A stretch of DNA of 64,000 nt from Planctomycetaceae bacterium. Lineage in GTDB: Bacteria; Planctomycetota; Planctomycetia; Planctomycetales; Planctomycetaceae. The position numbers and the translations under genes are program-made. This document shows positions 1-64,000 of this stretch, piece by piece; the first letter of the stretch is position 1, and the number at the start of each line of letters is the position of its first letter. The stretch is from positions 27,300 through 91,299 of the forward strand of contig CANJQC010000005.1 in assembly GCA_947476295.1 (NCBI GenBank), in the 5' to 3' direction. The notes below the pieces were generated by a model that saw nothing but the letters and a program-made list of their open reading frames with translations, ran no database searches and was not told where the DNA came from.

Positions 1-3
1 CCA

Positions 4-1074
4 GTGCAGACATTTTCCATCGGCTTTCCGATCGCAGCCTTTGATGAACGCACCTTCGCACGGCAGGCGTCGCAACATCTCGGGACTGAACATCACGAAG
101 CAGTTGTCACACCGGATGCACTTTCGATTCTGCCGCAGCTGATCTGGCACTACGACGAACCGTTCGGAGACAGCTCCGCGATTCCCACGATGTATTTGTC
201 ACGCATGACGCGAGAACACGTCACGGTGGCACTGACCGGCGACGCAGGCGATGAACTTTTCTGTGGCTATGAACGTTACCGCGCCGTCAAACTTACCGGC
301 ATGACGGATTTTGTGCCACAGTGGGCACGTCGCTTTGCCTCGTCCGTGATTTCGAGGTTGCCGACGTCGGTCGAACATCGATCCTTCCGCCGTCGTCTGA
401 AACGTCTCTTGGAATCCCTCGCACAGGATCCGGAGCGACGTTACCTGAACTGGATCACAATTTTCAACTCGTCACGTCTGGAATGGCTCGTCACACCGGA
501 ACTGTGGGCACTTGCAAAGCATGAAGATCCGGCACAGTGCATCATGAACGCCTATAAACGGTATCCGAAGCGCGACTTTGTGACGCGTACGACAGCGACC
601 GATCTGCAAACCTATCTGCCGTGCGACATCCTCACCAAGGTAGACATCGCGAGCATGGCCGCATCGCTGGAATGCCGATGCCCGATGCTCGACCACCATG
701 TCATCGAACTTGCCGCACGCATGCCGATTGAAGTGAAGCAGACGCTGAAGCAGTCCAAAAAAGTGCTGAGCGAAACATTCAGTCGGCTGATCCCGAAAGA
801 CATTCAGACTCGCAAAAAGATGGGCTTCGGCGTCCCGATTGATCATTGGTTTCGAGCCGAATTAAGACCACTGCTGCACGATATCCTGCTGTCACCCCGC
901 TGCCTGCAACGGGGATTATTTAAAGAGGACTCCGTGCGGCAATTGATCGACGAACACTCGTCGAGCCAATTTGATCATGCGTATCGCCTCTGGAATCTGC
1001 TCTGCCTAGAACTCTGGCAACGCATGTATCTCGACGCCCCGCCCCCGATTGCGGCCCCAACTGTGTTGTCGTAA
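4..1074 (+). CDS. asnB: Asparagine synthase (glutamine-hydrolysing), C-terminal part; 5' end lies outside the window
   Basis: LTGDAGDELFCGYERY, DILTKVDIASMAASLECRCPMLDHHVIELAARMP and KMGFGVPIDHWFR are typical of the Asn_synthase domain. Confidence 0.85.
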   Translation: MQTFSIGFPIAAFDERTFARQASQHLGTEHHEAVVTPDALSILPQLIWHYDEPFGDSSAIPTMYLSRMTREHVTVALTGDAGDELFCGYERYRAVKLTGMTDFVPQWARRFASSVISRLPTSVEHRSFRRRLKRLLESLAQDPERRYLNWITIFNSSRLEWLVTPELWALAKHEDPAQCIMNAYKRYPKRDFVTRTTATDLQTYLPCDILTKVDIASMAASLECRCPMLDHHVIELAARMPIEVKQTLKQSKKVLSETFSRLIPKDIQTRKKMGFGVPIDHWFRAELRPLLHDILLSPRCLQRGLFKEDSVRQLIDEHSSSQFDHAYRLWNLLCLELWQRMYLDAPPPIAAPTVLS

Positions 1075-1390
1075 AGCGAAACGCGATGGTGCAAAACTTT
1101 GATCATTTCGCTGCCGATCGACCAGAGCCGCGAATTGAGGTTGATATCTGCCACTGCAGTAAAAGCATGTTTTTTCTCCGTTCGTCCTCAACAGATCGCA
1201 CATATTTCACGCTCACGTTCAAGAATTGCGCAAAGTGTACTACAAAGACGGTGCTGTTGTCGTAGAATCTGTACTGAATGTGCCACCTGCTGCGTGCCGC
1301 CCATTAGTTATGCCTAATAATGATGCACTCACTTCAAGCGTGCCCGCAATCAGGGCTTCTTTTGTGTTTGTTCGTATTGCGTTAAACACT

Positions 1391-2434
1391 ATGTCTGATT
1401 CCGACAGCAAACTCATTAGCGGTCTGATTGGCAGTAGTGCACCGATGCTGGATGTTTATCGGATGACCCGCAAAGTGGCGCCGACTTCGGCCACTGTGCT
1501 TTTGACGGGTGAAACTGGGACCGGAAAAGAACTTATCGCTCGGGCACTGCATGAATTGAGTCCTCGTGCGACGGGTCCGTTTATCCGCGTCAACTGCGGC
1601 GCACTGTCAGAGAGTTTGCTGGAGAGCGAGTTGTTTGGTCATGCCAAGGGGGCATTTACCAGCGCGATTGAGAATCGCACCGGGCGGTTTGAGGCGGCTC
1701 ATGGCGGTTCAATTTTCCTGGACGAGATCAACAGCGTGAGTTACCAGCTTCAAGTGAAGCTGCTGCGAGTTCTTCAGGAGCATGAATTTGAACGTGTCGG
1801 AGATACGAGAACGATTCGAGTGGACGTTCGCGTCATCGCAGCGACGAACGTTGATCTGCAGGATGAGATTGCTGCCGGTCGATTCCGCGAAGACCTGTTT
1901 TATCGCTTGAACGTGATCCCCATTTACTTACCAGCGCTTCGTGAGCGTGGAAGTGACATCGCCGATCTGGTGAATTTCTTTGTGCGACGGTACGCTTTGG
2001 CAAACGGATTTCCCACGCCGCGGATGTCACCGGAATCGCTGCGATTCCTGCAGCAGTATGACTGGCCGGGAAACGTCCGCGAACTGCAGAACTACATCGA
2101 ACGAGCGCTGGTGCTCGCAACCAGCAGTGAGATTACTGCTGACCTGCTGCCGCCTCATGTGCGGGGATTGGCACCTGTTCGTATCGGACGCCGTGCATCG
2201 GAAGATCTTGAATCGCTTTGTACGGATCTGGTCAGTCGTCGTCTCGCTCAGCTTGGCGAAGAAAGTGTCGACGTATACAACCAAGTGATGAACGTTGTCG
2301 AAAAAGAACTACTGCTGCAGGTGCTGCGACAAAGTCAGGGCGTGCAGACCAGAACTGCCACGCGCCTTGGAATCAACCGCAACACGCTGCACAAGAAGAT
2401 TGAAGATCACAAGTTGAGTACGGAGGCACGGTAA
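1391..2434 (+). CDS. Sigma-54-dependent AAA+ activator with C-terminal Fis-type HTH and no N-terminal receiver domain (ORF open from 1226)
   Basis: Walker [15 protein letters not shown] loop, GGSIFLDEI Walker [17 protein letters not shown]-terminal [18 protein letters not shown]. Confidence 0.9.
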
Positions 2435-2558
2435 TCCGGGTTTATTCCTCGCGACGGTTCCATTCGGGAATCGCGTTCATTCAAACTGTGCCCTACAATT
2501 AAGGCTTGGCTGATCACAAAATGTTCCTTGCCTGAAACGCATTGAGCCACTCCGGAGC

Positions 2559-3983
2559 ATGATCCCGATGCGAAATCCAAAGTCAATCAGTTCGGAATGG
2601 GCTCGGCGACATTTGCTCAAGACAGGAACTGCCGGGATCCTTGGGATGTCCTTGCCTCAGTTACTGGCAGCGGAATCCGGCAGCGCGAGGACACATACGG
2701 CATCTGCGAAACGAGTGATCGTCATTCTGGAACAGGGCGGTTTGTCCCACATCGACACATGGGATCCAAAACCGGCTGCAGTGGCTGAGCATCGCAGTCC
2801 ATTTCTGCCGATCTCGACGACGGTCGCTGGAATACAGTTCACTAGTCTGCTGCCCCGAACCGCACGGATCGCCCACAAACTGGCGGTTGTTCGGTCAATG
2901 CATCACAACAAAGGCGGAGCTGACGCGCATCCAAATGGAACGCAATATGCTCTTTCTGGTGCTCATCCGTCGAGCATCCTTGAGATGCCGGATGTTGGTT
3001 CCGTGGTGTCTCTGTTGCTAGGAACTGACAATCAGTCACTGCCTCCATATGTGATGATTCCCGGTAACAGTGAACAGGCCGCTGAGACTCGCACTGGATT
3101 TTTGCCAAAATCGCTGTCCGTTTTCAAGACCGGAGGACACGATTTGTCGGATCGCAAATGGGAGGTTGCGGACCTGCTTGCCCGCATCGACAACAGTGGT
3201 TCGCGCCTGAACAATCGACAGCAACTGCTGGAGTCACTCGATCATCGATTCGCCTCCGATACAGACAAAGCGTCGCTGCACGGTATGGATCGGTTTTACG
3301 AACAGGCGTTTAACAGTCTGACGAGCCAAGAAGTTGCGCACGCATTTGATTTGTCGGCAGAGCCCGAAAGTGTTCGGGAGGATTACGGTCGAGGTCATCG
3401 CGGATCCTGTTACCTTCTGGGGCGCAGACTTCTGGAAGCGGGCGTTCGATTTGTTACCGTTGATGTTCGATGGCCGCTGACAAATGAGACACCCGGAGGT
3501 TTCAATCTCAACTGGGATCATCACGATTTGATTTACACGCCCGGTTCCTGTGGCACGGTTCGAGACAAAGCCGGCGGCGAGGGACGATACGGCATTGGGC
3601 ACTGGGTTATGATGGGAAGTACAGATCGCGCCTTCGCGGCGCTGATCAGTGACCTGGATGAGCGAGGCCTGCTGGATGAAACGCTGGTATGTTTTATCTC
3701 TGAATTTGGCCGCACACCGCGACTCAACAAGTTCGCCGGTCGAGATCACTGGACAAATGCCTATTCGATCGCCTTTGCAGGGGCGAAGATTCCCGGCGGC
3801 CAGATCATCGGAGAATCAGATCGAGACGGCGGCTACGTGGTGTCTCAGGCCTACACGCCTGAAGACTATGCGACGTCCATCTATGAAAAACTCGGCGTCG
3901 ATCGATCGAGGCCATTGTTCACATCAGCCCATCGTCCTGTCCACTTTGGACACATGGGACAGCCGATCGCTGAGCTTTTCTGA
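2559..3983 (+). CDS. DUF1501 domain-containing protein with Tat-type signal
   Basis: RRHLLKTGTAGILGMSLPQLLAAE leader; ILEQGGLSHIDTWDPKP; EFGRTPRLNKFAGRDHWTNAYS. Confidence 0.9.
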   Translation: MIPMRNPKSISSEWARRHLLKTGTAGILGMSLPQLLAAESGSARTHTASAKRVIVILEQGGLSHIDTWDPKPAAVAEHRSPFLPISTTVAGIQFTSLLPRTARIAHKLAVVRSMHHNKGGADAHPNGTQYALSGAHPSSILEMPDVGSVVSLLLGTDNQSLPPYVMIPGNSEQAAETRTGFLPKSLSVFKTGGHDLSDRKWEVADLLARIDNSGSRLNNRQQLLESLDHRFASDTDKASLHGMDRFYEQAFNSLTSQEVAHAFDLSAEPESVREDYGRGHRGSCYLLGRRLLEAGVRFVTVDVRWPLTNETPGGFNLNWDHHDLIYTPGSCGTVRDKAGGEGRYGIGHWVMMGSTDRAFAALISDLDERGLLDETLVCFISEFGRTPRLNKFAGRDHWTNAYSIAFAGAKIPGGQIIGESDRDGGYVVSQAYTPEDYATSIYEKLGVDRSRPLFTSAHRPVHFGHMGQPIAELF

Positions 3984-3997
3984 CGCGGCTGACGGAC

Positions 3998-6900
3998 TTA
4001 CAGACTTAGTGGCGACTGCCAATCGGACTTCAGTTTTGTAAGAGACGCAGTGACAATTCTGGTGCCGCCAACAACAATATCCATTGTTGCCGCAACAATT
4101 GTTTTTCCAATGCAAGTGTGTGGCAGGTTGGCAAAAATCGACTCCAACAGAACGCGATGCTTTAGTGAAACTTCAATCAGAAACCGCGTATTAGATTCTG
4201 AGAATAGGGCCGCAACCCCGTCTGAAGCCACTTCAATCTCGACCCCAACCCCACCTGCAAATGCCATTTCCGCAGCAGCCACAGCCAGTCCGCCTTCGCT
4301 GAGGTCGTGGCATGACAACACCAAGCCTTGTTTGAGAGTTTGATGTAGGGCTCGAAAAATTCTTGGAGCCATGTCTGTGTCAACGGTTGGCACTTTGCCC
4401 CCGGTAAGACAATTGACGAGGTTGTAGTGGGAGCCACCCATTTCATCTTTGGTTTCGCCGATCAGATACAGCAGATTACCGGGACCTTTGAGGTCCATGG
4501 TGACGCAGGTTTCGATGTCATCGACCTGGCCGAGGGCGGTGATGAGAAGCGTGGAGGGGATAGCCACAGTGCGGCGACCCGTCGCCTTAAAGGATTCAGA
4601 CCCTTTCGTCGAAGCTGCAACAGGGTCAGCCCCCTTCAAGTCGGTCTCGTAGCTAAATTCGTTGTTGAGGCTGTCTTTGCCGCTGACGAAGGGTGTGCGA
4701 TAAGCAACAGCGATGTCCTTGCAGGCGACGGCGGCTCGGACGAGGGTGCCGAGGGTCTCGGGACGTTCGGTGTTGCCCCAACAGAAATTGTCGAGGATGG
4801 CGATGCGGTCTGGGTCGGCTCCAACGGCGACGCAATTGCGGACGGCTTCGTCGATGGCGGAGGCGGCCATCCAGTACGGATCAAGGTCCCCAAAGTGCGG
4901 ATTGATGCCGCAGGCGATGACGAGGCCTCGGTTGGATGTCAGGTCGGGACGGACGACGGCGGCGTCAGACGGACCGTCGTTGTTGATGCCGACGAGAGGT
5001 TTGATGACGCTGCCGGCCTGGACCTCGTGGTCATACTGGCGAATGATCCATTCTTTGCTGGCAACGTTGAGGGATCGGAGAATCTTCCTGAGGTCGTCAG
5101 TGTAGTCCGGCTTATTGTCGCGATCACGCTCCGCGTGATGAGCCTTGAAGTTTGCTGCCGAGGATTCAGAGAGCTTTGCCGCAGCGGGCGAGGCGGCGGT
5201 GTTGGAGGTGACAACAGTTGTCGGTTGATGTGAGGTTTCCTCTGAATGCTCCTCACGCGGAGCGTGAGGGCTGCTTTGAATCGCATACACAGCTTCGCGA
5301 ATCACGGGCGGGCGGCCGTCGTGGAGGAAGTGCATGCTGACTTCGCCGACTTTGTGTTCGCCGTATTTTAGAACAAGTTGCTTCGTGCCGGTGAACTTGC
5401 CGATGATCGTGGCTTCGACGCCTTCAGAGGCACACAGTGCTTCGAGCTGAGCCCAATTCGCGGGCGGTACGGACAGGACCATGCGTTCCTGAGCTTCGGA
5501 GATCCAGATCTCGGTGTACGACAGTCCGGCATACTTCAAAGGGGCTCGATCCAGCCACACTTCGGCACCCGTGCCTTCACCCATCTCACCCACAGCACTG
5601 CTGAAGCCGCCGGCGCCACAGTCGGTGATGGCGGAGTACAAATTCAAGTCGCGTGCAGCCAGAATCACATCGGCCACCATCTTTTCGGTAACCGGGTTGC
5701 CGATCTGTACAGACCCACCGCTGATGGATTCACTTTCTTCGGTGAGTTCCACGGACGAAAACGTCGCGCCATGAATTCCGTCACGTCCAGTACGTCCGCC
5801 GACAGCCACGATCAGGTCACCGGGGCTGACGAGTTTGTCACACTTATCGACAGGAATCATGGCCACGTTGCCGCAGTAGACCAGCGGGTTGCCAAGATAA
5901 CGGTCGTCGAAACAGACGGCTCCGTTGACGGTCGGAATGCCCATCCGGTTTCCGTAATCGCGGACTCCGGCCACAACGCCCTGCATGACAGCCAGTGGGT
6001 GCAGCACTCCGGGCGGAAGCTGATCTACGGGATAGTCCGGTCGAGCAAAACAGAACACATCGGTGCTGCAAACCGGTCGAGCCCCCAGACCAGTGCCCAG
6101 CGGATCGCGGATGACTCCGCCGAGCCCCGTATTGGCTCCGCCGTAGGGTTCGATAGCGGACGGATGGTTGTGAGTCTCAACTTTGATGCAGACATTCTGC
6201 TTGTCGTCGAACTTGACGATCCCCGCGTTGTCCTTGAACACGCTGACGCACCAGTCGTCCTTGCCGAGCGATTCGCGAATCTGCACGGTCGCTGCAAAGA
6301 TCGTTTCTTTCAACATGCTGTTGAAGTGCGTATCCCGGACCACTTTGCCTTCGCAGGTTTCGACGTAATGAATACGTCCGCCTAGCGTCTTGTGCGAACA
6401 GTGTTCGCTCCAGGTCTGAGCAACGGTTTCCAGTTCGATGTCAGTGGGGTCTCGCTGTAGTGATCGGAAGTAATCCTGCACCGTCTGCATTTCGGTGATA
6501 CTCAGATACAACTGGCCCTTTTTGCTGAGTTCCCTCAGAGCCGCATCGTCCATCTCGCGAATAGCGACGGTGGTGAGTTTGAATTTGTATTCGCTGCCGA
6601 GCGTCAGGTCTGCAATCTGCAGCGGGCCAGTGATGATGTATTCAATGGCATCGTTAGCGAGAACCTTCTTCGACAGGTGAGCGACTTTGGCCGCGCCCAG
6701 TGCTCCGGTCAGCCAATAACGTCGGCAGGTGGCAACGTTTGTGACGCTGAGGTTCAGTCGCGAGAGAGCCTTCGCGGCGTTTTCAGCGACGCTGTCAGTG
6801 ACGCCGGGGTGGAGAAGCACGTTGAGGAGCGAGGATTGAGGAGCGAGGGCTGAGGAGCGAGTGTCGGGCAGTTCGTGAATGCTGAACTGTTCCGTTACAG

Positions 6901-7090
6901 GATCAACGAGAAGTTGTTCGGCGGCGCGTGTCGCGTCGTCGCGAGTCAGGTCACCCTGAATGAGAAATGTACGGGCTGATTTGACGGTGCTGAGTCCGCT
7001 GATCCCCTGACTATGAGCACTTGCGAGAATTCGTTGACCTTCGTAATCTTTTTCGCTGCCGGTCGGCAGAATTTCGACTTCCCAGAGCAT
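3998..7090 (-). CDS. purL: Phosphoribosylformylglycinamidine synthase with two N-terminal PurS-like regions and no PurQ domain (ORF open to 7141)
   Basis: [78 protein letters not shown]. Confidence 0.93.
5123..5269. repeat. 147-bp inverted-palindrome-flanked insertion inside purL (MITE/REP-like)
   Basis: Left ATCACGCTCCGCGTGAT(GAGC) and right (GCTC)CTCACGCGGAGCGTGAG; the right end is the inverted copy of the left. Length divisible by 3; encodes the linker containing [13 protein letters not shown]. Confidence 0.7.
6822..6863. repeat. 3 x 14-bp tandem repeat TTGAGGAGCGAGGN in the purL linker
   Basis: TTGAGGAGCGAGGA / TTGAGGAGCGAGGG / CTGAGGAGCGAGTG, contiguous; 42 bp keeps the reading frame. 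Confidence 0.85.
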
Positions 7091-7403
7091 GATATCGTGT
7101 GATCCGTGAGAGGAGTTTTTGTTCTCGATTAGCGACGCCACCTCGCCTGTTGGGGTGGTTTATACTATATGCAGCGTCCAATGTTTACCTTCCACGCCGA
7201 CGTCATCGTAATACGAAAATGCTGCAGAATCATTATCTTCGTTGAAATCTGGCAATTGAACTTGGCTGCGTCACTGTTACAGATTCCCGTTTTGTGCGGC
7301 GAATGTGCTGGACCCCTGTTTCCAAAGATCACCAGTCGATTCCATGTGGTAGGTTCTCACAGCCCCCAATTTTTGCACCGTCCAGCAAGCAAGAGCCCTC
7401 AAA

Positions 7404-8129
7404 ATGGACCCAAGTCATCTTCAGGAACTGGTGACACTCGAAGATCATTACTGGTGGCACGTCGCCAAACGCAAGTTGGTTACGCGACTGATGAAGCGTT
7501 ACTGCCCACCGCCCGGGCGACTCGTCGAAGGCGGCATTGGATCGGGTCGCAACCTTGTTGAGTTTTCTGAGCTTGGTTACGACGTCACCGGTTTCGATCT
7601 GATGCCGGAATCCGTGCAGCATGTGCGCAATCGCGGCATCGAAGATGTGCGTATTCACGATCTCGGTCGGCCATGGCCAGTCGATGATTCGTCGCTGCGA
7701 GCTGTTGTGCTGCTGGACGTACTGGAACATGTTGAAGATCCTGTCGCGGTGCTGAGGCACGCCTACACGGCATTGGAAGAAGGAGGAGCCGTGATCGCCA
7801 CTGTGCCGGCTCATCCCTGGCTATACAGTCGCTGGGACGAGCAACTGGGACACTTCCGTCGGTATACAACGCGCGAGTTTCGCCGTCACGCAAACGAAGC
7901 GAGTTTTCGCGTTTCATTCCTAAACTACTGGAATAGTTTTACAATGCCGGCGGCCGTTGCCATGCGGAGCTGGGAGAAATTTTTCCCGAGCCGCACACAA
8001 CCCGACTTCCCAGCCGTATCCTCATTCACCAACCGCGCGTTGCTGACAGCTGCGTCGGCTGAACGATGGTGCCTGACAAACTTCGGGCTTCCAACCGGTC
8101 TTTCTCTGGCAGGAGTTCTGCTGAAATGA
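7404..8129 (+). CDS. Class I SAM-dependent methyltransferase
   Basis: LVEGGIGSGRNLVEFSELGYDVTGFDLMPESVQ; VLLDVLEHVEDPVAVLRHAYTALEEGG. Confidence 0.85.
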   Translation: MDPSHLQELVTLEDHYWWHVAKRKLVTRLMKRYCPPPGRLVEGGIGSGRNLVEFSELGYDVTGFDLMPESVQHVRNRGIEDVRIHDLGRPWPVDDSSLRAVVLLDVLEHVEDPVAVLRHAYTALEEGGAVIATVPAHPWLYSRWDEQLGHFRRYTTREFRRHANEASFRVSFLNYWNSFTMPAAVAMRSWEKFFPSRTQPDFPAVSSFTNRALLTAASAERWCLTNFGLPTGLSLAGVLLK

Positions 8130-9238
8130 AGCCTCAGACGAATCGCAAAGCCCGTGATCGTCGAACAGCGAAAGTTTCTGTCGTGCTGCCGGTATTTAAT
8201 GAAACGGCTATTCTGCAGGAACTCAATCGCTGGATCGTCGCGGTCCTTGAACGTACGAAATCGAACTTTGAGGTCGTTTATGTGAACGACGGTTCTTCGG
8301 ATGGTTCGCGCGAAAATCTGACCACACTGGCGGAACAGGATCGACGGATCGTCGTCGTTCATCTGTCACGCAACTTTGGACATCAGCCAGCGGTTCATGC
8401 TGGTCTGGAACACGCGATGGGCGACGTCGTGATCGTGATGGATTCGGATCTGCAGGACAATCCAGAGGCCATTCCTGCGTTTCTGGATCAGTGGGAAAGT
8501 GGCTTCGATGTCGTTTACGCTCAACGGACCAATCGGAAGGAATCACTGCCTAAGCGCGTCCTTTTTTATAGTTTCTATCGCTTGCTGAACGCGATTGCCG
8601 ACAGCCCGATCCCGGCAGACGCGGGTAATTTCGGATTGCTGGATCGATCCGTTGTCGATGCCGTGCTGTCGCTTCCCGAACGCGAACGCTTCTTTCCTGG
8701 TCTGCGGAGCTGGGCGGGATTTCGTCAGACGGGAATTCCGGTCGAACGGGGGGCTCGGCACGACGATACGCCGCGTGTTTCTCTGCGAGGATTGTTTCGA
8801 CTTGCCAAGACCGCTATTTTTTCGTTCTCATCCTTCCCGCTGAAGTTTTTCTACGTGATCGCCGGAGTTTCTGCCACGGTCTGCTTGGGCACGATTGCCT
8901 TTGTGCTGTGGCATCGTCTGCTCACCGGACTCGCGATTCCGGGCTGGGCGTCCGTCATCATCACAGCTTCCTTTTTTGGTTCACTCAACGCATTTGGAAT
9001 CTCGATCCTTGGCGAATATGTAATTCGGATCTACGATCAAGTGCGAGCTCGTCCGGTATATGTGAAAGCTGAAACACTGAATTCCGGCGTCTCCCGAAAC
9101 TCACACGTCCTTAATGGGACGCATTCGCCTGTCGATGACTTGAACCGTATTGAACAACTGCTGTCTGATTTGCACAGGGATTACTCATCGACTGCGCCAC
9201 GATCGGCAGTGGGGCAGACTTCCAGCCTGCCGTATTAG
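8126..9238 (+). CDS. Family 2 glycosyltransferase, DPM1/GtrB-like with C-terminal TM helices; ATGA overlap with the upstream methyltransferase
   Basis: KVSVVLPVFNE, VYVNDGSSDGS, LSRNFGHQPAVHAGLEHAMGDVVIVMDSDLQDNPE. Confidence 0.9.
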   Translation: MKPQTNRKARDRRTAKVSVVLPVFNETAILQELNRWIVAVLERTKSNFEVVYVNDGSSDGSRENLTTLAEQDRRIVVVHLSRNFGHQPAVHAGLEHAMGDVVIVMDSDLQDNPEAIPAFLDQWESGFDVVYAQRTNRKESLPKRVLFYSFYRLLNAIADSPIPADAGNFGLLDRSVVDAVLSLPERERFFPGLRSWAGFRQTGIPVERGARHDDTPRVSLRGLFRLAKTAIFSFSSFPLKFFYVIAGVSATVCLGTIAFVLWHRLLTGLAIPGWASVIITASFFGSLNAFGISILGEYVIRIYDQVRARPVYVKAETLNSGVSRNSHVLNGTHSPVDDLNRIEQLLSDLHRDYSSTAPRSAVGQTSSLPY

Positions 9239-9292
9239 CTGAAAAGACAAACTCTTCAGCAATGAATGGCAGGCTGAAAGCCTGCCCCATGG
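9206..9292. repeat. Palindromic repeat pair overlapping the 3' end of the glycosyltransferase gene
   Basis: GGGGCAGACTTCCAGCCTGCC (9211-9231) and inverted GGCAGGCTGAAAGCCTGCCCC (9268-9288); the second arm is itself a hairpin GGCAGGCT-GAA-AGCCTGCC. Confidence 0.75.
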
Positions 9293-9362
9293 TCTCAGCC
9301 GCGGAGCGACTCAGCGACGTACTTTCAACACTTTTTTCTTCCAGTACTTACTGAGCGACATC

Positions 9363-10682
9363 ATGAAAATCACGATGATTGGAACCGGGTACGTGGGACT
9401 CGTTACCGGAACCTGTTTCGCAGAAAGCGGCAACGATGTGACCTGTCTGGACGTCGATAGTCGCAAAGTCAAATTACTCAACGACGGTGGCGTCCCGATC
9501 TACGAACCGGGATTGGAAGAACTCGTTAAACGCAATGCTGCAGCCGGCCGTCTGACATTTACCACCAGCTACGAAGATGCCATTTCGTTCGCTCAATGCG
9601 TCTTCATCTGTGTCGGAACACCACAGGACGAATCGGGTGCTGCCGATCTGCGATACGTGCAGAGCGCGGCGGAAAGCATGGCTCCGTATTTGAACGCGAA
9701 TGCCGTGGTTGTCTGCAAGAGTACCGTACCGGTGGGCACAAATCGCCGAGTCGCCGCATGGATCAAAGCGAAAACCGATACTGCGTTCAGCATCGCCTCA
9801 AATCCGGAGTTCCTCAAGGAAGGTGCGGCAATTGATGACTTTACGAAACCCGATCGAGTTGTCGTAGGTGTCGATGATCCCGCCGCAGCGGACGTTCTGC
9901 TGGAATTGTACAAGCCGTTTCTGCGCACAGAGAAGCCATTCATTTCTGTCTGCATCGAAAGCGCAGAGATGATCAAATATGCGGCCAACTGCATGTTGGC
10001 TACAAAGATCAGCTTCATCAACGAGATGGCGAACATCTGCGAACGTGTCGGAGCGGATATCAACGAAGTTCGCAAGGGTATCGGACACGATGCTCGGATT
10101 GGATTTTCTTTTCTGTTTCCTGGCGTCGGCTACGGCGGTTCGTGTTTTCCAAAAGACGTCCGAGCCCTCGCGGCACTGGCTTCTGAATACGGCGTCGAGC
10201 CTCGCATTCTGCGTACTGTCGATGAAACGAATAACCAGCAAAAACACGTGCTGTTCCGCAAGCTGCTTGATTACTTTGGCGGTGACCTGACCGGACGCAC
10301 GATCGCTGTCTGGGGACTGAGCTTTAAGCCTCGCACCGATGATATCCGTGAAGCTCCTGCACTAGTGCTGGTTCAGAGTCTGCTTGAAGCTGGCGCGATC
10401 GTCAAAGTCCACGATCCAGTCGCTCTGGAGAATGTTCGGAAAGAAATCGGCGACCGTATCACCTACTGCGACCATCATTACGACGCCTGCGAAGGTGCGG
10501 ATGCCATTGCAATCGTGACGGAATGGAATGAATTCCGAAATCCGGATTTTAACTATATAAAACTGAAGATGAAGTCACCGGTCATCTTCGACGGTCGCAA
10601 TTTGTACGACCGCACCAAAATGGCGGCTCGCGGGTTTTACTACTCCGGCATCGGTCTGAGCGCTTTGCCCGTCAGCAAGTAG
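9363..10682 (+). CDS. ugd: UDP-glucose 6-dehydrogenase
   Basis: [71 protein letters not shown]. Confidence 0.95.
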
Positions 10683-10758
10683 AATTAAACGTCGTGTGTG
10701 GAAATATCCTAAATTGCCGCAGCCTCCGCTATGAACTGTAGTCAGGGAGCGACCGAAC

Positions 10759-10840
10759 TACGCAGGCGACCTCGCTCTGCCGACCGGCATTCCTTTGAAC
10801 GCTCAGTCAAAAACAGCGCCGTGGCACAAAAACCAATCTT
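10759..10840. repeat. Dispersed intergenic repeat, copy 1, at a convergent gene junction
   Basis: GCAGGCGACCTCGCTCTGCCGACCGGCATTCCT...CAGCGCCGTGGCA aligns with copy 2 at 16413-16495. Confidence 0.55.
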
Positions 10841-10864
10841 CCACGTCGCTTTTTGGCCTCTTTC

Positions 10865-12100
10865 TCACCGACTGAGATTCTCAAACATGTAGAGGCCGGA
10901 TTTTCCTGGGCACACAACATCGATGTCTCCGTCACCGTCTATGTCAACCGCCGCGATCTGAAGTCCTGTGCCGGCGCTGCCTGTCGGGAAATCTTTCAGA
11001 GCCCAGCGGTCCTTGGCGTCTTTGGGAGCGTTGATCGCAGGGTCGCCGTGGAAGATCGTGTGCCTCATCCATTTTGCTGCGACACGGTCAAATTGATAAT
11101 AGTAGACCACGGATGCATCGGTGTCGCCTGGTTCTACTTCGTGCGCGTAGACTCGTTTGCCCGTAATGAGTTCCTGTTCGCCTTTGCCATCAAGATCGGC
11201 AAAAACCAGTGTGTGGACCTGAGAGAATGTGTCGTCGATATCCAGCCTGGTCCATTCGCGCTTGCCGTCGTTTCCCACGGATTGCTTGAGCCAATGCAAA
11301 CCGAAGCCGTGGCCCATGCCGTACACGATGTCCGCCAACTGATCGCCATCGACGTCGCGACCGTGAATAAAAAACCCGGCTGCTCCCAGCTGGAACTCGG
11401 CATGAAACTGCCATGCGCTGGAAGCAGCGTCCTCGGGCTGTTCATGCCAGCCTTTCGGCGTGATAATGTCCAGCCTTCCGTCACGGTTGATGTCTCCGAC
11501 TCCCACACCATGCCCGGCACCTTCGCTGCCAAGATCATGTTTGGTCCAGACGACGGCAGGCTTCTGTTGCGTCAGCTCATACCAGACAACGACGTTACCC
11601 GTGTTCGGCAGAAAATCGAGTTTCCCGTCGCCGTTGATATCGACAAGTTCGCCGGTCTCCATATTTCCGGGAGTATCAATTTCATGCTCAGTCCACGGTG
11701 CAGTCGCATCGCCACCCGGATTCTCGACCCAGCCAACTCGCCTGCCGAAGTAATTGCAGGTGACGATATCAGGGCGCCCGTCGTCGTTCACATCCAGCGG
11801 CGAATCTGAGAAGTCTTCATAATAGTGCGGATTCGGGCCACTCGCCGGAACATCACGCACCTTGCGCTTCGTCCAGTTCGGAGCTTCATACCACGAATCG
11901 CCGCAGAAGATATCCGTCTTCCCGTCCCCATTGAAGTCAGCCGTTCCACAAGCTTCATACGGCGACTGATCATTGATCGTGTGCATCTTCCAGTTCAGGT
12001 CCGGATGAGATTCCTGAGCAAACGCGGCGGCATCGCCTATCACAATATAACCAATGGAAAGGCAGATGAGCGTGGACGTGCGACCGGATTGAATCAGCAT
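10865..12100 (-). CDS. Secreted FG-GAP/VCBS-repeat protein (ORF open to 12259)
   Basis: Signal-like start MLIQSGRTSTLICLSIGYIV; repeated D-x-DGxxDI motifs (DFNGDGKTDIFCGD, DVNDDGRPDIVTCN, DINRDGRLDIITPKG, DIDGDGDIDVVCPG). Confidence 0.85.
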   Translation of the reverse strand: MLIQSGRTSTLICLSIGYIVIGDAAAFAQESHPDLNWKMHTINDQSPYEACGTADFNGDGKTDIFCGDSWYEAPNWTKRKVRDVPASGPNPHYYEDFSDSPLDVNDDGRPDIVTCNYFGRRVGWVENPGGDATAPWTEHEIDTPGNMETGELVDINGDGKLDFLPNTGNVVVWYELTQQKPAVVWTKHDLGSEGAGHGVGVGDINRDGRLDIITPKGWHEQPEDAASSAWQFHAEFQLGAAGFFIHGRDVDGDQLADIVYGMGHGFGLHWLKQSVGNDGKREWTRLDIDDTFSQVHTLVFADLDGKGEQELITGKRVYAHEVEPGDTDASVVYYYQFDRVAAKWMRHTIFHGDPAINAPKDAKDRWALKDFPTGSAGTGLQIAAVDIDGDGDIDVVCPGKSGLYMFENLSR

Positions 12101-12366
12101 CAAAAACTCCAGGCAAGGCTTCGAAGGCAATGATATTAAAGGAGATGGCAGGCAGCGATTTGGCACCGATGTTCGCCTAAATGACATCAGTCTGGCAAGC
12201 GACCGAAGAAAACATATTGATCCTGTCGAAAATCTGGTGATGCAGGCTTTCACGCTCACGCCGAGAGCGATGATGTCCTAGAATCCGGGGCTCGAAATTG
12301 ACGACGGCTCTGCAAATGAGAATGCTGGCTGTGCAACGAACTGTCTTCTGGCGGATTTGACGGAAC

Positions 12367-13950
12367 ATGATTTGCGTGAGTCTCGGGCGAACTCGGCATT
12401 CGTCGATGATGGAAGAACACCGGTCTCTGGCTGAAAAGAAGGCCGAACTGGTCGAGCTGCGCGTTGATTACATGCGCAAGCGGCCTGATATCGGACTGAT
12501 GCTGAAGGACCGACCGACGCCTGTGGTCGTCACCTGTCGTCGCCGAGCGGATCGTGGTCGCTGGTTTGGCACGGAGGAGCAGCGGCAGACGATTCTGCGG
12601 GAAGCCATCATCGGCGGGGCAGAGTACGTCGATCTCGAAGACGACATCGCGAAGTCCGTCCGTCGCTACGGGAAAACGAAGCGGATCGTTAGCTATCACA
12701 ACTTCGAAGAGACACCGATGGAGTTGTACGATATTTATCGGCGTCTAACGCAGTGTGATGCGGACATCATTAAAATTGTGACAATGGCAAATTCGCCGGC
12801 AGACAATGTTCGCATGCTGGAAATGGTGAGTGCGTCGGAGATCCCGACGGTCGGGTTCTGCATGGGTGAACTGGGCACCATCAGTCGCATTCTCTGCGGA
12901 CGAGCAGGTTCACCGTTCACTTATGCCAGCTTCAGTCGTGAACGCGAGCTGGCTCCTGGGCAGTTGTCGTATGCAGAAGTCCGCAACCTGTATCGATACA
13001 ACAGGATTACGAAGGACACAAAAGTATTTGGTGTGATCGGTGACCCGATTGCTCACAGCAAGAGTCCCCTTATTCACAACGCGGCGTTTCGCAAATTGGG
13101 CATCGATGCAGTCTACCTGCCGCTTCGCATTCCAGCCGATTTGCTTCTGCCATCGCTGAAAGAATTCGATCGCCTGAAGATCAGCGGCTACAGTGTCACG
13201 ATTCCCCACAAAGAAAGCGTGCTGCAGTTCTGCGACAGCATGTCTGAAGAAACCGATCTGATCGGTGCGGCAAACACACTCTTTCGACACAACGATGAGT
13301 GGAACGCGACGAATACCGATGCTCCGGCGGCGTTGGAAGCCATTCAGGAGGGACTTAAGAAATCCGGCGGTGTGACGGATCTGGTCGGTCGAAAAGTTCT
13401 GATCCTCGGAGCAGGGGGAGTCTCACGCGCCGTCGGACACGCATTGCTGAGCGCTAAGGCTGCAGTGTCTGTGACAAATCGTTCACGAGATCGGGGCCGC
13501 GCGTTGGCAGCGGAACTCGGTTGTCAATTTGTGTCCTGGGAAAATCGCGGCGCAGAAATGTGCGAAGTGCTGGTGAATTGCACGTCGGTTGGCATGCATC
13601 CGAATCTGGATGAATCACCCTTCGAACAGCATTGGATAGGAGATTCGACGTTGGTGTTCGATACGATCTACAACCCGGAACAGACGTTGTTGCTTAAACA
13701 CGCCCGAGAACGCGGCTGTCCGACTGTCAGTGGTGTTGAAATGTTCGTGCGGCAGGCGGCGAAACAGTTCGAACTCTTCACCGGTCAGGTTGCACCTGTT
13801 GACTATATGGCAGAAACGTTGCGAGTTTCCACGTCAGCAGCGCATGCGATTGTCAGTCTCGCCGAATCTGTCCCCGTTGCGAAACCGAGAACCGCCTTAC
13901 GTCCGGTGTCAGAGCCGGACCACGACGATGATGACTCCGCGACCGAGTAA
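12367..13950 (+). CDS. Bifunctional type I 3-dehydroquinate dehydratase / shikimate dehydrogenase
   Basis: N-terminal half VELRVDYMRKRPDI...KRIVSYHNFEETP...DIIKIVTMANSPADN; C-terminal half FGVIGDPIAHSKSPLIHNAAFRKLGIDAVYLP...GYSVTIPHKE...NTDAPAALEAI...ILGAGGVSRAV. Confidence 0.93.
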   Translation: MICVSLGRTRHSSMMEEHRSLAEKKAELVELRVDYMRKRPDIGLMLKDRPTPVVVTCRRRADRGRWFGTEEQRQTILREAIIGGAEYVDLEDDIAKSVRRYGKTKRIVSYHNFEETPMELYDIYRRLTQCDADIIKIVTMANSPADNVRMLEMVSASEIPTVGFCMGELGTISRILCGRAGSPFTYASFSRERELAPGQLSYAEVRNLYRYNRITKDTKVFGVIGDPIAHSKSPLIHNAAFRKLGIDAVYLPLRIPADLLLPSLKEFDRLKISGYSVTIPHKESVLQFCDSMSEETDLIGAANTLFRHNDEWNATNTDAPAALEAIQEGLKKSGGVTDLVGRKVLILGAGGVSRAVGHALLSAKAAVSVTNRSRDRGRALAAELGCQFVSWENRGAEMCEVLVNCTSVGMHPNLDESPFEQHWIGDSTLVFDTIYNPEQTLLLKHARERGCPTVSGVEMFVRQAAKQFELFTGQVAPVDYMAETLRVSTSAAHAIVSLAESVPVAKPRTALRPVSEPDHDDDDSATE

Positions 13951-14083
13951 TCCTGCGATTCCGGAGGCTGGGCATTCATGTGCGACGATAGCGATCCTGA
14001 CGACGACGACAGATCTTCCAACCGGGATCAGGGGTTCCGCCGAATAACGGACTACGAAAAATACTCGCAGAAAGACACCAACT

Positions 14084-14848
14084 ATGCCGCCCATCGACAA
14101 GCCCCGTATCATCGCCGTCATGCCCGCCTACAATGCGGAAACAACTTTGGAACGTACACTGCGCGATATCCCGCTCGGCACAGTCGATGAAATCATTCTG
14201 GTTGATGACTGCAGCAAAGACCGAACCGTCGAAGTCGCACGTTCGCTGGGACTGACTGTGATTCCACATGAACGCAACACCGGGTACGGCGGCAACCAGA
14301 AGACGTGCTATACGGCTGCACTTGAACGAGGTGCCGATATCGTTGTAATGATTCATCCGGATTATCAGTATGACAGTCGAGTGATTCCTGTCGCAGCGGA
14401 GTTGATCCGCCTTGGGAACTGTGACGTGATTCTGGGCTCCAGAATCCGCACGCGTGCCGAGGCACTGCAGGGCGGGATGCCCGCCTGGAAATACGTGGCC
14501 AATCGGTGTCTCACGATCTTTGAGAACGTGATACTTGGTCAGAATCTTGGAGATTTTCACAGCGGTTTCCGCGCATATCGACGTGAGGTTCTTGAGACTG
14601 TGCCGTGGCAGGAGAACTCCGACGACTTCGTCTTCGACACGCAGTTTCTGGCTCAAGCTGTTTACTACAATTTCAAGCTGGGCGATATTCCAGTTCCCGT
14701 CCGCTATTTTGCGGAAGCATCCAGCATCAATTTCCGCCGAAGCATGCGCTACGGCCTGCTGACGTTGTGGGTGATGTTTGAGTTCTGGTGCAATCGCCTG
14801 GGAATCTGCAAGTCGAAAATCTACCGTAAGCCAAAGCCGAGTGTTTGA
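14084..14848 (+). CDS. Family 2 glycosyltransferase
   Basis: [69 protein letters not shown]. Confidence 0.9.
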
Positions 14849-14999
14849 AGCAGCCGATGCATTCCCTGGTCGGCAATTTAATGGATTTACGACGACGGCA
14901 AGGGTATATTGCGTCCTTGTGGCGCACTCATCGAGCAAAGAATGATGCTGTGCATCAGTCGCCATGATATGACTCATTAAACGTCTGGCAAGGAATCGC

Positions 15000-15563
15000 A
15001 TGTCGCTATCATCCGAAACGATTCGTAAGTCTCCGACGAAGCTGACGTATAACGAATACGTCCTGTTTCCGTACGATGGCAAGCGGCACGAGATTATTGA
15101 TGGACGACACTACATGAATGCTGCACCAGTTCCGCGTCATCAGGCTGTTTCTCGTCACATTCAGTTTCAACTCTATGAGCAGATTGAGATGAAGTCACTT
15201 GGCCAGGTGATCAATTCTCCCATTGATCTTCAGCTTAGCGACGTCGATGTAGTACAGCCGGATCTTGTCGTCGTGCTGGCCACGAATCGCATCATCACTC
15301 AGACCAGAATCAGCGGCGTACCAGATCTGGTGATCGAAATCCTGTCGCCGTCGAATCGCAAACATGACACGGAGCTCAAGAGACGACTGTACGAACAGTT
15401 CGCTGTCCCTGAATACTGGATCGTTGATCCCGATGAATGCATTGTGGTTCGTTATAGACGAAATGAAACTGGCACATTCGGGGAACCGACTCACTTCAAA
15501 GATGTTATCACGTTCGCAGGCATCCCGGGTGGAGTGACCATCGATCTGACTCGTGTCTGGTAG
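15000..15563 (+). CDS. Uma2-family (DUF820) PD-(D/E)XK nuclease-like protein
   Basis: VVQPDLVVVLATN...GVPDLVIEILSPSNRKHDTELKRRLYEQFAVPEYWIVDPDE. Confidence 0.88.
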   Translation: MSLSSETIRKSPTKLTYNEYVLFPYDGKRHEIIDGRHYMNAAPVPRHQAVSRHIQFQLYEQIEMKSLGQVINSPIDLQLSDVDVVQPDLVVVLATNRIITQTRISGVPDLVIEILSPSNRKHDTELKRRLYEQFAVPEYWIVDPDECIVVRYRRNETGTFGEPTHFKDVITFAGIPGGVTIDLTRVW

Positions 15564-15579
15564 ATCGGGTATCGTTGAA

Positions 15580-16137
15580 ATGACCAATGTCACTGTTGTG
15601 TTGAATGCCATCGAATCCGGTGAAGCGAGAACCGAAGATCTGCGGCCTCTGGTGTATGACGAACTTCGGCAACTGGCAGCCGGGCAAATGCGTCATGAAC
15701 GCGGCGGACTCACGCTGCAGGCCACGGCGTTGGTTCACGAAGCCTTTCTTCGGCTGGTCGGCGGTGAAAATGCAACATGGCAAAACCGGCGGCATTTTTT
15801 CGGTGCGGCGGCACTGGCGATGCAGCGAATTCTCGTGGAACAGGCTCAACGCAAAGGACGACTGAAACACGGAGGCAATCGGCAGGAAGTTGCAATCTCC
15901 GACATCGACATCATAGCCGACGCGAACCAATCCTATGAGGAACTCCTCGCCCTTGACGACGCTCTGATCCAGTTGCAGGCGGAAGACCCGGAGAAGGCCG
16001 AACTGATTCGTCTTCGATATTTCGCCGGACTGACAGAAGAAGAGGCTGCTCATACGCTGAACATCTCCCGCGCGACGGCTTCTCGCTGGTGGACGTACGC
16101 AAAAGCGTGGCTGTTTGCAAAGGTGCGTGGTGAGTAA
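15580..16137 (+). CDS. ECF sigma factor, TIGR02999-like
   Basis: LVYDELRQLAAGQMRHERGGLTLQATALVHEAFLRLVG; RRHFFGAAALAMQRILVEQAQRK; LRYFAGLTEEEAAHTLNISRATASRWW. Confidence 0.9.
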   Translation: MTNVTVVLNAIESGEARTEDLRPLVYDELRQLAAGQMRHERGGLTLQATALVHEAFLRLVGGENATWQNRRHFFGAAALAMQRILVEQAQRKGRLKHGGNRQEVAISDIDIIADANQSYEELLALDDALIQLQAEDPEKAELIRLRYFAGLTEEEAAHTLNISRATASRWWTYAKAWLFAKVRGE

Positions 16138-16412
16138 AGCTGGTTGAAACTGGATTTTGCGGTTCGGCGCGAACTTCATTGATGCATCTTAGAATGTCCG
16201 TGGTATGCTTATCGCGATCGTCGGAGTATGTATGAGATTGCCGCTGTCTGCATGACCGCAGGGATGCTGCTGCGTGAAGAGATTCTGGGCCATGCCGCAT
16301 GGAAGAACTTGTTCCGGCTGATGGGCTACGCACTGCTGGGACCCATTGGTATCGGATTATGGATTTGGCAGCAGTCCGCTGCGAAACCGCCCCGTTCCGC
16401 AAACCCCTAGCC

Positions 16413-16495
16413 TCGTAGGCGATGCCGCTCCGCCGACATGCATTCCTCTTCACGCCTGTGCAAGACCAACGCAGCGGTGTGGCAACCCCAGTCCT
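16413..16495. repeat. Dispersed intergenic repeat, copy 2, adjacent to the 3' end of the minus-strand gene 16494-17603
   Basis: GTAGGCGATGCCGCTCCGCCGACATGCATTCCT...GCAGCGGTGTGGCA aligns with 10759-10840. Confidence 0.55.
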
Positions 16496-17603
16496 ATCCC
16501 GCTTTGCGGTACTTTTGCTTCTTCCCGTTCTTGCCCTTTCCGTGAAGCTGAACCTGGGAAATCGATGCGGCTTCGACTTCCGGTGCTGTGCGTGCGACTG
16601 AATCGTGATCTACGCGATGTTCCTCTTCAATTTCAATGGGTATTGAAGCAGCATCAGAGGACCCAGCAATCACAACAGTTGCCGGTTGAACACCAACGAT
16701 CTCGACAACCGTCGCCTCAATTGCCCCATGATTCACATTCTTCACACGATCAGCAGTGGATTTCCGCTGCACCGCCAGCGGTGGGTTAGGATTGACGTGA
16801 ATCACAAATCGGGCGTGCAACTGAAACGCGGACAGCATGAGGCCTGAAATCAGCAGTTCCAGTGTTGACAGATGAAACATAACAGTCGCCGAATGCTGTC
16901 GAGCACCTGCGAATGCGCGCACAGCAAGCAACAACGTCGAAATCACCAGGAGAGACTGTGCCGGTCGACAACGTCCCATGTCGGGAATCAACCGTCGAAG
17001 CACGAAGGCCAGACAAGCACCAGATGGAACAAGGATCAGGGCAGGGCGAGCGGCATCAATTCGGCCAAACAGAGGTTCAAGTCCCTGTGCAGTGAGATCC
17101 GTGATCCACGGGCTGACGCCCGTTAGCAACGTTAGCGACGCAGCAAATAATCCCACCGCCATCCAGCGCCACCAGCGATAGCGACCTCGAAAATCCACGG
17201 CGCTGGCGGAACGTACCCAGGCGATGACAAGACAAAACTCCGCCGCCGCGAAGAGCTTCAAGCCTGAGAGACCTCGCAATGCTTCCAGACGGCTTGCCAA
17301 TAGAGCGTGATCAGGGATGTTTGATGAACTAGACGACGGCCATGTGACGAAGGCGTAAACGATCGGAGTCAGAGTGAGTACAACCGCTACCGCAACGTGT
17401 TTCCACAGTCGCGGAGAAATTACCCGGCGAATGAGCCGATCGCGGGACAGCATCGGAAACGGTGCAATGTCAGCGGCACATTCGTACTGATTCGAATTAA
17501 TAGTGGCGTCAGACAAATCGAACTCTGGATCAATCTCCGTCAGCAATCGTCTACGGCGACGATCGGCGGCATTTGCGGACCCGGAAAAATGAACGTCAGA
17601 CAT
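16494..17603 (-). CDS. Hypothetical multi-pass membrane protein
   Basis: Long ORF with several hydrophobic segments (HVAVAVVLTLTPIVYAFVTW, WRWMAVGLFAASLTLLTGVSPW); basic KGKNGKKQKYRKAG C-terminus. Confidence 0.6.
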   Translation of the reverse strand: MSDVHFSGSANAADRRRRRLLTEIDPEFDLSDATINSNQYECAADIAPFPMLSRDRLIRRVISPRLWKHVAVAVVLTLTPIVYAFVTWPSSSSSNIPDHALLASRLEALRGLSGLKLFAAAEFCLVIAWVRSASAVDFRGRYRWWRWMAVGLFAASLTLLTGVSPWITDLTAQGLEPLFGRIDAARPALILVPSGACLAFVLRRLIPDMGRCRPAQSLLVISTLLLAVRAFAGARQHSATVMFHLSTLELLISGLMLSAFQLHARFVIHVNPNPPLAVQRKSTADRVKNVNHGAIEATVVEIVGVQPATVVIAGSSDAASIPIEIEEEHRVDHDSVARTAPEVEAASISQVQLHGKGKNGKKQKYRKAG

Positions 17604-17837
17604 CCATCAGTCTCTAGTGTGAGCGAACGCAGGTCCGTAGAAGACTCGGGGAGTGGCCAAATCCGGGGCAACCAAGTCGTTCTGCAGATCGGCAGTTTCA
17701 GCCGATGCTTAGCACGTCAGCCGGACACGCACAGCCACCAACAACATCGGCGGGCTTGCCGCCTGCTCTGCAATTCAATGTTGCAGCGACTCACAGCCTG
17801 CATCTGTTCCCCAGTTTCTGCACGGGAAGGACGCAGG

Positions 17838-18416
17838 TCAGTTGCTGAAAAATGGGTCTGGAACTTTGGGGGCATCCGAAGAATACGACGAAAACCTGGT
17901 GCACTCCAGTTCCTGGCCCCTTATTTCAACACGCTGCGCCGCGCCTTCCAGTTTCAGCAGTGCCTGCTTATTATGCAGTCCGCCGCCGTAGCCGACCAGT
18001 TTGCCACTGCTGCCGATAATGCGATGGCAGGGGACGATGATCGCGATCGGATTGCGTCCGTTTGCCAATCCAACTGCTCGTGCGGCTGCTGGATTGCCGA
18101 CCGACCTTGCGATATCGCCGTAGCTGGCGGTTGTCCCATACGGCACTTTATACAGTGCTTTCCAGACACGTCGCTGAAAGTCGGTACCTTCTGCTGCCAG
18201 CGGCAGGTCAAACGCCCGGAGTTTTCCGGAAAAATAAGCCTTCAACTGCCGCACGGCTTCCTTTAACCGCTTTTCGTTGAGTTCCCAGTCCTCACCAAGA
18301 GTCGTCTCCGCAGCACTATTGTGCGATTTTCCAAATGACACATGACGCAGGCCCTGGTCATCACCTGCGATCAGGAGTCTTCCAACCGGCGTGCCGGCAA
18401 GATGTGTAAAAAACAT
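17838..18416 (-). CDS. ogt: Methylated-DNA-[protein]-cysteine S-methyltransferase
   Basis: PYGTTASYGDIARSVGNPAAARAVGLANGRNPIAIIVPCHRIIGSSGKLVGYGGGLHNKQALLKLEG. Confidence 0.93.
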   Translation of the reverse strand: MFFTHLAGTPVGRLLIAGDDQGLRHVSFGKSHNSAAETTLGEDWELNEKRLKEAVRQLKAYFSGKLRAFDLPLAAEGTDFQRRVWKALYKVPYGTTASYGDIARSVGNPAAARAVGLANGRNPIAIIVPCHRIIGSSGKLVGYGGGLHNKQALLKLEGAAQRVEIRGQELECTRFSSYSSDAPKVPDPFFSN

Positions 18417-18553
18417 GACTTCCGACCCCTGGAGAATGATGACGCCTTGAGCATTGGAAACACTGCTCGCAACATCTTACAGTTCACGTTTCAGGCTTTG
18501 AATGGACTGAACAAAAGTTCCGGATTTGTTTCTCATTACGGTAGTTGTACTTC

Positions 18554-19507
18554 ATGTCTCAGGAAACTCTTGCGTCCGAAATTCGTCAGTCGGCACTGGA
18601 GCGAAACGCTCAGGTCGAATCGCTTCGCTGGAAAAAATTCTCTGTGCTTGACGATGGATTTGTCTGTCTGGTGGACGTAATGGGCGACGACAGCAGCATT
18701 GTTCAGGCAGCGCGAGTCAGTTACGGTGAAGGAACAAAAAAGGTCAGCGATGACCGGACACTGATTCGGTATCTGCTGCGGCACCGGCATACGACTCCTT
18801 TTGAAATGGCAGAGATCAAGTTTCTGGTTCGAGTACCGATGGACTGCTGGCGGCAGTGGGTTCGGCACCGCACGGCCAATATCAACGAATACAGCACGCG
18901 CTACTCGCTGGCGATTGCTGCGGCTCAAACGACCGACCCCGGCGAATGGAGGACACAGGCAGAATCTAATCGCCAAGGGAGCGGCGATGCCCTGCCTGCC
19001 GATCTCGGGCAGCGACTGACACAGGAAGAAGCAGAACTCCAGGCGAAAATTCGTGACGTATATCAAAGCCGCATTTCATCCGGAGTTGCACGCGAGCAGG
19101 CGAGAAAAGATTTGCCATTGGCAACGTATACAGAAGCGTACTGGAAAATTGATCTGCACAACCTGCTGCATTTTCTTGCGCTGCGCATGGACAGCCACGC
19201 TCAGTTGGAAATTCGCCAGTACGCGACGACGCTTGGAGAGCAGATCGTCGCACCGCTCTTTCCAATCGTGTGGGAAGCATTTCTGGACTATCGCATGCAG
19301 TCCACGTTTCTGACACGCCTGGATTCCGGCGTGATCCAGCGTTTGACCGCCAACGCCGCTGCAGCCGGAACCGCTCCTCCGTTTTCAGACGACGCCTTTA
19401 TCGCCGCTCAGGACCCAACCTGGATCGCCCTCAACCGCAGCCGCGAACGCGACGAATGCCGATCCAAGCTTCAGCGTCTTGGATTGTTAGCTCAGGCACA
19501 AGAGTAA
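18554..19507 (+). CDS. thyX: FAD-dependent thymidylate synthase
   Basis: ThyX motif RHRTANINEYSTRYS; LRHRHTTPFEMAEIKFLVRVPMDCWRQWVRHR. Confidence 0.93.
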   Translation: MSQETLASEIRQSALERNAQVESLRWKKFSVLDDGFVCLVDVMGDDSSIVQAARVSYGEGTKKVSDDRTLIRYLLRHRHTTPFEMAEIKFLVRVPMDCWRQWVRHRTANINEYSTRYSLAIAAAQTTDPGEWRTQAESNRQGSGDALPADLGQRLTQEEAELQAKIRDVYQSRISSGVAREQARKDLPLATYTEAYWKIDLHNLLHFLALRMDSHAQLEIRQYATTLGEQIVAPLFPIVWEAFLDYRMQSTFLTRLDSGVIQRLTANAAAAGTAPPFSDDAFIAAQDPTWIALNRSRERDECRSKLQRLGLLAQAQE

Positions 19508-19665
19508 TTTGCTGGCCAGTCTTTTCTCAAACTCCAAAATCACGGAGCTTTCCAGGGATCTTTCGCATCCATTGGCTCGAACCGTATGGAAAATCCCGGA
19601 TTTCCCGATAAGGTTCGCAGTCTTCGCGTGTCAATGAGTTCACGAACATCGCAAATGCGGTATTT

Positions 19666-19738
<73 letters not shown>

Positions 19739-19749
19739 TTGAAAAAGAC

Positions 19750-19780
19750 GGGGTTTCTGAATTTTCAGAGCCCCATTTTT
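19750..19780 (+). terminator. Likely intrinsic terminator after tRNA-Lys
   Basis: GGGG-tt-TCTGA-ATTT-TCAGA-g-CCCC stem-loop followed by ATTTTT. Confidence 0.6.
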
Positions 19781-20223
19781 CGTCAAGTGTCGCCTTAGGC
19801 GGCTTCGAATCCCGTGACGGGATCGCCTGCATCGTCCCGGCCAATACACGCCAATCGGAAGCTCGCCAGTTTTACGCTCTCCCGTCATCCAGTTGCCGTG
19901 GACAGTTTCATCCACAGCCTCGTTCACTGCATGAAACTGATGAGCCCCGGCGATCATCTTATGCAACCGATCGCTGTAGGTACCTTTTCACAGCCGGTCC
20001 TGCCTTCTAGGCAGGACTTCGCAGCTTGCCCCGCGACCATGGACCAAATAAGGTCGAATGATAGGCGACGCATCGCCTCTGAGCGGATGTCCATCCCATA
20101 GCTGTTCTCCTCACGGCGAAATCCTTTCCGGCAGAAAGGCTGCACAAGCGGGAAAAATGGTTCGAAGTCACAGGAACTCAGACCGAAGGCATCGCTTCAA
20201 TTCACTGACCAGAACTGGCATAC

Positions 20224-23200
20224 CTATTCAATCGTCATCTCATCAATATCGAAATCGGGCTGATCCCCTGGCTCGTTGATTGTGGTAGTGATTGATTGCA
20301 GCCATTCATTGGACGGCCAATTGAAGGGACGGAAGCGGTCGGCCGTTCCGGTTTGGTCGCGATACAAAATGGCACGGCCCTGGCTGAGTGCAGCGGCAGC
20401 CGGTGTATCAATCAGGCTTGCGGAATCGGTTTGATTCAGACGAAACGCAATGCGGTTGTCAAATTCGCGCAGCAGCGACGCCGATAACCAGCGCATCGCG
20501 TTGCCGAAGGTGTCGGACCAGATGATGACGTGAATTCCGACCAGCGGACCTTTGCGAATCAGGTCGCCAAACATCGTCGCAGGTGTCGCCTCTTTCGGCG
20601 AACCGAAGCCCGACATTCCATAGTCGTCATCATCACGTCGCAGCGAACGGAATTGTCCGATGTTGCGGATCGCCAATATCAACTCCGGACTGTCCGGCTG
20701 TGCATCGCCGTTTTCCCGAGCCGTCATCTGATGCCAAAGGTCTGCTACGATGGCATCTGTTTCTTTGGAGTCAGCCAGACAAAAGCGCGGTGCAATCTTT
20801 GAAGTGAATGTCTCTCCAAATCGTGTCTGTGACGCTCGATCACGACCATCGTGCAGCAATGTAAGTTGTGAGGTTCTGTGGTCAGATTCTTTGACGGTGC
20901 CAACCGACCAACTCACGATGGTTGAAGCCAAAATGGTGTCGGCCAAGTCACCTTCCTGACCAACAATCAATACGTTTTGACCACCGGATCGTCGAAACTC
21001 CAGGCACATTGGTGCGGCAATCGCTACTGGTTCGCCGATCCATGCTGGCAGCGTATCAACAAAGTGCCGCGTCGCGTCGGGCGTGCTGGCAAGCCATGCA
21101 TTGAGCGGGCTGCAAAATTCCAGCCGGGGAGCGACGTTTCCCTCAAAGACAATCATGCGGTTGTCGGAGTATCGGTTACAGTCCGGCCGCTGAATCATGG
21201 CATGAATCATCAATTCTCGGGTGGCTTCATCAAGCCACGCAATCTGAAAAGGATGATTGCCCTCAATCAGACCATTGGCGTCGTTGTAGATCGCTTCACC
21301 GGGGCGTGTCAATAGTCTGGCGGCGGAATTCTCTTCGCTCAAAATCAAATGCGCATCGCTCTCGCTGCACTGCAAGGCAATTCGGACTCCCACTTGGCCC
21401 ATTGTGCTGCGGGCCAATGAGTATGCTCCTCCCAGCGTCTGAGAACCAAGCAGAACGTGGATTCCGAACGCTCGGCCTTGCCGAACCAAGCGGTCGAGCA
21501 GCAACGATGCCCGAGACGAAACGCGGTCCTCAGTCGTGAAGAATTCCTGAAATTCATCGATCAGCAGCAGCAGACGCGGCATGCGTTCGTCGGGAAAATG
21601 GCGGCGGAACGAAGGCAGGTCCTGCACACCTCGAATACGAAACAACTCTCCGCGTTCCTGCAGCACTTCGTCAAGACGTTCAAGCACGCTTAAGCCGAAT
21701 TCGCGATCACTTTCAATGGCAACGACCCGAGCATGCGGCAGTTTGTTGGCGGCGTAGGTGCGAAATTCAACACCCTTCTTAAAGTCGATCAGGTAGAACT
21801 GAATTTCAACTGGACTGTAATACAGCGCCAGATTGGTGATCAGAATATGCAGCAGCGTGGACTTGCCGGAGCCCGTTTTCCCTGCAACCAGGACGTGCTG
21901 ACTGGTGCCACGTCCCAAACGGATAAACTGCAGCCGCGCTGCACCCGCTCGACCGATGGGAATGTCGATTCCGTCGGCAGAACTCAGACTCCAGATCGCA
22001 TCGGGTTTCGGAGCAATACGGTTAAATGACACCTCAACCCGCCGCGCGTCGCGCGACTGTTCCCCAACTGCGCGGACCAGGCTGACATAGTCGGCGGACT
22101 CCGGTGGAGAGTATGATTCAAATTCGGCAGCTTTCGACGATGCATGTTTTAGAACGACGCGCCCATCGCTGACAGCGAACTCTGTACAGCATTCGTGCAG
22201 ATTGTTGACGTCAAACGAGCGTGGAATGGGCTGATTCGGGGACCATGTGACGATCGCATGAACACCACAGCGCGGGCCGCTGGTGAGGATGCTCGTCAGA
22301 TGCCGAGCCGCCTCTTCTGTAAACGCAGCTGGGAACCCGGCAACAACGACAAAGTGATACGGTTCCGCGACTTCGCCAGCGGCGGCGTTGTAGTCTTCGA
22401 TAGTTTCGAATTCGCTGCGGAGATAAGTCTGGAAAACACTCTCCATGTGTTCAGTGACTTTTTGCAATCGGTCGCGAATCTGAGTCGCATCGGTCCAGAT
22501 TCGATTGCTGATCAACAGTTCGTCGAAGTCCGCAAGGTGCATCAGAGCGGAAAAATTCTGACCAAGTCCCACCGGATCGATCAGAGTAAACTGGACTCGC
22601 CCCGGCATGATGCTTGTCAGCAGACGTAACAGAATTGAACGCACAAACTCTAGAGCCGGTTCGCGTCCAGCCGCATCGTGTTCAATCACAATCGACATGT
22701 CGCGCGGAAAGTTCAGGATGGCGGGCAGTTCAATGCATAAGTTTGCGTCTGGTTCCAGGCTATTACCCTGCGGCGGTGTGGGAAGCATTGCCAGCAAGTC
22801 GCCGATCGGCAAAGCTGCGGGCAGAGAAGTCGGTACAATCCAATTGGCACCTCGCATCAGCGCCCAGCGCGGAAACGCGGCGACTCGTTCGCGGCTGGTG
22901 CGTGCCAGTTCTCGCGCGATGGCAATATCCGCCTTCCACTGCATGATTGTTGATAATTCGTCGGCATGCAGTGCCTTGCGTGTGGCTGCGTTCCCAGCGG
23001 TCAACGCGGCGAGCGCCAGATCGTGTTCGGCCTTCAGTGTCGTCTGAATTCGTGCGATCTCCTGTCCTCGCCAGTTTTCGATCGCAGATTGTTGCAGAGA
23101 TGATTCAGCGTCACTCGCAGCGATCTGTTCTTTCAAAAGCCTTTCCTGACGAGCGACCTGATCGTTGTATGTTCGTGTTCGTTGTTTGGTTTGTTCGCCG

Positions 23201-24237
23201 GCCGCTTCCTGCAGTTTCGCCGAGCTCTGTTCGCGGTGTTGCAGCATGGCCGACCTCCAGGACTCCGCAACCGCATCCACATGCTTTAATTCGTACTGGC
23301 TTTTCTGCCTCCAGTACTCGATCGCCGCTCTGGCATTCGCCACGTGTTGCAGCATTTCTTCATAACCCACGCGAAGTCGCGACTGCACAAGCATCATCAA
23401 TATGGTTCCAAACAGCACGGCGGTCGCTGCACCAATCAGGCATGAGACGCCAAACCATTGCCAGTCCGGTTGTTGCAACTCAGGATTGAGAAACAGTCGC
23501 AGGTCCGCTCGCATGCCAGTCGTCACAATCGCTACGACGACAAAGGTGAATAACGCAAGTCCCCAGATTCGCCAGCCACAAATCCATTGAGGCAGGATTT
23601 GGCGATCAATCACACCAGCTGACACCAGCGCCAGATCTGCTTGTTCCATCGCCAGCGTGCGACTGGCTTCGCGTCCTTTGATCGTCACATTTACCGGTGG
23701 AATAGTGGAGTCGGTCCCTGCATGGCAGTGCTCCAGATACTTTGCCGTGAATTGAACTCTTGCATCCAGATCACCCAGTTGCAGTTCGGTAAACGTTCGC
23801 TGTGTCTGATAGATCTCATGTGCGCGTACGGCATGGCGGACGGGAGTGTCTTCGTTTGACTCGTCACAGACAGACTGCAGAACCCATAGTTCGCTCTGCA
23901 GTTTCTGACGAATATTTGCAATATCATCTTTGAACCTCACGGCCATCTCATTCGATCTGTGTTCATGTGAATGACCGGCCGATTCACGAATGACACTGAG
24001 ATTCTGCTCCGAATGCGCCAGTCGATCACGAACTTCCTGAGCCATACGTTCCAGTTGCGCATGCAGTTCTGATTCATACCTAGTTTGCATAGTCGCCGTC
24101 AGCTCCGCTTCCTGATCGGTCAGCTGAGACATGTGTCGCCTCACAATATTTACCGCAACCTGCGCGGAGACACATCGAAAACGAAGTCGTTCGAGTTCTG
24201 AAGTCTGCGATTCAAGATTCATTGATTCAGTAACCAT
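20224..24237 (-). CDS. Large FtsK/SpoIIIE-type ATPase with N-terminal coiled coil, TM pair, one canonical and one degenerate ATPase domain (EssC/EccC-like layout)
   Basis: VAGKTGSGKSTLLHILI, LIDFKKGVEF, RLLLLIDEFQEFF; second domain has VLIVGQEGDLADT in place of Walker A; TM segments IWGLALFTFVVVAIVTTGM and WFGVSCLIGAATAVLFGTILMMLV. Confidence 0.85.
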   Translation of the reverse strand: MVTESMNLESQTSELERLRFRCVSAQVAVNIVRRHMSQLTDQEAELTATMQTRYESELHAQLERMAQEVRDRLAHSEQNLSVIRESAGHSHEHRSNEMAVRFKDDIANIRQKLQSELWVLQSVCDESNEDTPVRHAVRAHEIYQTQRTFTELQLGDLDARVQFTAKYLEHCHAGTDSTIPPVNVTIKGREASRTLAMEQADLALVSAGVIDRQILPQWICGWRIWGLALFTFVVVAIVTTGMRADLRLFLNPELQQPDWQWFGVSCLIGAATAVLFGTILMMLVQSRLRVGYEEMLQHVANARAAIEYWRQKSQYELKHVDAVAESWRSAMLQHREQSSAKLQEAAGEQTKQRTRTYNDQVARQERLLKEQIAASDAESSLQQSAIENWRGQEIARIQTTLKAEHDLALAALTAGNAATRKALHADELSTIMQWKADIAIARELARTSRERVAAFPRWALMRGANWIVPTSLPAALPIGDLLAMLPTPPQGNSLEPDANLCIELPAILNFPRDMSIVIEHDAAGREPALEFVRSILLRLLTSIMPGRVQFTLIDPVGLGQNFSALMHLADFDELLISNRIWTDATQIRDRLQKVTEHMESVFQTYLRSEFETIEDYNAAAGEVAEPYHFVVVAGFPAAFTEEAARHLTSILTSGPRCGVHAIVTWSPNQPIPRSFDVNNLHECCTEFAVSDGRVVLKHASSKAAEFESYSPPESADYVSLVRAVGEQSRDARRVEVSFNRIAPKPDAIWSLSSADGIDIPIGRAGAARLQFIRLGRGTSQHVLVAGKTGSGKSTLLHILITNLALYYSPVEIQFYLIDFKKGVEFRTYAANKLPHARVVAIESDREFGLSVLERLDEVLQERGELFRIRGVQDLPSFRRHFPDERMPRLLLLIDEFQEFFTTEDRVSSRASLLLDRLVRQGRAFGIHVLLGSQTLGGAYSLARSTMGQVGVRIALQCSESDAHLILSEENSAARLLTRPGEAIYNDANGLIEGNHPFQIAWLDEATRELMIHAMIQRPDCNRYSDNRMIVFEGNVAPRLEFCSPLNAWLASTPDATRHFVDTLPAWIGEPVAIAAPMCLEFRRSGGQNVLIVGQEGDLADTILASTIVSWSVGTVKESDHRTSQLTLLHDGRDRASQTRFGETFTSKIAPRFCLADSKETDAIVADLWHQMTARENGDAQPDSPELILAIRNIGQFRSLRRDDDDYGMSGFGSPKEATPATMFGDLIRKGPLVGIHVIIWSDTFGNAMRWLSASLLREFDNRIAFRLNQTDSASLIDTPAAAALSQGRAILYRDQTGTADRFRPFNWPSNEWLQSITTTINEPGDQPDFDIDEMTIE

Positions 24238-24360
24238 GATGGCAATCTCTTTGGGTCTGACGCTTCAAGACTCAATCGACGATTGTGTTTGGTCCCGTCA
24301 CTGATTTCTGAGCTAGCCACCGGTAACCCCTCTTAACGACACCGCAAGACACCGGCAGGA

Positions 24361-24482
24361 TGGACATTCATGCCCGTCGCATGGCCACGAAACGCTGTCG
24401 ATTCAAAGGTTAATGTGCCTCGATAGTCGTTGGCCAGCGGGGCGATTTCTGGCAAAGACTCGGACATGAATGTCCAAGCTAC
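24361..24482. repeat. 122-nt element with terminal inverted repeats, copy A
   Basis: Begins TGGACATTCATGCCCG and ends CTCGGACATGAATGTCCAAGCTAC; same length as copy B at 55759-55880 with matching interior. Confidence 0.75.
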
Positions 24483-24593
24483 ATAATTCGCAGCTTTGCA
24501 GCGAGTCTGAAGAGAATACACTAATGACAGACTTCGAAGTCAGAAACGGGAACTTTTGACCGAATGCAACGCCACATTCTTTGGTCCGGCTAA

Positions 24594-26876
24594 TCACTCT
24601 GCGGCTGATTTCAAAAGCCAGGCTTCCGCCAACCGCGGCTGGTGGCGCCAATTCACGCCTTCGAGATAAACGCTGTCAAAGGTAATCGATAGCTTGCCGT
24701 CTTTCAGGAGATGCTGCGGCACGGGGAATTCTTTCATGGTATTGGCTTCCGTTTCGTAACGGGTTGCTTCAAGTGCCTGGCCGTCAGCACGGGGTTTGAG
24801 TTCACCAAAACCGCAGAAGCGCAGGACATACGTCGCATTCGGATCGAGGTTGTTGTAATCCAGCGATCCAGGCAATCCGGTTACGAGCCACGATAATCGT
24901 AAGCGGCTCATGCCGTTGTCCAGCCACCAGAATGAAGAAGTATCGGTACTGCCCGTTGCATGCGGACTGCGGGCCGAGTTGCCGATGTCGTCGTAGAAGC
25001 AGCCAAGGCCAGGGCTTTCCCAGGTTCGCAACTGTTCCAATCGTTCCCAGCGTCCCTCCAGCGTGGGAATTGTGAGGACTTTGTGGAACTCGTCTTCCAG
25101 CCAAAAACGATTGTTCAGCGGAATGTCGAGAAAATCCAGCATGCAAGCTCGCTGCGGATGTATGGCGTGGTACTTCTCAACACTGCTTTGAAATTTGATG
25201 CTCATGTAGAGTTCATCAAAGAGTTCCAGAATCCGGGTGCGCAGATCCGGCCGAACGGGTTCTGCCTGAGCACGTAACAGCAGTCTGAGAGCGGCATTCA
25301 TAGCTTCCGTTGGATAACGACCTTTTTTTTGCGCAAGCTCGCTGCATGCCTCCAGTTCCAGAGCAGACTCCCGGGCCAGTCGTTCGCGCTGGTAGGCATC
25401 ATAGTAGGCGCGGAGCAGCAGCAGCTGCCACCGCCAATTGTCGTGCAGTTCGGCATGTGCCGTTTCAAGGCCCTGCCAGCGTTCCAATGTGGCGGGCACT
25501 CCGTTATTGTCGCGGAGCGCGCCGTCCCAGTTTTTTTCCAGCGCAAGAATTCCGTCTGCAATCTTTTCCGCGTCCGCCGAGCCGAAGAAACACCGTGCAT
25601 ATTCAACAAGAATCGAACGCGGTTGCTGATCAGAGTCCCAACTCAGGGCGCTCCAGATGACCTTGTTGACATCGTCGTGGCAGCCATCCGAGTAACTCAG
25701 AAAACCATTGGTGTGTGGTGCGGTGTCGGCAAATATGCCTGCGTAGAAGACAGGACGCGGATTTATGGGCTCTCGACCTGCCGTCAGTGCAAACACCTGA
25801 TCCAAGTTCAGCTCCGGATACTGGCACCGAACGACATGTGTGATGTCCGGATAGTCGCGTAACAGATACCGCTGATCGAGACGCGCACGAAGTTCCGGCA
25901 AGGGCGGGCTTCCCGGCCCCGCAACCAGCCCCCCAAGCCATTCGGGCGTGTGCTCGCTGAGCCAGTTAAAAAAATATTCCGTTTTCTCGCCCTCGAAACC
26001 CTGAAGCGACAGCCAGATTTTCGCTTTCGGATGGTGTTCGTGAAGAATCCCGGACAGGTCGTCAAGGAACGGCATCACCTCGCGAGGATGATTGTTGCCT
26101 GGGTCGCCACCGGGGAAAAAGATGGCGTCCAGACGAGGGCAATCTTTATAAAAAGCCTCGTGGAACTTCAGGGACGCCGCACGTTTCGCTGCGTCGGTCA
26201 GGTCGAAATCAGCTGGCGTCCAAACCCAATAGTCCACGTCGTACTTATCGCAAATTGCTGACATAACCCGGTTCATCTCTGGCCGGGCCAGCGGCATAAT
26301 GGGTGTCGGGCGTTCGTCCTGAAATGGAATATTCTCAACGCAGTTCGCACCGAAGAAGGTGAGTTCACGAATGTACTGATCGTACGTTTTTTCGTCCCAT
26401 GCATCATAACTGTTTGCCTGAGCGCGGTAGCCGAGCTGGTGGCCGCGTATGGCATAATCAGGGGACTGGGTGGTGTTGACCGCTTGCGTCATAGCGACGC
26501 GGCCCTTCGACCAGTCCAGCGTGCGCAGCAGATAACCGACAGCGAAAAGAGCACCCAGACGATCCGTCGCAATGACCGTGATACGAGGCACATCGCCAAC
26601 TTCAGTGCTGATCCTGAAACCTTCCGGAGTGACACTATCCGAAGGAGTGGCCGAACGAAACGTAATGGATCCGAGAACGCCAGCCCCGGAGGACACTGGC
26701 CACCAGATGCCCGTGCGTTTGGCGACTTCTTCGATGAGCACCTGGACGGGAACGTCAAATGCCTCACTGTCTTCAGCGATGACACTGATCTTTTCCAGTC
26801 TGGTCTGCGCCTGCACCGTTCCCATGACTAACGCCATCCCAACGAAAACAGCCGTCCACGACACATTCCCTGACAT
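24594..26876 (-). CDS. Putative secreted glycoside hydrolase, alpha-glucuronidase/hexosaminidase-like N-terminal region
   Basis: Signal-like MSGNVSWTAVFVGMALVMGTVQAQ; YAIRGHQLGYRAQANSYDAWDEKTYDQYIRELTFFGANCVENIPF; DYWVWTPADFD; DAIFFPGGDPGNNHP. Confidence 0.6.
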   Translation of the reverse strand: MSGNVSWTAVFVGMALVMGTVQAQTRLEKISVIAEDSEAFDVPVQVLIEEVAKRTGIWWPVSSGAGVLGSITFRSATPSDSVTPEGFRISTEVGDVPRITVIATDRLGALFAVGYLLRTLDWSKGRVAMTQAVNTTQSPDYAIRGHQLGYRAQANSYDAWDEKTYDQYIRELTFFGANCVENIPFQDERPTPIMPLARPEMNRVMSAICDKYDVDYWVWTPADFDLTDAAKRAASLKFHEAFYKDCPRLDAIFFPGGDPGNNHPREVMPFLDDLSGILHEHHPKAKIWLSLQGFEGEKTEYFFNWLSEHTPEWLGGLVAGPGSPPLPELRARLDQRYLLRDYPDITHVVRCQYPELNLDQVFALTAGREPINPRPVFYAGIFADTAPHTNGFLSYSDGCHDDVNKVIWSALSWDSDQQPRSILVEYARCFFGSADAEKIADGILALEKNWDGALRDNNGVPATLERWQGLETAHAELHDNWRWQLLLLRAYYDAYQRERLARESALELEACSELAQKKGRYPTEAMNAALRLLLRAQAEPVRPDLRTRILELFDELYMSIKFQSSVEKYHAIHPQRACMLDFLDIPLNNRFWLEDEFHKVLTIPTLEGRWERLEQLRTWESPGLGCFYDDIGNSARSPHATGSTDTSSFWWLDNGMSRLRLSWLVTGLPGSLDYNNLDPNATYVLRFCGFGELKPRADGQALEATRYETEANTMKEFPVPQHLLKDGKLSITFDSVYLEGVNWRHQPRLAEAWLLKSAAE

Positions 26877-27074
26877 GATATCCCTTTATCCAAATGACTA
26901 TCTGTAGGTAGCCGTGAGGCGTCAGCCCACCGTTCGTTTGTGAGTTTTCACACACTCCACAGAGAAACGCAACCATTGAGGTTCTGACGGACATGAAAAT
27001 CTCCTGGCAAAGAGAACTGTGGACGTCCTCCGCTACACTATCAGATCGCTGGATTTCTTTATCAGGGAGCCCGA

Positions 27075-27755
27075 ATGACGAAATACCGTGTGGCAGTTGA
27101 CGATCTTGAAGAATTGGCAGAACTGGATGGAAGCTGGCAACCTCCTGACTACATCGCCGTTCTGGTGGCACTGGGCGTCGATGGCGCGGCTCAAATCGAA
27201 CCGGAGGATCTTCGTGACATGTGCCTGCTTGCACTGCAGGATCTCGATCCGACGGAAGCTGCGGCAGTGTTGTTGAAGTACAAGCTGAGAACGAAACTCA
27301 CCGCAGGTCAAATCAAAAATTACAGCATCGAAAGTCAGCACGAACGCCTGTGGGAAAAATCCGCAGATCTGGAGGTCCATCACCCCATGTTCGAAGTTGC
27401 AAGTTTACTGAACGCCGTCAACGCGATGGCGTTTCCAACGCCGGATGCACTCAGGGTGTCGTTGAGCGTTCAATGTGACGATGCGGCAATGCTGGCGTTG
27501 TTCGAGAATACCATGGATCGTACATCGTTGGTCTGTCTGCTATCTGCAGGGATGCATAAATCAGCCATTCTGAATCGTTTTTTTGGCAAACAAATCGCGG
27601 AAGGAAGAGTTGCTGACGCTGATTCCATCATCTGGGGACTCCATGTGGACTCATCCGAAAAAACACTGATACGTTTGAAGATTACCAGTTCCGCTTATTG
27701 GCTGGGCGCAATTCATGAAACAGAATCGTTTGAATGGGATTCCTGTGTTAATTGA
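27075..27755 (+). CDS. Hypothetical protein
   Basis: 226-aa ORF with plausible start and no competing long ORF. Confidence 0.55.
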   Translation: MTKYRVAVDDLEELAELDGSWQPPDYIAVLVALGVDGAAQIEPEDLRDMCLLALQDLDPTEAAAVLLKYKLRTKLTAGQIKNYSIESQHERLWEKSADLEVHHPMFEVASLLNAVNAMAFPTPDALRVSLSVQCDDAAMLALFENTMDRTSLVCLLSAGMHKSAILNRFFGKQIAEGRVADADSIIWGLHVDSSEKTLIRLKITSSAYWLGAIHETESFEWDSCVN

Positions 27756-28227
27756 GCCAGTGGCATTCTCTCTTTGGGTTGATAGACCCGGAAATATTGA
27801 TAGTCGCCTTGCCGATAGTCTTCACTCGACTGTTCGCACTTCATATAAAACACCCGCTGTTCGAGCGGGCGAGGTTTATGGCGTCGCATCCCAGGTAGCC
27901 TCCCTGCTGACTGCTTCCGCTAACGGCTCCAGAATGTTGACGCAAACCAGCGGCGAGCGGCAGGCCTCCGAGCGATTCCAGGAGATTCATACGATCCATA
28001 ATTTACGCATTTGTGCTCGGAGGGCTGACGCCCTGCCGCTCGGCAGGAAGCAGTACATCGCAAATTTCAAATTCACGCGCCGCCGCCGGTGACGCAGAAA
28101 AAAGCAAAGGGTTATTTCCTTATCCGCCTTCGATACACGTCGCCGCAAAGACACATCAATGCCCACACCACACACGAACCGGGTGCCAGTGCCGAAGAGG
28201 CGGTTAAAAAGACCTGCGACACGAAGG

Positions 28228-28466
28228 CCCTCGTGCTTGCCGATCTGGTACTCATTCGCCACCGAACCTGCAAGACTCGGGTTGCCCGTCGTATCATCCG
28301 CGTTACCGGCGATTTCCAATCGCCACGAAATCCATACTGAACGTGTTGACACCTCTGCCAAACGTGACCATGCCAGCCAAGCCCGAGTCGCTTAACCGCA
28401 TCCCGACAACACTACCGTACAAAACACCGACGGCCAGATTCTGAACAAAAACTCAGGTTTCATCAT
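28228..28466 (-). pseudogene. Decayed SUMF1/formylglycine-generating-enzyme-like secreted protein, 5' fragment
   Basis: MMKPEFLFRIWPSVFCTVVLSGCG* signal/lipobox then stop; next frame SDSGLAGMVTFGRGVNTFSMDFVAIGN, then a shifted frame GNADDTTGNPSLAGSVANEYQIGKHE, resembling the start of secreted SUMF1-domain proteins. Confidence 0.5.
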
Positions 28467-29062
28467 CAACTAACCCCTGTTAAAAATGCCGTCGCATGTT
28501 GATGCTGCTCATCACAAAATCAACGTCGCAGAAAACATTCGCCCCACTGACCGACCTCCAGCTCGTGTTAAGCAGTGTATCCAGTTCAGAAACAACCGCG
28601 GGTGCCACGATGGTTGCCGGGGATCGCGATCACAGGGCGATACTTTCGCTGCAGCACACATCGACTGACGACGGACAGGACGTTTCCATACGCATTCTCA
28701 ACTACAATCGATTTGGTTCGAGGCGGGCGGGACAGCCGTGGTATCTCGCTCGATTCTGATTGGAGAGGTTTTGAGCGTCGTTCCGCTGGTCATGTAAGGA
28801 GGCGATTTCAAGGTCTAAATTGCAGTCTGGACGCACGTTCGCGGAAAACTTGTGGGAATTTATCTGCCCGTTCGTCCCGTTTCATGATGAACTGCGCTCG
28901 CTCTAGGTCGTTCTGAGGCGTAAATCCAGTGGCAGGCACGTTTTTCGGGGAAGAAGATTGATTTGCAAACCGTAAGACCGAGAATCTGACTTGCATTTCT
29001 CGCGTATGGTGGAATCGCTTGTAGGGTTTGCGGCGTGTTTTGATGATTGGACAGGTGGAACG

Positions 29063-31525
29063 ATGTGGTTCGATAAATGCACGCAGCAAAACCGGCGGCG
29101 AAGTTCGGCAACTCGTGCATTTCGAGTGGAAACCATAGAAGTCCTTGAGCAACGCTCTCTGCTGAGCGCTGTAACGGTCGAGTTGGTGGCTGATCACGAC
29201 AACACCATATACAACGTGTTGCCGGGTAACATTTCAAATGGTCAAGGTAAGTACATTGTCACGGGCGGTGCGACGGGAGCAGTGGTGGTGCGCCGCGGCT
29301 TGGTGTCGTTTAGTGTGGCCTCTGCCGGGATTCCGGCTGGTGCTACGATTCTGGACGTGGTGCTCAGCTTGAATCTGGCTGAGACCATTGGTGGTTCTGC
29401 AAACGTCAGTGTTCATAAACTGTTGAAAGCTTGGGGGGAGGCCGGATCAGACGCAGCCAGCAATGAATTCGACGGCGCGCCAGCTCAGCAGTTTGATGCG
29501 ACATGGCTGTTTTCCATGTTCGATGGCACAGCCTGGTCTAACGCGGGCGGTGATTTTTCCGGGGCCTCAGCGTCGGTCTCGGTTGATTCACTCGGCGTCT
29601 ATGAATGGATTGGAGGCGACTTGATTGGCGACGTGCAGGAATGGCTGGACGATCCGGGTCTGAATCATGGATGGCTTGTACAAGGCGCCGAAGTTGCCGG
29701 AAACGTGAAAGGCTTCGACAGTCGCGATTCGACAAACACCGTGCTGCGACCGACGCTGGAAATCACTTACGAAGAACCCCTGCTGCCATCTATCGTTGAA
29801 GGTCGCAAGTTCTTGGATCGCAACGCAGATGGCATTCATCTTTCGACCGCAGTCGCCAACCTGCAGCTTCAATACTCTCAAGGGCGAGATTTTTACAATG
29901 TCTACGGTGGTCAGGAATACTGGTATCGGTCGCAGACCAACAATGCTTGGTACTTCGTCACACCATCAGGAAATCTGACACGATGGAATGGCGAGGCGGG
30001 ACGTCTCACAGGTCAAACCGTCGAATCGCTCGATCCGCATGTCTGGTACACGCCATCGGCGTTGAATTCCAACAGTTCAGCGGCGGCGGAACCGTGGCTG
30101 AACGGGTTTAAATTTGAACTGGTCGATTCCTCTGACAATGTGATCGCAACAACCACGACACGGGACATTGATCGAAACGGCGACGGCATTATTCAGAAAG
30201 AAGCTGAACAAGGCTGGTATCGATTCGAAAACGTCGGTTCTGGCAAATTTACCATTCGCGAAGTCCCGCTGAATGGTTGGGTTCAAAGTGCATCTGCGAC
30301 ATCGCCGCTCGCCAAGACCGCGTATTCGCTTGACAGATCGTTGGGCCTGAAGTTCACCGGAAAATACCACGAAAACTATGGTGGTCGAGGCGAACGCTGG
30401 CTCGGAGCGTTAGGGGCTCAATGGTATTACGTGACTCCGACCGGTGATCTGTACAAGTGGAACGGAGCGGCAGCTTCAACAAGCATTCTGGTCCAGGGGA
30501 CGATGGTCGCTTCGCTGGGTATGTCCTATTACAACGACCCCTCCCTGATCTGGGCAGCGGTGAATCCGACATTCACCGTGACATCCGGCACCGTTGTACG
30601 GCGCGAAGACGTTGGAAACTATCGGCCAGCGGTCATCAGTGGTCGCAAGTGGCATGATCGCAATCCGGACGGAGTGCGAAACACGTCTTTGTATGATTCC
30701 AGCCTCCCGATTCTGCTGGATCCGACGGCTACCACGATGCCCGGTTCAGGCGATGGCCCAAGTTATCTGGTCTGGGTGCAGAACGCTCTGACAGGCAGCC
30801 TGACTCAGGTGACGTATACGCTTAATCCCTCCACTCGCGTAGCACGCTACACAAACAGTAATAGTTCCTCCAGTGCAACAGTCAGCATTTCAGGCATTGT
30901 CGGATCCGATCCGGAATCTGTCGCCGCATATCTTTATGCAGAGGAGCCATGGCTGAACGGCTGGAAGTTTGAACTGCTCAATGATCGTGGTTACGTCGTC
31001 GCCACGTCCGTTTCTGCCAATCGTGATCTCAATCAGAACTTGACCATCGAACCGGAACAGGAACAAGGCTGGTACCTGTTCGACGGTCTTTTGCCCGGAA
31101 AATACACTATTCGCGAAGTGCAGAAGCCGGGCTGGATTCAGGTGTCACCCTCACCCGTCAACATACAGACTACGCTAGCCAGTCTGCAGACACAGTATGG
31201 TTTCAAACCCGCAACGAAAGATTCATACAACTTTGGCAGTCTGAACGAACGCTGGTTCCAGAGTCGCGAGAATGCATGGTTCTATATCACACCGAGTGGA
31301 ACATTGTATGAATGGGATAGAAACAGCGGCGGGACGAATGGCCCCGCGCGAGGCACTCAGATTTCACAACTGTCCGGCGGTGTGTACCTCAATCCAAACC
31401 TATTGTACTCGCCATCGAATTCCAAGGTCACCGTCGTAAGCGGTTCGATCATCAACGATCGCTACTTTGGAAACCATAAACTCCTCGATGGCGTATTCTC
31501 ATCACTCGCAGGACAGATTCAGTAA
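29063..31525 (+). CDS. Surface/secreted protein with LEPR-XLL-like N-terminus, DNRLRE-like domain and duplicated SdrD_B-like modules
   Basis: FRVETIEVLEQRSLLSA near the N-terminus; repeated GRKxxDRNxDG, EPWLNGxKFEL, EQGWYxF and WYYVTPTGxLYxWN motifs. Confidence 0.75.
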   Translation: MWFDKCTQQNRRRSSATRAFRVETIEVLEQRSLLSAVTVELVADHDNTIYNVLPGNISNGQGKYIVTGGATGAVVVRRGLVSFSVASAGIPAGATILDVVLSLNLAETIGGSANVSVHKLLKAWGEAGSDAASNEFDGAPAQQFDATWLFSMFDGTAWSNAGGDFSGASASVSVDSLGVYEWIGGDLIGDVQEWLDDPGLNHGWLVQGAEVAGNVKGFDSRDSTNTVLRPTLEITYEEPLLPSIVEGRKFLDRNADGIHLSTAVANLQLQYSQGRDFYNVYGGQEYWYRSQTNNAWYFVTPSGNLTRWNGEAGRLTGQTVESLDPHVWYTPSALNSNSSAAAEPWLNGFKFELVDSSDNVIATTTTRDIDRNGDGIIQKEAEQGWYRFENVGSGKFTIREVPLNGWVQSASATSPLAKTAYSLDRSLGLKFTGKYHENYGGRGERWLGALGAQWYYVTPTGDLYKWNGAAASTSILVQGTMVASLGMSYYNDPSLIWAAVNPTFTVTSGTVVRREDVGNYRPAVISGRKWHDRNPDGVRNTSLYDSSLPILLDPTATTMPGSGDGPSYLVWVQNALTGSLTQVTYTLNPSTRVARYTNSNSSSSATVSISGIVGSDPESVAAYLYAEEPWLNGWKFELLNDRGYVVATSVSANRDLNQNLTIEPEQEQGWYLFDGLLPGKYTIREVQKPGWIQVSPSPVNIQTTLASLQTQYGFKPATKDSYNFGSLNERWFQSRENAWFYITPSGTLYEWDRNSGGTNGPARGTQISQLSGGVYLNPNLLYSPSNSKVTVVSGSIINDRYFGNHKLLDGVFSSLAGQIQ

Positions 31526-31622
31526 TGCGTTTGAACAGCAGTATCGATGGGAAAAATGGGCAGCAAGAAATAAAGTATACGCCGTTCAAGCATTCTTCCT
31601 AGGTGCTTATAAATCTGTGCTT

Positions 31623-32219
31623 TTAGATGGATTCCGTGCCTAAAACTTCCTGCAGATGCGCCACTGTGCGAGTGAGTGTGACGCGGATGGCACCATCCGA
31701 TTTCCCAATGCGATTGGCGATTTCTTTGGTCGGCAGGCCTTCGATAAAACGGAGACGGAGTACTTCACGCTGTTCGTCGTTGAGCTCTGCAATCGCCTGC
31801 TGAAGCTGAAATTCCTTCTGGTCGCGGGAAAATGCCTGGCTGGGTGACGTCATGCTGGCAATAAGCATGTTAATGAAGCCAAATCCGTCACCACCCGCTA
31901 CGGGTGCATCCATCGAAACTTCCCGCGCTGCACTTCGTTTTTGAGCCCCCACATGGTGGCGATGCGCATCGATGATCCGCTGTTCGGCAAGCTGACACAG
32001 AAGTCGAAACGGGTCGCGGCCCTCCACCTGGAACTGGTCGATTGAGGACAACGCGGAGACGATGACGTCCTGCACAATGTCTTCCGGTTCAACTCGTGAC
32101 CGCAATGCCGGTCCAATATTGCGATCAGAGTAAGCCAGTAGTTGCCGTCGATGCGATTCTATAAACGCCGCCAATTCGTCTGGTGTGGAAATGCTTGATA
32201 CGTGATCAGAATTCGACAT
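31623..32219 (-). CDS. ECF-type sigma factor (ORF open to 32363)
   Basis: VEPEDIVQDVIVSALSSIDQF; ELNDEQREVLRLRFIEGLPTKEIANRIGKSDGAIRVTLTRTVAHLQEVL. Confidence 0.88.
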   Translation of the reverse strand: MSNSDHVSSISTPDELAAFIESHRRQLLAYSDRNIGPALRSRVEPEDIVQDVIVSALSSIDQFQVEGRDPFRLLCQLAEQRIIDAHRHHVGAQKRSAAREVSMDAPVAGGDGFGFINMLIASMTSPSQAFSRDQKEFQLQQAIAELNDEQREVLRLRFIEGLPTKEIANRIGKSDGAIRVTLTRTVAHLQEVLGTESI

Positions 32220-34557
32220 GGAAACCTCGCCTGGGGCCGAAAGGTGCGGGACGGGCGGGGCGAGTATAGCAACTCCCTCCGCTGGACTCTCGTCGCCGGA
32301 ACAGTTACTTTGTCTTCTCTGCAAACATGCTTTTCCGAATGGATTCTTAGCCTCCGTGACCACTGCATCACCACTTACCGAGGAAGACTGGTCAAAGCTG
32401 ACTCAGACGCTGGAAGCGTTTGCGAACGCTTGGGAATCTTCGCCGTTTCCGCCATCTATCGTCGAATTCCTGACGACTGGTGGTTCAGGGCTGCGGCGGG
32501 AGCTGGTGTCGGAACTCATTAAGCTGGATCTGGAAAACCGTTGGCAACGCGGATTGCGGAAACTGGTCGAAGATTATGCGGATGATGTACCGGACCTGGA
32601 CGCCATCGTGACCGTAGCCCTTGTCTTTGAAGAGTACCATATTCGCAAGACCGCCGGCGATCATGTTTCTCCTACAGAGATTTTTAAGCGATTCCCCGCG
32701 CTGGCTGGAGAACTGGACGGTCTGTTTCGTCTCGATCCCGCGCTGCGTTCTACGTTCATGTCCGGTGAAGGTCCGACAGCAACGATTGAGTTGTCACCGG
32801 GCGAAACGATTGATGATTTCGATTTGCTGCTGAGGCTTGGTCGCGGTGCGTTTGCGACGGTGTTTCTGGCACGGCAGAAATCGATGCAGCGTCTGGTGGC
32901 GCTAAAGGTCTCCGCAGACAAAGGCACAGAACCACAGACGCTGGCACAGCTGGACCATGACAACATCATTCGCGTTTATGATCAGCGACTTCTGCCTGAA
33001 CGATCGCTGCGACTGTTGTATATGCAGTATGCCGCAGGAGGAACGCTGGCAGACGTCATTCACCGAATGAATGTCATTCCGCAGTCCGACTGGAGCGGCC
33101 AGAGTTATCTGAGGGCAATTGATGCGGAGCTTGACGACCATGGTGAAGCCCGCCCAACGGAATCCTCGATTCGCCGCCAGATCGCGGAGATGTCGTGGCC
33201 GCAGGTGGTTTGCTGGATTGGAAATCAGCTTGCGCTCGCCCTGAACTATGCGCATCGCGCGGGCGTGCTGCATCGGGATATTAAGCCGGCAAATGTCCTG
33301 ATTACTGCCGAAGGTGTGCCGAAGCTGGCTGACTTTAATATCAGCTTCGGATCGATGCTGGAAGGAGTTTCCGCTGAAGAAAATATGGGCGGCAGTCTGG
33401 CATACATGTCGCCCGAACACCTGGAAGCCTGCAATCCGAAGCATCCAAACACCGCATCAGACATGGACGGTCGCAGCGATCTGTTTTCATTGGCAATTGT
33501 GCTGTGTGAGTTGCTCACGGGGCAGCGTCCGTTTGATCATGGCTGGCATCATGTGCCACGCCTGCAGCGATTCGAAACCATGACGGACAGCCGTCGAACG
33601 GGGCTGACGGACTTTTTCCTGCGTTCGTTATGTGTGACCGAGGATTGTGACTTGGGTGATGTCTTCAAGCGGTGCCTAGCACCATACCCGGAGGAACGAT
33701 TCGCCAGCGGCCAAGCGCTTGCAAATGCACTGGATCTTTGTCAGCACCCTGAAGCTCGGCGGCTGTTATGCGATAACGTGACGGGCTGGAAGCAGGTTGT
33801 ACGACGATGGCCGTTGACGTCAATCATAGTGCTGACCGTAATTCCGAACCTGATCGGAGCCATCTTCAACTTTCTGTACAACCGTAGCGAAATCAAGTCC
33901 TCCATGCCGGATGCTGATCCAGTATTCATGAGGATCATGGCGATAATCAACCTGATTACTTTTCCGACGGGAATGCTGAGTGCTGGCTGGATAGCCGGAT
34001 CTGTGACCCGGGCCACGCGCATCGACGAACAGTCGCGTCTGAATGCAGCGGAACTTCAGGAACGAAGACGGCGCTGTCTTCAGTTGGGAAATGTGGCGTC
34101 AATCGTCGGACTGACACTGTGGTTGATCGCCGCACCGGCCTATCCGATTTTGCTGCATCTGTTGCTAGGCGAGGTGCCTGCAACGATTTACGTGCATTTC
34201 GTTGCATCGCTGACTCTTTGTGGACTGATTGCGGCCGCATATCCGTTCTTTGGCGTTTCACTACTGGCAACTCGCTGCCTTTATCCTTCACTTGTGCATT
34301 GGGATACGATGTCAAAGGAAGAATTGCCAGCGATGAAACAACTGGCACGCAATATGTGGATTCACCTGATTCTGGCCGCATCCGTTCCGATGCTGTCGGT
34401 GATGATCTACGCGCTGAGTGGCCTTGATCGGCGTTTCGCACTCGTGGCACTGGCCGCAGGCGGAACGATCGGTTTCGCCATTGCTGTCTCTGCATTTCGC
34501 CTTGTGCAGCAGGACCTGCAGGTGCTGATCAAATTCATTGAACGCAGCTCGCGCTGA
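32218..34557 (+). CDS. Membrane-anchored Ser/Thr protein kinase with C-terminal TM helices; start uncertain (GTG 32356 possible)
   Basis: LGRGAFATVFLARQ, VALKVS, HRDIKPANVLIT, LADFNISFG, several C-terminal hydrophobic segments. Confidence 0.88.
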   Translation: METSPGAERCGTGGASIATPSAGLSSPEQLLCLLCKHAFPNGFLASVTTASPLTEEDWSKLTQTLEAFANAWESSPFPPSIVEFLTTGGSGLRRELVSELIKLDLENRWQRGLRKLVEDYADDVPDLDAIVTVALVFEEYHIRKTAGDHVSPTEIFKRFPALAGELDGLFRLDPALRSTFMSGEGPTATIELSPGETIDDFDLLLRLGRGAFATVFLARQKSMQRLVALKVSADKGTEPQTLAQLDHDNIIRVYDQRLLPERSLRLLYMQYAAGGTLADVIHRMNVIPQSDWSGQSYLRAIDAELDDHGEARPTESSIRRQIAEMSWPQVVCWIGNQLALALNYAHRAGVLHRDIKPANVLITAEGVPKLADFNISFGSMLEGVSAEENMGGSLAYMSPEHLEACNPKHPNTASDMDGRSDLFSLAIVLCELLTGQRPFDHGWHHVPRLQRFETMTDSRRTGLTDFFLRSLCVTEDCDLGDVFKRCLAPYPEERFASGQALANALDLCQHPEARRLLCDNVTGWKQVVRRWPLTSIIVLTVIPNLIGAIFNFLYNRSEIKSSMPDADPVFMRIMAIINLITFPTGMLSAGWIAGSVTRATRIDEQSRLNAAELQERRRRCLQLGNVASIVGLTLWLIAAPAYPILLHLLLGEVPATIYVHFVASLTLCGLIAAAYPFFGVSLLATRCLYPSLVHWDTMSKEELPAMKQLARNMWIHLILAASVPMLSVMIYALSGLDRRFALVALAAGGTIGFAIAVSAFRLVQQDLQVLIKFIERSSR

Positions 34558-34681
34558 TACACCCACGGTCCAATCCAAGGGGCCTCAAATGTTCAGGCCT
34601 CGACGCCGGGCACCGGGTGCGGGTTGACCTATGAGCGCCAGGCGAAGTGTGTGTTTGCACGCATTTGCCGTTTAAGCAGAC

Positions 34682-35902
34682 TCATCCCGCCGCTAGCTGC
34701 GTCAGCGATTCACGCATTTCGGCCGCACTGCGAAATCGAGCAGCCGGATCATGCTCAAGGGCGCGATTCAGAAACTTCACAAGTTCTGACGGGGCGTTGG
34801 AGATACGCTGCTGAATCGGAATCGGGCCGTTTCTGAGGATGGACTCGATCGAATCGCAACCTTCGCTGAAGTCGTAAATCGAAGCATCGCTGATCAGTGT
34901 GTACAACGTCGCAGCCACAGAAAACAGATCGGCTTTTGGTGTGGCGTAGCGGCTGTTTTCAATCTGCTCAGGTGCCATATAACTGAGCGTGCCTTTGATT
35001 TCATTCTCTCCACTGAATCGACTGAGCCCCACATCCGCAAAACTCTTTGCCAGACCGAAATCCGCCAGCTTTGCTTTGAGTCCATCGTCATGCTGCGAGA
35101 CGAGGATATTCCTCGGTTTAATGTCACGATGAATCACGCCGGCGGCGTGGGCGTGAGCAAGTCCGTCAAGAACCTGGCGAATCAATCCGCAAGCGACTCG
35201 AATCCTATCTGTTATCTTCCTGCTTCGAAGCACGGCCATCAGATCAATAACGGCGACATATTCCATGATCAGAAAGACATGGCTGCTTTCGACGCCTGTA
35301 TCTATAAACCGCACGATCCGTTTGTGGTCAAGTTGACGCAGCAGGGAGGCTTCCCGAATCATGGACTTCACAAGCACATCATCGGCGATCATCGAGGGTG
35401 CGATAAGTTTAACGGCAACCACTTCGCCCGTCTGCGGATGAACGGCTCTGTGAACGACCCCCATTGTGCCACTGCCAATCTGTTCAGCCAGCTTATAGCC
35501 GCGAACGGATGTCGGCGGCGGTTCCATCAGATCGGTGTTAGTAAGGGACACGAAAATGCCAGGCGTATCAATGCAATCCAATGGATCATCTGCAGCCTCT
35601 TCAATCAGAACTCGGATAAGCGTTCTGCCACCGCTGATCGTGTCGCCATCTTTAAGCAGGCGTTCGGCAATGCGTTCACCGTTCACGAAAGTCCCATTTG
35701 CACTTTTCAGATCTCGCACATAGCAGCGGGGTGGATCGATTTCGATCTGCAAATGATTGCGCGAGACAACTAGATCGTCTACCAGACGCAGACTGGAACT
35801 ATCCGAACGTCCCAGCGAAAACGTGTCTTGACCACGGAACGTAAATACCTTCCCAGCCGCCGGCCCGTCCAGGACTTCAAGGACCACTGCTGGCGAAGGC
35901 AT
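34682..35902 (-). CDS. FHA-domain Ser/Thr protein kinase
   Basis: FHA: FSLGRSDSSSLRLVDDLVVSRNHLQIEIDPPRCYVRDLKSANGTFVNG; kinase: IGSGTMGVVHRAV, HRDIKPRNILVS, DFGLAKSF. Confidence 0.92.
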   Translation of the reverse strand: MPSPAVVLEVLDGPAAGKVFTFRGQDTFSLGRSDSSSLRLVDDLVVSRNHLQIEIDPPRCYVRDLKSANGTFVNGERIAERLLKDGDTISGGRTLIRVLIEEAADDPLDCIDTPGIFVSLTNTDLMEPPPTSVRGYKLAEQIGSGTMGVVHRAVHPQTGEVVAVKLIAPSMIADDVLVKSMIREASLLRQLDHKRIVRFIDTGVESSHVFLIMEYVAVIDLMAVLRSRKITDRIRVACGLIRQVLDGLAHAHAAGVIHRDIKPRNILVSQHDDGLKAKLADFGLAKSFADVGLSRFSGENEIKGTLSYMAPEQIENSRYATPKADLFSVAATLYTLISDASIYDFSEGCDSIESILRNGPIPIQQRISNAPSELVKFLNRALEHDPAARFRSAAEMRESLTQLAAG

Positions 35903-36090
35903 GCGAAAATCCCTAAAAACATCGAGTGCATCCAGAAGAACGACGATGCGCGCACATCACAAGCTATCATGCCGCCCTAGGGGCGAATTTGCAAGTGCGA
36001 AGTTGCAAAGCGCCAACAATCCTGGCTTCCGGGGAAATTGCCCCATTTAATATGCATGAGGCTGCCTCAGAAACGGGACGCTTCCCAGCC

Positions 36091-36116
36091 AAGTCTCGGA
36101 CATAAAGAATCGCAAC
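36091..36116. repeat. Probable truncated copy D of the 122-nt TIR element (one end)
   Basis: AAGTCTCGGACAT(a)AAGAATCGCAACT matches the right end of copies A/B (GTCTCGGACAT...GAATCGCAGCT) with an internal deletion. Confidence 0.4.
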
Positions 36117-36152
36117 TCTAACCCGCCGGTACAGGCATGAGCCAAGAATTCA

Positions 36153-38204
36153 TCATTCGCCGAGTCCTGGGATACCTCCGAGAGGGCTGTCAAAATTTGG
36201 TGGCGTGCTTGTGTCGCCGGGCTTTGCTGCTTCTTTTGGCCCAACGATATCGACTCTGGACGGACGTAGTTTTTCAAAGCTGTCAGCGGAGATCACGTAG
36301 TACCAAGCTCCGAAGCGAGTTGACAGCTCCTCAGCAAGTTTCCTGCCTTCGGTGCTGCGTTTTTCCCACGACTTCAAAGCGTCTGCGAACCCTTCCTTCT
36401 CTGATTCATACTGGCCCAAAGCCTGAAGATACTGCTTCTGAGCTTCCGCACTCGGATCAGCTGGTGATTCTGGTTCCTGCAGAGCCTCATTCGTGGCGGC
36501 TGGTTTCTCTTCTTCTTTGGCAGCAAGGGGTTCCGTTGACGGCGTGGCTGGAAGGATTTCCGGATTCGCATCGCCAGAGGGAGGTTCGGTCAGTGTCGGC
36601 TGTTCCCCCTCGGACTTCGGTGCTGTTTCACTGGTCGCTGGCTCAGGTGCCACTGGTTCGTCTGCAGATTTTTCGTCAGATATCGATGTGCCCGCTGCGG
36701 ACTCATCGGCCCCATCCTGTTCTGTGCCCTTAAGAGTTGCATTGTCTGCGCCATTGACCTCGGTTTGTGGAGCAGCATCTGCCTTTGGCGCGGCCGCATC
36801 GTCCACTGGAACCGCATCACTCGCAGACTTTGTTGCTTCAGTCGCAGGAGTTTCTTCTTTGGCCTCCGCAGGACTTGCTTCGCTGTTCAGGTTCACGGGC
36901 TTCTCAGGCGCAACGGGCTCGGCAGGTTTTTTGCCCATCAGAGATTCATCAAATTCGACCTTGACCAACAGATAGCGACGCGGCCCCGATTCAGTATCGA
37001 CAGGCTTAATTTCGTTTTTAGGCGCATCATCGCCACTGTTTTCGTCTTTCTTTTCTTCCACAGTTGCGGTCTTCGCGACATCTTGATCCGCCACTGTTTT
37101 TTCGTTCAATCCAGTCTCTATATCTTTGGCCGAGCCACGAGCCACTTCGCCGAAATAAAGTGTATAGCGAACACCGTTCTTTGTCCCCGCGACAAGCTCT
37201 CCCTCGTTTGAGACAAGCATCTTCTTCCCATTTTCACCGCGCGCGATGAAGAACCCCTGACGCTGCATGTCCGCTTGAAGGATCTCCATGATCACAGGAT
37301 TGCTGGCCATCTCGGCAGACACCGTAAGATCAGCGTTCAACCCCTCGGGCTTCGGTCGAACGCCAACAATTTTCAGCTGATCCAGATTCTTTGTAAGATC
37401 ATTAACAGCGGCTTCCTTGACGGATTCTGCCTCTGCGTTCAATCCAGCCAGGGTCCATTTGTTCGTTGTAGGATCTTTGTCGAATTCAAGTGTTTCACTG
37501 CGAAGGATCTCCCCTTTGTCTTCATCAATTGAGTATTTATCAACTAATACCCGTACAATGTCGCTCTGGTTCAGTTTGAGCAGATCCGGTTCAATCCAGT
37601 CACTAAACTTAGCGGAGAGATCGGCACCGATCTCCGCGATATAGACGTTGTTTTTATCTGGCTGACGAACATAGTAGTTCTGGCTGCGGTCTTCAACGGG
37701 CTTGCCAATGATCAGATCAACCAATGCATTGCCGCCGGAATCCCGCAGCGTAACGCGAGTACCGCGCGACTCATCTTTTTCGCCTTCTTTGGCGTCGGGA
37801 TCAACAGCGACATCGTCTTCCGGATCGGCCACTCCGTAGCGTCCCCAATCATCTTTACTGCGGCTCTGCAACGCTATTTTTTTTGCGCCGATGAACGACG
37901 CGGCAGTGCGTGCCAGTCGGTCTGCTGCTTCAGCAGGGTAATCGTGATGAGACGGAATCACCCACAGGCCCTTGTCGTTCTGCTTTACAGCGAACGCTAT
38001 GGGTTCTCTGGACTCGCCATCGTACTTCGCCACGCTGAGTGAAGTGGCTTTCAACGGATCGGTAAATGCTGAGAAGAATTCCTGACCGACGTCAGCAAAA
38101 TCCGCATTCACGATGGGGCGATTGATGTATTTCACACCCACAGCAGACAGAACCGCAAACGCGGCAACTGCAACAAATGTCAACGTACGATTTGTAGTGT
38201 TCAT
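36153..38204 (-). CDS. DUF4340 domain-containing protein with long acidic low-complexity insert
   Basis: N-terminal TM; VTLRDSGGNALVDLIIGKPVEDRSQNYYVRQPDKNNVYIAEI; E/A/P/D-rich region roughly residues 400-600. Confidence 0.8.
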   Translation of the reverse strand: MNTTNRTLTFVAVAAFAVLSAVGVKYINRPIVNADFADVGQEFFSAFTDPLKATSLSVAKYDGESREPIAFAVKQNDKGLWVIPSHHDYPAEAADRLARTAASFIGAKKIALQSRSKDDWGRYGVADPEDDVAVDPDAKEGEKDESRGTRVTLRDSGGNALVDLIIGKPVEDRSQNYYVRQPDKNNVYIAEIGADLSAKFSDWIEPDLLKLNQSDIVRVLVDKYSIDEDKGEILRSETLEFDKDPTTNKWTLAGLNAEAESVKEAAVNDLTKNLDQLKIVGVRPKPEGLNADLTVSAEMASNPVIMEILQADMQRQGFFIARGENGKKMLVSNEGELVAGTKNGVRYTLYFGEVARGSAKDIETGLNEKTVADQDVAKTATVEEKKDENSGDDAPKNEIKPVDTESGPRRYLLVKVEFDESLMGKKPAEPVAPEKPVNLNSEASPAEAKEETPATEATKSASDAVPVDDAAAPKADAAPQTEVNGADNATLKGTEQDGADESAAGTSISDEKSADEPVAPEPATSETAPKSEGEQPTLTEPPSGDANPEILPATPSTEPLAAKEEEKPAATNEALQEPESPADPSAEAQKQYLQALGQYESEKEGFADALKSWEKRSTEGRKLAEELSTRFGAWYYVISADSFEKLRPSRVDIVGPKEAAKPGDTSTPPNFDSPLGGIPGLGE

Positions 38205-38264
38205 AGCAAAACCTGACTCAACAGGATGTCATCACGAATTGAATTCAAACAGATTAAATCAAAT

Positions 38265-41066
38265 TCAGCTCTTCCGCCGATTCGGATTGATCGACTGCTG
38301 TTCCGCAAGATTTCGGAGTCCCAGAAACAGCATCCCAAAACAAATCGGGAGAATGGCTGGAATGATGCAGGCCACAATGCGGACTGTGTTTTCTATTCGT
38401 CGGATCTCACGTTTCATTTCAAGTCCGGATTTACGCACTTTTGCGTTCAGTTGACGTTCCAGAGTTTCACTCTCAAGCTTCAGGCGTCGATTGACCTGCT
38501 GCTCTTTTTGCTGCAGCTGAGTATCTTTGCTCCGAGGGTCCAGAGTTTCATCTTCGCTGATCTTCTTGATTTCAGCACGCAGATCCTCTTCTGCCTTCTT
38601 CAGGCGCGCGTCCAGCTCTTCCTGAGCAATCTTCTCCTCTTTGTTTAGGGATGTCCGCAAATCGCTTGTCCGGTCTTCCACGAACTTTAATGTTCGCAGA
38701 CTTTCGCGACGTGATCGAAGCGGGATAAATGTCTCATCGCCTGCCAATGCATCCACTGCGTTAAGCACGAATGTGACATTGTCAAACTTCACCTCCAAAT
38801 TGCCTCGGTTACGTTCCAGAAAGAACCAATCGGTGATCATATCAATGTCAGAGCAGAAGACGACATTGAGAGGTGTCTCGTTCGTCTTGTTGCGAATCAG
38901 AGCCGCCAGAACATGGGTCTTCCCGTCGTCAGCGCGGCGCGGGTTGGGATTAATTTCAGTGCCACCTGGCGAGAAAGGGTTGAAGCCAGCCTGAGAGGTG
39001 AATTTCTCCCAAGGGAGTAGCCCCGATTCTCCGCTGGTCTTCAGCAGCGGAATAAACTCCTGCTCGGATCGCCCGGCCCGATCTACGATGGTGCCCGGAT
39101 AAAGCATCACCAAGTCCTGAAGTTTTTGACTGATAGTGCTGTCCGGAGAAAAAGGCCCCTCTGCGCCTTCCTTGTAACCAGATTTGGATACAAATACGTA
39201 TTCCGGAGGAAGCGTCGCGAACTCGGCATGTGGGTTGTTCCGATCGTAGACAATCTGGTCGTACTGCCATGCGATGTTCAGCAGCTTCGTTAACGCAGTC
39301 AATTCGCCGCCATCGGCCTTTTGTTCTGGCGGAGGACCACCACCAAACATCTGATTTCCACCACCCGGTTTCGGTAAGCGAGGAGCCATTGCCAGCCCGG
39401 ATTGATTTTGAAATACAAACGGACATGGATCGTCAAAGATCAACGTCGGCTTTCCGGCCTTAACGTATTCCAGAAAGTTCTCCATCTGCGGTTCCGTCAA
39501 CGACGACGGCATTATTGCAATCAGCACATCAAAGTTCTGCGTTGAAGCCTCGGGCTTCGTGTTAGATTCCTCAGACGCCTTTGCTGCGTCTTCGCCTGCC
39601 GGGTTTTCGTCCGGCTTCGCGGCATTACCCGCCAAGATTCGTTGCGACGGATTAACAGCGATGACCTTATACTGTTTTTCGAGTTCGCGAACGATTTCCC
39701 ATTTGCCAGCCGCACCACCCCCGTCTGCGATCGCCCTGGCATCGGTCTGCAGAATACCCACCGTCAGACGCTGTTTCTGGGAGACGGTACGCAGAGATCG
39801 CGTGAGTTCATATTCAATGGGAAGGCCCTTGCCGAAAAACGGGATGACGAGTTCATCATTGGGACTCTGCAGAAAAGCCCCCATGAATACATCGGTTTCT
39901 TCGCGTTTACCATCGCGATCGTACGACAAACGAACAGGATCGATCCCCAGTGCCCGAGCTTGTTCGGCTGCCTCACTGAATGGTTCGACCGAGACATCAC
40001 GCCATTCGATCGAACCGCCTCCCTGCAATTCAAACTCACGCAACAAGCCTCGCAGCTGGCGTCGGATCTCGACATAGTCGCCCGGAACATCAGGACTGAT
40101 AAATGACTGAATTGTGATCTTCTGAGACTTCTTCAGCTCCTGCATTGTCGATCGAGTTGCATCCGACAGCGTGAAAAGGCTCTCCGCCGACCAGTCCGCT
40201 CGAGCTGGATAAGTCCAGAAGATTGCAAGTAGGCTCCCACATGTAATCACAAGGCACAATGCTCGGATACAGAACTGGAAGCCCTTACCCAGTTGCTGAC
40301 TGGCAGCCCAGCGTCGCTTTGAAATCACAATCAGATTCAGGTAAAGCATTATGACTGCGAAAAACCCGAACCATGCAATTCCCGACAGAGGCAGAATGCC
40401 GACACTGAAGTCCTGAAGCTGCTGCTGCAGACTGATCGACGTCACGACGGTTCGCAAGTCATAAAGACTCACTGTCGAGCCCACCGCACTGAAGAACCAT
40501 TCAATGATGTCAGTCACGTAGAACAACATGACCGGCACACAGCAGAAAACGCCGCCCAAAACAAATGCCACTGTGGCGTTATTTGTCAGCGAAGACGCCA
40601 GCATCCCCGCTGTGAGCAGCGCGGCACCTGCCAGCCAATATCCAAGATAAGTGCTCATCAGTGACCCAGCGTCCGGCGATCCCAGCCATGCAAGGACGAG
40701 TATATTGATCATTGAAAATACAAGTGCGACCGTGTAAACCGACAGAACTGCCAGATATTTTCCCGCCAAGATTTCGACATCCGTGGCAGGCATCGTGAAC
40801 AGCAACTCGTCGGTTCCGAGCTTCCGTTCATCGGACCAAGTCGTCATCGTGATGGCGGGAATTACAAACAGCAGAAGCCACGGATACCATGCCGTGAGCT
40901 GATCCAAGTTGGCCTGATTTGCCGCAAAGAATGCAGATGAAAACGCCAGAGCTGCAGACGCTACGCAAAAGACAATAATAAACAGATACCCCAGAATCCC
41001 TGAGAAGTAGCTGCGGAAGTTTCGTTTGGCAACTGCCAGAAACACATGACTTCGAACCATGAACAC
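38265..41066 (-). CDS. ABC-2 permease (GldF-like) fused to GldG-like domain
   Basis: N-terminal permease (FSGILGYLFIIVFCVASAALAFSSAFF, MTTWSDERKLGTDELLFTMPATDVEILAGKYLA); GldG-type KSQKITIQSFISPDVPGDYVEIRRQLRGLLREF. Confidence 0.85.
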   Translation of the reverse strand: MFMVRSHVFLAVAKRNFRSYFSGILGYLFIIVFCVASAALAFSSAFFAANQANLDQLTAWYPWLLLFVIPAITMTTWSDERKLGTDELLFTMPATDVEILAGKYLAVLSVYTVALVFSMINILVLAWLGSPDAGSLMSTYLGYWLAGAALLTAGMLASSLTNNATVAFVLGGVFCCVPVMLFYVTDIIEWFFSAVGSTVSLYDLRTVVTSISLQQQLQDFSVGILPLSGIAWFGFFAVIMLYLNLIVISKRRWAASQQLGKGFQFCIRALCLVITCGSLLAIFWTYPARADWSAESLFTLSDATRSTMQELKKSQKITIQSFISPDVPGDYVEIRRQLRGLLREFELQGGGSIEWRDVSVEPFSEAAEQARALGIDPVRLSYDRDGKREETDVFMGAFLQSPNDELVIPFFGKGLPIEYELTRSLRTVSQKQRLTVGILQTDARAIADGGGAAGKWEIVRELEKQYKVIAVNPSQRILAGNAAKPDENPAGEDAAKASEESNTKPEASTQNFDVLIAIMPSSLTEPQMENFLEYVKAGKPTLIFDDPCPFVFQNQSGLAMAPRLPKPGGGNQMFGGGPPPEQKADGGELTALTKLLNIAWQYDQIVYDRNNPHAEFATLPPEYVFVSKSGYKEGAEGPFSPDSTISQKLQDLVMLYPGTIVDRAGRSEQEFIPLLKTSGESGLLPWEKFTSQAGFNPFSPGGTEINPNPRRADDGKTHVLAALIRNKTNETPLNVVFCSDIDMITDWFFLERNRGNLEVKFDNVTFVLNAVDALAGDETFIPLRSRRESLRTLKFVEDRTSDLRTSLNKEEKIAQEELDARLKKAEEDLRAEIKKISEDETLDPRSKDTQLQQKEQQVNRRLKLESETLERQLNAKVRKSGLEMKREIRRIENTVRIVACIIPAILPICFGMLFLGLRNLAEQQSINPNRRKS

Positions 41067-41121
41067 ACCTGCGTCTTAATAACCGACTTTAATTTGAATG
41101 ATCTGCGATGGCCGATCAGCC

Positions 41122-41907
41122 TCAAGCAGCACTGCTGGTCAGCCTGCGGAATTGTTTTTCCATATCGACTTCATTTGAACCAAGATCTGCCGTCGGCCCA
41201 TCAAACACAACTCGCCCGTCGTTGACCATCACGACGCGATTACAAACAGCTCGCACCTCCTGGAGGATGTGCGTCGAAAGCAGAATGGTTTTCGTCTTCG
41301 CCAGTTCCACAATCAAATCACGCATGTGACGAACTTGGTTTGGATCGAGGCCACTCGTCGGCTCGTCCAGAATCAGGACTTGCGGATCATGCAGCATCGC
41401 ATGCGCCATCCCAACTCGCTGCCGGAAACCTCTTGACAACTTTGAAATCGGTTTCCGCCACACTTCGGACAGCGAACATTTGTCTGCCACCCAAGCCATA
41501 CGTCGTGCCAAAGTGTCCCCGGAAAGACCTCGCACTTCACCCATATATTTAAGCAGGCTTTGCGGAGTCATTTCGACGTAGAGAGGACCATTTTCCGGCA
41601 GATAACCAAGCGACTCGCTCGCCTTGATTCGATCTGTGCCCACATTAATTCCGGCAAGAAACGATTCGCCTCGGCTCGGTGCTAAAAACCCCGTCAGCAA
41701 CTTCATCGTGGTACTTTTTCCGGCCCCGTTCGGACCCAGAAAACCGCAAATCTGACCACGCGGCACCGAAAACGTAACATCTCGAGTTGCTGCAAATTCT
41801 CCGTAAAACTTGCTCAAACCGCGAGCCTCAATCATGACGTCAGGGGACGCCTTTGGCGACGAACTCATCGAATGACTTCCTCGTGCGACAACTTTGTTCA
41901 AACTCAA
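41122..41907 (-). CDS. ABC transporter ATP-binding protein, GldA-like
   Basis: GFLGPNGAGKSTTMKLLTGFL, LSRGFRQRVGMAHAMLHDPQVLILDEPTSGLDPNQ; alternative start 41868. Confidence 0.92.
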   Translation of the reverse strand: MSLNKVVARGSHSMSSSPKASPDVMIEARGLSKFYGEFAATRDVTFSVPRGQICGFLGPNGAGKSTTMKLLTGFLAPSRGESFLAGINVGTDRIKASESLGYLPENGPLYVEMTPQSLLKYMGEVRGLSGDTLARRMAWVADKCSLSEVWRKPISKLSRGFRQRVGMAHAMLHDPQVLILDEPTSGLDPNQVRHMRDLIVELAKTKTILLSTHILQEVRAVCNRVVMVNDGRVVFDGPTADLGSNEVDMEKQFRRLTSSAA

Positions 41908-42325
41908 AACACGATGCGAACTTCAGACACCACTGCAGCATCGTCCTGAGTTTCCAGTAGATTGCAATCGACCTCGCAGGTCCGCTATCCATAAAGCCAC
42001 GTTGGGCATTACTTACGCGACTGATTTCCAGTGCTGAGAAGTTTCGCGCTTTATGTCGTCAAGACACAACGCATCCAAAGAAACATGTGGTGACACTTGG
42101 TCACCATCATGTCCGCCCCTAACACTCTGCCAAAGCGGCAGGGGAAGAAAACGACGGTCATCAGCTGCAAACATTGTTCCACTGAATTGCGATCAAATGC
42201 AGAACGGCGGCTTTGTGTCCCAGTTTTCCCGCATTAGAATGCCCGGGTGGTGAGGAGACGTCATGTTCTTTGATGAAGGGCGCTCGCCTCTAAGACTGCG
42301 ACGCCTTGTACACACGCCAAATGCT

Positions 42326-43528
42326 ATGACGATTATCACAGCCCGCCGATTCGACACGCTGCAACCGGTTCGAATCACCCTCCGTGACGGGCGCGTTGCG
42401 GCGGTCGTGCCCGTAGAGCTTCCGCAGGATGAATGCAACGAACTGGAAATCGTTGGACCAGGCTTGTGCGACATACAGGTCAATGGATTCAAGGGCATCT
42501 GGTTCAGCAGTGAAACGCTCACAACTGACAACGTGGAATCCGTGATCCAATGGTATCTCGAACGCGGGATCACTCAATGCCTGCCGACGCTCATTACCAA
42601 TTCGGCGGCTGCGATTGAGCATGGTCTGGCAACGATTCGAGCGGCTCGAGACCGATCACCGTTGTTGCGGCAGGTTATTTCAGGGTGCCATATCGAAGGT
42701 CCTTGGATCTCTCCGGAAGACGGCCCTCGCGGCGCGCATCCGCTGGAGCATGTTCGAACGGCGGATTTTTCAGAATTCTGCCGATGGCAACAGGTCTCCG
42801 GAAATCTGGTACGCATCGTGACGCTTGCGCCGGAAGTGCCAAACGCGATTAATGTCGCGAAGCAAATTGTGAAGTCGGGAGCTAGTGTTTCGATTGGGCA
42901 TACGTCTGCCACGCCCACTGAAATTGCTGCGGCAATCGATGCAGGTGCCACGCTGGGGACGCATCTGGGCAACGGCTGCTCTGCTTTGGTCCCGCGTCAT
43001 CACAATGTCTTCTGGCCGCAGCTTGCAGACAATCGATTGACCTGCAGCGTGATCGCCGACGGCTGGCATGTCCCGGCACCGATGCTTAACTGCATTGTCC
43101 GCTGCAAATCGCTCCATCGACTCATCCTGACGTCCGACGTCTCGGGATTCGGTGGCTGTCCGGTCGGACGTTACCGTTCGGGAACTATGGAAGCCGATGT
43201 TCTGGACGATGGGCGAATCGTCGTGGCCGGACAAACGCAGTTCCTTGCTGGCTCCGGCGTCACGACGGGAGATTGCGTTGCTCAGTTCATGTCCATCTGT
43301 AAAGTCCCGTTGCATGCTGCGTGGAACCTGGCTTCAACCCAACCAGCCACGATGCTCAATTCCTGCAACGAATTTCTGCAGGTGGGACAATCATCGCGAC
43401 TGACTGTCTTCCGAATCTCCGGGATCAATACCGCAGACACGCCACATTTCAACGAGCGCCCGCAATTTCATCCAGTTGCCACCATCATCGACGGCAGAAT
43501 TTTGCCATGCACGGCGTCGAATACGTAA
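42326..43528 (+). CDS. nagA: N-acetylglucosamine-6-phosphate deacetylase (ORF open from 42263)
   Basis: GPGLCDIQVNGFKGIWF; GCHIEGPWISPEDGPRGAHP; VSIGHTSATPTEIAAAIDAGATLGTHLGNG; LTSDVSGFGG. Confidence 0.85.
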   Translation: MTIITARRFDTLQPVRITLRDGRVAAVVPVELPQDECNELEIVGPGLCDIQVNGFKGIWFSSETLTTDNVESVIQWYLERGITQCLPTLITNSAAAIEHGLATIRAARDRSPLLRQVISGCHIEGPWISPEDGPRGAHPLEHVRTADFSEFCRWQQVSGNLVRIVTLAPEVPNAINVAKQIVKSGASVSIGHTSATPTEIAAAIDAGATLGTHLGNGCSALVPRHHNVFWPQLADNRLTCSVIADGWHVPAPMLNCIVRCKSLHRLILTSDVSGFGGCPVGRYRSGTMEADVLDDGRIVVAGQTQFLAGSGVTTGDCVAQFMSICKVPLHAAWNLASTQPATMLNSCNEFLQVGQSSRLTVFRISGINTADTPHFNERPQFHPVATIIDGRILPCTASNT

Positions 43529-43608
43529 CCTCGACGCCGAACGCAGGAAAAACTTGTGATCTGCTGCATTTGCCGAAGCGGCGCGGGAAGAGCGGCTGGC
43601 CTGTCGAG

Positions 43609-45147
43609 TTATTTTTCAAGACGACGACTTGGTTTATTGGCGTCAAGGATAGCTCGCGGTGAAAGATATTCATCAAACACCGCACCGTTATCGACAAGTC
43701 GCGGATCGTTCTGTCGCCTGAGTTCCGCAACGAGCGTCGTATTCATTGCAGCGACCTTTTTAGAATACTTCGCCTCGGACGCAAGGTTGGTAATACAGTC
43801 AGGATCGTCAGACAAGTCAAACAATTGCTCCGCCGGACGTTTGCCAAATGCGTGCTGCCAGTACGGATTACCGTCACCACATTCTTCAATCAGACGTTTT
43901 GTGGGACTGTCGTCTGTATCCTTCAGTCCAAGTTCAGGATTTCCACACGGCCAGCGGTCTGGTTCAAAGTTCCGGACGAACAGGAGATTGCCCTGTCGAA
44001 TGGCACGCACCGGATAGCCAAGACCATGCGCGCTGCCAGGACGTGCGAGCACGTCATTGCGTTCTCGTCCAAAGATCACGAATAAACGCTGCGTGCCTGG
44101 CTCATCGCGCAGCAGATCCGTAAAACTGTGACCTGAGATCGGAGACATTCCCCCGGCCTGTCCGTCGATTCCAAACAGCTCCAGAAAGGTCGGTGCCAGA
44201 TCGATGAAATTGATGAAGTCTGCGACTCGACGACCGGGCCGCACAATACCGTCCTGCCAGCTGGCAATAAACGGAATATGGTGCGCATCTTCAAACGTGT
44301 GCCCCTTGACTCGGGGAAACGGCATGCCGTGATCGGAGGTCACAATCACAAGCGTGTTGTTCGACAGGCCGCTTGCGTCAAGTGCTACGAGCAACGAGCC
44401 GACTTGTGCGTCGAAGGCTTCGACTTCCATCGCGTAGTCCAGCATGTCGCGGCGAATGGTCTCGTTGTCCGGCCAGTATGCAGGCACTCGGTCGATGTCC
44501 GATAACTTCTTTCCCGCTGCGATTCCAGAATCGAGCAAATACGGACGATGCGGGTTGCTGCTGCCAAACCAGTAGAAAAATGGGCGTTCCGCTGGCCGTT
44601 CTTCCAGAAAGGCCGCCAGACCAGCACCCGGATTCGAGGACTGTTTCGCAGACGGATTCAAGCCGACAGTTTTCATTCCGAAGTCGCGAGGACTTCCATC
44701 CGCCAGTTTCGCATCACCCGGCCCCCATCGTTTCCCAACACCGCCACAGTGGATGTTTCTTTCGGACAGTGCTTCCGTAAATGCCTTGTACTTCGCGGGA
44801 AAATACGGCTGATGATTGGCCGCTTCTTCGAGCTGCCACGGATAGCGTCCGGTGAGGATTGCCGATCGTGACGGTGCGCATTTCGACGTCGGCGTGTAAA
44901 CGTTTTCAAATACCAGTCCGTGCTTCGCCAGGCGATCTATATTCGGAGTGCGCACCCAGTCGCAATGGTAGGCCTCGCCAAAATGCATCGACGCATCATC
45001 GGCAATAATGAAAAGCACATTCGGCCGCTGTGGCTCGGCCGCGATTGATGCCTGAGCGATCCAAAATACCGACAGGAGACACACGAGTGTTTTCATGACA
45101 TGAATTCCTGACACCGCACGAGAGAGTTTTGGGCCGTCATGGGGCAT
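43609..45147 (-). CDS. Sulfatase, Cys-type
   Basis: PNVLFIIADDAS; sulfatase signature CAPSRSAILTGRYPW; VIVTSDHGMPFPRVKGHTFEDAHHIPFI. Confidence 0.93.
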   Translation of the reverse strand: MPHDGPKLSRAVSGIHVMKTLVCLLSVFWIAQASIAAEPQRPNVLFIIADDASMHFGEAYHCDWVRTPNIDRLAKHGLVFENVYTPTSKCAPSRSAILTGRYPWQLEEAANHQPYFPAKYKAFTEALSERNIHCGGVGKRWGPGDAKLADGSPRDFGMKTVGLNPSAKQSSNPGAGLAAFLEERPAERPFFYWFGSSNPHRPYLLDSGIAAGKKLSDIDRVPAYWPDNETIRRDMLDYAMEVEAFDAQVGSLLVALDASGLSNNTLVIVTSDHGMPFPRVKGHTFEDAHHIPFIASWQDGIVRPGRRVADFINFIDLAPTFLELFGIDGQAGGMSPISGHSFTDLLRDEPGTQRLFVIFGRERNDVLARPGSAHGLGYPVRAIRQGNLLFVRNFEPDRWPCGNPELGLKDTDDSPTKRLIEECGDGNPYWQHAFGKRPAEQLFDLSDDPDCITNLASEAKYSKKVAAMNTTLVAELRRQNDPRLVDNGAVFDEYLSPRAILDANKPSRRLEK

Positions 45148-45503
45148 GATAACTTCTGGGACCGTTCACGCTACCATGCACATTGGCCGGATGAATCTGT
45201 TTCAAGTCTGCGCGCTGTTGGTGATGCCGAATTATCGACGGTTCGTCTTTTTCAGTTGTCCGCGATGACGAGTTCTCGTCCGTCTGGTGAAGGTGATGTT
45301 GTATGTGCGCGCCTCACAATGCCAGCATATTCGTGCTAGCCGCTATAACAGTTAAAGGTCGACTTTCGCTTTTGACGATAATTGAGGATGGGGGACGTTT
45401 TCGGATGGAGGGGCTTTCGTGGACTCCTGCATCCACGATCGCGTGGTTGATCCATCGATCAAGTTTTGAAGCGACAAATTCCAAAACTGTTTGGGGCAAA
45501 TTT

Positions 45504-47144
45504 ATGATCTCGCCAAGCATCAATTCACGGATGAAGATGCTCTGTGAGTTGGCTATCCAAGGCACAATGGCGGTGACTGAGAAGAGTCTCTTGTGGTGCC
45601 TTGGTGTTGCCTTACTTTTCATGGCCACGGGGTGTAGAACGCCTGGGGAATGGAAGCAAAATGGTTTCAAGGTCGGTCCGAACTACCACCGGCCTGTCGA
45701 ACCTGTGGCGAATGCATGGGTTGATGCGGCAGACCCGCGGCTTGTTTCTCAATCCGCAGACCTCGCTTATTGGTGGACGAATCTCAATGATGCGGTCCTT
45801 AACGAACTCATCCAAAACGCATATCAACAGAATTTGAGCATTCGCGAATCGGCCTTTCGGGTGCTGCAAGCGCGTGCTGAATTGGGAATCGTGCAGGGGA
45901 AATTTTATCCGCAGCAGCAATATTTAGACGGTGGTTTTACGCAGCAGAAATTTAGCAATGCAAACGCCAACAGTGTGTTTCTTCCCAATACATCGTTCAG
46001 CAATTGGCAATATGGATTTGCGTTAGCATGGGAGCTAGATTTTTGGGGTAAGTATCGACGCATGATTGAAGCGGCGGATGCCCACTTGGATGCATCGATT
46101 GAAGATTATGATGCAGTTCTTGTTACCTTGATTGGCGATGTTGCCCAGAATTATGTGCAATTGCGCATCGTCGAGCAGCAGTTAGAATACATTTCGGAGA
46201 ATGTGAAACTGCAAAAAGAAACGGCGGATATTGCCAAAGCACGTTTCGATGGTGGGCAAACCTCGGAATTGGATGTAGACCAAGCACTGAGCGTGTTGGC
46301 TCAGACGGAATCCCAAACACCTGCCCTCGAAATCCAGCGTCGACAGTTGCAGAACAGGATTTGTATCCTGCTTGGAATGCCCGTTCAAGATTTGGTGTCA
46401 TGTTTAGGTCATGCGCCAATCCCATTGACGCGCACGGACATCGTGCTTGGAATCCCTGCGGATTTGTTACGCCGTCGACCGGATGTTCGCCGTGAAGAGC
46501 GGAAAACGGCGATGGAATCGGCACGGATCGGGATGGCCGAAGCAGACCTGTATCCGGCGATCTCTATCACGGGCAGCATGGGATACAGTGCGCAGACATT
46601 CTCCCAGATGTTTGCACGCGACGCATTTGCAGGTTCGGTGGGACCAGGCTTCCGTTGGAATGTCCTCAACTACGGCCGAATCTTAAGCAACATCGAACGA
46701 GTCGATGCTACCTTTGAAGCCCAAGTGGCAAAATATCAACAGACGGTATTGCAAGCTGGTCTCGAGGCCGAAAATGCGATCGTTGAGTTTTTGAAATCGC
46801 AGGAACAAGCTGAAAAACTTGATGAGAGTGTCAAGGCAATGGAGAAATGCGCGGAGATTGCGAGCGTTCAGTACAAAGGAGGCTTAGTTGACTTCAACCG
46901 CGTTTCGCTCATCGAGCAAAACCTAGTTAATCAACAGAATCTCCTCGCGCAAGCTCGCGGAAACACGACGCTTGGTCTGGTAAATCTGTATCGCGCTATG
47001 GGGGGAGGCTGGGAAATTCGATTGAATCAACCCACTGCAACGAGCATCAACACATCGCCGGAACCCATCAGCGTTCCCTTAGAAACTGAATCAAGCGATT
47101 TGGTTCCACCAGCGGTACCACCTCTCGCAGCGAGCAAGGAGTAA
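45504..47144 (+). CDS. RND efflux outer membrane factor (NodT/OprM-like); start may be 45567 (ORF open from 45303)
   Basis: LFMATGCRTPGEWK leader; FKVGPNYHRPVEPVANAW; LIGDVAQNYVQLRIVEQQLEY; LRRRPDVRREERKTAMESARIGMAEADLYPAISITGSMGY. Confidence 0.92.
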   Translation: MISPSINSRMKMLCELAIQGTMAVTEKSLLWCLGVALLFMATGCRTPGEWKQNGFKVGPNYHRPVEPVANAWVDAADPRLVSQSADLAYWWTNLNDAVLNELIQNAYQQNLSIRESAFRVLQARAELGIVQGKFYPQQQYLDGGFTQQKFSNANANSVFLPNTSFSNWQYGFALAWELDFWGKYRRMIEAADAHLDASIEDYDAVLVTLIGDVAQNYVQLRIVEQQLEYISENVKLQKETADIAKARFDGGQTSELDVDQALSVLAQTESQTPALEIQRRQLQNRICILLGMPVQDLVSCLGHAPIPLTRTDIVLGIPADLLRRRPDVRREERKTAMESARIGMAEADLYPAISITGSMGYSAQTFSQMFARDAFAGSVGPGFRWNVLNYGRILSNIERVDATFEAQVAKYQQTVLQAGLEAENAIVEFLKSQEQAEKLDESVKAMEKCAEIASVQYKGGLVDFNRVSLIEQNLVNQQNLLAQARGNTTLGLVNLYRAMGGGWEIRLNQPTATSINTSPEPISVPLETESSDLVPPAVPPLAASKE

Positions 47145-47148
47145 TCCC

Positions 47149-47526
47149 TTGGATCTGAAATTGCAGTTGAATGTGAGGTTACCACGAGGCCTAATGCTGT
47201 TGGTGACGACTTCAGTCTTGATGGCACCAGGCTGCGCTTCGTTACCTCGCCTGTCCCACGGTTTCTTTGCCGCCAGATCACATTCTTGTCACTCGAACGA
47301 GTCAACAAAGTCATCCAACTGCGTGTGCCCAGATCCTTACTGCAAGAAATCTTCGCCGGCAGCACCATGCGATTCTCAGCGGTGCCATGACGCTGATTAT
47401 TGCCGCAAAAAATGCCCCAGAATACCCGAGTGGGCATGCTGTAGTGGCCTTGATGATTATGACTGCAAACCGCTCCCGAGCGTGACTTGCCATCGATGTT
47501 CCACAAATCACTGCCGCATGCCCTAG
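47149..47526 (+). CDS. Small cysteine-rich secreted protein or lipoprotein, uncharacterised
   Basis: TTG start with AAGGAG Shine-Dalgarno (47136-47141) 7 nt upstream; signal-like LPRGLMLLVTTSVLMAPGC; 15 Cys in the translated ORF; stop lies 4 nt from the stop of the convergent RND gene. Confidence 0.65.
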   Translation: MDLKLQLNVRLPRGLMLLVTTSVLMAPGCASLPRLSHGFFAARSHSCHSNESTKSSNCVCPDPYCKKSSPAAPCDSQRCHDADYCRKKCPRIPEWACCSGLDDYDCKPLPSVTCHRCSTNHCRMP

Positions 47527-47530
47527 CGGA

Positions 47531-50500
47531 TCAGGCGATATTCTGCGGTGTCTCCATCTTTTTAAAGCATGTGATCGCGTAGTAGAAGACAGGCGTCAAC
47601 AAGATGCCGAAAAACGTGACGCCAAGCATCCCGCTGAAAACAGCCGTGCCAAGAGTGCGCCGCATTTCGGCGCCGGCACCCTCGGCGATGACGAGGGGAA
47701 CGACACCCAAGATGAAAGCGAAGGATGTCATTAGAATTGGACGCAAACGAAGGCGACATGCATTTACGGTAGCCTCTCGTGGACTCTTTCCAGATTTGCG
47801 TTCTTGCTCCGCGAACTCCACGATCAAGATGGCATTCTTGCTCGCGAGGCCAACCAAGACGATTAAACCAATCTGCGTAAATATATTCACGTCCATGTTG
47901 GCGATCGAAATGCCGATCACGGAGCAGAGGAGGCACATCGGCACCACTAAAATGACAGCTAAGGGCAATGACCAACTTTCGTATTGAGCCGCTAAAACCA
48001 AGAAGACAAAGACCACTGCCAAGGCAAATACATACATGGCCGTATTTCCTGCATCAAGTTGCATATAGGTCAATTCGGTCCAGTCGAACCCCATGGAACG
48101 AGGCAATTGCTCGTTAGCGATTTTTTCCAACAGTTGGATCGCCTCACCACTGCTCGTACCGGGCACAAGGTTGCCAGTCACGGACGCGGCTGAATACATG
48201 TTGTAACGCATCAGCGATTGAGGTCCTGCTTCATCATTGAGATGAATCAAGGTCGCCAACGGGATCATTTCTTTCTTCAGATTTGCAACTTTGAGTTGCA
48301 GGATTTGAGAGACGTTAGCCCGATACTTCGCGTCTGCCATGATATTCACTTGCCATGATCTACCAAATCGATTGAAGTTATTGACGTAATAGGATCCGAG
48401 ATAAATTTGGAGGGTCTGGAACACATCGGAAGGCGAAACCCCCAAGGCCAGGCACTTCTCTCGGTCGATGTCGAGATTGAGCCATGGTGTGTTAGAACGT
48501 ACGCTACCAAACACGCCTTGGAGCCCAGGTGTATTGTTTGCCTCATCGACAATTTTATCCGTCACGCGCTGCAATTCGTCCAATCCCAGATTACCGCGAT
48601 CTTCGACAATCAACTTGAAACCACCTGTTGTTCCCAACCCGTCAATTGGGGGCGCGCCGAAGATGCTCACTTGGGCATCACGAATCTCTGCAAGGCAATC
48701 TTTGCGAATCTTGCTGGCCATGTCTTCTGCCGACAACCCACGACGTTTACTGAACTCCTCGAGCATGATGTACATGGAGCCTAAATTCGACGCATTAGTT
48801 GCAAGCAGCAGCGATTGCCCCGAGACCGATACGGTGTGTGCAACCCCTTCGGTCTTTTTAACAATGGATTCAATGTGGCTTAATATTTCACGAGTTCTGC
48901 CAACCGCAGCTGAGTCTGGCAATTGCACACTGAGCATCAGATAACCTTTGTCTTGATTCGGGACAAAACCGACGGGCGCCTCGGAGAACTCTTTCCATGT
49001 CAGAAGCAGGAGTCCAACATAGAGGGCCAACACCAAAATGGTGGCTCGGAGCGAAAAACCAACGAACTGCGTATACACCCGAGTAGCAAAATCGAAAAAC
49101 ACGTTGAACAATTTGAAGAACCATCCCAAGGTTATATCAAGGATCCAAGTTAGAGGATCGCGTTTTGCCCCCTTTGGCTGCATGAGAATCGCTGCCAAGG
49201 CGGGAGAAAGGGTCAACGAATTGATCGCTGAGATCGCTGTGGAAACCGCGATGGTGATGGCGAATTGCCTAAAAAACTGTCCGGTAATCCCCGAGATGAA
49301 AGCGCATGGAATGAAAACGGAACACAAGACCAGTGCCACCGCGATCACCGGCCCGGTGACTTCATCCATCGCTTTCCTGGCTGCATCGCGCGGAGACAGC
49401 CCGTGATGTAACCATCGTTCCACATTTTCAACAACCACAATGGCATCATCTACGACGATCCCAATGGCCAGTACCAATCCGAAAAGTGAAAGGTTGTTGA
49501 GCGAGAATCCTAAAGCCGACATCACGGAAAACGTGCCGATAATTGCGACCGGGACAGCGACAAGCGGAATGAGGGTTGTTCGCCAGTTTTGCAGGAACAA
49601 CAGCACGACAATCGCCACCAATATGATGGCATCCCGCAGTGTCTTGAATACTTCGCCAATCGACTCTTTAATGAAGGGCGTTGTGTCGTAGACAATTTTG
49701 TATTCAACGCCATCCGGAAATCCCTTTTGCAATTCCTCCATCTTGCGATAAACGCCTTGTGCCGTTTTAAGTGCATTGGAACCTGGCAATTGGTAGATTG
49801 ACATGGCGAGCGACGGTTTACCGTCCAGCGTGCATGTTTGATCGTATTGCTGTGAACCAAGTTCGATTCGGGCAATATCGCGAAGACGAACAACCGCAGC
49901 GGAGGTGGACGAAGACGGGTTCAGTTCATTAGAACTGTTCGCCTTAATAATGATATTTCCAAACTGTTCTGCATCGATCAGACGCCCTAGGGTATTGATG
50001 GTGAGCTGGAACTCTTGCCCCGGGGCAATCGGCTCCATCCCAATTGCTCCAGCCGCGACTTGGATGTTTTGAGTGCTGATCGCATTGACCACGTCGTCCG
50101 TGCTTAGATTCACGGCTGCCAGCCTATCGGGATTAAGCCACGCCCGCATGCTATAGTCGCGTTGGCCAAGGTAAGTCACCGCCGCGACTCCCTCCAATCG
50201 TCCCAACTCATCTTTGATTTGAATCGTGGCATAATTACTCAGGTAAATGTCGTCGTGAGTTCCATTCGCGGAAACGAGGTTGACGATCATCATCGTGCTG
50301 GGCGACATTTTTTTGACGCTGATGCCTTGTCGTTGCACGAGGTCAGGAATAACGGGCTGGGCCAGCGAGACGCGGTTTTGCACGAGGACTTGCGCCATGT
50401 CAGAATCGGTCCCGAGCTTGAACGTGATGGTCAACTGGTAGGCCCCATCATTCGTGCATTTTGAAGACATGTAGAGCATGTTTTCAACGCCACTGACTTG

Positions 50501-50704
50501 CTGCTCGATAGGAGCCGCGACCGTGTCATTCACGGTTTTTGCATTCGCTCCCGGATACAATGCCGTGACCAAAACGGTGGGTGGCGTAACTTCGGGATAT
50601 TGTGCGACAGGCAGCGAAAAGATGGAAACCAATCCAGCCAGCGTGAGCACGATTGAGAGGACTGCCGAAAAAATTGGTCGGTCAATAAAGAAATGAGAAA
50701 TCAT
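47531..50704 (-). CDS. RND efflux permease, HAE1 family (second of tandem pair)
   Basis: FFIDRPIFSAVLSIVLTLAGLVSIFSLPVAQYPEVTPPTV; VLAIGIVVDDAIVVVENVER; GLASKNAILIVEFAEQ. Confidence 0.95.
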   Translation of the reverse strand: MISHFFIDRPIFSAVLSIVLTLAGLVSIFSLPVAQYPEVTPPTVLVTALYPGANAKTVNDTVAAPIEQQVSGVENMLYMSSKCTNDGAYQLTITFKLGTDSDMAQVLVQNRVSLAQPVIPDLVQRQGISVKKMSPSTMMIVNLVSANGTHDDIYLSNYATIQIKDELGRLEGVAAVTYLGQRDYSMRAWLNPDRLAAVNLSTDDVVNAISTQNIQVAAGAIGMEPIAPGQEFQLTINTLGRLIDAEQFGNIIIKANSSNELNPSSSTSAAVVRLRDIARIELGSQQYDQTCTLDGKPSLAMSIYQLPGSNALKTAQGVYRKMEELQKGFPDGVEYKIVYDTTPFIKESIGEVFKTLRDAIILVAIVVLLFLQNWRTTLIPLVAVPVAIIGTFSVMSALGFSLNNLSLFGLVLAIGIVVDDAIVVVENVERWLHHGLSPRDAARKAMDEVTGPVIAVALVLCSVFIPCAFISGITGQFFRQFAITIAVSTAISAINSLTLSPALAAILMQPKGAKRDPLTWILDITLGWFFKLFNVFFDFATRVYTQFVGFSLRATILVLALYVGLLLLTWKEFSEAPVGFVPNQDKGYLMLSVQLPDSAAVGRTREILSHIESIVKKTEGVAHTVSVSGQSLLLATNASNLGSMYIMLEEFSKRRGLSAEDMASKIRKDCLAEIRDAQVSIFGAPPIDGLGTTGGFKLIVEDRGNLGLDELQRVTDKIVDEANNTPGLQGVFGSVRSNTPWLNLDIDREKCLALGVSPSDVFQTLQIYLGSYYVNNFNRFGRSWQVNIMADAKYRANVSQILQLKVANLKKEMIPLATLIHLNDEAGPQSLMRYNMYSAASVTGNLVPGTSSGEAIQLLEKIANEQLPRSMGFDWTELTYMQLDAGNTAMYVFALAVVFVFLVLAAQYESWSLPLAVILVVPMCLLCSVIGISIANMDVNIFTQIGLIVLVGLASKNAILIVEFAEQERKSGKSPREATVNACRLRLRPILMTSFAFILGVVPLVIAEGAGAEMRRTLGTAVFSGMLGVTFFGILLTPVFYYAITCFKKMETPQNIA

Positions 50705-53700
50705 GCGTGACTCTCTCCTGCTTGCGCCAGCGTAGATTTCATGTTGCTTTTGCGTTTACGACTGCTGACGAAGGCAGCGATGGTGATCCCTAATGCGAAA
50801 CCGACCAAGAGCGCCCAACGGGGGTGGTTAAACCCAGCCTTATGGGAAAGCCACCCACCGGTTAAGCCTACCACTCCGCCAACAGCAGTCGAGATTAGAT
50901 AATGCACATTTTTCAGCTTGAAGAACGAAAATTCACTAATCCGGACGATCGTGTAAAAGAATACAGGGGTCAAAAAGATTCCGAATAACGTGACCCCAAT
51001 CATGCCACTAAAGACAGCAGTACCGAGTGACCAACGCATTTCTGCTCCGGCCCCGGAGGCGATCACGAGCGGTACAACTCCGAGGATAAACGCTAAAGAT
51101 GTCATAAGAATTGGCCGTAAACGTAAGCGGCAAGCTTCAATGGTCGCCACCCGGACATCTTGGCCCGATTCGTGCAACATTTTGGCAAACTCAATAATTA
51201 AAATTGCATTCTTACAGGCGAGCCCGACCAAAACTACAAAACCAATTTGGACAAAAATGTCCATTGGTAACTTGCGGATGAAGACTCCAACCAAGGCGCA
51301 CAACAAGCACATCGGTACGACCAGAATGACGGCAAACGGCAGGGACCAACTTTCATATTGTGCTGCCAACACCAAAAACACAAAGACAACCGCAGCGCCA
51401 AAAACAAACATCGCCGTGTTACCAGCCTTGATTTGCATAAACGTCAAATCGGTCCACTCGGTACTCATGGTGGCAGGCAAAATTGCCTTCGCCTCACTTT
51501 CCATGAGCTCAATCGCTTGTCCCGAGCTCACCGGAGGTAGCGCACCACCCATGATTGCAGCGGCAGGATAAAGGTTGTACCTCGTGATTAAGACCGGACC
51601 ACCATCGTCATGCAATTGGATGAGTGATCCTAGGGGCACCATATCCCCGAACTTATTCCGGATAAACAACTGGTTTAGATCTTCGTTGCGGTCACGGAAA
51701 ACTCCATCCGCCTGAATGTTGACCTGCCAACAGCGGCCGAACAGATTAAAGTTATTCACATAATAGGAACCGAGGAAAATTTGCAGTGTTTGGTTAACAT
51801 CGTTCACGGACACCCCAAGCGACTCGGCTTTCACGCGGTCGACGTCCATCCTCAACTGGGGTGTATTCGCCCGAAACGTACTGGGCATGATGATCATGTG
51901 CGGCTTTTTGGCACTCGACTCCACCAATTCATCCGTCGTCGTCTGCAACTCGGTAAAGCTCGATGAACCGCGGTCCTCGACCATTAATTTAAAGCCGCCA
52001 CCTCGTCCGATGCCAGGAACGGGAGGTGCACCATAAACGCCAACACGGGCATCTCGCATTTCGCGGGCAAACTCCTTACGGAGTTTCAGCATGATCTCAT
52101 TGCCAGACAACTCTTTGGTACGGCGTTCGCCAAATGGCTTCAAGATGACGAAGATCGATCCAAAGTTGGAGCTATTGCTTTGCAACATAACGGATTGGCC
52201 GGCGATCTCCATGGTATGATCGACACCCGGTGTATCTCTGCAAATCTTACCTAACCGTTTCATTACTTCCGATGTTCGTTGCACTGACCCCGAGTCCGGG
52301 ATCTGAGCATCGACGAGCAACCAGCCTTGATCTTGCTGTGGAATAAAACCAATCGGATAGAAACTGAACAACCAGCCCGTCAGGCCTAAAAGTCCAGCAT
52401 ACAGCACCAGCACTAGCACACTGAGCCGGATCAATACACGCACGGTCGTTGCATAGAGATTTCCCGTGATTTCAAATGCTGAGTTAAACAAGCGGAAGAA
52501 CCAACCCAATGCGGAATCGATAAATCGAGTGAGGAGATCTCGTTTGGCATGATGCGGTCGCAACAACAAGACGGCTAATGCGGGGCTTAATGTGAGTGAG
52601 TTGATGGCCGAGAGAACAGTGGACACCGCGATCGTGACCGCAAATTGGCGGAAAAATTGTCCCGTGATTCCGGTGATAAATGCGCACGGGAGAAACACGG
52701 CACATAACACCAATGCGACGGCGATGACCGGGCCGGTTACTTCTGTCATCGCTTTGCGTGCAGCATCCCGCGAGCTCATCCCTTCCAGCAATAATCGTTC
52801 GACGTTTTCCACCACCACGATCGCATCGTCGACGACAATTCCAATTGCCAAAACCAAGCCGAAGAGGGAAATATTGTTCAGGCTAAAGCCCAACATCGTC
52901 ATGAAGCCAAACGTGCCCACAATAGCTACTGGGACCGCAATCAGGGGAATCAGCGCGGCTCGCCAATTTTGCAGGAAAGCCATGACAACGATGGCTACCA
53001 AAAAGACGGCCTCGAACAATGTCTTTACCACATCCCTAACCGACTCTTCCACAAACGGTGTTGTGTCATAGTAGATCGCATAATCGAGGTCATCGGGGAA
53101 ACGTTCCTGAAGTATCTCCATCTTGCGCCGCACGGCATTAGCAACATCGAGCGCATTGGTGCCCGGCAATTGAAAAACTGCTAAGCCTACGGATGGCATC
53201 CCATCCAACGTGCAGTTCTGGCTATAGTTCTGAGCGCCCAACTCGACTCTTGCGATATCTCGTAAATAAACGTACTTCGGTACATCGCTACCCGATGGAT
53301 CCGTTTCCGCTTTGATGATGATAGCGCCGAATTCGTCTGGATGTGCCAATCGCCCTTCCGTATCGATCGGCAATTCAAAATCCGCAACTCCTCCCGGTTG
53401 CTGTCCGGTCTGACCAACAATGGCAGCAACGCTCTGGTTTTTTACGGCGTTGGCGACGTCGCCGGTGGAAATGTTCCTTGTCATCATTCGTTGCGGGTCA
53501 AGCCAAACGCGGATGCTGTAGTCCCGTTGGCCAAAGTAGACGATATCCGCAACACCCGGCACGCGAAACAATTCGTCTTTCACATTGATGGTCGCGTAGT
53601 TGCTCAAGTCAACGTTATCACGTGTTCCTTGGGGGCTATAAAAGTTAACCACTAACAAAATGTTGGGCGACTTTTTCTTAATAGTCAGCCCCTGCTTTTG

Positions 53701-54069
53701 CACAGAATCCGGCAGCTGCGGCATCGCGAGCGAAACGCGGTTTTGCAACATGACCAATGCTGTATTCAGGTCGGTTCCTAAGTCAAACGTGATGGTCAGG
53801 TTATACGAGCCATCATTTCCGCTGTTAGAAGACATGTACAGCATGCCTTCAACGCCATTGACCTGCTGTTCAATCGGGGCTGCAATGGTGTCGGCAACAA
53901 CCTTAGCACTGGCACCCGGGTAGACGCAAGAGACCTGCACCGTAGGAGGAGCAATCGGCGGGTACTGCGAGATAGGAAGGCCGAACAGCGCGATTCCGCC
54001 CGCTAAGGTTACGAAAATTGAAATGACGGCAGCAAATATCGGGCGGTCGATGAAAAAATGAGAAATCAC
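50701..54069 (-). CDS. RND efflux permease, HAE1 family (first of tandem pair), with extra C-terminal hydrophobic extension
   Basis: FFIDRPIFAAVISIFVTLAGGIALFGLPISQYPPIAPPTVQVSCVYPGASA; GIVVDDAIVVVENVER; GLACKNAILIIEFAKM; 4-nt overlap with the next gene. Confidence 0.95.
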   Translation of the reverse strand: MISHFFIDRPIFAAVISIFVTLAGGIALFGLPISQYPPIAPPTVQVSCVYPGASAKVVADTIAAPIEQQVNGVEGMLYMSSNSGNDGSYNLTITFDLGTDLNTALVMLQNRVSLAMPQLPDSVQKQGLTIKKKSPNILLVVNFYSPQGTRDNVDLSNYATINVKDELFRVPGVADIVYFGQRDYSIRVWLDPQRMMTRNISTGDVANAVKNQSVAAIVGQTGQQPGGVADFELPIDTEGRLAHPDEFGAIIIKAETDPSGSDVPKYVYLRDIARVELGAQNYSQNCTLDGMPSVGLAVFQLPGTNALDVANAVRRKMEILQERFPDDLDYAIYYDTTPFVEESVRDVVKTLFEAVFLVAIVVMAFLQNWRAALIPLIAVPVAIVGTFGFMTMLGFSLNNISLFGLVLAIGIVVDDAIVVVENVERLLLEGMSSRDAARKAMTEVTGPVIAVALVLCAVFLPCAFITGITGQFFRQFAVTIAVSTVLSAINSLTLSPALAVLLLRPHHAKRDLLTRFIDSALGWFFRLFNSAFEITGNLYATTVRVLIRLSVLVLVLYAGLLGLTGWLFSFYPIGFIPQQDQGWLLVDAQIPDSGSVQRTSEVMKRLGKICRDTPGVDHTMEIAGQSVMLQSNSSNFGSIFVILKPFGERRTKELSGNEIMLKLRKEFAREMRDARVGVYGAPPVPGIGRGGGFKLMVEDRGSSSFTELQTTTDELVESSAKKPHMIIMPSTFRANTPQLRMDVDRVKAESLGVSVNDVNQTLQIFLGSYYVNNFNLFGRCWQVNIQADGVFRDRNEDLNQLFIRNKFGDMVPLGSLIQLHDDGGPVLITRYNLYPAAAIMGGALPPVSSGQAIELMESEAKAILPATMSTEWTDLTFMQIKAGNTAMFVFGAAVVFVFLVLAAQYESWSLPFAVILVVPMCLLCALVGVFIRKLPMDIFVQIGFVVLVGLACKNAILIIEFAKMLHESGQDVRVATIEACRLRLRPILMTSLAFILGVVPLVIASGAGAEMRWSLGTAVFSGMIGVTLFGIFLTPVFFYTIVRISEFSFFKLKNVHYLISTAVGGVVGLTGGWLSHKAGFNHPRWALLVGFALGITIAAFVSSRKRKSNMKSTLAQAGESHA

Positions 54070-54075
54070 TGACGG

Positions 54076-55359
54076 TTACCTTAAACCTGCTGACTCGACC
54101 GATTTTGGAACAGTAACCCCATCGTTCGGTGGTTCCCCTTTGATCATTGGTTTTTCTTCAGTCTTGACTTGCGATTTTGGCTTTACGAATTGCAACCCGC
54201 TCACAATCACCAAATCCTGTTCAGTCAAACCTGATTCAATAACCCGCAATCCATCGTCTTGAAGGGGGCCAACTGTTACGGCTACCGAGTTGACGGTGTT
54301 TTTGTCATCGACAACCATCACAAATTTCTGTCCTTGGTCTGTCCCTAACGCAGCTTCGCGGACGAGCATTTTTTTACTGGGTTTCCGGACGGGCAATTGT
54401 ACCTTAACGAACATTCCTGGCCGGAGCAGTCGTCTGCCTGATTGTTCATTTTGAGGGTTTGCGAAACTCCCTCGTAAAGTCAGAGTCCCCGTTGAAGAAC
54501 TCACCACGTTGTTCACGAAATCAATGTATCCTTCGTGGGGATAGTCGATCTCATCCCCCAACGCCATTTTTACGGGGAAAGTAGTTGGGGTTTTTAGATC
54601 GACATGCTTCTCCATCAGCCGCCGACCGACCTTCAGGAGAGTTTGTTCGTCAACATCGAAATAAGCATAGATTGGGTCCTGAGATACGATGGTTGTCAGC
54701 GTCGTCGTGTCCGCATTCACTAAGTTTCCAATCGTGTAGCTATACCGGCCTACTTGTCCGTCGATCGCAGCGGTCACCTTAGTGAAATTTAGGTTGATCT
54801 GATACACGTCCACGTTCGCCTCGGAAGCTTTCACCGCGGCATCAGCCTCATCAACTGCCGCTTGATACTTGTCAAGATCTTGCTTCGAAATTGCTCCGGA
54901 GTTCACTTTCGAAATCCCCAGTGCGCGATCGTTATCGGCTTGAGCCAGTTTCAACTTTGCTTGATTCAAAGCCAAGTCTGATTGCGCTTTTTTCAGTTGC
55001 GAAGTATATGGTTCTTCATCGATTTGAAAGAGTAAAGCTCCTTGCTTGACTACATCTCCTTCCTTGAAAGGCATTTCCTTTAAGTAACCCGTGACGCGAG
55101 GACGAACTTCGACGGAGAATGGTGCGGCTGTGCGTCCAGTGAAGTACTCGTACTCAGTGACATCCCGACTCACAGGATGACTGACAGTCACGGTTGGGAT
55201 TGCCGGCGGCTCTAGCTTCAACTGCTCGCGCTTGCACCCACCAAATCCAAGCATGATCAGCAAAGAAAAACGAACCAAAGACTGTCGAGTCAAAAGGAAT
55301 CCTCCCACGAAACCGCCTACGACTATGTCGGGATGGCCCTCAGTCGACGCAAACGCCAA
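54076..55359 (-). CDS. RND efflux periplasmic adaptor (membrane fusion) lipoprotein
   Basis: LLIMLGFGGCKRE lipobox-like; FTGRTAAPFSVEVRPRVTGYLKEMPFKEGDVVKQGALLFQIDEEPY. Confidence 0.93.
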   Translation of the reverse strand: MAFASTEGHPDIVVGGFVGGFLLTRQSLVRFSLLIMLGFGGCKREQLKLEPPAIPTVTVSHPVSRDVTEYEYFTGRTAAPFSVEVRPRVTGYLKEMPFKEGDVVKQGALLFQIDEEPYTSQLKKAQSDLALNQAKLKLAQADNDRALGISKVNSGAISKQDLDKYQAAVDEADAAVKASEANVDVYQINLNFTKVTAAIDGQVGRYSYTIGNLVNADTTTLTTIVSQDPIYAYFDVDEQTLLKVGRRLMEKHVDLKTPTTFPVKMALGDEIDYPHEGYIDFVNNVVSSSTGTLTLRGSFANPQNEQSGRRLLRPGMFVKVQLPVRKPSKKMLVREAALGTDQGQKFVMVVDDKNTVNSVAVTVGPLQDDGLRVIESGLTEQDLVIVSGLQFVKPKSQVKTEEKPMIKGEPPNDGVTVPKSVESAGLR

Positions 55360-55758
55360 ACCTTAATGTGTGAAAAATGGCATCAGAAATTCCATGAAAC
55401 ATGGGGTCATCAATGATCCAAAATTCCTGCAATGCAAATGATATCTGGCGCGAATGTGGTTTTCAAGGATTGGTTACAACCCCTCGAGCACTCTGCATGA
55501 AAGTGAGGTATGAATTATTTCCCCGCGGAGGCCTACGAGGGGGAGGCCAGCGCGCATATTAGGTCAATTTGGTAAAGTGGGCAGCTGCACCGCTGAGGCA
55601 TTTTGAGTATACCTCTACAGCATACAAATTGTCATCGCATGCTATGGAGAGAAATCTATGTCACGGTCTGATGTGAGTATTGGGCTCTGCGAAGTGGTCT
55701 GTCACTTTGAAGAGTTAGAAGATCAAACAATGCCACCGCGGCAGAACTTTATGGAGTA

Positions 55759-55880
55759 TGGACATTCATGTCCGTCGGCCGCCTTGAGACACTGTCGAAG
55801 CGAATGTTGTTGTGGGTTGACAGCCGTTCGACAAGGCGACAGTGCCCGGCCAATGTCTCGGACATGAATGTCCACGCTAC
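55759..55880. repeat. 122-nt element with terminal inverted repeats, copy B
   Basis: Begins TGGACATTCATGTCCGTCGG and ends CTCGGACATGAATGTCCACGCTAC; interior CTGTCGA.. aligns with copy A; both are followed by A(TA/GG)AATCGCAGCTTTG-like flank. Confidence 0.78.
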
Positions 55881-56144
55881 AGGAATCGCAGCTTTGGATC
55901 AAATTTCATGAATTCGGCCACGATGCATCTCAGCGATTTTACGGTGTGCGGGCCTCCAATGACGATTCTCACGGTTGGGCTTTCCCGCTCAGAGCTCCAA
56001 TTTCGGCTTGAAGATGGACGTCCGGCACTCTTTCTCCGTAACATGGCTGAGTCCGGCGGGATCACCTGCCGGATTCCCACCAGACAAATGCGACAAATTC
56101 CTACCCGTCGCATCCTCACCTCACGGCCTAAAATCGGTTGACGT

Positions 56145-58391
56145 ATGGCCTTAATAAAACACAACCTGATCCCGCGCGGCGAACTGCGTAAGCTGTGGCT
56201 TTCCGCAGTTGTGGTCCTAATTTTATTCCGAACCGCAGCGGCTGGCGAAGAGTTTCGCAGCGTCAGCTTCGTCAATGACGTCGTGCCGGTGCTGACAAAG
56301 GCGGGCTGCAATGCGGGCGTTTGTCATGCGAAGGCTGGCGGCGGACAGAACGGGTTTCAGCTTTCGTTACTCGGTTTTGAGTTTCAGGACGACTACGAGC
56401 ATCTGGTCAAAGAGGGTCGCGGGCGAAGATTGTTTCCGGCGGCTCCTGAGCGCAGTCTGCTTCTGATGAAAGCGGCTGGAAAGATGCCACATGGTGGCGG
56501 CGTTCGCCTGCAGACCGAATCCGAGGGATACACGCTGCTGTTGAACTGGATTCGACAAGGGGTAGCTTACGACGGGGACACCGCACCGCAATTGACGAGC
56601 ATAGAGGTTCAGCCGAATCGCGGCACCTTGATGCGAAACGCGGCGCAGCAACTGAAGGCCATCGCCAAGTATGCGGACGGCAGCGAACGAGATGTCACGG
56701 GATTCGCCCTGTTTGAATCCAACGACAAGAGCATGGCTGATGTCGCCGACGGCGGGCTCGTGCAGATTTCGGACATTCCCGGCAAAGTCGCCATCATGGT
56801 GCGGTATCAGGGCAGGGTCGCAGTCTTCAATGCATCCGTCCCATTGGGTGCTCCGGTTGACAGTGTGCCCGCTTCAAAGAATTTTGTCGATGACTTTGTC
56901 TTCGGCAATCTGAAGGAAATCGGAGTTCCCCCGTCGCCGGTTTGTGACGATGCGACGTTTCTTCGCCGTGTCTCCCTAGACATTTCTGGTCGACTTCCCA
57001 CAGACGAAGAAGCAACGGCCTTCCTGACCAGTCAGGACGCGGACAAACGCGATCAAGTCATCGACCGCCTGCTGCGAAGTCCAGAGTATGCGGACTACTT
57101 CGCAAACAAATGGACGGCGATGCTGAAGAATCGGCGTGATGACGCCAGCGACATGACATCGAACTTTGCATTCTATGCATGGGTCCGAGACAGTCTGCTC
57201 GCGAATAAGTCATATGATCAGTTGGTCCGCGAACTGCTGGCGGCGACCGGTACTGTGATCGCCAATCCGCCGGTAGCATGGTACAAACGTGTTAAGGAAC
57301 CGAAGCAGCAACTGGAAGATGTGGCTCAGTTATTTCTAGGCGTGCGGATGCAGTGTGCGCAGTGTCATCACCATCCGTTTGAACGCTGGAGCCAGGATGA
57401 CTACTACAGTTTTTCCGCGTTCTTTACTCAGGTCGGAAGAAAGCCTTCCGCGACGCGCGGGGAAGACCTCATTTTTCACAAGCGCGGCGTCGCCGGGGCC
57501 GCAAATATCAAGACCGGCCTGACGCTGAAACCTGCGGCGCTGGGGGATGCGATCCCTGCGATTGCTCCGGACGAAGACCCGCGACTCAAGCTGGCGGACT
57601 GGATGAGTTCACCCGAGAATCCGTTCTTCGCGAAGGCTCTGGTGAATCGCTACTGGAAGCATTTCTTTCGACGAGGTCTGATTGAACCGGAAGACGATAT
57701 TCGCGATACGAATCCGCCGACGAATCCTGAACTGCTGGGGGCTCTGGAACATCATTTCCATGCCAGCGGCTTTGATCTGAAGGAACTTGTTCGAGTCATC
57801 ACGCGGTCAAACGCTTATCAGCTGAGTTCCGTCCCTAACCAGTACAACGTCGCGGATCAGCAGAACTACTCCCGCTATTATCCTCGCCGATTGCAGGCCG
57901 AGGTGATGCTGGATGCGATTGATGATTTGACGGGTGCTCAAACGGATTTCCCAAATCTTCCGACTGGTACGCGGGCGATTGCTTTGCCGGATAACAGCTA
58001 CAATAACGCCTCACCGTTTCTGAAAGTCTTCGGGCGACCGGAGAACGAAAGTGTTTGCGAATGCGAACGAGTTCAGTCTTCGAGTCTGGCGCAGAGCCTG
58101 CATTTAATGAATGCCGGGGACATCAAGGCCAAGCTCGCGACAGGCAGCGGTCGCGCAGACCGATTGTCAAAATCAGAACAACCTACGGACCAAAAAATTC
58201 GCGAATTGTACATGGTGGCAGTCGCGCGTGAGCCGCGCGCCGATGAATGGAAGGTCGCGTTGGATTATCTTGCAGAACCACGCATCGATGCGGCGGGGAA
58301 TCCGATTGATCCTCAAAAGGCAAATACCGAAAACTTCCAAGATCTGATCTGGGCGTTGATCAATACGAAAGAATTTTTGTTTAATCATTAG
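56145..58391 (+). CDS. DUF1549/DUF1553 (PSCyt2/PSD1-like) protein
   Basis: RRVSLDISGRLPTDEEATAFL; LFLGVRMQCAQCHHHPFERWSQDDYYSFSAFF; ALVNRYWKHFFRRGLIEPEDDIRDTNPPTNPELL. Confidence 0.92.
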   Translation: MALIKHNLIPRGELRKLWLSAVVVLILFRTAAAGEEFRSVSFVNDVVPVLTKAGCNAGVCHAKAGGGQNGFQLSLLGFEFQDDYEHLVKEGRGRRLFPAAPERSLLLMKAAGKMPHGGGVRLQTESEGYTLLLNWIRQGVAYDGDTAPQLTSIEVQPNRGTLMRNAAQQLKAIAKYADGSERDVTGFALFESNDKSMADVADGGLVQISDIPGKVAIMVRYQGRVAVFNASVPLGAPVDSVPASKNFVDDFVFGNLKEIGVPPSPVCDDATFLRRVSLDISGRLPTDEEATAFLTSQDADKRDQVIDRLLRSPEYADYFANKWTAMLKNRRDDASDMTSNFAFYAWVRDSLLANKSYDQLVRELLAATGTVIANPPVAWYKRVKEPKQQLEDVAQLFLGVRMQCAQCHHHPFERWSQDDYYSFSAFFTQVGRKPSATRGEDLIFHKRGVAGAANIKTGLTLKPAALGDAIPAIAPDEDPRLKLADWMSSPENPFFAKALVNRYWKHFFRRGLIEPEDDIRDTNPPTNPELLGALEHHFHASGFDLKELVRVITRSNAYQLSSVPNQYNVADQQNYSRYYPRRLQAEVMLDAIDDLTGAQTDFPNLPTGTRAIALPDNSYNNASPFLKVFGRPENESVCECERVQSSSLAQSLHLMNAGDIKAKLATGSGRADRLSKSEQPTDQKIRELYMVAVAREPRADEWKVALDYLAEPRIDAAGNPIDPQKANTENFQDLIWALINTKEFLFNH

Positions 58392-58412
58392 GTGATGGGT
58401 CCGGCCTTGGGT

Positions 58413-58500
58413 TCAGGCCCGGAGGGCTGTCAGAACCTTTGCCGGGGCCGTGAGGCCCCGGAAAAACGTCCACTATGAGCTACAGGCCTGAAAGGCCGAA
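58413..58500 (+). repeat. Left REP/BIME-like arm with three palindromes
   Basis: AGGCCCGGAGGGCTG; CCGGGGCC-GTGA-GGCCCCGG; GGCCT-GAA-AGGCC. Confidence 0.85.
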
Positions 58501-58521
58501 ACAATCAAGCAAAATGCAGCG

Positions 58522-58971
58522 ATGAGTACACACCAGCAGTTGCTATATCACATTGTATTCAGCACAAAGAATCGACAGCGTTGGCTTACCGACGGGTTTC
58601 GTGAGAGTGTTTTTTCTTATCTGGCAGGTACTGCGAACAAACTCGAAGGAACAGCGATTCTGGTTGGAGGCTACTATGATCATGTGCATCAGTTAGTCAA
58701 AATTCCGGCTAAGATTGCTGTCTCCGATTTTGTTGGCTCTTTGAAGTGCAATACCAGTAAACACATCAACGAAACGGGCAAAAGAATTGAGAAGTTTGGA
58801 TGGCAAGATGGTTTCGGTGCGTTTTCGGTGAGCGTTTCTCAGAAGCCCAGAGTGTATTCATACGTTGAACGACAGATGGACCATCATGCCCGCGAGTCGT
58901 TTGAAGACGAGTACCTGAATTTACTGAACAAGCACGAAGTGGATTATGATCCGAAGTATGTATGGGATTGA
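58522..58971 (+). CDS. IS200-like/REP-associated Y1 tyrosine transposase
   Basis: 149 aa; YHIVFSTKNRQRWL N-terminus; HUH-type motif DHVHQLVKIP; SVSVSQKPRVYSYVERQMDHHARESFEDEYLNLL. Confidence 0.9.
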   Translation: MSTHQQLLYHIVFSTKNRQRWLTDGFRESVFSYLAGTANKLEGTAILVGGYYDHVHQLVKIPAKIAVSDFVGSLKCNTSKHINETGKRIEKFGWQDGFGAFSVSVSQKPRVYSYVERQMDHHARESFEDEYLNLLNKHEVDYDPKYVWD

Positions 58972-58976
58972 TTGTA

Positions 58977-59064
58977 TCGGCCTTTCAGGCCTACAGAACA
59001 TCCCGGTTTCGCTTCCGGGGCCTTGCGGCCCCGGCAGTGGCTGTGACAGCCCTCCGGGCCTGAA
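58977..59064 (-). repeat. Right REP/BIME-like arm, inverted relative to the left arm
   Basis: Reverse complement reads TTCAGGCCCGGAGGGCTGTCAC...CCGGGGCC-GCAA-GGCCCCGG...AGGCCTGAAAGGCCGA. Confidence 0.85.
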
Positions 59065-59086
59065 AAATGTGCGTAGAGACATCAAA

Positions 59087-61333
59087 ATGAAGATTTACGG
59101 AATTGCATCTCGATTAATTCTATCGGCCGCTGTTCTGATTGTGGCAACCACAACACTCCATGCACAATCAGTTTGCCTGCCGCTGCCGCGACTGTTGACG
59201 ACCATGCCGATGGGTGGAACTGTGGGCACTCAGTTTGAAATTACGATCACGGGAGAAAACATCGAAGACGTCAGCGAGCTGATGTTTACGCATTCGGGAC
59301 TTGCGGCCACACCGAAGCTCGATGCAAACGGTCAGCCGGAAGCGAACAAGTACATTGTGACGATTGCTGCGGATTGCCCGACGGGAATCCATGAAGCTCG
59401 GTTGATGACGCGTCTGGGCATTTCGTCCGCGCGTGTCTTCTGTGTCGATACTTTGCCGGAAGTCATACAGGTCGCACCGAACACGGCGCTGGCGACTGCG
59501 ATGGAGCTGAAAGTCAACTCCATCTGCAATGCGGTGATGACAACAAAAGCCGTCGATCATTACTGGTTTGATGCCGTCAAGGGACACCGATACATTGTCA
59601 ACTGTGCGTCGCGAGGCATTGATTCGAAACTCGACGCCGTGCTGATTATCGGCGATTCGGTCGGTCGTGATCTGGTCGTCGAACGCCGTGGTGGCACGCT
59701 GGATTTCACCGCCACCGAAGGCGGCCGCCAAGCGATCAAAATACACGAGCTGACTTTCAAAGGCGGCCCTGCGTATTACTACCGACTGGCGCTGCAGGAA
59801 CTGACTGCGGATGCGGCGATTCCGGAATTTGCATCGACAAAGACCGTCAACTCATTCTCATGGCCACCGGCTGGACTCGCGGCCAGCGCCGCATTAAATG
59901 AAACAGAGCCGAACAACGAGCAGGGTCAGGCTCAGAAGATTTCACTACCGTGCGACATTGCCGGGAATTTCTTCCCGGCGGCTGACGTCGATCGATTTGA
60001 ATTCACAGCGACAAAGGGCGATGTGTGGTGGGTGGAAGTCGCGTCTGAGCGACTGGGACGTCCGACCGATCCAGCTGTCCTTGTGCAGCATGTGAGCGGC
60101 GCGGGGGCCGATGAGAAATTGACTGATGTAGTCGAATTCACAGACATCGCCAGTCCGATGAAACCATCCAGCAACGGCTATGCGTACGACGGACCTCCTT
60201 ATGACGGTGGTTCCGCCGATATCATCGGAAAGCTGGAGATCAAAGAAGACGGCGTGCATCGTCTGCAGTTGACGGATCTGTTCGGCGGGACTCGCAACGA
60301 CGCTCGCAACGTCTATCGTTTGATCATTCGCAAAGCGGCGCCGGACTTCGCTGTGGCGGCCTGGGGGCTGCATATGGAACTCCGCAACGGTGACCGCAAC
60401 GCACTTTCCAAACCGCTCGCGCTGCGTGCTGGTGCGACAACGGCTCTGGAAGTTGTCGCTGTGCGGCGAGATGGCTTCGATGGAGCCATTGAACTAGTAA
60501 TGGAAGGTTTGCCTGATGGCGTGACGGCTCAGGGACTGAAAATCTCGGCAGGCCAGACACGCGGCATCATGCTCATCACCGCCGATCAGAACGCACCGCG
60601 GGCGTTGGGGAATGTGTCGTTCTACGGCAGAGCGATTCTGGGCGAGGCCACGACGACCCGGCCGGTGCATATGGCAGCGATGGCATGGCCGATTGTGGAT
60701 TCATGGGGTGAGATTCCAAGTCCTCGTCTGGTCACGGGTTTGCCGATTTCGGTCACCACATCTGAGTTCGCTCCGATCACGATCGCAGCGAATGAGAAGA
60801 AAGTGTGGGAAGTTGCGGCTGGTGAAAAGCTGACGATTCCGCTTGTAAATACTCGTCGCAGTGAGTTTTCCGGATCGACTTTGCAGCTGAGAACCTTCGG
60901 AGCGGGGTTCGAACAGGTGCCGCGTTTTGATGTCTCGCTGGACGCCGATCAATCGGAAGCCGTGCTGGACCTGGCGGCATTGAAAACTCCGCCAGGCGAT
61001 TATCTGATCGCATTCTATGGCAGTGCGGTGGTGAAATACCGATACAATCCAGAGACCGTGGCAGTTGCCGAGGCGGCTCAGAAAAAAGCAACAGAAGAAG
61101 CCGCGTTGGCCACCGCAGACGTTCAGCGATTGACTGCTGAAGCGGCTGCAGCGGCTTCCGAAACCAAAGCCGCAGCCGACGTGGCCGTGACGGACGCGAC
61201 AGCAAAGAAACAAACAGCCGATGCTGCGGTCGCTGCCGCTGCCGCGAAACTCAAAGCCGCAACGGATCTGGCGGCACCAAGAGATACTGCGGATATTGTG
61301 TTGTCGGAACCCATTGCCATTCGTGTCAAGTAA
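59087..61333 (+). CDS. Secreted protein with pre-peptidase C-terminal (PPC)-like regions and an Ala-rich coiled-coil segment near the C-terminus
   Basis: Signal-like KMKIYGIASRLILSAAVLIVATTTLHAQ; NETEPNNEQGQAQKISLPCDIAGNFFPAADVDRFEFTATKGDVWWVEV; AAAAASETKAAADVAVTDATAKKQ. Confidence 0.75.
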   Translation: MKIYGIASRLILSAAVLIVATTTLHAQSVCLPLPRLLTTMPMGGTVGTQFEITITGENIEDVSELMFTHSGLAATPKLDANGQPEANKYIVTIAADCPTGIHEARLMTRLGISSARVFCVDTLPEVIQVAPNTALATAMELKVNSICNAVMTTKAVDHYWFDAVKGHRYIVNCASRGIDSKLDAVLIIGDSVGRDLVVERRGGTLDFTATEGGRQAIKIHELTFKGGPAYYYRLALQELTADAAIPEFASTKTVNSFSWPPAGLAASAALNETEPNNEQGQAQKISLPCDIAGNFFPAADVDRFEFTATKGDVWWVEVASERLGRPTDPAVLVQHVSGAGADEKLTDVVEFTDIASPMKPSSNGYAYDGPPYDGGSADIIGKLEIKEDGVHRLQLTDLFGGTRNDARNVYRLIIRKAAPDFAVAAWGLHMELRNGDRNALSKPLALRAGATTALEVVAVRRDGFDGAIELVMEGLPDGVTAQGLKISAGQTRGIMLITADQNAPRALGNVSFYGRAILGEATTTRPVHMAAMAWPIVDSWGEIPSPRLVTGLPISVTTSEFAPITIAANEKKVWEVAAGEKLTIPLVNTRRSEFSGSTLQLRTFGAGFEQVPRFDVSLDADQSEAVLDLAALKTPPGDYLIAFYGSAVVKYRYNPETVAVAEAAQKKATEEAALATADVQRLTAEAAAAASETKAAADVAVTDATAKKQTADAAVAAAAAKLKAATDLAAPRDTADIVLSEPIAIRVK

Positions 61334-61440
61334 CTCGTTCAACCGCGTGCCCATCGGGCCGCGCTCACCAGAAGAGCGCGGGGCGATGCCCACGCGGTTA
61401 AACGATAAGAAGTAACATTTTTCCCTCAACCGGTGTCACC

Positions 61441-62895
61441 ATGAGCGATCCATTTTATGCATCATCCGTCGTCCGATGTCCCGGACCATACGCCTTTGGC
61501 TCAGCCGGGCGTCGAGGTTTCATCCGCATGGGATTGGCAGGGTTTGCCAGCATGAGTCTGCCTGGGCTGCTGCGGTTGCAGGCGGCAAATGCTCAGGCGA
61601 ACGAGGTGAGTGGAAAACCGGCCAGCGAAAAGACGGCCGTCATCATGGTCTGGAAGCCGGGCGGATGTTCGCACATCGATACGTACGATCCAAAGCCTGA
61701 CTCCGGAAGCGAATATCGCGGTCCGTTCTCAACGATCGACACGAAGGTCCCCGGTTTGCAGTTCACAGAACTGCTACCGATGCAGGCGGCGATCGCTGAC
61801 AAGTTCACTGTGCTGCGATCGATGCGCCAGACGGCGGGCGGACATCCTGCCGGTTCAATGCAAATGTTGTCCGGCGATCCGGATACACGCGACAAACCAA
61901 AACCGAAGTTTCCGGACTGGATGACCGTCACAAATTATCTGCGTTCGCAAGGTGGTCCTCGTATAAATCCGTTACCTCTATATGTGGGCATCAAACCGCC
62001 ACTGGAATACAATGGGCCGGCGTATCTGGGCGACGCCTATTCGCCGTTCACCGTGAATGGTGATCCAAACCTGCCGACATTTTCCGTTCCGAACATCGGG
62101 CTGTCAGATCAGAGCGAAATCCAACGAATCGACCGACGCTCATCTCTGCGGCAGAACCTCGACACTCTCGAACGCGCCTTTGATCGGCAGGGCGAGCTCG
62201 GAGCACTCGACCAGTTCGAAGAGCAGGCCATGACGCTGCTTACGAATCCGCAGACGCGCGATGCCTTTGATCTGACAAAGGAAGACGATCGCACCCGAGA
62301 CCGCTACGGTCGCAATTCGTGGGGTCAGCAGTTGCTGATGTCGCGTCGATTAATCGAAGCGGGTGTCGAAGTTCTGACAACCAGTCTGAACGGCCCCCTG
62401 TGTGGCCGCGTTCAGAACTGGGACGACCATGCCGTCAATCACCACGTCTTTGATGCATTACGATTCCGCGCTAAGGCGTATGATCAGGCCGTTTCGGCAC
62501 TGATTGAAGACATCAACCAGCGCGGTCTCGATAAGCGAGTACTCGTCGTCGTCACTGGAGAATTCGGTCGCACACCAAAGATCGAACATTCCCCGAGTAC
62601 CGGTGCCGGTGATGCCAGCGCGCCGGCGGGAACGATGCAGCCGGGTCGGGATCACTGGCCTCGGGCATTCTCAAACATCTGGGCCGGCGGTGGAATTGAA
62701 ACCGGCCGCGTCATCGGTGCCACCGACAAACGCGGCGAAGATTCCATCGAACGTATTTGTTCGGCCGGTGATTTCCTCGCCACGATCTACCATCACCTTG
62801 GCATCGACGCCGCGCACACGCTCATTAAGGACTTCAACGGTCGCCCGACACCGATCGTGGATCACGGCAAGCCGATTCCTGAATTGATGGGATGA
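61441..62895 (+). CDS. DUF1501 domain-containing protein with Tat-like signal
   Basis: GRRGFIRMGLAGFASMSLPGLLRLQAANA; VWKPGGCSHIDTYDPKPDS; VVTGEFGRTPKIEHSP; GRDHWPRAFSNIWAGGGI. Confidence 0.92.
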   Translation: MSDPFYASSVVRCPGPYAFGSAGRRGFIRMGLAGFASMSLPGLLRLQAANAQANEVSGKPASEKTAVIMVWKPGGCSHIDTYDPKPDSGSEYRGPFSTIDTKVPGLQFTELLPMQAAIADKFTVLRSMRQTAGGHPAGSMQMLSGDPDTRDKPKPKFPDWMTVTNYLRSQGGPRINPLPLYVGIKPPLEYNGPAYLGDAYSPFTVNGDPNLPTFSVPNIGLSDQSEIQRIDRRSSLRQNLDTLERAFDRQGELGALDQFEEQAMTLLTNPQTRDAFDLTKEDDRTRDRYGRNSWGQQLLMSRRLIEAGVEVLTTSLNGPLCGRVQNWDDHAVNHHVFDALRFRAKAYDQAVSALIEDINQRGLDKRVLVVVTGEFGRTPKIEHSPSTGAGDASAPAGTMQPGRDHWPRAFSNIWAGGGIETGRVIGATDKRGEDSIERICSAGDFLATIYHHLGIDAAHTLIKDFNGRPTPIVDHGKPIPELMG

Positions 62896-62973
62896 TTGTA
62901 TAGGAAGGGTGGTCGCACATGGGGCCACGTTTGGTTTTCGCCAATCTTCCCAGAGACAACATTGGCTCGTAAT

Positions 62974-62999
62974 CCGACGGACATGAATGTCCATCTTAC
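62974..62999. repeat. Half-copy C of the 122-nt TIR element end, overlapping the stop codon of the minus-strand gene
   Basis: CCGACGGACATGAATGTCCATCTTAC is the reverse complement of the copy B left end (TGGACATTCATGTCCGTCGG). Confidence 0.6.
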
Positions 63000-63988
63000 T
63001 TGTGACTGATCCGAATACGGCGGTACTCCATCTGGCCGCGGTCGCCTTCCAGACCGATCGGGCCGGCGGCGGGAACCTTCATCGCCGCTTCAATCACTTC
63101 TCCGTTGCAGGTGCAGTGAGCAACTCCGTCTTTCACGACAACGACCAGCTCGTTCCAGTCACCGGACCTGAAGTTCTTCAGCTCCTTGTACGGTCCGGCG
63201 AGCGGAAAGTCGCGGCACTGAAGTTGAGGCTCGCGAATGAAGACGCCACTGTCGGCGTTCGGTGTTGCTCGGAATTCCAGTTTGAGTGTGAATTCGCCAC
63301 TGAATTCGCGAGTTGTATACAGTTGCTGAATCTTGCGGCCTTCCGGCGGCGTCGTCACCACAAGACGGCCGTTCTTTGCCAGATAGCGACCTTCGGGCGT
63401 GACAACTTTGCCGTCGAAGCTGACCGGTTCGTCAACAAACGGCCACGAGACGCCCGGATCACTCGCCATCCATTTAAGAGCCCCATCGCGTGATTTTTCC
63501 GGAGTCACTCGATAGCCCCAACCGGTGAGGTCTTGGCCATTGAACAGACTCTTGAAACCAGACTCCAAAAAAAAATCGTCGGCTTCCGTATCGACAAATC
63601 CCAGAGTCGCGAGGACCGGTCGCAGCGCGCCAGCCCATTTTGCGTAACCGATGTCGTTGGGATGCAGCAGATCGGGCATTTCCTCAGCTTTGGCATCACC
63701 GTTTTCGTTGGCAAACAGAGTCCATGTATCCAGCACCGTGATCTGCGGATCGCCCTGGACAGCCTTGGCACATAGCGTGTTGATCTCCTTGATCTTGTCA
63801 GCAGGGCGGCTCTTTGATTCGGAACTTGGAAAGACCTGACACAATACGATCGGCATTTCGGGATTGTGTTTTTTCAGAGCCGCGATGATGAGCTTGACGT
63901 TGTCGGCGATGACTTGGGGCTCAGCCTTTTCTTCGAGGTCGTTTGTGCCCATGAGCATCACAACGCCAGACGGATTGAGATCCAGCAC
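62996..63988 (-). CDS. SGNH/GDSL hydrolase fused to DUF1080; N-terminus outside the window
   Basis: VVMLMGTNDLEEKAEPQVIADNVKLIIAALKKHNP (SGNH-like); FKSLFNGQDLTGWG...GVFIREPQLQCRDFPLAGPYKELKNFRSGDWNELVVVVKDG (DUF1080). Confidence 0.88.
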   Translation of the reverse strand: MLDLNPSGVVMLMGTNDLEEKAEPQVIADNVKLIIAALKKHNPEMPIVLCQVFPSSESKSRPADKIKEINTLCAKAVQGDPQITVLDTWTLFANENGDAKAEEMPDLLHPNDIGYAKWAGALRPVLATLGFVDTEADDFFLESGFKSLFNGQDLTGWGYRVTPEKSRDGALKWMASDPGVSWPFVDEPVSFDGKVVTPEGRYLAKNGRLVVTTPPEGRKIQQLYTTREFSGEFTLKLEFRATPNADSGVFIREPQLQCRDFPLAGPYKELKNFRSGDWNELVVVVKDGVAHCTCNGEVIEAAMKVPAAGPIGLEGDRGQMEYRRIRISHK

Positions 63989-64000
63989 GTCTCCCTTCAG

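Follow-up and report, generated by a model that had tools for sequence, protein, structure and literature searches.

DDYC-module proteins as candidate accessories of an outer membrane factor lineage in planctomycetes

What might a small cysteine-rich protein do when its gene stands between two halves of a tripartite efflux pump locus? This question is raised by a 64,000-nucleotide stretch of DNA from a Planctomycetaceae bacterium (contig CANJQC010000005.1), to which we refer as the window. Directly upstream of the small gene lies the gene for an outer membrane factor (OMF) of the NodT type (45303..47144, forward strand; Pfam OEP, 4.7e-46; TIGR01845, 315 bits against a cutoff of 210). The ATG listed for this 613-aa open reading frame probably lies too far upstream, the true start being the one ahead of the lipobox ATGC (...LLFMATG, then Cys). 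Facing these genes on the reverse strand are a convergent RND permease gene (47531..50704), a second RND permease gene in tandem (50701..54069) and a gene for a periplasmic adaptor (54076..55359; RND_mfp, TIGR01730, 229 bits against a cutoff of 95; best model MexE). The two permease genes share 4 nt (50701-50704). Both permeases pass the HAE1 model NF000282 (1347 and 1326 bits, cutoff 1250), and with just 340 and 319 bits both fall far below the cutoff of 701 of the CusA/CzcA model TIGR00914. Judged by these models, the window locus encodes a pump of the HAE1 multidrug type.

A genuine small gene behind the OMF gene

The small gene (47149..47526, forward strand) starts with a TTG codon and encodes a predicted exported protein of 125 residues with three copies of the module described below. 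The protein contains 15 cysteines (12%), some in CxC and CC spacings, and several histidines. A ribosome-binding site, AAGGAG (47136..47141, forward strand), is situated within the 3' end of the OMF gene, 7 nt before the TTG. The OMF stop codon (47142-47144) is separated from the small gene by 4 nt, and another 4 nt separate the stop of the small gene from that of the convergent RND gene. The TTG start, the ribosome-binding site, the 15 cysteines and the tight packing had been described in an earlier reading of the sequence alone (the sequence-only reading) and are confirmed here. The same reading had noted a signal-like N-terminus ending in MAPGC. By eye, we recognize a hydrophobic core followed by VLMAPG and Cys29, which resembles a lipobox and would make residues 1-28 the signal peptide (47149..47232, forward strand). 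Since the four closest relatives retain the GC pair (VSGC, MMGC, TSGC and TSGC), the window protein likely carries a lipoprotein signal.

The small gene is genuine and under purifying selection. A 90% identical orthologue from the same genus (Planctomycetota isolate ZH-3NOV15-plancto2; L004/L005) keeps the reading frame intact, so that we can eliminate a chance open reading frame as its origin. Comparison of the two sequences by the Nei-Gojobori method gives a dN/dS of 0.33 in the frame of the small gene versus 0.57-1.96 in the other five frames. When the same substitutions were placed at random, a ratio as low was obtained in 28 of 2000 trials. Codons 73-125 differ by two synonymous changes and no amino-acid change; codons 1-72 contain 12 changed residues, and the N-terminal half is thus the fast-evolving part. 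An antisense open reading frame (47027-47506) was rejected as coding, given the dN/dS of 0.57-1.96 in the antisense frames.

The region around the orthologue (QWQG01000087.1, L004) shows a peculiarity of its own. Of RND permease 1, just the part from residue 657 onward is present (6386-7588, reverse strand), and different genes follow beyond that point. At the contig end there is another partial copy of the C-terminus of this permease (11554-11934, reverse strand). This permease gene may be broken or rearranged, or the assembly may be in error. The OMF gene and the small gene are both intact.

A family defined by a short module

Alignments and motif spacing delimit three modules in the window protein, all encoded on the forward strand: residues 60-74 (CPDPYCKKSSPAAPC, 47326..47370), residues 79-93 (CHDADYCRKKCPRIP, 47383..47427) and residues 98-114 (CSGLDDYDCKPLPSVTC, 47440..47490). 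They share the skeleton Y-x-x-K-x-x-P (Y64/K67/P70, Y84/K87/P90 and Y104/K107/P110), which recurs at intervals of 20 and 20 residues. A 36% identical relative from another genus (L007) presents the same layout of an OMF gene, a small Cys-rich gene and a convergent RND gene. A profile made from three members (A1) led to many further members across the taxonomic family and class of the window, and the distance from module to module throughout is 18-22 residues, mostly 19 or 20. As read from these alignments, the core of this unnamed family consists of modules about 20 residues long, either one or three per protein, with the consensus C-x-D-D-Y-C-x-K-P-x-P. We refer to it as the DDYC family.

Cysteine is not the most constant residue of the module. 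Summed over the three repeats of 41 three-module members (123 modules), the tyrosine is present in 121, the lysine at +3 in 117 and the proline at +6 in 111, whereas the best-conserved cysteine (+1) is found in 107. Cys-poor members such as L043 and L100 retain their place and the skeleton, which is still recognizable in the three modules of L100. Eight members from two other families, f2 and f3, have PDDYCRKPLP as their sole module, preceded by a GGW...WW segment, and contain only 4-8 cysteines. Since such single-module and Cys-poor members exist, the family is defined by its module and not by its cysteine content. The sequence-only reading, which took Cys richness as the hallmark, was right about the 15 cysteines of the window protein, but Y-x-x-K-x-x-P is the steadier mark. 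In the single-module members (L060, L062, L064 and L067-L071), the segment that precedes PDDYCRKPLP is conserved in a GGxxPxGxxLxxWW-like form, and their genes lie directly behind OMF genes wherever the contig permits a check.

How widespread is this family? A census of 388 genomes from the class of the window, based on a DNA pattern for D-Y-C-x-K-P-x-P and on no OMF information, gave matches in 44 genomes. On inspection, 39 of these are genuine members from 13 taxonomic families, and five are chance matches in unrelated short frames. Since the pattern misses divergent members, including that of the window itself, the resulting figure of 10% of genomes should be read as a minimum. A phylum-wide draw with the same pattern returned four matches (L052-L055); all four are chance matches on inspection, so the sample contains no true pattern match outside the class. 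A phylum search with profile A2, in which 11 of about 40-190 candidates per genome were scored, yielded two genomes; its absences were not used, and the census took its place. Beyond the phylum, the search covered a plasmid collection, with no match to the family, and one close-relative scan of genome contigs. In our searches, the family has so far appeared in one planctomycete class only.

As far as Pfam, NCBIfam, PDB and literature searches reach, the family has apparently never been named, in agreement with the earlier statement that no named family matches. Pfam gave no hit for the window protein and no meaningful match for the 49 members scanned, and NCBIfam none for 26. The only hits, to DUF4543 (0.033, three single-module members) and to Dickkopf_N (0.0014, one of 41 three-module members), were weak and were taken as compositional. 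Profile searches of the PDB matched no solved chain; profile A5 found none at E <= 0.1 in a copy that possibly did not include the YbjP entries 9V52 and 9V53. AlphaFold2 returned no confident fold and almost no regular structure for the window protein (pLDDT 56) and for a canonical member (pLDDT 59). Neither the string DDYCRKP nor a description of the family was found in the literature within scope, which excluded most subscription journals.

Linkage to the OMF gene

The constant neighbour of the small gene is the upstream OMF gene and not the RND pump in itself. We collected 53 members, some of them with a window-seeded profile, and they represent at least 13 families of the class. Of these members, 49 have a NodT-type OMF gene directly upstream on the same strand. 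The gaps between OMF stop and small-gene start range from -17 to +238 nt, with several overlaps of -4 or -1. By these distances, the small gene is close enough to the OMF gene for co-transcription and, in many loci, for translational coupling. Two of the four exceptions (L059 and L067) are located at contig ends, and two (L088 and L091/L027) are true orphans. Restricting the count to census members places the OMF gene upstream in 35 of 37 testable cases versus 0 of 5 chance matches. RND matches of at least 47% identity within reach are all convergent, as in the window; L097 has one weak RND match (27%), which is co-directional, and a co-directional adaptor gene follows at three loci. What had been proposed from the sequence was a Cys-rich exported partner of an RND pump. 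The link to RND/OMF loci holds, but the RND pump is not the constant neighbour. Homologues next to NodT-type OMF genes and selection on the coding frame, on which that proposal had been staked, were both found.

The orphans (L088, 2857-3252, genome G244; L091, 3125-3667, genome G144) contain three modules and have no OMF gene within about 3 kb. Possibly they have taken on a different role, or their genes have been relocated.

The reverse search, with the window OMF as a query in 35 genomes, identified 16 OMF places distributed over 13 genomes. Of the 12 testable places with at least 40% identity, 6 have the partner (G000, G289, G213, G113, G256 and G286) and 6 do not; three places at 35-37% are also without it. 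In a tree of OMFs, 41 partner-bearing and 6 partnerless proteins form one group with 100/100 support, and the three more distant OMFs at 35-37%, none with a partner, fall outside this group. The partner label requires four changes along the tree, whereas shuffled labels required 8.5 on average and none of 500 shuffles reached a number as low; its distribution is therefore clustered. On the other hand, the partner is not obligatory, since 6 of the 47 OMFs of the group lack it. Outside its genus, the window OMF has its nearest kin in a different family (f5), and these OMFs are accompanied by the partner as well. The OMF gene and the small gene thus seem to travel as a unit. The similarities of partners and OMFs show a weak, non-random correlation (Mantel r 0.30, 0 of 500). 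Linked inheritance could account for part of the adjacency and of the agreement with the tree.

Possible roles of the DDYC protein

Because the family almost always sits directly behind an OMF gene, we surmise that its members are probably accessory parts of the OMF channel that have been overlooked. With a probability of roughly 0.55, gene order and sequence point to an exported accessory of one planctomycete OMF lineage that binds or stabilizes the OMF trimer. The protein would be exported as a lipoprotein in the subclade of the window, and with ordinary signal cleavage in most others, and would then bind the periplasmic part of the trimer. Compact and probably disulfide-locked modules may touch the OMF protomers or the grooves between them. 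In this position, the bound protein could keep the channel fixed in the envelope or its outer membrane, where the channel would be able to dock with the adaptor and the HAE1 pump of the facing operon. Binding, disulfide state and an effect on efflux are what we infer for this protein. A bolder version of the same idea sees a fourth pump component: a disulfide-locked clamp with a new small fold, in which three repeats, or three copies of a single-module protein, match the three-fold symmetry of the trimer. Such a clamp would establish a new class of OMF partners. We think this version doubtful.

Other roles have to be weighed against an OMF accessory. Exported Cys- and Pro-rich proteins confined, in the searches made, to one planctomycete class could also form disulfides that tether the OMF to a Cys-rich proteinaceous cell wall, in the manner in which YTV-domain proteins are believed to assemble it. 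Cys-rich proteins with YTV domains do occur in planctomycete cell walls (PMC8567305). Exported, Cys-rich and planctomycete-restricted, they are the closest precedent by composition; the DDYC proteins differ from them in being small and genetically tied to OMF genes. Pfam contains a YTV model, yet none of the 49 members scanned had a meaningful match to this or any other Pfam model. Furthermore, single-module members with 4-8 cysteines would be poor cross-linkers, and we consider a tether unlikely. The abundance of cysteine, its CxC and CC spacings, the several histidines and a Cys after Tyr that is conserved in most modules may suggest a metal-binding or redox accessory of the pump in the periplasm, such as a metallochaperone, buffer or sensor. 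This role is rather unlikely, considering that both permeases are of the HAE1 multidrug and not the CusA/CzcA type, that cysteine is less constant than Tyr, Lys and Pro, and that Cys-poor members keep place and skeleton. The emphasis on metals in the sequence-only reading is not sustained for these reasons.

Specific coupling to the OMF gene, combined with a variable arrangement of RND and adaptor genes, is also consistent with a transient helper in folding, lipidation or targeting of the OMF that stays outside the finished pump. Pfam, NCBIfam and AlphaFold2 models of two members revealed no known chaperone fold or motif, which makes such an assembly factor improbable. Finally, the TTG start and the fast-evolving N-terminal half might be taken as signs of a chance frame or a hitch-hiking relic. 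This explanation is hardly credible in view of the dN/dS of 0.33, the fully conserved C-terminal 53 residues and a regular module spacing in a family that spans at least 13 taxonomic families; the homologues refute it.

OMF-bound accessory proteins have been recognized only recently. If the DDYC protein is indeed an OMF accessory, a whole bacterial class appears to carry its own unrelated, lineage-specific version, and the family would provide a handle on how pumps fit the unusual planctomycete envelope. The module count of one or three offers a simple symmetry hypothesis that is directly testable.

The unnamed protein family is new; accessory proteins of tripartite pumps are an already known kind. 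AcrZ, a small helical inner-membrane peptide, is a tripartite-pump accessory that acts on the RND permease; the DDYC protein, in contrast, bears a predicted export signal, and its link is to the OMF. CusF, the periplasmic metallochaperone of Cus pumps and a partner of heavy-metal RND proteins, is comparable in its small size, in the periplasmic location that we predict for the DDYC protein, and in having its gene next to RND and OMF genes, but its sequence is different, and a heavy-metal RND is absent from the window locus. In E. coli, the outer-membrane lipoprotein YbjP binds the equatorial domain of TolC in a 3:3 ratio within endogenous AcrAB-TolC; its globular domain contains one disulfide, Cys36-Cys144 (PMC13095208). 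YbjP is a small exported lipoprotein, as the proteins of the window subclade appear to be, and stabilization by disulfides and a seat on the OMF of an HAE1-type tripartite pump would be further points in common. It differs from the DDYC family, which consists of repeats of a Cys-rich module, in its globular build with a single disulfide. Since no sequence relation was found in the PDB profile searches, YbjP serves as a works-like analogue only. TolC has no lipobox, in contrast to most planctomycete OMFs that we examined; because these carry their own, they do not need the anchoring that has been proposed as the task of YbjP, which counts against an accessory of this kind. In these OMFs, about 13-16 residues connect the lipid Cys to a VGPxY motif. 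Two of the 35-37% identical OMF relatives (L111 and L112) do not have this stretch before VGPxY, which is seen in the OMFs of the partner clade.
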